DNA of 34,163 bases from an uncultured Bacteroidales bacterium. Lineage in GTDB: Bacteria > Bacteroidota > Bacteroidia > Bacteroidales > WCHB1-69. The position numbers and the translations under genes were made by a program. Shown one piece after another: positions 1-34,163 of the stretch (positions are counted from its first letter, which is position 1; each line of letters begins with the position of its first letter). The stretch lies in assembly GCA_900316305.1 (NCBI GenBank), contig ONCM01000030.1, positions 1 through 34,163 on the forward strand. Direction: 5' to 3'. Below the pieces are notes generated by a model. The model was given only the letters and a program-made list of their open reading frames with translations, made no database searches and was not told where the DNA came from.

Positions 1-186
1 GGCGAAAAACATTTCTTTGTACTCCATATTCCGCGACATTTCGCCGTTCTCGGTCATTATGTTGTAAACATCGGGCGCGTTTTGGATTTCCGGACGTTGC
101 GCCGGCCTTACGGCGGTTTTGTAGTGTATTTCTATTTCGGGGGCTTGCGCCGTTTCCGGCTGGCTGTATTTGGTTGTTTGGTTCAT
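1..186 (-). CDS. RadC/JAB-domain-like protein, N-terminal part (runs off the window)
   Basis: An open reverse frame of 62 codons starts at ATG 186-184 and continues past the left edge. It begins MNQTTKYSQPETAQAPEIEI and continues through segments such as HYKTAVRPAQRPEI and APDVYNIM. This layout resembles the N-terminus of the RadC-like JAB-domain proteins of Bacteroidota conjugative elements: a short variable lead, a beta-strand with a K-x-K/R patch, then a D-x-Y/F-N/R-I/L motif. The catalytic JAB motif would lie outside the window, so the assignment rests on the N-terminal pattern alone. In such elements the protein is an accessory gene of unknown role. Together with the small ORF and repeats to its right it suggests the edge of a mobile element. 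It could also be another short accessory protein. Confidence 0.45.
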   Translation of the reverse strand, partial: MNQTTKYSQPETAQAPEIEIHYKTAVRPAQRPEIQNAPDVYNIMTENGEMSRNMEYKEMFFA

Positions 187-243
187 CGTCTTGGGTTTTT
201 GATTGTGAAAGAGGCGTTTTTTTGTCTTTCCTGCCGTTTATCA

Positions 244-274
244 ACGGCGGGGAGGGTCTGAAGTTCCCCGCCGT
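244..274. repeat. 10-bp perfect stem-loop in the leader of the RadC-like gene
   Basis: ACGGCGGGGA (244-253) is exactly complementary to TCCCCGCCGT (265-274) across an 11-nt loop. No T-run follows on either strand, so it does not look like an intrinsic terminator. It lies between the 57-aa ORF and the RadC-like gene, both on the reverse strand. It may be an mRNA structure or a protein site. Nothing else is recognised in 187-443. Confidence 0.5.
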
Positions 275-443
275 GGGGCTGTGTAGTTTTATTTTTCGTT
301 TCTTGTTGTTAATCAGTTTTTTGCACGCTTTTTTTTGAAAAAAAGCCGTTAAAGTATAACGTGTCCCGCCTCTCGCCCTGCCTGCCTTGTTGATAAACGT
401 TTCACACTTGGCACGATATATGAACGAGGGCGGCGGGGCTGGG

Positions 444-617
444 TCATAGTGAAATTAAGTTGTCAATAACTTGTGTGTATGTGTCCGCGCTCATTCGGGA
501 TTCAACGCGGCAGATGTCCGCGTAAACGTCATTTTTTCGGTCATCGGGAACAATGGCGTATAATCTCCAAAGGTTCTTTAACAGGTTCGTGAATCTCAAA
601 ACATCGTCAACTTGCAT
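444..617 (-). CDS. 57-aa hypothetical protein of the mobile-element region
   Basis: The reverse frame starts at ATG 617-615 and stops with TGA at 446-444. It encodes 57 residues starting MQVDDVLRFTNLLKNLWRLY and ending DTYTQVIDNLISL. It is helical in character and mildly acidic, with no membrane segment or signal peptide. I do not recognise a family. Support as a real gene comes from an uninterrupted frame of plausible composition, co-orientation with the RadC-like gene 258 bases downstream, and an AT-rich upstream stretch that could hold a promoter (weak box TATATTAG at 685-678). It could be a small accessory protein of the element or a chance ORF. Confidence 0.4.
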   Translation of the reverse strand: MQVDDVLRFTNLLKNLWRLYAIVPDDRKNDVYADICRVESRMSADTYTQVIDNLISL

Positions 618-717
618 AATCGTTATTTTTTAGGGTTTGAAATTGTCGGGGTTTGTTATCCCCTTTGTTTTATGTCGCTAATATACAACTTTTTACGGAA
701 ACCACCAAATAAAAATG

Positions 718-780
718 AACTTTTTTTGAAAATTATTTCATTGATTATCAGATAGTTGGAAAATAATTTTCAAAAAAGTT
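718..780. repeat. Long AT-rich inverted repeat (22-nt arms)
   Basis: The left arm at 718-739 (AACTTTTTTTGAAAATTATT, then TC) and the right arm at 759-780 (GAAAATAATTTTCAAAAAAG, then TT) are complementary over about 21 bp with one slipped base on each side, around a 19-nt centre. It sits in the AT-rich gap 618-940 upstream of the 57-aa ORF. Candidate roles are an operator, a bidirectional terminator or the recognition site of the element's recombinase or replication protein. No gene was found in 618-940. Confidence 0.55.
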
Positions 781-940
781 GCTCATTTACAATAAATTAA
801 CGGAAATTTTCGCAGATTTTCGGCACTTTTGGCGCAGTGTTATTCTATTGATATTCAGTTATTTACACTATAAAAACAGCACAAACGTGGCACAACGGCG
901 GCACGGCGGGAGCGGCGGCGGCTTGTTAATTGTTAATGAT

Positions 941-970
941 AATTAAAGAAAAGCGGCGGCGAGCCGCCGC
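941..970 (-). terminator. Intrinsic terminator, reverse strand
   Basis: GCGGCGGC (953-960) and GCCGCCGC (963-970) form a 7-8 bp all-GC stem with a very tight loop. Read on the reverse strand the stem is followed by TTTTCTTTAATT (952-941). This would end transcripts coming leftward from the AT-rich gene at 1416-1856 and from the structured region 971-1410. Confidence 0.5.
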
Positions 971-1410
971 CGTCCACGTTGTAAATATCAAGCCGTCCAC
1001 ATTCTGTTTTCATTTGTTCCTTATTGGAGTTCAACGCCATTTATAAACGGTCGTTGTACCGATATGAAACGCCGTCCACCGCTGGCCGAAGCGGTGTTTA
1101 TAAACGTTTGTCGTCTCCTTGTAATCGGCTCGTTTTGGGCGCTAAATAGCCCCCACAGGCGGCTTTTGGCCGCTTGTGGCACACTGTGTTGTAAATATGT
1201 AAACGACTGAAATTCCTGCTATTTATGCCTTTTATGATTTGAATCCGTCCACCGTCCCGCAGGGCGGTGTTGACAGGGTTTATAAACGGGGAAAACGCAT
1301 TCATGCTGGTCGAATGTGTTTTCCCCGTCTTTAATACCGCGACAACGATAGGAATGGTTACGAGCGGCTTGCCGCGAAGTTTGAATGGATAGCGTGCCCG
1401 GTCGCCCAAA
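971..1410 (-). other. Strongly structured non-coding stretch, candidate structured RNA
   Basis: No convincing gene lies here, but stable inverted repeats are dense. A 17-bp stem with one mismatch pairs 1286-1302 with 1312-1328 around the 9-nt loop ATGCTGGTC. CACCGTCCC (1250-1258) pairs with GGGCGGTG (1262-1269) with one bulge. CCACAGGCGGC (1153-1163) pairs with GCCGCTTGTGG (1169-1179) with one G-T pair. CACCGCT (1077-1083) pairs with AGCGGTG (1090-1096). The palindrome GTTTATAAAC occurs at 1096-1105 and 1278-1287, and the word CGTCCAC recurs near 971, 992, 1073 and 1247. It lies between the stop codon of the gene at 1416-1856 and a reverse-strand terminator, so a stable leftward transcript is plausible. 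It could instead be protein-binding DNA of a mobile element. Confidence 0.4.
1238..1410. repeat. Copy 1 of a diverged direct repeat of about 175 bp
   Basis: This stretch aligns in order with 2135-2310. Shared blocks are CGTCCAC near the left end, GGTGTTGACA, the core ATGCTGGTCGAATGTG, then ACCGCGACAACGAT followed by GGAA and GGTTA with single differences, and finally AGCGTGCCC plus GTCGCC. The two cores lie 899 bp apart. Copy 1 ends 5 bp from the stop codon of the gene at 1416-1856. The moderate divergence indicates an old duplication or two members of a family rather than a fresh one. Confidence 0.6.
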
Positions 1411-1415
1411 TAATA

Positions 1416-1856
1416 TTAATAGTAAGAATAAGAACTGCCTTTTGACAATGCAACCAAAGCCAATATGAAACCACACACTATGCTTATTACAGTCAGTATA
1501 ACAAAAAATTTAACCATTTTTCTTATGCTGTCAGTTTTTTCAAGTAGTTCAACTTGAAATTTATCATCGGGGATTGTTTTAGTAGGAGGGCTTACTTTAC
1601 ATATCTCTTCGTATTCCTCATCAGTGACATTTAAAGGAACCCCTTTTATTATCTTAAACCACCCTTTTGAGTCATGGTGTTTATAGCCCCAGTATTTAGC
1701 ATCACCATCACTTGTACTTGGTCCTGCATATTGTTTTTCACTCAAATTTTCATCTATCAAACCTAATTCCAATAGATGTTTATCTTTTTCTTTTTGCTTC
1801 TCTTGCCTTTGTTTTTCATTCTGTTCTTCGATAAATTTAGCTACAATTTCATTCAT
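1416..1856 (-). CDS. Hypothetical protein with a coiled N-terminus and one C-terminal membrane segment
   Basis: 146 residues. Residues 1-40 are a charged, Gln/Glu/Lys-rich amphipathic helix followed by KHLLELGLIDE. The middle carries a Trp/Tyr-rich strand region (YWGYKHHDSKGWFKIIKG) followed by VPLNVTDEEYEEICK. About residues 113-138 form one hydrophobic span (MVKFFVILTVISIVCGFILA) with a short SYSYY tail. Small Bacteroidota membrane proteins of unknown function show the same plan of coil, 'VP-x-x-VTDEEYE' and TM. The base composition is much AT-richer than the housekeeping genes to the right, which fits acquired cargo. It stands alone between the two copies of a diverged repeat and has a TAGTTTTG box upstream. 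Function unknown; a tail-anchored inner-membrane protein is inferred. Confidence 0.75.
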   Translation of the reverse strand: MNEIVAKFIEEQNEKQRQEKQKEKDKHLLELGLIDENLSEKQYAGPSTSDGDAKYWGYKHHDSKGWFKIIKGVPLNVTDEEYEEICKVSPPTKTIPDDKFQVELLEKTDSIRKMVKFFVILTVISIVCGFILALVALSKGSSYSYY

Positions 1857-1881
1857 AACGCTAACATTTAAAAATACGAGG

Positions 1882-1889
1882 CAAAACTA
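1882..1889 (-). promoter_or_regulatory. Bacteroidota -7 box TAGTTTTG for the gene at 1416-1856
   Basis: Read on the reverse strand the box is TAGTTTTG, matching TAnnTTTG. It lies 26 bases upstream of the ATG. No good TTTG at the -33 spacing is visible. Confidence 0.4.
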
Positions 1890-1898
1890 CAAAATATT

Positions 1899-2144
1899 TC
1901 ATTTCCCCACCCTTGCCGGAACAAAACTTCCTCCTTTCTCTTTCAGTCCACCGCCGTACTTAGTCCAGACAATCTTGTCGGCAGCGTCAGAGAAGTGCGT
2001 GGCCTCTTCGGGAAGCACGCCGGAAGTCTTCCGCTCACTGCTCTTGTCTTTTTTCAGCTGGCCGTCCATATCATTAATCGTAGCATCGTTCGTCAAAAGA
2101 AACGTGAAGCAAGGTTGTAAACACTTGCTCATAGATTCGTCCAC
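1899..2144 (-). pseudogene. Possible gene fragment (81 codons), C-terminal piece of an unknown protein
   Basis: A reverse frame ends at 1899 with a protein-like tail: a charged stretch (DGQLKKDKSSERK), then LPEEATHFSDAADKIVW and a Gly/Lys-rich end. The pattern of a charged linker followed by 'H-x-SDA-x-x' recalls the C-termini of some phage terminase-like or other phage-derived proteins, but the match is too short to name. No credible N-terminal domain precedes it, because the frame runs into repeat copy 2. It is either the remnant of a gene whose front was replaced by the repeat or a chance ORF. Confidence 0.25.
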
Positions 2145-2310
2145 TGTTCATCGTTTGCTGGATGGTGTTGACAAGGTGATGATCAACAGCAAGACGCATT
2201 GATGCTGGTCGAATGTGCTTCGTTTTTTCCCTAAAACCGCGACAACGATTGGAACGGTTATGGGCACGGAGCGCGAAATTCGAGTGGAAAGCGTGCCCAG
2301 TCGCCTAAAA
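2135..2310. repeat. Copy 2 of the diverged direct repeat
   Basis: Partner of 1238-1410. It keeps the core ATGCTGGTCGAATGTG (2202-2217) and the block ACCGCGACAACGAT near 2236-2249. The 17-bp stem of copy 1 is only partly preserved here (CGCATT against AATGTG around the same loop). The element therefore seems to be conserved at the loop and the right half rather than at the outer stem. Confidence 0.55.
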
Positions 2311-2362
2311 GAGAAGAAAGCAGCAGTTGTAACATTTAAAAATATTGTATTGAAAAAAAGCA

Positions 2363-2370
2363 TATTTTTG
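2363..2370 (+). promoter_or_regulatory. Candidate -7 box TATTTTTG upstream of prfB
   Basis: TATTTTTG fits TAnnTTTG. Transcription from here would start near 2376, run through a near-palindrome ATGCCGAGGCAT (2379-2390) and meet an intrinsic terminator at 2408-2439, leaving a short RNA of about 65 nt or a prfB leader. No TTTG is found 19 bp upstream. Confidence 0.3.
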
Positions 2371-2407
2371 CCACCGATATGCCGAGGCATATTCACTTTA
2401 AATCCCG

Positions 2408-2439
2408 GCACCGCCAAGCCATTTTTGACGGTGCTTTTT
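2408..2439 (+). terminator. Intrinsic terminator upstream of prfB
   Basis: GCACCG (2408-2413) pairs with CGGTGC (2429-2434); inner CAA/TTG pairs extend the stem, and TTTTT follows (2435-2439). No annotated forward gene precedes it, so it either ends a small RNA started near 2376 or acts as an attenuator in the prfB leader. Confidence 0.55.
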
Positions 2440-2515
2440 GAACCTAATTTGTACCCCGCGTATGCCTAAAATCGCGTATCAATATGAATATCAAACAGAT
2501 GTGAAAGATATAGAA

Positions 2516-2552
2516 TTTACCCCACACAAGCGAAGCGCAGTGTGGGGGTAAA
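2516..2552. repeat. Hairpin plus 17-bp direct repeat in the prfB leader
   Basis: TTTACCCCACAC (2516-2527) pairs with GTGTGGGGGTAAA (2540-2552) with one bulged G. The right part, GAAGCGCAGTGTGGGGG (2532-2548), is repeated exactly at 2570-2586, 34 bases before the prfB ATG. The second copy could compete with the first for pairing. Nothing else is recognised in 2440-2619. Confidence 0.5.
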
Positions 2553-2619
2553 CAGGGACGAAAAGGGAAGAAGCGCAGTGTGGGGGCGACAACAACGATA
2601 ATAAATAAAGTAATAAGAT

Positions 2620-3703
2620 ATGACAACATCCGACCAAATCAAAGCGGTTCAAACGAGGCTCAGTGAGCTAAGGAGGTATCTTTGACGTAGATGCCAAAGA
2701 GCAGGAAATTAAAGACAAAGAACAAATAACCCAACAAGACGGCTTCTGGGACGACCCCAAGGCCGCCGAGAAATTGCTGAAGGAGATCAGCAGCATCAAG
2801 GCGTGGGTGGCCGACTACTACAAAGCTGCCGAGCTGAACGATGAACTGCTGGTGGTCAGCGAGTTCCAGCAGTCGGGTGATGCCACGGAAGCCGAACTCG
2901 ACGAGGCCTACAACAAGACGATGGAGGCCGTGGAGAAGCTGGAGTTCAAGAACATGATGCGCGACGAGGAGGACTCCTTCGACGCCATCCTCAACATCAA
3001 CTCCGGCGCGGGCGGCACCGAAAGCTGCGACTGGGCCGAGATGCTCCTGCGTATGTACATGCGCTGGGCGGAACGCCACAACTTCTCCGTGAAACTCATT
3101 GACCGTCAGGAAGGTGACGTGGCCGGCATCAAGTCCGCCTCCATCGAAATCGAGGGCTCCTACGCTTACGGTTACCTCAAGAGCGAGAATGGAGTGCATC
3201 GTTTGGTGCGCATCTCCCCCTTCGATTCAGCGGCGCGGCGGCACACCTCCTTCGCCTCTGTCTTCGCCTATCCCGTCATCAACGACGACATCGAGATCGA
3301 GGTCAGTCCGGCGGACATCTCATGGGACACCTACCGCAGCAGCGGTCCTGGCGGGCAGAACGTCAACAAGGTGGAGACAGCCGTGCGCCTGCACCACCAT
3401 CCCACGGGCATCATCATCGAGTGCCAGGTAACGCGCTCGCAGTCGCAGAACCGCGAGAAGGCCATGCAGATGCTGAAGTCGCAGCTCTACCAAATTGAGT
3501 TAGAGAAGAAGCGCGAGAAACTCAACGAGATTGAGAGTTCCAAGAAGCGCATCGAGTGGGGGAGCCAGATCCGCAGCTACGTGATGCAGCCCTACAAGCT
3601 CGTGAAGGACTTGCGCACGCAATACGAGACCGGCAACGTCAACGCGGTGATGGACGGCGACCTCGACGGTTTCATCAAAGCGTATCTGATGCAGTTCCAC
3701 TGA
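2620..3703 (+). CDS. prfB: Peptide chain release factor 2, expressed through a programmed +1 frameshift
   Basis: RF2 recognises UGA and UAA stops and triggers peptide release on the ribosome. The gene starts at ATG 2620. After 21 codons the zero frame meets TGA at 2683-2685, and a +1 shift at CTT-TGA-C joins it to the main frame, which ends at TGA 3701-3703. The product is 360 residues, normal for RF2. Residues 199-201 are the RF2 discriminator tripeptide SPF, and residues 244-246 are the GGQ motif of the peptidyl-transferase-centre loop, followed by the usual [10 protein letters not shown]. An annotation starting at the internal ATG 2774 would lose the conserved N-terminal coil. It is the first clearly chromosomal housekeeping gene after the mobile-looking left end, and its expression is expected to be autoregulated by the frameshift. 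Confidence 0.97.
2671..2686 (+). promoter_or_regulatory. RF2 programmed +1 frameshift signal with internal AGGAGG
   Basis: The site reads AGG AGG TAT CTT TGA C. AGGAGG (2671-2676) is a perfect Shine-Dalgarno-like stimulator three bases before the CTT slip codon (2680-2682), which is followed by the in-frame TGA (2683-2685) and C in the +4 position, a weak termination context. This is the same architecture as the E. coli prfB site (AGGGGGTATCTTTGAC). When RF2 is scarce the ribosome pauses at TGA and slips to read GAC. Confidence 0.96.
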
Positions 3704-3706
3704 TAA

Positions 3707-3734
3707 TTCAGAATTCAGAATTAAGAATGAAGAA
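3707..3734 (+). repeat. Heptamer array behind prfB (4 copies)
   Basis: Four 7-bp units in tandem start 3 bases after the prfB stop: TTCAGAA, TTCAGAA, TTAAGAA, TGAAGAA. The rest of the gap to 3856 shows only a weak GC-rich hairpin near 3770-3790 and no gene. Confidence 0.7.
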
Positions 3735-3856
3735 TAATGTAACGGGCAGGTTTTTCTGATTTAGAAAGGGAGCCCGCAGTACGGGAGCGTTTTAAACTTT
3801 GAGCAAATTATCGCGTCTCCATACTATTAAATAGGTTTTCAATAAAAAATCATGTT

Positions 3857-4660
3857 ATGAAAAATCTGTATCGTGATACAAATTTGACGAGCGTGCTTTT
3901 GTTTTTCGGTATGTGTATTTGTGTCTTTACATGTAAGGGACAAGGCAGCTGCGACAATCCACCTTCAAAACATCCTCCGATAGGTTTTCATAAAGACACC
4001 TGTGTCTTGGTGGTTAACGACATTGACTACTTTTTTAAAGGATATAAAATTACGACGAATCAAGAATGCTTAAACAAAGCGGACTCTTTAATTGAAACCT
4101 ATTGCGATTTCTGCAAAGAGCAACAACAACTGAGATATTTCATTGAATACAAATTTGCAGTATGTATGCTCAATCAACATTACGATGAAGGTATTCAATT
4201 CATTACCGAACATCCCGCAAACGAATACGAACTTACTCTACGGAATCGAGAGTTTTATATAACCACTTTGTTAAGCGCAAAATATCTGAAAAACAATGAT
4301 TTATTATCATACGATAGTATCAATAAATCCTTACAGCAAAAATATGAGAGAGACATAAAGGCACAATCCGCATTAGCTAGTGATACGACCTTTCCTGTCA
4401 ATAAGATGGCTCAAAAGCACTATTCGGAGTTATATACTCCAGGATTGGATGATCTGATTCAGAAATATTATATACTCAGGGCTCGGACAGAAGATATCAA
4501 TGTTGTATTGGACGAGTTAAATCAATGTGCTGAGCATTTTTCTGAAAATAAAGGGTCTGATAAATTTTCTTATCATTTTGGTTACCATAGTTTAGAAGGC
4601 CTGATTCTCACCATTAAAAAGATGAGCCTACAGCCTCATCACTTTGAATATGAGTTGTAG
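3857..4660 (+). CDS. Secreted hypothetical protein, AT-rich orphan
   Basis: 267 residues beginning MKNLYRDTNLTSVLLFFGMC. A hydrophobic stretch at about residues 10-27 followed by CKGQGSC looks like a Sec signal peptide; the lipobox is poor because Thr precedes the Cys, so plain secretion is more likely than lipidation. The mature part is helical, with many Tyr, Gln and Glu residues in patterns such as YCDFCKEQQQLRYFIEYKFA and a later AEHFSENKGSDKF. It may form TPR-like helical hairpins, but no clear repeat consensus is visible. I do not recognise a family. Codon use is AT-rich, unlike prfB and ribBA on either side, which suggests transfer or relaxed selection. It appears monocistronic. Confidence 0.7.
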   Translation: MKNLYRDTNLTSVLLFFGMCICVFTCKGQGSCDNPPSKHPPIGFHKDTCVLVVNDIDYFFKGYKITTNQECLNKADSLIETYCDFCKEQQQLRYFIEYKFAVCMLNQHYDEGIQFITEHPANEYELTLRNREFYITTLLSAKYLKNNDLLSYDSINKSLQQKYERDIKAQSALASDTTFPVNKMAQKHYSELYTPGLDDLIQKYYILRARTEDINVVLDELNQCAEHFSENKGSDKFSYHFGYHSLEGLILTIKKMSLQPHHFEYEL

Positions 4661-4741
4661 TTAGTCTCATATTGTGATTTTTTTTTCAAAATATGGGAAT
4701 AAATACTATTTTGCACCCTGAAACATAAAGAACAATAGAAG

Positions 4742-4849
4742 ATGTGCACATATAATATTACAGTGGATGAGAATGTGTTAGCGCACCGTTATCCAAATGT
4801 TGGCAGAGAACAGTTCGGTGAGCTGTTGCAAAAGTGTATGATGACCTAG
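4742..4849 (+). pseudogene. Small antitoxin-like ORF, possibly frameshifted
   Basis: ATG 4742 opens 35 codons beginning MCTYNITVDENVLAHRYPNV and ending at TAG 4847-4849. The opening 'M-C/A-T-Y-x-I-x-(V/L)-x-(D/E)' resembles short ribbon-helix-type or antitoxin-like proteins of Bacteroidales, which are usually longer. In the +2-shifted frame, the bases just before the stop read on as VAKVYDDLVCLT and then stop at TGA, which looks like the expected acidic tail. A single indel may therefore have truncated the protein. No toxin gene is adjacent. The rest of 4661-4938 holds nothing I can identify. Confidence 0.3.
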
Positions 4850-4938
4850 TTTGCCTGACTTGATGTTGAACGGGTTTCGCATTAAGATTGGTGGAAACGT
4901 GAAATATTAAATAATGGAAGCCCCAACGAAAACACCAT

Positions 4939-4969
4939 TCTGAGTGTATTTGAATTTTGTGTATCTTTG
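4939..4969 (+). promoter_or_regulatory. ribBA promoter (TCTG-N19-TATCTTTG)
   Basis: TATCTTTG (4962-4969) is an exact TAnnTTTG -7 box, and TCTG (4939-4942) lies 19 bp upstream, one mismatch from TTTG. Transcription would start near 4975, leaving a leader of about 24 nt before ATG 4999. That is too short for an FMN riboswitch. Confidence 0.7.
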
Positions 4970-4998
4970 CCAATTTTCTGAAAATAGCGATACTAGAT

Positions 4999-6210
4999 AT
5001 GCAAGAGTCTAAATTACAGTCCATTGAACAGGCCATTGAGGACCTGAAAGCAGGGAAATTCGTCATCCTCGTTGACGATGAAGAGCGCGAAAATGAAGGC
5101 GATTTCATCATCGCCGCCCAACATATTGACGCCGACAAGGTGAACTTCATGCTCTCGCGCGGCCGCGGGGTGCTCTGCGTGCCCATGACTTCCGAACGCT
5201 GCCGCGAGCTCGACCTCGAAATGCAGGTCTCCAACAACACCTCCATTCATGAAACACCCTTCACCGTAACCGTTGACCTTTTGGGACACGGTTGCACCAC
5301 GGGCGTTTCCATGCACGACCGCGCCGCTTCTATCAACGCGCTGGCCGACAAGACGATGAAGGCCACTGATTTCGGTCGCCCGGGACACGTGAACCCCTTG
5401 CGCGCCCGTGACGGTGGTGTGCTGGTCCGCGCCGGCCACACCGAAGGTACCGTCGATCTGCTGAAACTCGCCGGTCTGGAACCAGTGGGTGCCCTCATCG
5501 AGATCATCAACCCCGACGGCACGATGGCGCGTCTGCCCGAACTGCTGAAGGTGGCCGAAGAGTATGGCATCACCATCACCAGTATCGAGAAACTGATCGC
5601 CTACCGTCTGGAAAAGGAGACCCTCATCCGCCGCGAGCAGGAAGTGAAACTGCCCACGCAATGGGGTGATTTCCAATTGATTGCCTACACGCAGCTGAAC
5701 AACGGCGCCACCCATCTGGCCCTCAAGAAGGGCGATTGGGAGGACGGCGAGCCCGTGATGGTGCGCGTGCACTCCTCCTGTGCCACCGGCGATATCTTCG
5801 GCTCCTGCAAGTGCGATTGTGGCGAACAGCTGCACCGCGCCATGGAGATGGTGGATAAGGAGGGCAAGGGCCTCGTACTCTACATGAGTCAAGAAGGCCG
5901 TGGTATCGGACTCATCAACAAGCTGAGAGCCTACCACTTACAAGAACTTGGCCGCGACACCGTGGAGGCCAACCTCGAACTCGGCTTCAAGGCCGACGAG
6001 CGCGACTACGGCGTGGGAGCACAGATTCTCCGCGACCTCAACGCCACCAGCGTCCGCCTCATCACCAACAACCCCGCCAAACGCGTCGGCCTCTCCGCCC
6101 ACGGCATCCAAATCGTCGAAACCGTCCCGATTATCATCAAACCCAATAAGATTAATGAGAAATATCTGAAGACCAAACAGGCGAAAATGGGACATAAGCT
6201 CGGCTTTTAG
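4999..6210 (+). CDS. ribBA: Bifunctional 3,4-dihydroxy-2-butanone 4-phosphate synthase / GTP cyclohydrolase II
   Basis: The product (403 residues) supplies both starting compounds of riboflavin synthesis: DHBP from ribulose 5-phosphate (N-terminal RibB domain, about residues 1-200) and the pyrimidine from GTP (C-terminal RibA domain, about 210-400). RibB carries the acidic metal and substrate loop [11 protein letters not shown] at 26-36 and the HTEGTVDL motif starting near 146. RibA carries the zinc cysteines C261, C272 and C274 (spacing 11 and 2, as in E. coli RibA Cys54/65/67), GRGIGL and the conserved end [15 protein letters not shown] 4999 is chosen as start. An upstream in-frame TTG at 4957 would lie inside the promoter. 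No FMN riboswitch is visible. Other riboflavin genes are not in the window. Confidence 0.97.
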
Positions 6211-6223
6211 CTTTTGACCATTG

Positions 6224-6254
6224 ACTGCTAACTACTAACTACTAACTGCTAACT
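6224..6254 (+). repeat. Heptamer array ACTRCTA (4 copies), behind ribBA
   Basis: Units ACTGCTA, ACTACTA, ACTACTA, ACTGCTA plus ACT. The whole 31-bp string recurs without a mismatch at 13999-14029. Confidence 0.85.
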
Positions 6255-6259
6255 CTGTT

Positions 6260-6287
6260 CTATAACCTATAACCCATAACCTATAAC
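6260..6287 (+). repeat. Heptamer array CTATAAC (4 copies), before lepA
   Basis: Units CTATAAC, CTATAAC, CCATAAC, CTATAAC run to 7 bases before the lepA ATG. The array would form most of the lepA leader if lepA is co-transcribed with ribBA. Confidence 0.8.
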
Positions 6288-6294
6288 CATTATA

Positions 6295-8082
6295 ATGAAG
6301 CATATACGGAACTTCTGCATCATCGCCCATATTGACCACGGTAAGAGCACGTTGGCCGACCGTTTGTTGCAATATACCAAGACTGTGAACGACCGCGATT
6401 TCCAGAACCAGGTGCTCGACGACATGGATCTGGAGCGCGAACGCGGCATCACCATCAAGAGTCACGCCATCCAAATGGACTACGTGTACAAGGGGGAGAA
6501 GTACGTTCTCAACCTGATCGACACTCCAGGTCACGTGGACTTTTCCTACGAGGTGTCTCGTTCCATCGCGGCGTGCGAGGGAGCGCTGTTGCTCGTGGAC
6601 GCCACGCAAGGTGTTCAGGCTCAGACCATTTCGAACCTCTATCAGGCTATCGACAACGATTTGGAGATTATCCCCGTCATCAACAAGATGGACATGCCCG
6701 CGGCGATGCCCGAAGAGGTGAAGGACCAGATTGTGGATTTGATTGGTTGTGATGCCAGCGACATCATCGAGGCTTCCGGCAAGACGGGTCAGGGAGTGGA
6801 GCAGATTCTGGAGGCTATCATCGAGCGCATTCCCGCGCCCAAAGGCGACCCCGATGCACCGCTGCAGGCCCTCATTTTCGACTCCATCTTCAACTCCTTC
6901 CGCGGCATCATCGCCTATTTCCGAATCTTCAACGGTACCATCAGCACCCACGATATGGTGAAGTTCTTCGCCACCAAACACGAGTATGACGCCGACGAAA
7001 TCGGCATCCTCAAGATGGACCGCGTGCCCAAAGATGTGCTGTCGGCGGGCGATGTGGGCTACCTCATCACCGGCATCAAGACCTCTACGGAGGTGAAGGT
7101 CGGCGATACCATCACGCACGTGGAAAATCCCTGCGAAACCGCCATCGAAGGTTTCCAAGAGGTGAAACCGATGCTGTTTGCCGGTATTTACCCCACCGAA
7201 GCCGACCAGTATGAGGAATTGCGTGCTTCTCTCGAAAAATTGCAGCTCAACGACGCTTCGTTGACGTTCGTTCCGGAATCGTCATTAGCCTTGGGATTCG
7301 GCTTCCGTTGCGGCTTCCTTGGACTGCTGCACATGGAGATCATCCAAGAGCGTCTGGATCGCGAGTTCGACCAGGATGTGATTGCCACGGTGCCGAATGT
7401 CTCGTATAAAGTGCTGACTACCAAGAAACAGTGGTTGGATGTCTATAACCCGTCAGGAATGCCGGCACCCAACGAAATCGACCATGTAGAGGAACCGTAC
7501 ATTCGTGCCCAGATCATCACCAAGGACGACTACATCGGCCCCGTCATCAAGCTTTGCATCGACAAGCGCGGCACCTTGATCAACCAAATGTATGTGGCCG
7601 CCAATCGTGTGGAACTTACCTTTGATCTGCCGCTCGGCGAAATCGTCTTCGACTTTTACGACAAGCTGAAGAGCATCTCCAAAGGTTATGCCTCTTTCGA
7701 TTACCATATCACTGACTACAAGCCGGCGCACCTCGTGAAGCTGGATATCCTGTTCAATGGTGAATCAGTGGATGCGTTGTCGGCGTTGATTCACGTGGAC
7801 AATGCCTACACCTTCGGACGCCGTATCTGCGAGAAACTCAAGGAGTTGATCCCGCGTCAGCAGTTCGACATCGCTATCCAGGCCGCTATCGGATCCAAGA
7901 TTATCGCCCGCGAAACGGTCAAGCAGGTGCGTAAGGATGTGACGGCCAAGTGTTACGGCGGCGATATCACCCGTAAGCGCAAGCTGTTGGAGAAGCAGAA
8001 GAAGGGTAAAAAGCGTATGCGTCAGGTCGGTAATGTAGAAGTGCCGCAGTCGGCGTTCTTGGCGGTGCTGAAACTGGATTAA
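6295..8082 (+). CDS. lepA: Elongation factor 4 (LepA), ribosome-associated GTPase
   Basis: 595 residues, the standard length. The G domain shows the P-loop AHIDHGKST (11-19), DTPGH (76-80) and NKMD (130-133). The LepA-specific C-terminal domain is present, including [20 protein letters not shown], and the protein ends in [19 protein letters not shown] as is usual. EF4 binds the ribosome in the GTP state and is thought to aid ribosome assembly or back-translocation under stress; it acts in the cytoplasm and at the membrane. The start at ATG 6295 is fixed by the conserved [16 protein letters not shown] opening. It may be co-transcribed with ribBA, since 84 bp of repeats and no terminator lie between them. 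Its TAA stop is itself part of a repeat array. Confidence 0.98.
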
Positions 8083-8114
8083 TGTAGAATGAAGAATGTA
8101 GAATGAAGAATAAA
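8080..8114 (+). repeat. Heptamer array GAATGWA (5 copies) overlapping the lepA stop
   Basis: Units TAATGTA, GAATGAA, GAATGTA, GAATGAA, GAATAAA; the lepA TAA (8080-8082) is the first triplet. A closely related array lies at 13949-13983. Confidence 0.8.
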
Positions 8115-8190
8115 AAAACATCATTCTGTCATTAAACTATATTTAAAATATTTTGTCAATAACGCATTGTTGTCTTTTTATTAGAATCAA

Positions 8191-10842
8191 ATGATATTGA
8201 AGGATCTTCCCAAGAAAATAAATTTTTTGAGAATGTGTATGCTGGTGGCGGTGATGCTGCTGGCCATTTGTGGTATTGCGCAGCCGCCTCCCGGTGGTTT
8301 TCCGGGTGGTGGAAGACCTCCTGGAGGATTTCCCGGTCGTCCCCCCGGTGACCGTGGCGGTTGGAATCAGCAGATGCCCCAACAGACCCCTCAGGTGAAG
8401 CCGAAGAAGAAGGTGCGTGAAGGTTCTACTTTCAAGGTGGTGGGTCTCTTGCGCGACTCCATCGCCGGAACTCCATTGGCTTACGCCAATGTGGCCGTGC
8501 TTGATGCGGAGGACTCCATGCTCATCAAGGGCACGTCGGCCAACAGCAACGGATACTTCGAACTCGACGGTATTCCGTTGGGAGCATGTATTTTGCGTAT
8601 CTGGACCTTCAACTACACCCCGAAACACGTTCCCTTCACGGTGAAAAATAACACCAATTTGGATGTTATCAAGTTGATGCCCATCTCCACCACGCTTAAC
8701 GAGGTGACTATCAAGTCGGAGAAGCCTTTGTATGCCCAGGACGGCGAGAAACTCATCTACAATGTTAGCGAGGATGCCTCTATCCAGACGGGTACCACCG
8801 AGGATGCGTTGCAGAATGCGCCCGGTGTGGAGGTCGATGTGGAAGGCAACATCACCCTGCGCGGCGTGTCGAGCGTGGAGATCTGGATTAATGACAAACC
8901 CTCCAAACTTACGGAGGAGAACCTCAAGACCTACCTGCAGACGCTGCCGGCCAACGCATTGGAGCGCATCGAGGCCATCACCAACCCGTCGGCGAAGTAC
9001 GCCACGGATGCAGAAGCGGTGATCAACATCGTCACCTCCGCGCACGTGAAGAGCAACCACTTCGTCAGCTTTGGTATCAACGGTTCCAACCAGCCGTTCA
9101 TCTCACCATGGGTCAGCTACATGTGGACGAAGGAACAGCTGAGTATAAACTTCTTCCTTTCAGGACGTTACAATGCCCGCCGCAATACCGATGAGACGAC
9201 CTCCTACCAGCGCCGTGATGCGGAAACGGAGGGCGATTACGACACCACTTGGTCGGCTCAGACCTCCCAGATAGATATTAATCGTCGGGCCAGTGGAAAC
9301 TTTTTCCTCGGCATCAACTACGAAATTGACACCACCAGTGAGATTTCCTTCGATGCCGGCGGATTTTACAACTACAATGCCACCGGCCTGACCAAGGCTG
9401 AGGACCAGACCTACTACGATGTCTATGAGGAGGAACCGTATGATCAGAACTTAATTGATACGACATACAGCAAGACTAAAGGACAGTCCATTTTTACCCA
9501 TGCGGGGGTCGATTACACCAAAAAGTTCGACAAAAAAGGTCATAATCTGCGCCTCAGTTTGAACACGCGTTTCAATCATAATGCCAGCGACCAGTGGTAT
9601 AACCGTTACTACGATACCTATTACGACCTTGACGAGCACCGTTACCTGCTGACACGCAACTATGGTTTCGGAGGCAGCTTGGATGCCCGCTACAACCGTC
9701 CCTACAGCGAGAATGGGGAGATGAGTTACGGTCTTCGCGTCGATCAGTCTTCCATGAACAACGATTACAAACGCTACAACGACACCATCGGCGTGTTGGT
9801 GGATACGTTGCGTACCTACCACTTCAACGGGAGCTCGACCAACGTCAACGGCGACGTGAACTGGACGCACCGTTGGGGCGGTTTTACCCTCAGCACAGGC
9901 TTGGGTCTTGGAATCTTACGTGACGCCTACGAGTACATCAGCGATATGCCGTTTGCGGATGCCGGCGCGCCCATTTACTTTTCGGCACGCCCCTCCATTC
10001 ACCTTTCCTATCGCACCGAAAGCATGCACAACTTCAAACTCAACTACTCCATGCGTATGCTCCATCCGAGCGAGGAGCAGGTGAGCACCTATCGCCGATA
10101 CGGCGACAACAGCTATTCCACAGGTAATCCGGGGGTGAAGAGCGGTTTCACGCACAGCATGGAGGCCGGCTGGCAGAAATATTTCAACAAGTTTGGCAAT
10201 GTCGGCGTGGAACTGTACGGACGTATGAGCACGAACGAGATCAGCTCGCTGACCGACTCCAAATACGATGAGTTCTTGGACCGTGTGATCAGCTACTCCA
10301 CGCCTTACAATCTCGGTTCCTCGTGGCGTTACGGTGCGTCGTTGAACGCCACCTACCGTCCGACCGGCTTCATCAACCTGCGTCTCTATGCTAACGTCTA
10401 TGATTACGGTTACAAGATGGCTTATCTACGTGACGGCGAGATGCAATACGACCAGCGTGACAAATGGTCATGGAGTGTGCGTTTGAACTTCTGGGCGAAA
10501 GCCTTCGACTGGTTGCAGTTCACCGCTTCCGGATTCTACAACTCCCCGACGCTCAGTCTGATGAGCGAGCGCAAAGCCCGTTACGCGCTGAATTTCGGTC
10601 TGCGCAGCGACCTCTTCAAACGCAAGCTGTCCATCTACGTCAACGTGCAGGATATCTTCAACTGGGGCGCCAAATACGGTTCCGGTTCCGAGAACACGAA
10701 CCCTTACTACCTGAGCAACAGCACCAACAAGACGCTGAACAGCCGATACATTGCGGCCGGCATCACCTTGCGTTTCGGCAAGATGGAGTTGGAGAAGAAG
10801 GTACAGGAAGGGGAGAGTTCAGGAGGAGACTCCGTTGAATAA
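8191..10842 (+). CDS. TonB-dependent-receptor-like outer-membrane beta-barrel protein
   Basis: 883 residues. A signal peptide (about 1-31, core MLVAVMLLAICGIAQ) is followed by a Pro/Gly-rich linker (about 31-70, GGFPGGGRPPGGFPGRPPGD). Next comes a carboxypeptidase-regulatory-like beta-sandwich (about 80-160, with 'TPLAYANVAVLDAEDS' and 'GTSANSNGYFELDGIPLG'), then a plug-like region (LQNAPGVEVDVEGNITLRGV). From about residue 270 there is a long barrel of alternating aromatic strands (for example YRPTGFINLRLYANVYDYGY). The C-terminus ends in a barrel-type strand (YIAAGITLRFGKME) and a short acidic tail. This is the order of the Bacteroidota OMP beta-barrel family (PF14905-like). Substrate unknown; no SusD partner is adjacent. 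The gene is isolated on its strand, convergent with the next gene. A weaker start at the downstream ATG near residue 15 would still give a signal peptide. Confidence 0.9.
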   Translation: MILKDLPKKINFLRMCMLVAVMLLAICGIAQPPPGGFPGGGRPPGGFPGRPPGDRGGWNQQMPQQTPQVKPKKKVREGSTFKVVGLLRDSIAGTPLAYANVAVLDAEDSMLIKGTSANSNGYFELDGIPLGACILRIWTFNYTPKHVPFTVKNNTNLDVIKLMPISTTLNEVTIKSEKPLYAQDGEKLIYNVSEDASIQTGTTEDALQNAPGVEVDVEGNITLRGVSSVEIWINDKPSKLTEENLKTYLQTLPANALERIEAITNPSAKYATDAEAVINIVTSAHVKSNHFVSFGINGSNQPFISPWVSYMWTKEQLSINFFLSGRYNARRNTDETTSYQRRDAETEGDYDTTWSAQTSQIDINRRASGNFFLGINYEIDTTSEISFDAGGFYNYNATGLTKAEDQTYYDVYEEEPYDQNLIDTTYSKTKGQSIFTHAGVDYTKKFDKKGHNLRLSLNTRFNHNASDQWYNRYYDTYYDLDEHRYLLTRNYGFGGSLDARYNRPYSENGEMSYGLRVDQSSMNNDYKRYNDTIGVLVDTLRTYHFNGSSTNVNGDVNWTHRWGGFTLSTGLGLGILRDAYEYISDMPFADAGAPIYFSARPSIHLSYRTESMHNFKLNYSMRMLHPSEEQVSTYRRYGDNSYSTGNPGVKSGFTHSMEAGWQKYFNKFGNVGVELYGRMSTNEISSLTDSKYDEFLDRVISYSTPYNLGSSWRYGASLNATYRPTGFINLRLYANVYDYGYKMAYLRDGEMQYDQRDKWSWSVRLNFWAKAFDWLQFTASGFYNSPTLSLMSERKARYALNFGLRSDLFKRKLSIYVNVQDIFNWGAKYGSGSENTNPYYLSNSTNKTLNSRYIAAGITLRFGKMELEKKVQEGESSGGDSVE

Positions 10843-10843
10843 T

Positions 10844-10871
10844 GATGAATTATGAATGATGAATTATGAAT
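10844..10871 (+). repeat. Heptamer array (GATGAAT/TATGAAT, 4 copies) behind the receptor gene
   Basis: Units GATGAAT, TATGAAT, GATGAAT, TATGAAT begin 2 bases after the TAA stop (10840-10842). Confidence 0.75.
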
Positions 10872-10872
10872 A

Positions 10873-10897
10873 AAGGGCTGTCGGAATGGCAGCCCTT
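10873..10897. terminator. Stem-loop between convergent genes, probable bidirectional terminator
   Basis: AAGGGCTG (10873-10880) pairs perfectly with CAGCCCTT (10890-10897) across a 9-nt loop, between the forward receptor gene and the reverse DUF5723 gene. T-tracts are short on both sides, so efficiency is uncertain. Confidence 0.6.
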
Positions 10898-10922
10898 CGT
10901 TCTATAGGATAGTGAGTTTCAG

Positions 10923-12350
10923 TTATTCTTGTTTTTTGGGTTTCTTCTTTACCAGCTCTTTCATGTGGCCCCAGTTGAAGACCAGTCCAGCGGTGGCCGT
11001 CAGACGGGAGCAGTTTCGATAATTGAGGGCCGAGATGAGGTTCTGGGTTCCGAAATAGATGTTCAGGTAGCCCAAATTGAAGCCGAGACCGATGCCGAGG
11101 TTGTCGAACGAGCGTCGTTGCATGGTGTAGGCCACGCATACGTCAATCATGTTGAAGAAGCAACCGTCATAGGCGATGGTCAGGGAAGGTTGCACATAGT
11201 GGCTGGCGAAACGGAGCTGTGCGGCCGCGCTGACCCGTTGACCTTTGGCAAACTCATAGTCAGCCTGTAACGCCACACGTGCCGGAATGGGAGCGACATA
11301 GCCGTCCGTTGCGTGCACGTCCAACGGGAAATAGTAGGCCAGCGTATCCAAAAGCTCTTGGGCGTTGCCGCCGTCAATCAGAACTTGGAGTTCCTCTTCG
11401 GTCAGGCCCGAGAAAACCAACGATCCGTCATTGTAGTAAGGCCCGGCATCATTCAGCTGACTGGTCATTTCCGTGGCGGAAGATTTCCAGAAGATAAAGC
11501 CTAAATCCATGGCGCTGAACGAAAGGTTGAGCTCAGGAATCGGTCGGTAGGAAAGACCCAGATCGATTCCGAATCCCGGATTCTTGAACAGGTTGGCTGT
11601 GATGGCTTTTGCATTCATGTCCGTCTCGAAGGAAAAGCCGTGCTCGCGGTCGAAGGTCATGGAGAAGGGGACGATGGCGGCGGCTTTGATTAGTGCGTCG
11701 TACTGCATGGTGAGCTCGTAGCTGTCAGGATCGGTGTAGAGTAGGGCAGAGAGCCTTTCGGTGCGGAGGTTGGCCAGTCCCATCAACAATTTTGGACGGA
11801 CGCCCCACGACCACTCTTCGTTGACCTCGTGACGGAAGCTGATGCCCAATTCCTGGTAAGCATTGATGTTCGCGCACAGGTTGATGTTGGCCGGATCGTC
11901 CACGTAGGCCATATTGCCCAGAACCGGAAGTCCGAACAGGTCTTTGGAGTAACGGATATCCCCGTTGATCCGCAGCCGGTGGTCCATCGTGATGAAGAAC
12001 TTCTTGCCGGCGCGGAACCCGAATCCCCACAATTCCATAGAGGCGTTGAAACCCAATAAGTTGTTTTTAGACAGCTTGTTGACAAACTTGTTGGCGGTGA
12101 TGGTGACAGGATAGCCATCAGCGTTTGTCTCAAAGAGGTTGTTGTAGCGGATGGGACCGAAGTTGAAACCGACGTGAATCTGTCCGGTTGGAAGACTGAC
12201 ATAGCCATCATAAATGGTGGAACAGGAGGGATTGTCGAAATTCTGAAAAGGGTTGATCTGCATGAAGCTGGTAATGTCCGGCGTTTGTCCTTTTGCCGTG
12301 AATCCAATACCTAAACCAATGATTATCAATAAGGTAAAAAATCTTCTCAT
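10923..12350 (-). CDS. DUF5723 family outer-membrane beta-barrel protein
   Basis: 475 residues. The signal peptide MRRFFTLLIIIGLGIGFTAKG is followed by QTPDITSFMQINPFQNFDNP, a start typical of DUF5723 proteins. Alternating hydrophobic and polar strands rich in Tyr, Phe and Asn follow, with patterns such as GFRAGKKFFITMDHRLRING and LSYRPIPELNLSFSAMDLGF, so a membrane barrel of the FadL/PorP-like class is likely. The C-terminus has RSFDNLGIGLGFNLGYLNIY and then VFNWGHMKELVKKKPKKQE. Function unknown; DUF5723 proteins are predicted barrel proteins of Bacteroidota. It starts 12 bases after the upstream lipoprotein gene, so the pair is one transcript and may form an outer-membrane barrel plus lipoprotein partner. 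Confidence 0.85.
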   Translation of the reverse strand: MRRFFTLLIIIGLGIGFTAKGQTPDITSFMQINPFQNFDNPSCSTIYDGYVSLPTGQIHVGFNFGPIRYNNLFETNADGYPVTITANKFVNKLSKNNLLGFNASMELWGFGFRAGKKFFITMDHRLRINGDIRYSKDLFGLPVLGNMAYVDDPANINLCANINAYQELGISFRHEVNEEWSWGVRPKLLMGLANLRTERLSALLYTDPDSYELTMQYDALIKAAAIVPFSMTFDREHGFSFETDMNAKAITANLFKNPGFGIDLGLSYRPIPELNLSFSAMDLGFIFWKSSATEMTSQLNDAGPYYNDGSLVFSGLTEEELQVLIDGGNAQELLDTLAYYFPLDVHATDGYVAPIPARVALQADYEFAKGQRVSAAAQLRFASHYVQPSLTIAYDGCFFNMIDVCVAYTMQRRSFDNLGIGLGFNLGYLNIYFGTQNLISALNYRNCSRLTATAGLVFNWGHMKELVKKKPKKQE

Positions 12351-12362
12351 AGCGGTGGTTTT

Positions 12363-13928
12363 TTAGTTATTGATACTGACTAAACTGTTTACATCCATAT
12401 TGAAGCGGGCACCAAGCTCCACGCGTAATTTCTGGTCAGCGCAGATGGCGGCCGGTTTGCCTTCCGTGTCGAGCATCGCCCTCACGATGATTTTATCGCA
12501 GTTGAGCAGCCGTTGCACCTCCTCCAGATTGTCTTTTTCGACATAGAGCTCTGTCAGCCGTTCCACGCCATTCACGGCGCAGAGTACCGGCTGGTATTGG
12601 GTAAAGAGACTGTCTTTGACGGTATGGGTCTGTGAATCATAGAAGTAGGCTTGTGCGGCGAAGGTCAGCGGAAGTCCGTTGTGGATGCCGAGTCGCAGCA
12701 GGATGTTGGAGAAGCCGTTCACGTCGGGGATTTCGATGTGGCCCATATCGAGGGTGTCGCAGAAGGTCAGGTGGTCAACTCGCATTTTGATCGGCAGGGT
12801 AACCTTGAAGCGCATCTGGATGATCTGATCCTCGTTGATGACCAGTATAGGACCGGCCATACCGCTGGTGTTGACGGCGGCCTCACCGCTGAGATTGAAG
12901 GATTGGATATTCGGAGTGATCGTGATGTGGGAGGCGATGGGGAACGGTACATCGGTGTAAGTTCCCGTGTTGGCCGGCAGCCACACGGTGGTCGGAGTGC
13001 TGGCGAGCAGTGAGGAAGTGATGCCGGGACCGTTCAGGGAGGCTTCGTTTAGATCGACCTTCGCATCCACAGGGAAGGTGTTCATGATCTCCAATGCAAT
13101 GATGGGATCCAAAATTTCGATGGAGCCTGCAAGATGTTCGGCGAGGTATTCGAGGTTGAGATTCGTGTTTAAATCCAACGGCAACTCTATAGTGGCGAAT
13201 TTTCCCCTGATCTCATGGAAACCGATGTTTTGGAGACTGGCATCGTAGTTGAAGACGAGCTGCTCGGGGAGCGGGGATCCGTCGGAGGTGTAAGCCACCT
13301 CAAAGGAGATTTCGATGGAGTTGTTCGTGGGCGTGAGGATGTAATTGGCGATGTTGAGGGACAGTTCGTAATGGCCACCCGTGGAGACTGCCTCCAAATG
13401 GAACGGCAGGCCGTCGCCCGAGTGCAATTGGGGACAGCCGACGGTCACGCTGACCTCGTGGGTGAGGTTGTAGTCGATGCTCAAGGAGAGCAATCCGGAC
13501 TTCAGCGTGGCGCTTGACACCAGAACCTCATCATCAGGGAACGAAACTTCGATCGTGTCCTTGTAAAGCGACAGATTCGTGCCCTCGCTGATGGGCAACT
13601 CGAAGGTCGGGAACGTCAGTCCGCCCGAAAAATGGACTTCCTCCAGAAGATCGTTCATAAACTTGGACGCTGACAGCAGCGAATCTTTAGAAAACGAATA
13701 CTCGATCTGCAGCACACCGTCCTCTCCCGTGGTCAGGTGGTCGGGAGTGTCGGTCATCGCCAGAATATCGCCGATGGTATAGGAGGCGTTCACCAACGGA
13801 ATGCCCCAAGTTCCCTCCGCGTCGATGGATTCGAGCTGTGAGAAATCGAAATTGTGTTTGTCAAAACAGGCCGTCAGCAGCGCCGCCGACAGCAATAAGG
13901 CTATAATTATTTTATTGTTCTTCATCAT
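12363..13928 (-). CDS. Large surface or periplasmic lipoprotein of unknown function
   Basis: 521 residues from ATG 13928. A further in-frame ATG 15 bases upstream would fall in the promoter, so the MMKNNKIIIALLLSAALLTAC start is preferred. The lipobox is LTAC, with Cys at about residue 21. The mature protein is all-beta in appearance and built of repeated sandwich-like segments, for example a strand pattern around FPTFELPISEGTNLSLYKDT and later FPIASHITITPNIQSFNLSG. I do not recognise a named domain. It is the first gene of the pair with the DUF5723 barrel and has its own TATCTTTG promoter. It is probably a cell-envelope partner of the barrel. Confidence 0.8.
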   Translation of the reverse strand: MMKNNKIIIALLLSAALLTACFDKHNFDFSQLESIDAEGTWGIPLVNASYTIGDILAMTDTPDHLTTGEDGVLQIEYSFSKDSLLSASKFMNDLLEEVHFSGGLTFPTFELPISEGTNLSLYKDTIEVSFPDDEVLVSSATLKSGLLSLSIDYNLTHEVSVTVGCPQLHSGDGLPFHLEAVSTGGHYELSLNIANYILTPTNNSIEISFEVAYTSDGSPLPEQLVFNYDASLQNIGFHEIRGKFATIELPLDLNTNLNLEYLAEHLAGSIEILDPIIALEIMNTFPVDAKVDLNEASLNGPGITSSLLASTPTTVWLPANTGTYTDVPFPIASHITITPNIQSFNLSGEAAVNTSGMAGPILVINEDQIIQMRFKVTLPIKMRVDHLTFCDTLDMGHIEIPDVNGFSNILLRLGIHNGLPLTFAAQAYFYDSQTHTVKDSLFTQYQPVLCAVNGVERLTELYVEKDNLEEVQRLLNCDKIIVRAMLDTEGKPAAICADQKLRVELGARFNMDVNSLVSINN

Positions 13929-13932
13929 GCGG

Positions 13933-13963
13933 CAAAGATACAAAAAAATAATGTAGAATGAAA
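13933..13963 (-). promoter_or_regulatory. Promoter TTTC-N19-TATCTTTG of the lipoprotein/DUF5723 pair
   Basis: Read on the reverse strand, TATCTTTG (13940-13933) is an exact -7 box, with TTTC (13963-13960) 19 bp upstream, one mismatch from TTTG. The ATG at 13928 begins only 4 bases after the box, so the transcript would begin at or next to the start codon. Confidence 0.65.
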
Positions 13964-13983
13964 AATGAAGAATGTAGAATGTA
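13949..13983 (-). repeat. Heptamer array GAATGWA (5 copies)
   Basis: On the forward strand the units are TAATGTA, GAATGAA, AAATGAA, GAATGTA, GAATGTA. It is the same family as 8080-8114 and overlaps the -33 region of the lipoprotein promoter. Confidence 0.8.
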
Positions 13984-13998
13984 GCGAGTTCCTCAGCA

Positions 13999-14029
13999 AC
14001 TGCTAACTACTAACTACTAACTGCTAACT
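13999..14029 (-). repeat. Heptamer array ACTRCTA, second exact copy of the 31-bp string
   Basis: Identical over 31 bp to 6224-6254. On the reverse strand it begins at the last base of the TAA stop of the gene at 14029-16098. Confidence 0.85.
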
Positions 14030-16098
14030 TATTTCACCAGCGTCACCGTCCCCGTCTTTTCCATCACCGTGCCGTCGGGGAGCTTGTAGTTGAGGTGCCA
14101 GACATAGACGTTCATCGGGGCCACCACGCCGTTGATGCGGCCGTTCCAGCCCTCCTGGGGATTGGTGGTCAGGAAGATGCACTCGCCGGTGCGCGTGAAA
14201 ATCGTGAAACAGTAACCGTCCAAGGAGACGAAGGAGTTGACTGGACGGAAGACATTATTGTTGGCGCCCAATGGACGGAAGGCATTCGGAATGTACATGG
14301 TCGGCGGCTGCGTGAGCGTAATCTGGTTGGAGTAGCTGATGGCGGGCTCGCCGAAGGTGTTCGGACCCTCTTGCGCCTCAATGTAGTAGTAGAACTTAGA
14401 GCCCGACTCGTACATGGAGGAGATGTCGTCGCTGTAGCTGTTCATAACCGTGGGCATCGGATCCCCGACCGTATTGAAAAGTTCCTCGCTCTCCACCCGG
14501 CGCATAACGAAATAGTGCTCAACACCGCCGGCCCAGCTGTCGTATCCGTGCCACGAGAGGATGTTGTTCTGGGCGTTGTTCTCACCCTGCAGCAGAATGT
14601 TGTGCGAGACGTTCGAATAACCGACCTCCGTGCCGCAACTGTTCACGACGAACGCGCGGTAGTAGTACATCCGCTTGGCGAATTCCGCCGTGCTGTCGTT
14701 GAAAATGTATTCGGAGGAGGCGGGGTTGAAGGTCCTCGTCCGGAAATTTTCGAAATCGACACCGTTCTCACTGCGCTGGAGCGTGATGGTGTTGAACGGC
14801 AACGTGTCGCCGCTGGTCAGCACACTGACTTGCACGAAACCGTTGTCAATAACCGACACGGAACGGATGTAGGTGAAGTCCTGCGACTCTTCGGCGGTGA
14901 TGTTGATGGTGACGCGGTTGGAACTGGCCATGATGGTTCCGCCATTGTTGACCACGCGCACGTAGGCGATGTATTCGTGGTTAAGATTCAGATTCTCAAC
15001 AAGGAAGTTGGTGCCCGTGGTATTCCCGACGGTCTGCCAACTCAGCCCCTGGTCGCCGCTGAGCAACACCTCGAAGTGGTCGATGCCGTCAATCAGGTTG
15101 GCGTAAGTGGTCCATTGCAGGCTGACGGCCCGATGGCAGGCATCCGTATTGTTGACACGCAGTCCCATATTGCGCTGCGGATCATTGGTGAGCGCGGAGA
15201 CGTTGCCGCAAGAGTCCATGACGGCGATACGGTAGTCGCGCGAGTCGAACATGGGGTCAATGACAGGGTCAATCCAGGTGGTTTGCCCATAGATGGTGTC
15301 CAACGGGATAGTGCCGTAGGGGTTGAGGTAGTAGATGATGAAGGCCTGCATGTAGGGGTCGGGCGCGTGGAATCCTAACATCACCTCGTTGTTCGGGGTG
15401 ACCGTCACGCTGTCCAAAACCGGAGGGTTCGGACTGGTACTGTCCACCAGATGTGCGGAAGCAATGGTGGTCATAAACGGACACTGCTCATTCACGCCGT
15501 AGATGTTGGTGATACTGACCTGATAGGAGATGATGTTGTCACAGACATCGGAGGTGTCCGTGTAGGTTAGCTGGGTGTTGGGCACGGAAGCGAACGGCTG
15601 TGGCGGGAAATCCGCCTCGAAAGCGCGCTTCTTGTAAATATCAAAGGTGTTGCCCCAGGACGCATCCATGGTGCTGCTGGGAGATTCCCACTGAAGGAAA
15701 GCCATCGTGTTGTTGGATGACGGCGTGACAGTCAGACTGATGGACTGGATAGTGTCAGAATAGTACTGGTTCCCGTTCGAGTCCACGGCAATGATGTAGC
15801 AGTAGTATTCGCTGGCCACCGGGATGTTGTTGATGTCCTTCGAACCGTAATCGCAGAGGTTATAGGTTTGGGTGGCACTGGTGTAGCCAAACAGACTATC
15901 GCAGAGGATGCCGTTGATATAGAAGTAGTAAACTTTGAAATGACTGCAGTCGTTGGTGTTGCTCCAAGCCATTTTGATGCGCTGGTTGTTGTTCATCAGC
16001 TTGAGACACTGCATCTTGGGCGGCTGGTAAGCAAAACAGCTGATGACGACGGCCATCAGCGAGAACGTAAGAAGTATATGTTTTTTCAGACTGCTCAT
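14029..16098 (-). CDS. Secreted fibronectin-like protein with T9SS type B (gliding-motility-type) sorting domain
   Basis: 689 residues. The signal peptide (about 1-24, HILLTFSLMAVVISCFAYQP) is followed by several fibronectin-III-like beta-sandwich segments. They are marked by Trp/Tyr pairs such as 'VSLQWTTYANLIDGIDHFEV' and 'NHEYIAYVRVVNNGG', and by 'YYCYIIAVDSNGNQYYSDTI' near the front. The last 90 or so residues match the gliding-motility-associated C-terminal domain (CHU_C, TIGR04131): TMYIPNAFRPLGANNNVFRP, a central FTIFTRTGE, GWNGRING and PMNVYVWHLNYKLPDG. The domain directs export by the type IX secretion system and attachment to the cell surface. Its start overlaps the stop of the M16-like gene by 4 bases (ATGA), making it the last gene of the sigma-factor operon and a likely output. 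Confidence 0.9.
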   Translation of the reverse strand: MSSLKKHILLTFSLMAVVISCFAYQPPKMQCLKLMNNNQRIKMAWSNTNDCSHFKVYYFYINGILCDSLFGYTSATQTYNLCDYGSKDINNIPVASEYYCYIIAVDSNGNQYYSDTIQSISLTVTPSSNNTMAFLQWESPSSTMDASWGNTFDIYKKRAFEADFPPQPFASVPNTQLTYTDTSDVCDNIISYQVSITNIYGVNEQCPFMTTIASAHLVDSTSPNPPVLDSVTVTPNNEVMLGFHAPDPYMQAFIIYYLNPYGTIPLDTIYGQTTWIDPVIDPMFDSRDYRIAVMDSCGNVSALTNDPQRNMGLRVNNTDACHRAVSLQWTTYANLIDGIDHFEVLLSGDQGLSWQTVGNTTGTNFLVENLNLNHEYIAYVRVVNNGGTIMASSNRVTINITAEESQDFTYIRSVSVIDNGFVQVSVLTSGDTLPFNTITLQRSENGVDFENFRTRTFNPASSEYIFNDSTAEFAKRMYYYRAFVVNSCGTEVGYSNVSHNILLQGENNAQNNILSWHGYDSWAGGVEHYFVMRRVESEELFNTVGDPMPTVMNSYSDDISSMYESGSKFYYYIEAQEGPNTFGEPAISYSNQITLTQPPTMYIPNAFRPLGANNNVFRPVNSFVSLDGYCFTIFTRTGECIFLTTNPQEGWNGRINGVVAPMNVYVWHLNYKLPDGTVMEKTGTVTLVK

Positions 16099-17390
16099 TT
16101 TTCTGCCAAATAACGTCCAACGACAATATTAGTGAATTTATTGTGTTCAAAGTGCTTTTTTGCTAAAAATAAAATATCATCTGGTGTAACGTTCTTGATT
16201 TCAGAGAAATAGCGTTGCATTTCGGACTCGTCCAAACCGAAACGGTACCAGTAGGCAAACTTCTGCATGGCGTTTACCGTGGTATCGACGGCACGCAGCA
16301 AAATACCGGCCATGTAGTTCTTCACCATGTTGAGTTCATCCTCGGTAACCGGCTCTTCCTGAAGCCGTTGCAGTTCTTCGTAACAGGAGTCCAGCGCTTC
16401 CTGCGTCTGGTCGGCGTTCACATCACTGTTGATGGTGAAGACGGACTGGCTTCCGAAAAAGGTGTTGGCGGAGGAGACTCCGTAGGTCAGCCCTTGTCGC
16501 TCACGCAGGTTCTGCATCAGACGGGAACTGAAATAGCCGCCCGTCAGGGTGTTCAGTACGGAGAATTTGGTGCGCTCGGGATCATTGTACCCGATGGAGT
16601 TGCAGAAGAGAACGATGGAGGACTGCAGACAGTCGGGCATCGGGTCGTAAATGAGGTCCCGATGCGCAGGCGCGGGAATGTGAGGAATGTCAGAGCTGCG
16701 AACCCCGTGCGGCACCACAGACCAGATGTTCCGGATGTGTTGCTCTAAGGTCGGATCCAGATTACCGGTGACCATCAGGGTGACGTTCTCCGCACAGAAA
16801 CTCTCTTTGTGAAAATCCTGCAACTGCTTGACAGTGACTGCGTTTAAGGTATCAGTAGAAGCAAATTCCGACACGGCAGGGTAGTGGTCGCCCAACATTT
16901 CCTTCCACATAATCCGCCAGGAACGGTAGTCGGTTTTATGCTCATTGTAGGCTAAGTTTTTAATCTCTTTATCCTGCATAATCCTCAGATTATCAGGATT
17001 ATACTTGGGCGTGAGGATGCACTCTGCGATCAGGGGCAGAATGTCGGGAAGGTTGTTCTTCGGCATGGAGATCAATAGCTGCACATTCTCCATCCCGACG
17101 TTTACGGTGATATTTGTGCCGTAAAAGTCCAGCTTTTCCGACATCTCATGCGTGGAAAGTCGCGGGGAACTCTCCCGAAGCAGGGTGTAGGCGAAATTGC
17201 AGACATGTTTCGCTGGTTGGTATAACGAACCAGTCCGCACTTGCACGAGCAGGTGGATCAGATCCAGGTTGGGATTGTCGAAATAGAAGATGGGGATGCC
17301 GTTGTTGAGCAGCTCTTTCCGCGGCGTGGGCAGCGAAAAGGACTCGATAGGGCGGATGGTGGGCGGTATGGCTCGGTTGATTGGCGTCAT
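16095..17390 (-). CDS. M16 family peptidase homologue lacking the zinc motif
   Basis: 431 residues, the usual size for a two-domain M16B protein. The N-terminal domain has IPIFYFDNPNLDLIHLLVQV, but where HxxEH is expected it reads HVCNF (62-66), so the catalytic Glu and second His are missing and no zinc site is visible. The C-terminal domain keeps the R/Y substrate-binding motif RERQGLTYG (296-304). This is the pattern of the non-catalytic alpha-type partner in M16B heterodimers such as mitochondrial MPP-alpha and its bacterial relatives. There is no signal peptide, so it is cytoplasmic as read. Its ATG overlaps the preceding stop in TAATG, and its own stop overlaps the next start, so translation is coupled on both sides. 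A catalytic partner gene is not in the window. Confidence 0.88.
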   Translation of the reverse strand: MTPINRAIPPTIRPIESFSLPTPRKELLNNGIPIFYFDNPNLDLIHLLVQVRTGSLYQPAKHVCNFAYTLLRESSPRLSTHEMSEKLDFYGTNITVNVGMENVQLLISMPKNNLPDILPLIAECILTPKYNPDNLRIMQDKEIKNLAYNEHKTDYRSWRIMWKEMLGDHYPAVSEFASTDTLNAVTVKQLQDFHKESFCAENVTLMVTGNLDPTLEQHIRNIWSVVPHGVRSSDIPHIPAPAHRDLIYDPMPDCLQSSIVLFCNSIGYNDPERTKFSVLNTLTGGYFSSRLMQNLRERQGLTYGVSSANTFFGSQSVFTINSDVNADQTQEALDSCYEELQRLQEEPVTEDELNMVKNYMAGILLRAVDTTVNAMQKFAYWYRFGLDESEMQRYFSEIKNVTPDDILFLAKKHFEHNKFTNIVVGRYLAEK

Positions 17391-18349
17391 TATGGTATTA
17401 GCAATATTTGTCCGCGACGTTGTTGATGATCGCCATTCCGGTCAACATATTTGATCATATAAACATAGACATCGCTGGGCAGGAAACTGCCGTGCAGGGT
17501 GCCGTCCCAGCCGATGCGTATGTCGGTGGTGGAGAAAATCAGTTCGCCGTTGCGGTTTAATATGTACATGGCAAAATGTTGCGGTTCGAAGTTGGCGGTC
17601 ACGTAGAAAATGTCGTTCAGACCGTCGCCGTTGGGCGTGAAGGCAGAAGGAATATAGAACTCTTCGGTTGTTGCCTCGGGTTCCTCCGGGGAATACTCGG
17701 ATTTCGCAACCTCTTCGCCGTCACCCGTGACCGTGGTCTCACTGACAGAGGACTTGTCCTTGTTGGAGGGTGAACAGGAATAGACGGTTTTGATTTGCTG
17801 AACTTCTTGTATGGGCGTTGAATTTTTTGGGGAAACCTTGATGGTTTCGTAAGAGAGCTCGTTATTGTCTTGAGCGGGGGTGTTTGTCGGTGTGACGGCT
17901 GGATGGCGCTTTTCAATGATAGAGGCCATGGTGGAACCTTCGTGTGCGGCCGCCTCTGTGGTGGTGGCTACGGTAGGTTTCGTCTCGGGAGTGGCGGAAG
18001 GCGTTGTCGTAGGCTTCTGGGCGGAAGTGCTCGGAGAAGTTGCGATGGTGGCTACCGATTGGTTTTCAGTCGGTTGCGGGGTGGCAATCTCCGTGGCGGG
18101 TGTCGCGGATTGTGCCTGATCGGCAGGCTGTTGACGCAAAGTCTTCACCAGTATGGGAACGGTAATCAAGACGGCGGCGATGCCGGCAACCATGGCGGCT
18201 CGGCCTTTCGGCGTGAGTCCGGGCTTGCGGCCGAACTTCTGCACGTATCGCTTGTCGTTCACGATGGAGGTCCATTCCTCCTCCGTGACGGGCACCTCCA
18301 TCCGGCGCAGCTCCTCTATCGGGTTGTTCATATTATCGGTTTTCTTCAT
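17390..18349 (-). CDS. Anti-sigma-like single-TM protein with a C-terminal T9SS type B-like domain
   Basis: 319 residues. Residues 1-49 are charged and cytoplasmic (NPIEELRRMEVPVTEEEWTS), like short anti-sigma N-domains, though no ZAS or FecR signature is clear. Residues 50-69 are one TM helix (RAAMVAGIAAVLITVPILVK). Residues 75-165 are a Thr/Pro/Ala/Ser-rich linker. Residues 231-319 are a gliding-motility-type C-terminal domain, with FYIPSAFTPNGDGLND (231-246), MYILNRNGELIFST, IGWDGT and PSDVYVYMIKYVD. There is no cleavable signal peptide, so the C-terminal domain should sit in the periplasm tethered to the inner membrane. It overlaps the sigma-factor gene by 17 bases, which supports an anti-sigma role. 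A start at residue 7 (18331) is equally possible. Confidence 0.85.
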   Translation of the reverse strand: MKKTDNMNNPIEELRRMEVPVTEEEWTSIVNDKRYVQKFGRKPGLTPKGRAAMVAGIAAVLITVPILVKTLRQQPADQAQSATPATEIATPQPTENQSVATIATSPSTSAQKPTTTPSATPETKPTVATTTEAAAHEGSTMASIIEKRHPAVTPTNTPAQDNNELSYETIKVSPKNSTPIQEVQQIKTVYSCSPSNKDKSSVSETTVTGDGEEVAKSEYSPEEPEATTEEFYIPSAFTPNGDGLNDIFYVTANFEPQHFAMYILNRNGELIFSTTDIRIGWDGTLHGSFLPSDVYVYMIKYVDRNGDHQQRRGQILLIP

Positions 18350-18887
18350 TCTTCCAGAATTTTTGAATACTGTTGCGCAAAGTCGCGCGGGCTCGTGAAA
18401 TCATCGTCCTGACATTGTTCTGGCTCTCCTGCATCATCTCCGCGATCTCCGCCTGGGGAATGTCGTCGATGACATACAAATTGAAGGCTGTCCGCGCCTT
18501 CTGGGGGAGATCGTTGATGAATCCTTGCAACACATCCATCGGGATGCCGTCATACTCATGTTCGACCGCCTCACCTAACTCCTGCTCGAAGTGACTCATC
18601 AGAATCGTGGGCTGCGTTTTCTTATGTCGCAGATAGTCAACCAATTTGTTGACGGTGATGCGATGCAGCCACCCGTCGAGCGAGTTGATATGGGTGTATT
18701 GCTCGAAATGCGTCAGGATAAAGATGAAGATGTCATGGAAGAGGTCCTCGGCTTCCTGGATGTCCTGAATGTAACGCAGGCAGGTACCCTTGACCATCGG
18801 TCCGTAGGTGTCATACAGCAGCTTCTGACTGTGCACGTCGCCTTTCTGACAACCGTCTATGATCTCTATCTCTTTTTCAGTCAGCAT
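18333..18887 (-). CDS. ECF-type RNA polymerase sigma factor
   Basis: 184 residues. Region 2 spans about residues 20-95: LLYDTYGPMVKGTCLRYIQD, then DIQEAEDLFHDIFIFILTHF and the DNA-melting segment SLDGWLHRITVNKLVDYLRH. Region 4 spans about 120-178, with LPQKARTAFNLYVIDDIPQA and the helix-turn-helix EIAEMMQESQNNVRTMISRA. The size and two-region layout are those of extracytoplasmic-function sigma factors. It heads a four-gene operon whose second gene is a membrane-bound, anti-sigma-like protein. Its target promoters are unknown, and no perfect TAnnTTTG box is seen in the 85-bp gap upstream, so it may transcribe its own operon. Confidence 0.93.
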   Translation of the reverse strand: MLTEKEIEIIDGCQKGDVHSQKLLYDTYGPMVKGTCLRYIQDIQEAEDLFHDIFIFILTHFEQYTHINSLDGWLHRITVNKLVDYLRHKKTQPTILMSHFEQELGEAVEHEYDGIPMDVLQGFINDLPQKARTAFNLYVIDDIPQAEIAEMMQESQNNVRTMISRARATLRNSIQKFWKNEENR

Positions 18888-18972
18888 TTGATTTCTACTA
18901 TTTCTAGACGAAATTCAAGGGAAATTATTACAAAAAAAATGAAGGAAAATGATGTTTTTTCTGTTTGGGATG

Positions 18973-19575
18973 TCAAAGATCCAGCGATAGCTGGTTTTTG
19001 AGATGGAAACTCTTTCTGTGATAAGGAGTTAGACCATATTGGTTTACGGCGGCAATATGTTTGGGCGCGGGGTATCCTTTGTTGTGTTTCCAGTCGTAGG
19101 CGGGGTATTCGTCGGCGAGGCGGGTCATCAGCTCGTCGCGGTGGGTCTTGGCCAGAATTGAGGCGGCGGCGATGGAGAGGTAGGTGGCGTCGCCCTTGAC
19201 GATGCAGTGGTACGGGATGCCCCAACGGTCGGTGAATCGGTTGCCATCGACCAGGATGAGTTCGGGTTTCACGGACAGCTGTCCGATGGCGAGGTTCATG
19301 CCGTGGATGGAGGCTCGCAGGATGTTCATTTGGTCAATGTCCGTTTCGGACACCTCCACGACCGCGTAGGCCAGTGCATCGCGCAGGATGATCTCGCGTA
19401 GTTGATTGCGTTTCTTTTCCGTAAGTTGCTTGGAATCATTGATTTCCTCGTTGGTGTAGCCGTAGGGGAAGATGACGGCGGCGGCGCATACAGGTCCGGC
19501 GAGGCATCCGCGTCCAGCTTCGTCACAGCCGCATTCCAGCGTCGGGGTGGGGGAGTAGTTCGATTTTAAAGCCAT
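18973..19575 (-). CDS. rnhB: Ribonuclease HII
   Basis: 200 residues. RNase HII cuts the RNA strand of RNA-DNA hybrids and removes single ribonucleotides from DNA. The motif ECGCDEAGRG gives the catalytic Asp18 and Glu19; LILVDGNRF carries the third acidic residue, and DATYLSIAAASILAKTHRDE holds the conserved C-terminal part with the fourth. The C-terminal KGYPAPKHIAAVNQYGLTPYH is the normal family ending. It is the last gene of a five-gene reverse operon and overlaps the upstream polytopic protein gene by 10 bases. Confidence 0.96.
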   Translation of the reverse strand: MALKSNYSPTPTLECGCDEAGRGCLAGPVCAAAVIFPYGYTNEEINDSKQLTEKKRNQLREIILRDALAYAVVEVSETDIDQMNILRASIHGMNLAIGQLSVKPELILVDGNRFTDRWGIPYHCIVKGDATYLSIAAASILAKTHRDELMTRLADEYPAYDWKHNKGYPAPKHIAAVNQYGLTPYHRKSFHLKNQLSLDL

Positions 19576-20528
19576 AGGAGTACGCAGAGTGCCACAATCA
19601 GAAAATCATAGACGAACCGGTATTTCTTGGGGATGACGGCCACAGTCAGGTAGATGGCGACGGGCAGCAGGAGGTAGAGCAGCGCCATAGGCAGGGGCAC
19701 GATGCCCAAACCCAAGAACAGCAGCATGGAAATCAGCAACAGATGGACGTTGTTGAACGCCTGACGGATGACAATCAACTTGTTGTCATACATGCGTTTG
19801 CCTCGAACAATGAGCACAATAGTCAGGATGATGAAATAGGCCAGCAAAATGTAATCCATCACCCGCATGGAGAGGAACTGCTTGTAGGGCACAAAAATGG
19901 TGAGGTCGGCCCACGATTGCAGAAATTTCGGCATCCCGCTGGCAATGAAGGCGATAGCGAAGCAGTAAATATAGGGAAAGGCGAGTCCGATGAGCAGGAT
20001 CAGAATGTCTTTGAACGCATTCACACTGTTGACGGCAATCATCAGTATGAGGAATAGGACGATGCCGAACGCGCTGATATCCAACAAAGTGGCAATGGCG
20101 ATAACCAGACCGAACGTGAAAATGCGGTCTTTCATTTTCGCGGAAGGCTCGCTGGGCGCGTAAATGATCATGGTCAGAGCCAGAAAGAAGGAGGTCAGCA
20201 GAGCCGGAGTGAGCATGTAAAGAAATTTGCCGGAATTGAGCATCAGCAGCAAGAAAACGCCCGGTATGTAGGTTCGGTTTTCCGCGAGGTGGTTCACTTG
20301 GAAGTGGTGGTTGATGCCGATGGTCATGGTCAGCACAATGCCCAGCACCAGAATGCGGACCACGATGGGACTCCAAGTCCAAAGTTTTGCCACATAATGG
20401 TACAGAATAGCAGTGCCTTCCGCCGGCATCAGCGTCATCTGGGCGAAAATGGTCCATGCCGCCCAGAAAGCCAGCACGGTCAGGAAAAAGAGCTGCAGGT
20501 TGAGGTTCTTATTTAGAAGATGGAACAT
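19566..20528 (-). CDS. Polytopic membrane protein, DUF6427-like
   Basis: 320 residues with about nine hydrophobic spans, for example LQLFFLTVLAFWAAWTIFAQ, FGLVIAIATLLDISAFGIVL and LLLISMLLFLGLGIVPLPMA. A loop carries the motif INHHFQVNHLAENRTYIPGV, followed by a helix with LMLNSGKFLYMLTPALLTSF. The plan of about 300 residues, an N-rich 'N-x-x-L-x-x-x-N/RTYxPG' loop and 'LTPALL' resembles the DUF6427 proteins of Bacteroidota. Function unknown; an envelope transporter or assembly role is inference only. It overlaps the preceding gene by 16 bases and rnhB by 10, so it is in the glycan-modification operon. Confidence 0.75.
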   Translation of the reverse strand: MFHLLNKNLNLQLFFLTVLAFWAAWTIFAQMTLMPAEGTAILYHYVAKLWTWSPIVVRILVLGIVLTMTIGINHHFQVNHLAENRTYIPGVFLLLMLNSGKFLYMLTPALLTSFFLALTMIIYAPSEPSAKMKDRIFTFGLVIAIATLLDISAFGIVLFLILMIAVNSVNAFKDILILLIGLAFPYIYCFAIAFIASGMPKFLQSWADLTIFVPYKQFLSMRVMDYILLAYFIILTIVLIVRGKRMYDNKLIVIRQAFNNVHLLLISMLLFLGLGIVPLPMALLYLLLPVAIYLTVAVIPKKYRFVYDFLIVALCVLLWL

Positions 20529-21070
20529 AGTGTCGGGAAATCGGGGATCAGTTGTTGGAAAACGGGTGCCAGGGAGAAGCGCTTCTGCCGTTGGAAGTCA
20601 CCGGCGCGGAGCGGCTGCTGCGAGATTAGTTTTCCGTTGGGGTCGAAGTGAGGAACGATGCACATAAGTTGCTGCTCGTCAATATGGTATAGCCCGTTGT
20701 CAATACGGCAGAGGGCATCCTCGAAGGTCATGCGGAAGTAGTAATGCATACGCTCCACCGTCAGCACTTGCGGCAGGTCAAGTTCGCGGGCGACGGCCTC
20801 CAACTGGCTTTCGGTGAGGTTTTCCGGCAACGGCACCGCCACCACGCCGCCGAACAGGCAGGCCAGAAGGGCGGCGAAGGCGGTCAGATCCTGCTTCATC
20901 ACAATGCCGGCGCGCGGGATGGATAGTGCGTCCAACTCGTTCATTATCGGGGCAATACGCTGCGCCAACTGCGCATACGAATAGACTTGCCCGCCGATGC
21001 GTGCCACAGTCTGGTCGGGATTCTGCTCCGTCTGACGGATATAGGGCTCTATGACATTCTGGTAAAACAT
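20513..21070 (-). CDS. Stand-alone N-terminal fragment of an adenylate-forming (AMP-binding) domain
   Basis: 185 residues. Residues 1-100 match the first subdomain of acyl-CoA synthetase-type enzymes: FYQNVIEPYIRQTEQNPDQT, then 'YSYAQLAQRI' and 'IVMKQDLTAFAALLACLFGG', with the usual VVAVPL. Then the family stops. The P-loop-like [YF]TSGTTGxPKG signature, the core A5-A8 motifs and the C-terminal lid are all missing. A stretch CIVPHFDPNGKLISQQPLRA stands where the A3 loop would be and keeps only a trace of it. Full-length members have about 450-550 residues, so this is either a decayed enzyme or a small protein derived from one. It stays in frame inside an overlapping operon, which argues for a retained function. 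Confidence 0.7.
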   Translation of the reverse strand: MFYQNVIEPYIRQTEQNPDQTVARIGGQVYSYAQLAQRIAPIMNELDALSIPRAGIVMKQDLTAFAALLACLFGGVVAVPLPENLTESQLEAVARELDLPQVLTVERMHYYFRMTFEDALCRIDNGLYHIDEQQLMCIVPHFDPNGKLISQQPLRAGDFQRQKRFSLAPVFQQLIPDFPTLCSIF

Positions 21071-21081
21071 ATTGCTGATAC

Positions 21082-21636
21082 CTATTGTTTTTTGGATTTC
21101 ATTTTGATAAAGTCGCTCCGTACCAAGCTGTAAATCAGCACGTCTTTGAATTTTCCCTGATGGAAGTAGTGCTGTTTGAGCCGACCTTCTTTCTTGAAGC
21201 CCACCCGCTCAAGCAGATGGAGGATGCTTTCGTTGTCGGGGAATACATCGCTAGTTATCTTGTTGAGGTTGAGGGTGTTGAATCCGTATTCAATGAGCAT
21301 GGCCGATGCTTCGTAGGCCAGACCGAGCCCCTGGTACTGCTTCGGGATGCGCAGGGTCTTCCAGGTGGCACGCTGGTGCCGGTAGTTGAAGTCGTAAAGT
21401 CCGACAGCACCGAGCAACACAGGCTTCTCGCCCGGCTTCTCCTTGTAAAAGATGGACATCGCCACATCCCCGTTGCGACAGATCTTCTCGTACCACTGCT
21501 GCTGGTTGTAAGACGATATCGGGTTGTGGATGATATAGTCGGTGAGGTCGGCGTCCCAACGCTGCTCCATCAGATAGGGCAGGTCTTCGGGCTCAATGGG
21601 TTTCAAAATCAGGCGTTCGCTTTCTAATATTCTCAT
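21082..21636 (-). CDS. GNAT family N-acetyltransferase (RimJ/RimL type)
   Basis: 184 residues covering a complete GNAT fold. It opens MRILESERLILKPIEPEDLP, has a central LGAVGLYDFNYRHQRATW, the acetyl-CoA-binding region IPKQYQGLGLAYEASAMLIE (motif A, with Q/R-x-x-G-x-G/A reduced to QGLGLA) and the late NKITSDVFPDNESILHLLER followed by VGFKKEGRL. Proteins of this class acetylate amines on proteins, antibiotics or amino sugars. The neighbouring WbmS-like deacetylase suggests an amino-sugar substrate, as for the PseH-like acetyltransferases of surface-sugar pathways, but this is inferred from context. It sits 3 bases behind the deacetylase gene. Confidence 0.88.
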   Translation of the reverse strand: MRILESERLILKPIEPEDLPYLMEQRWDADLTDYIIHNPISSYNQQQWYEKICRNGDVAMSIFYKEKPGEKPVLLGAVGLYDFNYRHQRATWKTLRIPKQYQGLGLAYEASAMLIEYGFNTLNLNKITSDVFPDNESILHLLERVGFKKEGRLKQHYFHQGKFKDVLIYSLVRSDFIKMKSKKQ

Positions 21637-21639
21637 TTC

Positions 21640-22452
21640 TTAACGGTTAATGGTTTCATTATAGATTTCGTCCAAAGTAAGTATCGGTGCTCCAAGTTGT
21701 TGGGCGAGGTCGATGATTTCGGTCACGAGGTCGAAGGCGCCACGTTCGCGGTTCCGGCGTTGCTCAATCATCTCCGCGTCGATGTGGTTGAATTCCTCGC
21801 GGGTCAGCGAGTCCTTAATTTGCCGCATCCAAGCGATCTCGGGCGTGTTGAAGGCCATGTTGATCGGATGGAAGCTGATGACTTTCAGTCCCGGCGCGGT
21901 GAAATACTTTCGGTAAGGCTGTATCGACAGCCCCAGTTTGTTGTAGAGGAAGCTGCCCTCCTCAAAGAATACGGGAATCTGCAACAATTTGGATTCCAGC
22001 CAGTAAGGGGTGATTCGCGGGGTCAGTGTCGTGATGGTGTTGGAGCAGCATTTGAAGTGGAATTCGTTGCGGAGCAGATGGGCGGTGTCGGTGACATCGA
22101 AGGCACGGTGTGAGCGCGTGCAGGTGGCCTCCGGCGCGAAGGTCATGCAGGTCTCGATCACTTCGCGGAAAGTGTCGCCATGCGAGGAACCGGGCAGGAA
22201 ATTGGGGTGTATGCCGCGTTGCAGCCTCCCTGCAAGGAACTCACACTCAATGACATCCGATTTGTGAGTAACGAAGACGGTCAGCTTCAGCAGATCCAAA
22301 GGAAGGCGTTGGAAGTAGTGCTCAATTACCGCTTCGGAAGCCCAGTCGATGTCGGAAGTGAAACAGAATACGGGTTGCTCGTCCCAAATGTGCGGCCCCG
22401 CAGCGCTTGCCAGCAGGTCCACCATCGCATTGTCAATACCGTTATTGCTCAT
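21640..22452 (-). CDS. Polysaccharide deacetylase-like protein (WbmS family type)
   Basis: 270 residues, no signal peptide. The N-terminal part has FCFTSDIDWASEAVIEHYFQ (the D-x-D metal site of this deacetylase-like family), then LKLTVFVTHKSDVIE, GIHPNFLPGSSHG and CTRSHRAFDVTDTAHLL. The His and Asp residues in these motifs are those of the NodB-like barrel in the WbmS type, which is tied to O-antigen and surface-sugar loci. It would be a cytoplasmic metal-dependent enzyme acting on a sugar nucleotide or glycan intermediate. It is the first gene of the operon that includes a GNAT enzyme and the adenylation-domain fragment. The TATTTTTG box is 56 bases upstream. Confidence 0.8.
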   Translation of the reverse strand: MSNNGIDNAMVDLLASAAGPHIWDEQPVFCFTSDIDWASEAVIEHYFQRLPLDLLKLTVFVTHKSDVIECEFLAGRLQRGIHPNFLPGSSHGDTFREVIETCMTFAPEATCTRSHRAFDVTDTAHLLRNEFHFKCCSNTITTLTPRITPYWLESKLLQIPVFFEEGSFLYNKLGLSIQPYRKYFTAPGLKVISFHPINMAFNTPEIAWMRQIKDSLTREEFNHIDAEMIEQRRNRERGAFDLVTEIIDLAQQLGAPILTLDEIYNETINR

Positions 22453-22508
22453 AATTCGCTTATTCTCTTAACCGTTCGCGGTTGTCGCTCTTAACAAAAA
22501 AAGATGCG

Positions 22509-22516
22509 CAAAAATA
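22509..22516 (-). promoter_or_regulatory. -7 box TATTTTTG of the deacetylase operon
   Basis: On the reverse strand TATTTTTG (22516-22509) fits TAnnTTTG, giving a leader of about 50 nt before ATG 22452. It lies only 12 bp from the forward box at 22529. Confidence 0.5.
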
Positions 22517-22528
22517 CAATTTTTTTTG

Positions 22529-22536
22529 TATTTTCG
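22529..22536 (+). promoter_or_regulatory. -7 box TATTTTCG of the DUF4249 operon
   Basis: TATTTTCG has one mismatch to TAnnTTTG and would start transcription near 22542, about 22 nt before ATG 22564. With the reverse box it makes a compact divergent promoter pair around a T-rich centre. Confidence 0.45.
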
Positions 22537-22563
22537 CGGCCGTTTTTATGCGCTTATTGTATA

Positions 22564-23517
22564 ATGAATAACTGGTGTAAGTTGCTCCTTATGACGGTCT
22601 GTCTTTTGGCGTTCGGTTGCCAACGGGAAATTGATTTGGATTTGCCTGACTATCAGCCGAAGCTGGTGGTGGAGGGTACCATTGAGAACGGCTCCCCCGC
22701 GATGGTCATGCTGTCGAGGAGCATCCCCTATTTCTCCGAGGTCAACCTGAGCACCCTGATGAACGAGGTGCTGGTGGACGGCACGAAGGCGCGGGTGTTT
22801 GTCACTTCTGAGACTGGTGAAACCGAAGAACTGACCTGGCAGCTGTCGCCTGATGCCCCGTATTATGTGGCTTTCATGGGCCATAATGTCATCGGCAAAG
22901 AGGAAACCCATTACACTTTGACGGTTGAATACGAGGGCAAAACTTACACGGCCGTGACCTATATTCCCAAGACTTTTGACCTCGATTCCATCGGGTTTGC
23001 CCACACCATGGAGATTATGGCCGATACGATGGCCTCCATCCGGGTGGCTATGACGGACCCCGCCGACGAGGAGAACTTCTACGCCTTTTTCTGCAAGGTG
23101 AGCAGCCCGAAGGTGCATGACCGGCTGTGGTGCTGTAGTCTTCCTGTGGCTTTTAATGATTTGGTGTTCAATGGATTGACGTTTAACTACGAGGTTTCAC
23201 GTGCCGGCTACCCCATGCTGATGAGCGGATTGCTCAGCGAGGAGGATCAACAGAGCTTCCGCCGCGTCACCTTCCGTCCCGGCGACACCGTTTATGTGAA
23301 ACACACTCAGATAGACCGCCACACCTGCCAGTTCCTGACATCTGCAGGAGCAGAGGCTGCCTTTGGTAGCAGTCCGTTCATGAATTCCACCCCCGCCGTC
23401 ACCAATTTCGATAGCGATGAGGTGCTCGGACACTGGAGCGGCTTTGCGGCGAAGTTCGATACGCTGGTGTGGTGGTGCGATGATTATTGGGAACTGTTTG
23501 GGGAGGAAAAACGATGA
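22564..23517 (+). CDS. DUF4249-type lipoprotein
   Basis: 317 residues from ATG 22564. An upstream in-frame ATG at 22504 would place the promoter inside the gene and bury the signal peptide, so it is rejected. The lipobox LLAFGC puts the lipid on Cys19 (QREIDLDLPDYQPKLVVEGT follows). 'DLDLPDYQPKLVVEGTIENG' and the next 'PAMVMLSRSIPYFS' are characteristic of the DUF4249 family (Bacteroidota lipoproteins often found with TonB receptors). Beta-strands continue through ETHYTLTVEYEGKTYTAVTY, and a WSGFAAKFDTLVWW end is present. It is the first gene of a forward operon with the MMPL exporter. Its stop codon lies inside a CGATGAA repeat. Confidence 0.85.
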   Translation: MNNWCKLLLMTVCLLAFGCQREIDLDLPDYQPKLVVEGTIENGSPAMVMLSRSIPYFSEVNLSTLMNEVLVDGTKARVFVTSETGETEELTWQLSPDAPYYVAFMGHNVIGKEETHYTLTVEYEGKTYTAVTYIPKTFDLDSIGFAHTMEIMADTMASIRVAMTDPADEENFYAFFCKVSSPKVHDRLWCCSLPVAFNDLVFNGLTFNYEVSRAGYPMLMSGLLSEEDQQSFRRVTFRPGDTVYVKHTQIDRHTCQFLTSAGAEAAFGSSPFMNSTPAVTNFDSDEVLGHWSGFAAKFDTLVWWCDDYWELFGEEKR

Positions 23518-23529
23518 ATGAACGATGAA
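23512..23529 (+). repeat. Two CGATGAA units, 11 bp apart
   Basis: CGATGAA at 23512-23518 contains the TGA stop of the DUF4249 gene and is repeated at 23523-23529, 6 bases before the MMPL start. It is the same word as the larger arrays at 28401 and 30073. Confidence 0.6.
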
Positions 23530-23534
23530 ATGAT

Positions 23535-25955
23535 ATGTTGTTTGTAGGGTTATATAGATTTTTTAAGAAGAAAAAGTGGTTACTGTACACATTGATGGTG
23601 CTGAGTGGCGTTGTCTTTGTGTATTATGGCTTGAAATTGCATTATGAGGAGGATTTGTCGAAGTTGCTGCCGGTGTCGGAATCGTCGGAGGCGGGACATG
23701 TGTTCGGCAACCTCAAGGTGAAGGATAAGATTTTCATGCAGATGACGGGTGCGGAGCCCGAGGTGCTGGCCGAGTACGTCGATGAGCTGATGGATTCCAT
23801 CCTGACAGATGAGGAAGGCATCGCCAACACCCTTTACCGCATAGAGCCGGACATTGCGTTGAATGCCCTCGATTTCGCCCTGATGCATGTGCCGGCATTC
23901 GTGGATACCGCCCTGTATCCCCAATTCGACTCGGCCATCGCCCACGTGGGGGAGACGATGGCGCACAACCAGGAACTCATCATGAACGACGAGACAGGCA
24001 CCATCACCCAGATGGTTTCCACTGACCCGCTCAACCTCCGAAAATGCCTCATGCCCGATCTCTCTAGTGGCGTGGGCTTCACGTTGGTCAACGACCACCT
24101 CTTCTGTGCCGACAGTACCGTGGCGTTGATTTTCATCTCTCCTGATTTCCAATCGTTTAACTCTGAGGCGGGCGACCGTCTTATCCACCATATCAACCAT
24201 CAGATCAAGCTTTTCAACCAGAAGCATCCCGATGTGGAAGTGCTGATGCACGGTGCGGCGGTCCGCTCTGGCGACAACTCCCGCGTGATGAAGCGTGACA
24301 TCGCCATCACGGTCGGCATTTCGATGCTGATCATCCTTATCATCCTCTGTTTCAGCTTCAAGAGCGTTGGCATGATCTGGCAAAACGCCCTGCCAGTGGC
24401 TTACGGCACCTTCTTCGCGATGGCCTGCATGTACTGGGTCAAGGGTAGTATGTCGCTGATGTCCATGGGCATTGCCTCTGTGGTGCTGGGAGTTGCCATT
24501 AGCTACTGCCTCCATGTGATTGTGCACCAAAGATTTGTGGGAAGCATTGAACAGATGCTCAAGGAAGAAGCCCTGCCGGTGTGTCTGGGTTGCCTGACGA
24601 CCATCGGTGCTTTCGTCGGACTGATGTTCACCCAAAGCGACCTGCTGAAGGACTTCGGCCTTTTCTCCACCTTCGCCCTCGTCGGCAACACCTTCTTCGT
24701 ATTGGTCTTCCTGCCTCACTTCCTCAGCGAGCAGGAATGCAAGCGTAACGAGAAGGTTTTCAAGTATGTATCCAAGATTAACAACTATGCTTACGAGCGG
24801 AATCCCTATTGGGTTGCCTTGCTGAGCATTTTTATCCTCATTGGCATTATCTTTTCGCCGAAAGTGCAGTTCGACAACAACTTGAAAAATATCGGATACG
24901 AGAGCAAGAATCTCCATAAGTCGGAAAATCTCTATGCCGAGAAGAACAACCACGGGGCGTTGCAGCGCCATTATGCGGTCATCGCGCCCACGTTGGACGA
25001 GGCGTTGGATGCCAACAATGTGTTGTCCGATGCGCTGGATTCGTTGCGTCGTGCAGGGGTGCTCACACAATATACGCCTGCGGTGTCGGTGCTGTTCCAG
25101 TCCGAGAAGGAGCAGGAACGCCGCATAGCAGCGTGGAACCGCTATTGGACTCCGGCAAAAGTTTCGGAGGCCATGACCGCCATACGAAAGGCGGCCAAGG
25201 ATAACGACCTGCCCACCGACATTTTCGAACCGTTCCAGAGCATGGTGGAAGCGGAATACGAACCCGGCAATCTCTATGAATCCGAAATAGTGCCTGAAGG
25301 TCTGATCTGCAACTTTATCGAGGAGAATGACGGCAAATTCCTGATTTTCAATTCCGTGCAGATGAATCCTGAAAGGAAGGCCGAGGTTGACGAGCGCATT
25401 GCGGGGATGTCTCACGCGCTGGTCGTCGATCCGTTCTACTACACCGGCAGCATGATCACGCTGATTCGCAGCGACTTCAATACCGCATTGCTCATCTCCG
25501 CCATCTTCGTGTTGGTGGTGCTGCTCTTCTCCTTCCAGAATGTGTTTCTGGCCTTGCTGGCTTTCCTGCCGATGTTCCTCAGCTGGTACGTCGTGCAAGG
25601 CTGGATGGCCATTTTCGGACTGCCGTTCAACCTAATCAACATCGTGATTTCCACCTTTATTTTCGGAATCGGTGTCGATTACAGCATTTTCGTGATGCAA
25701 GGGCTGATTGCTGCCCAGAATAACGAGGGCACACGGCTCCTCCAGTATCACAAGGTGGCCATTTTCTTCTCCGCGCTGGTTCTCGCTGTGGTGATGGTGA
25801 CGATGCTCTTCGCCATCCATCCGGCCATCAAGTCCATCGGCATCTGCACGATTATCGGTATGGCCTCCACCATATTCATCACCTACACGCTGCAGCCGCT
25901 GTTTTTCCAATGGCTGATGAAGCTGCCGTTCATGCAAAAAAGAATTTTGAAATAA
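23535..25955 (+). CDS. MMPL/RND superfamily exporter
   Basis: 806 residues. The plan is that of MMPL and HpnN-like proteins: TM1 (about 16-34, YTLMVLSGVVFVYYGLKL), a large periplasmic domain, a bundle of five or six helices (about 255-400: ISMLIILIILCFSF, YGTFFAMACMYWVKG, SMGIASVVLGVAIS and so on), TM7 (about 425), a second periplasmic domain, and a final bundle (about 640-790: FNTALLISAIFVLVVLLFSF, VQGWMAIFGLPFNLINIVIS, FGIGVDYSIFVMQG). GVDYSIF-type helices are the conserved core of the second bundle. Such proteins move lipids or lipid-linked material through the inner membrane using the proton gradient. The acyltransferase gene follows 20 bases downstream, consistent with a lipid substrate. 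Confidence 0.9.
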   Translation: MLFVGLYRFFKKKKWLLYTLMVLSGVVFVYYGLKLHYEEDLSKLLPVSESSEAGHVFGNLKVKDKIFMQMTGAEPEVLAEYVDELMDSILTDEEGIANTLYRIEPDIALNALDFALMHVPAFVDTALYPQFDSAIAHVGETMAHNQELIMNDETGTITQMVSTDPLNLRKCLMPDLSSGVGFTLVNDHLFCADSTVALIFISPDFQSFNSEAGDRLIHHINHQIKLFNQKHPDVEVLMHGAAVRSGDNSRVMKRDIAITVGISMLIILIILCFSFKSVGMIWQNALPVAYGTFFAMACMYWVKGSMSLMSMGIASVVLGVAISYCLHVIVHQRFVGSIEQMLKEEALPVCLGCLTTIGAFVGLMFTQSDLLKDFGLFSTFALVGNTFFVLVFLPHFLSEQECKRNEKVFKYVSKINNYAYERNPYWVALLSIFILIGIIFSPKVQFDNNLKNIGYESKNLHKSENLYAEKNNHGALQRHYAVIAPTLDEALDANNVLSDALDSLRRAGVLTQYTPAVSVLFQSEKEQERRIAAWNRYWTPAKVSEAMTAIRKAAKDNDLPTDIFEPFQSMVEAEYEPGNLYESEIVPEGLICNFIEENDGKFLIFNSVQMNPERKAEVDERIAGMSHALVVDPFYYTGSMITLIRSDFNTALLISAIFVLVVLLFSFQNVFLALLAFLPMFLSWYVVQGWMAIFGLPFNLINIVISTFIFGIGVDYSIFVMQGLIAAQNNEGTRLLQYHKVAIFFSALVLAVVMVTMLFAIHPAIKSIGICTIIGMASTIFITYTLQPLFFQWLMKLPFMQKRILK

Positions 25956-25975
25956 TCCAATAAAACCCTACCACG

Positions 25976-26824
25976 ATGGAATTTGGCGAATTTAAGGTAA
26001 AAGAGGGAGTCTATATTCCCGACGTCGGTATCGACTATCCGACTGACGATCCGCACCGCCGCCTGTTGGCGGTGGAGGTGGAGGATTCTTCGAAAGGACG
26101 ATATCAGTTCGATGAGACCTATCCCTATTTGGACGATTCGTTCAAGCACATGCTCAACACGATTGCGGGCTGGTTTGTGAAATGGTGTCTGGTGGGGGTT
26201 CACAACCGTTGCCATTACGGCTTGCAGATTAAAGGTGCCCGGAAATTGCGCAAGATGAAGGAAAAACTCCGTGACGGTGCGGTGTGTGTCTGCAACCACG
26301 TTTTCGTGTTCGACGCGTTGGGAGTCAATGCCGCTTGCCAGAAGTTCCGTCAGGTGCGCATTCCGATGTTCGCCAAGCATTTCAACGGTCATGGTCGTTG
26401 GATTTTGCAGCAGGCGGGTGGCATTCCCATTCCCGAGACCCGCGAGGGCATCCGCAAGTACAACGAGGCTTTCGACGAGTTTGCCCGTCGTAAGTTCTGG
26501 TTCATCATCTTCCCGGAAGCCGTGCGCTGGAACATGTACGTGCCCATCCGGCCGTTCAAGCGTGGCGCTTTCTCCATGGCCTACAAGTACGACCGTCCGG
26601 TGATTCCGTTCGTTTATACCTATCGTGAACGCAAGGGTATTTACCGTCTTTTCGGTAAGAAGAACGACCCCTGTGTGACGTTGCATGTCGGGGATCCGAT
26701 TTGGTTCGACAAGAGTGCCAACCGCAAACAAGAACTCGACCGCGTGTGTCGGGAGGCTCATGCGGCAATGGTTGAAATGGCCGGGATTGAAGTCAACCCC
26801 TGGCCCGCTTCAGACGAAGAATAG
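25976..26824 (+). CDS. PlsC-type lipid acyltransferase
   Basis: 282 residues. The catalytic HX4D motif is present as NHVFVFD (His108, Asp113). A second block, PIPETREGIRKYNEAFDEFA, and a FPEAVRW motif near residue 180 (in place of the usual FPEGTR) follow, then PVIPFVYTYRERKGIY. The residue change from G-T to A-V in the second motif may affect acceptor choice. Enzymes of this family transfer acyl chains from acyl-ACP or acyl-CoA to glycerol phosphate, lipid A precursors or ornithine lipids. There is no signal peptide or strong TM; it is likely membrane-associated on the cytoplasmic face. It is the last gene of the forward operon, and its end is only 5 bases from the converging reductase gene. 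Confidence 0.88.
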   Translation: MEFGEFKVKEGVYIPDVGIDYPTDDPHRRLLAVEVEDSSKGRYQFDETYPYLDDSFKHMLNTIAGWFVKWCLVGVHNRCHYGLQIKGARKLRKMKEKLRDGAVCVCNHVFVFDALGVNAACQKFRQVRIPMFAKHFNGHGRWILQQAGGIPIPETREGIRKYNEAFDEFARRKFWFIIFPEAVRWNMYVPIRPFKRGAFSMAYKYDRPVIPFVYTYRERKGIYRLFGKKNDPCVTLHVGDPIWFDKSANRKQELDRVCREAHAAMVEMAGIEVNPWPASDEE

Positions 26825-26829
26825 ACGGT

Positions 26830-28242
26830 TTACAGCGTTCCCTGTTTTAGTTTCTCCACATATTCATCCACCTTCTGCATCATCTCCGGGATGTTGATAC
26901 GTTGCGGGCAGTGCATGGTGCAGGCACCGCAGTGGATGCAGTGGTCGGCCTGGCGCAGTTTCGGCACGCTGCGGTCGTAACCCACCAGAAAAGCTTTGCG
27001 CATCTTCTGGAACTCGCTATCCTCATGAGATTTAGCGAAGTTCCCCTCCTTGATGCACTTGTTGTAGTGCGTGAAGATGCCGGGGATGTCCAAACCGTAA
27101 GGACAGGGCATACAGTATTGGCAAGCCGTGCAGGGGATATTTTTCAAATCGTAGATTTTCTTGGCGATGTCTTCGAGGAAGTCAAGTTCCTCTTGTGTCA
27201 ACGGTTTCAGCGGACAGTGGGTGGCGAGGTTGTCGTCCAGATGGTCCATGTAGGTCATGCCACTGAGGGAGGTGAGCACGTCGGGGAAGGTGCCGCAGAA
27301 GCGGAACGCCCAGGAGGCGACGCTGCGCTCGGGTTCGCGCTCCTTCATCTCCCGTACGATGTGGTCGGGCACGTTGGCGAGGCGGCCGCCCAACAGCGGT
27401 TCCATGATGACAGCCGGTATCTTCCTTTTGGCCAGTTCGTTATAGAGGTAGTCGGCTCTCGTGTTCTCCGCTTCAATCTCGTGGGCGAAATGCCAGTCGA
27501 GGTAGTTCATCTCGATCTGCACGAAGTCCCACTTGTACTCGTCGTGTCGCGACAGCAGGTAGTCGAACACCTTGACATCGCCGTGGTAGGAGAAGCCAAG
27601 GTTGCGGATGACGCCCTTCTCGCGCTGCTCTAACAGGAAATCGAGGATGCCGTTGTCGTAGTAGCGCTGGCGGAGCATCTCCATGCCGTCTTGACCACCG
27701 CCCACGCTGTGCAGCAGCATGTAGTCGATGTAGTCGGTCTGCAGCTCCTTGAGGGAGTTATAGAACATCTTGATGGACTCTTCGCGGGGCCATGTGCCGG
27801 GCGCGAAGTTCGACATCTTGGTGGCGAGGTAGTAGCTGTCGCGTTTGTGTCGCGACAGGGCGATGCCGGTGGCTTTCTCGCTGCGCCCCTGGCAATAGAC
27901 CGGGGAGGTGTCGAAGTAGTTGACCCCGTATTCGATGGCCTTATCGACCATCTTGTTGACCATCTCCTGGTCGATGGGGGCGGATTTGGCCTCGCGACCG
28001 GAAGCGCCCTTCGGGGCATTCTCCTCCACGACGGGCAGGCGCATCATGCCGAAGCCCAGCAGCGACACTTTGTCGCCGGTGTTGGGATTGGTGCGGTAGG
28101 TCATCTGACCTTTCTGCGGTTGGAGGGTACCTCTCAGGTTGAGGTCGCCGTCCTTGTTCTGGCATCCGGCCATCGTCGCGGCGGTCGCTACCGTGCCGGC
28201 ACCGAGGAGTTTCAGGAAGTCTCGTCTGGATATGTCTTTCAT
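26830..28242 (-). CDS. Tat-exported aldo/keto reductase lipoprotein with two ferredoxin-type motifs
   Basis: 470 residues. The twin-arginine signal ISRRDFLKLLGAGT leads to a lipobox MAGC (Cys27), so the protein is probably folded in the cytoplasm, exported and membrane-anchored. The aldo/keto reductase barrel starts near residue 48 (MTYRTNPNTGDKVSLLGFGM) and shows catalytic Asp111 and Tyr116 in YFDTSPVYCQGR. The C-terminus carries CTACQYCMPCPYG (Cys371, 374, 377, 380) and CIHCGACTMHCP (Cys435, 438, 441, 445), two [4Fe-4S] sites. The substrate is unknown. The upstream gene encodes a membrane polyferredoxin in the same direction, suggesting an electron-transfer partnership. Confidence 0.9.
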   Translation of the reverse strand: MKDISRRDFLKLLGAGTVATAATMAGCQNKDGDLNLRGTLQPQKGQMTYRTNPNTGDKVSLLGFGMMRLPVVEENAPKGASGREAKSAPIDQEMVNKMVDKAIEYGVNYFDTSPVYCQGRSEKATGIALSRHKRDSYYLATKMSNFAPGTWPREESIKMFYNSLKELQTDYIDYMLLHSVGGGQDGMEMLRQRYYDNGILDFLLEQREKGVIRNLGFSYHGDVKVFDYLLSRHDEYKWDFVQIEMNYLDWHFAHEIEAENTRADYLYNELAKRKIPAVIMEPLLGGRLANVPDHIVREMKEREPERSVASWAFRFCGTFPDVLTSLSGMTYMDHLDDNLATHCPLKPLTQEELDFLEDIAKKIYDLKNIPCTACQYCMPCPYGLDIPGIFTHYNKCIKEGNFAKSHEDSEFQKMRKAFLVGYDRSVPKLRQADHCIHCGACTMHCPQRINIPEMMQKVDEYVEKLKQGTL

Positions 28243-28248
28243 ATTTAT

Positions 28249-28394
28249 ACTTCGTGTTGATTACTTCGTGTTGATTACTTCGTGTTGATTACTTCGTGTT
28301 GATTACTTCGTGTTGGTAAGCTTCGCTGTTGATTACTTCGTGTTAATTAGCTTCGCTGTTAATTAGCTTCGCTGTTGATTACTTCGTGTTAATT
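28249..28394. repeat. Tandem array of a 14-bp unit (10 copies) between reductase and polyferredoxin genes
   Basis: Six units of ACTTCGTGTTGATT or its near variants (four exact in a row at 28249-28304, then GTA- and AATT-ended variants) are mixed with three 16-bp units AGCTTCGCTGTTRATT and one more 14-bp copy. The array starts 7 bases upstream of the reductase ATG. There are no spacers, so it is not a CRISPR array. On the reverse strand it would form most of the reductase leader. Confidence 0.85.
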
Positions 28395-28400
28395 AGTTTT

Positions 28401-28478
28401 TTCATCGTTTTTCATCGTTTTTCATCGTTTTTCATCGTCCTTCATCGTCCTTCATCTCATCATCTCATCATCTCATCG
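28401..28478. repeat. TTCATCG array behind the polyferredoxin gene
   Basis: Ten-bp units TTCATCGTTT (three) and TTCATCGTCC (two), then a looser CATCTCAT run to 28478, one base from the polyferredoxin stop codon. TTCATCG is the reverse complement of CGATGAA, so the orientation is opposite to the array on the other side of the gene (30073-30176). Confidence 0.8.
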
Positions 28479-30023
28479 TTAGATCGTCCTCTGTTGCTCC
28501 ACGCCTTCCACAACTATTGCGGAGAGCGGGCGGGCGGGGCAGACGTACTCGCAGGCACCGCAGCCGATGCATCGGGTTTCGTTGATGGCCGGGATCAGCA
28601 GGCGGCCGGTGGCATCACCGCGTTTCGGGACCATCTCGATGGCCATGGCGGGACAGTGGCGGGCACAGTTGCCGCAGGATATGCCGTCGGCGACCACGAG
28701 GCAGTTCTGGGAAATCCAGTAGGCCTGCCCCTTCTTGGTGACGGCCTTCTCCTCCTTGAGGAGCTTGCGGATGGCCCCTGTGGGACAGACATCGCTGCAA
28801 GCGGTGCATTCGGGACGGCACCAGCCACGCTCGTACGACATCACCGGTTGCATCAGGTGAAGCAACTCGGTGGAAGGACGCAGTACGTCGTTAGGACACT
28901 GTGATACACAGAGTTGGCAGCCCGTACAGTGCGTGCGGAAATGCTGGAGAGAACCTGCGCCGGCTGGTACGATGGGCACGGTGCGCACGGGCGTGACCTT
29001 GTCCTCAATGGCCGCCAAACCACCGTCCACCTTTTTCTTCTCCTGGGCGAAGGCGGCCGTGCCAATGGCCACGGCGGAACCGATCAGGAACGCGCGTTTG
29101 GAGGTATCGACGGTTTCCGTTTTGCCCATTTTATTTCCGTTTTCGTCCGTCTGTAGAGACGTTTCATGAAACGTCTCTACGGGGGCGGGTTTCGCTGCGG
29201 CGTGTTTGAATTCAATCGCCCCCTTCGGGCATGCCGCCATGCAATTGCCGCAGGTCACGCACCGCGAATAATCCACAAAACCGTTCTCGCCGTCGATGCA
29301 GGAGGATTTGCAATTTTTCGTGCATAAACCGCATTTGATGCATTTTTCCTCGTTGATGTGCATCTTGAACCAGGAAAAACGGCTGAAGAAGCTGAGGAAG
29401 GTGCCCACAGGACAGATGTTGTTGCAGTAGGTGCGGCCGTTGCGCCAAGCTAAAATCACGATGACTACAAAAGTCACTGCTGCAACAATGAAGGTCGGTA
29501 AACTTCTCATCCACACCTCTTTAGTGTAGAAGGCATAGCTGTGAAAATGCTCGCTGAGAGCCGCCAAACCGTTGTTGCACCACTGGTAGATGGGGCCTAA
29601 GAGACTCTGCACCATGCGTCCGTAGGCGGAATAGGGTGCCAATAATACGGCCACCGAGTTTACCCCCGCGATAAGTAACACCACAAAGAGGCCTAACATG
29701 ATGTAACGCAGGATGTTGTGCGCCTTCGAGAAGGTGTGGCGGTTCTTCTTCGCCCAATTGTGCACGTGCGCCACCCCGTCTTGGAACACGCCCAAGGGAC
29801 AAATGACGGAACAATAGATTCGTCCGAACAGCAAGGTGAGAATCAGCAAAAGGGCAATCACAATGAAGTTGAGGGCCAGCACGGCAGGCAGGAATTGCGC
29901 CTTAGCCATCCAAGCTAGAAACTTGTGCAAAGTGCCCGTAAAATCTAGGAACATCAGCGTGATGCCGAGGAAAAAGATCGCCGCGAGCACCCGCCGGATA
30001 CGTTGTAGGGTCTTCTTGTTCAT
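28479..30023 (-). CDS. Membrane polyferredoxin (NapH/PceC-like 4Fe-4S protein)
   Basis: 514 residues from ATG 30023. An in-frame ATG 45 bases upstream overlaps the promoter region and is rejected. The N-terminal half has about five TM helices with two conserved cytoplasmic loops typical of NapH-type proteins: CSVICPLGVFQDGV and CNNICPVGTFLSFF. Two cysteine motifs follow (KCIKCGLCTKNC, RCVTCGNCMAAC), then a linker and a TM-like segment (FLIGSAVAIGTAAFA) preceded by a Lys-Arg pair. A periplasmic-type tail has further clusters CTGCQLCVSQCP, CTACSDVCP, CGNCARHCP and CIGCGACEYVCP. It probably passes electrons from the quinone or cytoplasmic pool to a periplasmic reductase, perhaps the aldo/keto reductase next door. 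A perfect palindrome is embedded in its coding sequence. Confidence 0.9.
   Translation of the reverse strand: MNKKTLQRIRRVLAAIFFLGITLMFLDFTGTLHKFLAWMAKAQFLPAVLALNFIVIALLLILTLLFGRIYCSVICPLGVFQDGVAHVHNWAKKNRHTFSKAHNILRYIMLGLFVVLLIAGVNSVAVLLAPYSAYGRMVQSLLGPIYQWCNNGLAALSEHFHSYAFYTKEVWMRSLPTFIVAAVTFVVIVILAWRNGRTYCNNICPVGTFLSFFSRFSWFKMHINEEKCIKCGLCTKNCKSSCIDGENGFVDYSRCVTCGNCMAACPKGAIEFKHAAAKPAPVETFHETSLQTDENGNKMGKTETVDTSKRAFLIGSAVAIGTAAFAQEKKKVDGGLAAIEDKVTPVRTVPIVPAGAGSLQHFRTHCTGCQLCVSQCPNDVLRPSTELLHLMQPVMSYERGWCRPECTACSDVCPTGAIRKLLKEEKAVTKKGQAYWISQNCLVVADGISCGNCARHCPAMAIEMVPKRGDATGRLLIPAINETRCIGCGACEYVCPARPLSAIVVEGVEQQRTI
29153..29180. repeat. 28-bp perfect palindrome inside the polyferredoxin gene
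   Basis: The half-site GTAGAGACGTTTCA (29153-29166) is followed by its exact reverse complement TGAAACGTCTCTAC (29167-29180). On the reverse strand the gene frame reads it as VETFHETSLQ, in the flexible linker before the second TM segment. A related palindrome with the same outer half GTAGAGACG lies at 32955-32980. Confidence 0.9.
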
Positions 30024-30057
30024 TATTGGTTGTTTTGTTGTTGACAGAATGAAAGCG

Positions 30058-30065
30058 CAAAGATA
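30058..30065 (-). promoter_or_regulatory. -7 box TATCTTTG of the polyferredoxin gene
   Basis: On the reverse strand TATCTTTG is an exact -7 box, 34 bases upstream of ATG 30023. The -33 position falls inside the CGATGAA array, where no TTTG is found at 19 bp. Confidence 0.6.
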
Positions 30066-30072
30066 CAAAAAA

Positions 30073-30176
30073 CGATGAATGAACGATGAAAAAACGATGA
30101 ATAGGCGATGAAAAAAACGATGAAAGACGATGAAAGACGATGAAAGACGATGAATGAACGATGAAGGGGCGATGAA
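30073..30176. repeat. Ten CGATGAA units at helical spacing, upstream of the polyferredoxin promoter
   Basis: CGATGAA starts at 30073, 30084, 30095, 30106, 30118, 30128, 30138, 30148, 30159 and 30170; the intervals are 11, 11, 11, 12, 10, 10, 10, 11 and 11 bp, averaging about 10.8. Spacers are A-rich (AAAA, AAAAA, AGA, TGAA, GGGG). The spacing is close to one DNA turn. Confidence 0.9.
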
Positions 30177-30211
30177 AAAACGGACACGTCAGTGATGGCG
30201 TGTCCGTTTTT
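30175..30211 (-). terminator. Intrinsic terminator of the PLP-enzyme gene, bidirectional in form
   Basis: CGGACACG (30181-30188) pairs exactly with CGTGTCCG (30199-30206) across a 10-nt loop, with AAAAAA before and TTTTT after. Read in the reverse direction it ends the transcript of the gene at 30280-31476. Confidence 0.85.
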
Positions 30212-30245
30212 GGTTGCTTTGTGAGTTGATTGTTGACGTTAACAC

Positions 30246-30276
30246 TTCATCGTGTCATCGTCTCATCGCATCATCG
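30246..30276. repeat. Four TCATCG units at 8-bp spacing behind the PLP-enzyme gene
   Basis: TCATCG at 30247, 30255, 30263 and 30271. The last unit ends 3 bases from the TAG stop of the gene (30280-30282). It is the same word family as 28401-28478. Confidence 0.65.
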
Positions 30277-30279
30277 ATA

Positions 30280-31476
30280 CTATTTCGTGGAGTCGATGGC
30301 CTGTTTGATCAGCTGGAAGGTGGCTTCCGGATCGTTGTCGAGACCCATGGAGAAGCGGATGAGGCCTTCGCTCATGCCCATTTCCTTCTGGATGTCTTCG
30401 GGAACCTCGGAAGAGGTGGATTTGCCGGAGTTGCTGAACAGGGTTTTGAAGTAGCCGAGACTGACGGCGAGGTAACCCACGCCGAGCTCCTGCATCTTCT
30501 CCATGATGGCGCTGGCTCTCTCGGCCGTGCCCATGTCGATGGAGATCATGCCGCCGAAGCCGTAACCGTCGTTCATCATCGATTTGAACAGCTCGTGGTC
30601 GGGATGCTCAGGAAGGCCGGGATAGTTGTACTTGATGCCGGTCTCTTTGAAGCGTTTTGCCAAGTACATGGCATTTTCGCTGTGCTTCTTCATACGGATA
30701 TGCAGCGTGTGCAGGTTCTTCTGGATGCTCGTGGAGCGGAAAGTGTCGAGCACAGGACCCAGCAGCATAGCGGTGCCGGTGTTCACATCGATCAAAGAGT
30801 TGATATATTCAGCAGAACCGCAGATGGCGCCGGCCACGCAGTCGTTCATACCGTTCACATACTTGGTCATACTGTAGATCACCACGTCTGCGCCCAAACG
30901 GTAGGGAGAGAAAATCATCGGGGTGAAGGTGTTGTCAACCAATAGTTTGGCACCGGCAGCGTGCGCAATCTTCGACAGCTCGGGAAGGTTAGCGATACGC
31001 AGCAACGGGTTGTTCATCGTCTCGGTGTAGAGGACTTTCGTATTCGGACGGATGGCCTTTTTCACGGCGTCGAGGTCCTGCATGTTCACGAAAGTGACAT
31101 CCACGTTGAACTTCTTGAGGTAGTTGTTCAGAAAGGCGAAGGTGCCGCCGTAGGTGGTCATGCTGGAGACGATATGGTCGCCGCTCTTCACTTCGTGCAA
31201 CAAGGCAACGGTGATGGCAGCCATACCGGAACCGGTCGTCCAAGCCAACTCAGTGCCCTCGATGGCGGCCAATGACTGTGCCAAGGAGAGGGTGCTGGGG
31301 TTCCAGTGACGAGAATAGAGGAAGTAGCCCTCGGTCTCACCATGGAAGGTGTCGGTCATGGTTTTGGCATGCTCGAACATGAACGTTGCGCTATCGCAGA
31401 TAGCCGGGTTGACGCCACGGTAGGCATCTTTCTTGTCCAATCTTTCAAGATTGGTTGCGGGATCGAATTTTTCCAT
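30280..31476 (-). CDS. Trans-sulfuration-type PLP enzyme (Cys/Met metabolism family; methionine gamma-lyase-like)
   Basis: 398 residues, complete. The PLP lysine is Lys205 in YSMTKYVNGM, and Asp181 (LLVDNTFTPM) contacts the PLP ring. The N-terminal YFLYSRHWNPS carries the conserved Tyr54 and Arg56 that bind the phosphate of the partner subunit, and TTGSGMAAITVALL is the phosphate loop. The C-terminus has the family's VSLGYFKTLFSNSGKSTSSE, then LIRFSMGLDND. The family includes methionine gamma-lyase, cystathionine gamma-lyase and beta-lyase, and O-acetylhomoserine sulfhydrylase; the sequence alone does not separate them. It stands alone, with its own promoter (TATTTTTG) and terminator. Confidence 0.92.
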   Translation of the reverse strand: MEKFDPATNLERLDKKDAYRGVNPAICDSATFMFEHAKTMTDTFHGETEGYFLYSRHWNPSTLSLAQSLAAIEGTELAWTTGSGMAAITVALLHEVKSGDHIVSSMTTYGGTFAFLNNYLKKFNVDVTFVNMQDLDAVKKAIRPNTKVLYTETMNNPLLRIANLPELSKIAHAAGAKLLVDNTFTPMIFSPYRLGADVVIYSMTKYVNGMNDCVAGAICGSAEYINSLIDVNTGTAMLLGPVLDTFRSTSIQKNLHTLHIRMKKHSENAMYLAKRFKETGIKYNYPGLPEHPDHELFKSMMNDGYGFGGMISIDMGTAERASAIMEKMQELGVGYLAVSLGYFKTLFSNSGKSTSSEVPEDIQKEMGMSEGLIRFSMGLDNDPEATFQLIKQAIDSTK

Positions 31477-31523
31477 ATTTGGGTTTAATTTTGATGTTAA
31501 ATTGAATGTTCAAAATAATGGGG

Positions 31524-31531
31524 CAAAAATA
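31524..31531 (-). promoter_or_regulatory. -7 box TATTTTTG of the PLP-enzyme gene
   Basis: On the reverse strand TATTTTTG fits TAnnTTTG, about 47 bases upstream of ATG 31476. The -33 position is not a good TTTG. Confidence 0.5.
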
Positions 31532-31553
31532 CACTTTTTTTGGAATGGTGTGG

Positions 31554-33005
31554 CTACCTATAGGAGATCTTTCTTGCCATATACCCGGTTTTTCGCATGG
31601 AGGCGGAATTGATCCGGAATACAGTGAGCAGGAATTCGTTGCATCCGTACCACTGCACGAAGCGGTCCACCGCGAATTTCTGGTTCTTCATCGGGACTTT
31701 CGGCAGGGGGAGCTCGGAGGAGCGTATCGGATCGATCACCTTGCCAACCGAATCCAGCAGCATGGTGGTCAATTCCAAGCCGCTCTGCTGGTACAATAAC
31801 AGGTTGTGGTTCTCCAAAGGACAGATTCTCAGTTTCTTGACGAGTTTGGTGTGCAACGACGACAATTCATCGTAGGGGAAGATGACGTTCGTCAGGAAGA
31901 CACCGTTGGTGTCGAAAAAGTGTACATCGGCGCGCTCATAGCGGTAGCCGTTGAAACGCGGCTCCACGTACCAGCCGTTGAAGTAGTTGTGGTATTCCAA
32001 GTAGTAAAGTTCTGTCGCCAAGGCGATTTTCCCATTGTCCACGCTGAACTGTGACGGCAGGAAGTTGACGGCGGAGTGGGGGACGATGATGACGGTCTGC
32101 TTTTGCTTGACTCCGGCAGGCAGCGTTTTCGGTACCAAGATGTCAGCGCAATAGACTGTTTCGGATGGTATTACCTTGTGGTTCAGGATATTGACAGGAT
32201 GCATATAGAATACATCGTCATCGTGGTTGGTGAGCATCAGCACGGAATGATTCTTGCCCACGGGAATCCATTGCGCGTGCGTGGCGGGCTCGTTGATCAT
32301 GTTGGCGAACGAGGACTTCCCCTGGAAGTCCGTTTCGAAATACATGGTGTGACCTCCTGACGAGAAGCAGATGACCGCCCGGTGCTGCGACGTGTCTATG
32401 TCGGTGAGCAATACATGCCCGGGGGAATCTTGCGTGAAGGGGAAGACAACGGGGCGTTCGGCACCGGCGGGCAGGAACCAGACACGGTCGCCGTGTTTCG
32501 CTAAGGTCGTGAACAGGAAGTTGCCCTGATGGTAGTGCCATTGCGTCGTCACCTCTTTGGTGGGGATGCCTACCATCGTCAGCGTGTCCAGCTTCCGATC
32601 CGGACTGCCCGGACGGTAGAGTAGGAGGGTGCTGGCATCGGTGGGCCGCGACTTCTGGTAGGTGTGGTAATGGATGACCAGCGTGCCGTCCTCGTAGAAA
32701 GCCTGCTGGAACTTCCAGTCGTCAGGGAGACTCAAGGTCTCCTGCCGCTGTCGTTTCATCAGCGTGTCGAAGTGTACGAAGGTCATCTCATGGATGCTCC
32801 GGTTTTTCTTATCCGTCACGAGACAGAACCCGTTTTCGCCGCACGGCACCGTGACGGCCTCCTTTACCCTTTTGTCCAGGGCAATATCAAAACCGTTCGG
32901 ACTTTGCGCGAAGCCCGAACGGAATAGGGTTACGAGAATAATTACGGTAAGAAGTAGAGACGCGGTGCACCGCGTCTCTATAACGTTATTCGTCGTACGT
33001 CTCAC
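31554..33005 (-). CDS. Secreted hypothetical protein, possibly beta-propeller
   Basis: 483 residues. The N-terminus MRRTTNNVIETRCTASLLLT runs into a hydrophobic core (LLLTVIILVTLF) and RSGFAQSPNGF, a Sec signal peptide cleaved near FAQ. The mature protein consists of repeated beta-strand blocks with Asp/Gly turns, such as CGENGFCLVTDKKNRSIHEM, HAQWIPVGKNHSVLMLTNHD and NHNLLLYQQSGLELTTMLLD. This would suit a six- or seven-bladed propeller, but no blade consensus is strong enough to name. I do not recognise the family. The codons for residues 9-18, in the N-region of the signal peptide, lie in a perfect palindrome. It starts 3 bases after the broken CoA-transferase gene and likely shares its promoter. 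Confidence 0.75.
   Translation of the reverse strand: MRRTTNNVIETRCTASLLLTVIILVTLFRSGFAQSPNGFDIALDKRVKEAVTVPCGENGFCLVTDKKNRSIHEMTFVHFDTLMKRQRQETLSLPDDWKFQQAFYEDGTLVIHYHTYQKSRPTDASTLLLYRPGSPDRKLDTLTMVGIPTKEVTTQWHYHQGNFLFTTLAKHGDRVWFLPAGAERPVVFPFTQDSPGHVLLTDIDTSQHRAVICFSSGGHTMYFETDFQGKSSFANMINEPATHAQWIPVGKNHSVLMLTNHDDDVFYMHPVNILNHKVIPSETVYCADILVPKTLPAGVKQKQTVIIVPHSAVNFLPSQFSVDNGKIALATELYYLEYHNYFNGWYVEPRFNGYRYERADVHFFDTNGVFLTNVIFPYDELSSLHTKLVKKLRICPLENHNLLLYQQSGLELTTMLLDSVGKVIDPIRSSELPLPKVPMKNQKFAVDRFVQWYGCNEFLLTVFRINSASMRKTGYMARKISYR
32955..32980. repeat. 26-bp perfect palindrome in the signal-peptide codons
   Basis: TAGAGACGCGGTG (32955-32967) is followed by its reverse complement CACCGCGTCTCTA (32968-32980). 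It shares the outer TAGAGACG/CGTCTCTA with the palindrome at 29153-29180 but has a different centre. The gene at 31554-33005 reads it as IETRCTASLL. Confidence 0.9.
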
Positions 33006-33008
33006 GTC

Positions 33009-33499
33009 TTATTTTACGATGTAATCGACATAGATTCCCGGGGTGTGGATCTGTTCCATCGGGATGGAGCCGGTGGGGACGAGTTCCTTGGTCTCCAGGA
33101 TGACGGTGTCGGCAGCGGCGGCCATCATGGGGTTGAAGTTCTGGGTCGTGCCTTTGTAGATGGCGTTGCCCATCTCGTCGCAGATGCTGGCGCCGATGAT
33201 GGCGACGTCGGCGTGGAGGTCTCTAAGGTCTTGTCGTTGAACTGCTGGATGGTGTCGGCGTTGGTGCCGATGTGGGAGGCGTAGAGCTTCTTCACCTGCT
33301 TGTTGGCGATCAACATGCCGATGAACTTGTTCGGATAGGCCGTATCGTTGCAGATCAGGGTCAAATCCTTAACTCCTTTGTTGGCAATGGCTTCCACCAT
33401 TTTCACTCCCGTGCCGGCTCCCAAGAAACCGCCAATCATCAGGGTCATTCCGTCTTTTACGTGCGCAACAGCGTCTTCAATTGAAACTAATTTGCTCAT
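33009..33499 (-). pseudogene. CoA-transferase subunit A with an internal out-of-frame deletion
   Basis: From ATG 33499 the first 93 residues are a normal 3-oxoacid/acetate CoA-transferase subunit A: GMTLMIGGFLGAGTGVKMVE, then LTLICNDTAYPNKFIG and LYASHIGTNADTIQQFNDKT. The frame then fails and stops at 33125. The other frame resumes with the family's C-terminal part: LHADVAIIGASICDEMGNAI, KGTTQNFNPMMAAAADTVIL, IPMEQIHTPGIYVDYIVK, ending at TAA 33009-33011. The two parts give about 162 of the usual 215-220 residues, so about 55 codons of the middle are missing. Subunit B, normally the next gene, is absent. Either a real deletion has killed the gene or the assembly lost a segment. The intact enzyme moves CoA between acids such as acetoacetate, acetate and butyrate. 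Confidence 0.85.
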
Positions 33500-33542
33500 A
33501 TTGTTTGTTTTTTAAATTGTAAACACTCAAAAATTCAAGGGG

Positions 33543-33573
33543 CAAAGATACACATTTTTTAATATGATGCAAA
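33543..33573 (-). promoter_or_regulatory. Perfect Bacteroidota promoter TTTG-N19-TATCTTTG
   Basis: On the reverse strand TTTG (33573-33570), exactly 19 bp, then TATCTTTG (33550-33543), with a leader of about 40 nt to ATG 33499. It is the best promoter in the window and drives the broken CoA-transferase gene and probably the gene at 31554-33005. Nothing else is recognised in 33574-33668. Confidence 0.8.
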
Positions 33574-33668
33574 TATCCAAAAAAACATCCGATAACGCCC
33601 CAAATCGTAACCTGGGGTCGGCAGCGGGTATGTGACGGAGGGAATCATGGCGCGAAAACAACTGGAAA

Positions 33669-34163
33669 TTACCGCTCTACCATCTTCCAGCTCTCAATTC
33701 TGCGGGTTTTGGAGGAGAAGTTGACCCCTATTTTGTAAAGCTTGCGCGGATCGGTTGCGAACGGCAAGGCGTACCCGCATTGTGGAAGTAGAGCTCGGCA
33801 TCACCCGCAATCTGGTAGTCCTGCCCCGCGAACAATGTTTCCAAGAAAGACATGAATTTCTCAATCTGCCCGGCTCTTACCGCCAACACAAAATCTTTAA
33901 CAAAACTATCTTGACCTTGGCTGGCCGGAGTATAGTATCTAAAAAGAAATCGGTAAAAACCTCTTTCCACCTCTTGGTTCGGGAATCCCAACCGATAGGT
34001 TCCAAACTCGGGATCATATCCTTTTATGGTAAGGTAACCGCTTTGGTAAATCAACGGAATCGGATTGGTGTCGATGGAGTCCAGACTGCCCAACAGGTCT
34101 GCAGTAGCTTCCTCGCGGGTGAGTCGTTCCAGGTCGTAGTTGTTACGCTTCATAGTCTCCACC
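33669..34163 (-). pseudogene. AAA-ATPase-like/PD-(D/E)XK nuclease protein with an internal deletion, partial
   Basis: The reverse frame enters from the right edge. It encodes the middle of the AAA-ATPase-like/DUF1703-type family: DLLGSLDSIDTNPIPLIYQS, then GYLTIKGYDPEFGTYRLGFP and NQEVERGFYRFLFRYYTP. It reaches AELYFHNA and then leaves the family and stops at 33728. The next frame resumes exactly with the family's C-terminal end: YALPFATDPRKLYKIGVNFS, then SKTRRIESWKMVER and TAA (33671-33669). About 80-100 residues that should hold the PD-(D/E)XK nuclease core are missing. These proteins are multi-copy in gut Bacteroidales and their role is unknown. The start is beyond the window. Confidence 0.8.

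Follow-up and report, generated by a model that had tools for sequence, protein, structure and literature searches.

Bacteroides thetaiotaomicron has dual membrane-spanning anti-sigma (Dma) proteins, which work with Das sigma factors (PMC13088901). As described there, a Dma protein has an N-terminal anti-sigma domain, one transmembrane (TM) helix, a long disordered tether, and an outer-membrane beta-barrel at its end, and it is encoded next to an ECF sigma gene. In Porphyromonas gingivalis, PorA is a CTD-bearing surface protein with a signal peptide that is thought to act through PorXY-SigP (PMC7712824). At the outer membrane, it is PorP/SprF-like barrels, not PorV, that collect type B sorting domains (PMC12618676; PMC9143113).

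We analyzed a 34,163-nucleotide stretch of DNA from an uncultured Bacteroidales bacterium (the window), which encodes a 319-amino-acid protein with some features of each of these systems (Table 1). Judging by the published layout, it shares the single helix, the tether, the adjacent ECF sigma gene, membership in the Bacteroidota, and probably the N-terminal domain with Dma proteins, but it ends in a T9SS type B sorting domain (CHU_C/TIGR04131) instead of a barrel (PMC13088901). Because the barrel is missing, we do not file it as a Dma protein, even though we think that it works like one. The proposed resemblance to PorA is that a CTD-bearing protein feeds an ECF-sigma pathway that controls the T9SS, but PorA is neither an anti-sigma factor nor anchored in the inner membrane (PMC7712824). 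Type B substrates carry the same family of sorting domain (TIGR04131), but the known ones are made with Sec signal peptides and end up on the surface or in the medium (PMC12618676; PMC9143113). The Dma-like layout was already known, and the new variation is the sorting domain in place of the barrel. In the open-licence PMC literature, as far as its text was available, we found no prior description of a CTD-tipped anti-sigma arrangement.

Table 1. Features of the conserved block in the window.
Feature	Position	Strand	Basis
ECF-type promoter of the operon, TGTAAT-N15-TCGTC, ending 19 bases ahead of the sigma start	18907..18932	-	conserved in the genus
ECF sigma factor, 184 aa	18333..18887	-	TIGR02937, 85.5 bits (cut-off 42.9)
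CTD-tipped protein, likely anti-sigma factor, 319 aa	17390..18349	-	ORF list, profile matches, and predicted fold; alternative start at 18331
Putative cytosolic anti-sigma domain, residues 1-49, motif P-V-x-E-x-x-W-x-x-I-x-x-D	18203..18349	-	invariant residues, profile match, and AlphaFold2 model of a relative
Transmembrane helix, residues 51-69, Lys/Arg ahead, N-in expected	18143..18199	-	hydropathy
Disordered S/T/P/A-rich tether, residues 70-230	17660..18142	-	composition; pLDDT
T9SS type B sorting domain, residues 231-319	17393..17659	-	TIGR04131 and PF13585 CHU_C scores; predicted fold
M16-family protein, YfmF-like, without the HxxEH zinc motif	16095..17390	-	PF05193, 104.4 bits; NF047422, 87.1 bits (below cut-off 285)
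Putative surface protein, fn3 region, signal-like N-terminus, divergent type B domain (14038-14292)	14029..16098	-	profile matches; kept in relatives

The protein and its neighbors in the genus

An initial annotation of the window had described a gene that overlaps the end of an ECF sigma gene and encodes a charged N-terminus, one TM segment, a tether, and a C-terminal type B domain. Open reading frames, hydropathy, and profile scores all agree with this description. The ATG at 18349 lies within the sigma ORF (18333-18887) and gives an overlap of 17 bases. Met7 (18331) is an invariant column in an alignment of 29 anti-sigma proteins from the genus and may be the true start, which would replace the overlap with a 1-base gap. 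About 50 residues stand ahead of the helix, and hydropathy finds no second hydrophobic segment. The TM segment resembles a signal anchor, and the proposed tethering in the inner membrane is supported.

The tether has 161 residues, of which 52% are S/T/P/A, and its ten-residue mean pLDDT in a structure prediction is 39-54 (residues 71-220). The sorting domain scores well above the curated cut-offs of both families (TIGR04131, 59.7 bits over residues 233-317 with a cut-off of 35; PF13585 CHU_C, 55.8 bits over 233-315 with a cut-off of 27). In a search of the whole genome with TIGR04131, the protein ranks first of 23 matches, at 62.5 bits (the runner-up has 61.8). No anti-sigma family in Pfam matched the protein. 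As for the sigma factor, it also has 85.5 bits against TIGR02985, under the cut-off of 126.4 for that family.

Among the matches listed, the N-terminal part was found in at least 31 of the 36 genomes of the genus. Two more (G011 and G025) have loci with the same layout, and the other three genomes (G008, G010, and G030) are 51-63% complete. A sigma gene lies directly ahead in all 33 genus loci that we examined (30 at first, including the window's, and three later), so homologues that occur without a sigma gene, which the initial annotation had asked about, are absent from this set. In the first 30 loci, the spacing of the two genes runs from a 50-base overlap to a 59-base gap, every protein has a single TM, and the sorting domain is in frame in all but one. 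(In that one, L042 from genome G017, it lies in another frame, which is either a sequencing error or a real break.) Given these counts, and the agreement of all three later loci, the comparison indicates that the arrangement is not chance. Within the 29-sequence alignment, conservation is found in the residues of the sorting domain and in the N-terminal motif, with Pro20 and Trp26 invariant, while the tether is variable.

The sigma, anti-sigma, M16, and cargo genes stay together in 23 of 23 wide genus loci (20/20 and then 3/3). The M16 protein, encoded between the anti-sigma and cargo genes, is a conserved peptidase relative that is apparently catalytically dead: we looked for HxxEH in the M16 proteins of 29 genus loci, and none has it (the copy in L005 is cut at 82 amino acids). 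The fourth gene had been taken for a real cargo with the same sorting domain. This is likely, but the case is weaker than was stated, as the domain is divergent and falls below both curated cut-offs (TIGR04131, 22.4 vs. 35 bits; CHU_C, 23.2 vs. 27 bits). The protein is present in all 23 wide relatives, with one copy cut by a contig end. After it, on the same strand, come a putative lipoprotein-like ORF of 526 amino acids (12363-13943) and a DUF5723 protein (10923-12350). Neither lies beside the block in any of 20 wide relatives; in 17 of these, the sequence extends at least 1.9 kb past the cargo gene. We therefore rejected a six-gene operon and consider the conserved block to be four genes.

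Sorting domains and barrels behind related sigma genes

Although the initial annotation treated the protein as a one-off, it belongs to a class that is seen behind related sigma genes across the order. We took the best sigma matches listed from 99 genomes of the order, which gave 90 loci and 84 downstream proteins (two loci from the window's genus, three without a downstream ORF, and one masked locus were left out). A loose pattern for the Trp motif ahead of a TM fits 73 of the 84. CHU_C matches 20 of them, TIGR04131 matches 19, and the barrel family OMP_b-brl_2 matches 36. By our own CTD profile, 19 proteins end in a CTD and another (L096, 31.9 bits) has a CTD with an extension, so about 20 of the 84 carry a type B sorting domain. 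The tethers of the 19 are 144-451 residues long. For the tree described below, 58 proteins were labelled as barrels by elimination, which is an upper figure: 36 have the support of the main barrel family in Pfam, and the end of the locus truncates some proteins. The other 6 tips include two from the window's genome (L131 and L132). (Two sister anti-sigma-like proteins, L113 with 251 amino acids and L136 with 196, have tips that are neither a clear barrel nor type B by our profile.) Within the order, then, CTD tips alternate mostly with outer-membrane barrels.

The two forms seem to share an N-terminal domain. Profiles of the N-termini of the CTD-tipped and barrel-tipped forms from the order match at E = 2.6e-16. 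For the profile from the window's genus, the match to the barrel-tipped form is weaker (E = 1.9e-5), but its score of 27.7 is above those of all 200 column shuffles (highest, 21.3). On a tree of the sigma factors, the two tips require 10 changes, and the starred branches force at least four for the CTD group. A caveat is that this tree of 93 rows was built with a quick method whose makers advise trusting its support less. Still, it suggests that barrels and CTDs have been exchanged repeatedly.

Across the phylum, we considered a sample of 30 loci (one of them from the window's genome). Most have a similar N-terminus by eye, which carries varied periplasmic parts or barrels, and one of the 30 (L161) is CTD-tipped. 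We also drew in reverse, from 80 GTDB loci listed for the CTD alone. A sigma gene lies within 250 bases upstream in four: L194 from the window's genus, L195 and L225 from other Bacteroidales, and L216 from the Flavobacteriales. By eye, all four are short CTD proteins with a TM. The N-terminal profile matched three of the four, with L194 at only 13.8 bits.

The window's genome has a second such pair (L180/L418, contig C37, at about 94.7-96.4 kb), in which the gene for a CTD-tipped TM protein comes after an ECF sigma gene. The protein has 40.3 bits against TIGR04131 (cut-off 35), and its N-terminus is closer to the order-wide type. This genome also encodes SprA and has three matches to the PorP/SprF family. 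We dropped the co-occurrence of SprA as a test of tip type: with SprA in 55 of 58 genomes, it could not tell the tips apart. (In our sample, the three genomes that lack SprA, G042, G093, and G122, have only barrel tips.)

Promoter boxes of the operon, cargo genes, and porU

A box of TG[CT]AAN and NCGT[CT] with a spacing of 15-16 precedes the sigma gene in 28 of 29 genus loci, with 7-21 bases between its end and the sigma start. L037 is the exception: there, the strict pattern has its only hit at a different site, 51 bases upstream, and the expected place is taken by TGCCAC-15-TCGTT. The three loci fetched last have the box as well. Because it is conserved across the genus, the operon is probably autoregulated. 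The box (TGYAA-N15/16-CGT[CT]) differs from the motif for SigP that was proposed in PMC4800418.

In the window's genome, the pattern TGYAAYN{14,15}TTCGTY occurs 15 times, as compared to 13 for a reversed control. TCGTT was admitted only after we had seen the cargo upstreams, so this choice is post hoc; most of the orthologue counts came later. (A search with TCGTC only was discarded, with 19 matches vs. 19 for its control.) The 15 occurrences include the sigma operon, three type B cargo genes on other contigs, and porU. The cargo boxes, which were found for 3 of the 17 cargo upstreams with a start found, are 23-40 bases from the start, and the porU box (L342, contig C23) is 36 bases from it. 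A further occurrence, on contig C30, lies 102 bases upstream of a fourth cargo gene and is missing in the 11 orthologues of that gene (L294-L304). Six other sigma places in this genome were among the matches listed (15 reported), and none is beside an occurrence of the pattern.

We then counted boxes before presumed orthologues of the cargo genes, which were picked by length and domain. For a cargo of 974 amino acids, the box is upstream in 16 of 18 genomes, its own included, and the other two have TGCCAC-15-TCGTT. For a cargo type of 773 amino acids, 5 of 11 presumed orthologues have the box, as do four more in another set of loci. Before porU (L342 and L385-L414), the strict pattern lies 36-42 bases from the start in 21 of 29 genomes of the genus, with another base ahead of CGTT in two of the 21.

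For the -10 element, operons mostly have TCGTC, and TCGTT prevails at the cargo and porU sites. Given this difference, another sigma factor may serve the cargo and porU sites. In all 22 comparisons made across 15 genomes, the operon and cargo promoters have the same third base of the -35 element (C or T), but we rejected this as independent evidence: it reflects one switch on the tree, and for porU it holds only in part.

What the sorting domain may do

Overall, comparison across genomes supports the layout, the pairing, the exchange of tips, and the conservation of the promoter. The 319-amino-acid protein is likely the anti-sigma factor for the product of the sigma gene directly ahead of it, as the initial annotation had proposed, because the pairing holds in 33 of 33 loci, the N-terminal profile is related to that of barrel-tipped proteins, and, in an AlphaFold2 model of a relative's pair, the N-terminus packs on the sigma factor. 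From this model, we infer that the N-terminus binds sigma. Since the tip alternates with a built-in barrel, the simplest interpretation is that it does the same job of contacting the outer membrane, with a barrel supplied in trans. So the protein would be a Dma-like anti-sigma factor that probably contacts the outer membrane via the T9SS.

Docking of the tip on the T9SS is plausible, though we set aside the partners suggested at first (PorV and PorU), because type B domains use PorP/SprF-like proteins (PMC12618676; PMC9143113). Nor do we favor the suggestion that the tip is a decoy, as its exchange with outer-membrane barrels argues for a stable contact rather than bait.

As a whole, we lean slightly towards the following explanation, in which the protein works like Dma with a borrowed barrel. 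The first 50 or so residues would hold sigma in the cytosol, and the single helix would anchor the protein in the inner membrane. The tether, whose roughly 160 residues could span the periplasm, would bring the sorting domain to the outer membrane, where it would dock with either the T9SS exit or a PorP/SprF-like shuttle barrel as its partner. If this docking changed (the T9SS empty or crowded, the tip lost or pulled, or a surface ligand brought by the co-encoded cargo), the effect would travel along the tether and free sigma. Sigma would then drive transcription of its own operon, and probably of porU and the genes for type B cargo as well. The feedback loop between the T9SS and sigma that was proposed earlier stays a suggestion: the operon's conserved promoter and the similar boxes before type B cargo genes and porU give a possible link in outline, with the direction of the signal, the docking partner, and the regulon inferred.

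We considered three other explanations. The protein could be an anti-sigma factor whose sorting-like Ig domain does not contact the T9SS and has been reused as a generic sensor or spacer in the periplasm. Ig-like folds are common, and many of the relatives from other orders, with a similar N-terminus by eye, have varied periplasmic parts that are neither barrel nor CTD. But this protein has the highest type B score of its genome, the residues conserved in the genus sit in the sorting domain as well as the N-terminal motif, and the alternation within the order is mostly with outer-membrane barrels, so we think that a generic domain is unlikely.

Somewhat less likely still is release by export. 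FlgM, the exported flagellar anti-sigma factor, also bears a signal for an export machine that is tied to its regulon, but it is soluble and exported whole, and its sequence and export machine are unrelated to those of our protein. Here, cleavage after the TM or in the tether would let the CTD half be secreted as cargo and would end the inhibition of sigma. The tip is indeed a sorting domain with a full score, and AxA follows the TM in 8 of 30 genus relatives. The other 22 lack AxA within the span tested, however, and the 40-58 or so residues ahead of the helix are unlike a signal peptide. Also, the barrel-tipped relatives would not be freed in this way.

Finally, it is improbable that the protein is a membrane-anchored T9SS cargo that merely sits behind a sigma gene: no Pfam anti-sigma family matched it and sigma binding is a prediction from a structure model, but against this reading stand the constant pairing, the relationship of its N-terminal profile to barrel-tipped proteins downstream of sigma genes, and the four sigma-linked loci, all short and with a TM by eye and three with the N-terminal profile, among 80 drawn regardless of sigma.

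If the protein is indeed a Dma-like anti-sigma factor, then a sigma-holding protein with a T9SS address tag is found repeatedly among related bacteria, and it may give cells a way to sense export. More speculatively, and with real doubt, CTD-tipped anti-sigma factors could be a widespread checkpoint for the T9SS. The tip would queue at the T9SS exit or a PorP/SprF-like barrel, the cell would read type B export directly, and the freed sigma would raise the production of type B cargo and of the sortase PorU. This would have evolved several times in the Bacteroidota, by exchanging the barrel for a secretion signal on the same chassis.

The wider question is how Bacteroidota keep track of their main surface-export machine. 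For PorA and PorXY-SigP in P. gingivalis, the authors expect that other factors mediate between the surface and the inner membrane (PMC7712824). If our explanation is correct, then other bacteria would have a mediator of this kind in one polypeptide that ties sigma to a T9SS signal. The Dma idea may then be more general, with contact to the outer membrane made either by a built-in barrel or by one borrowed through the T9SS.
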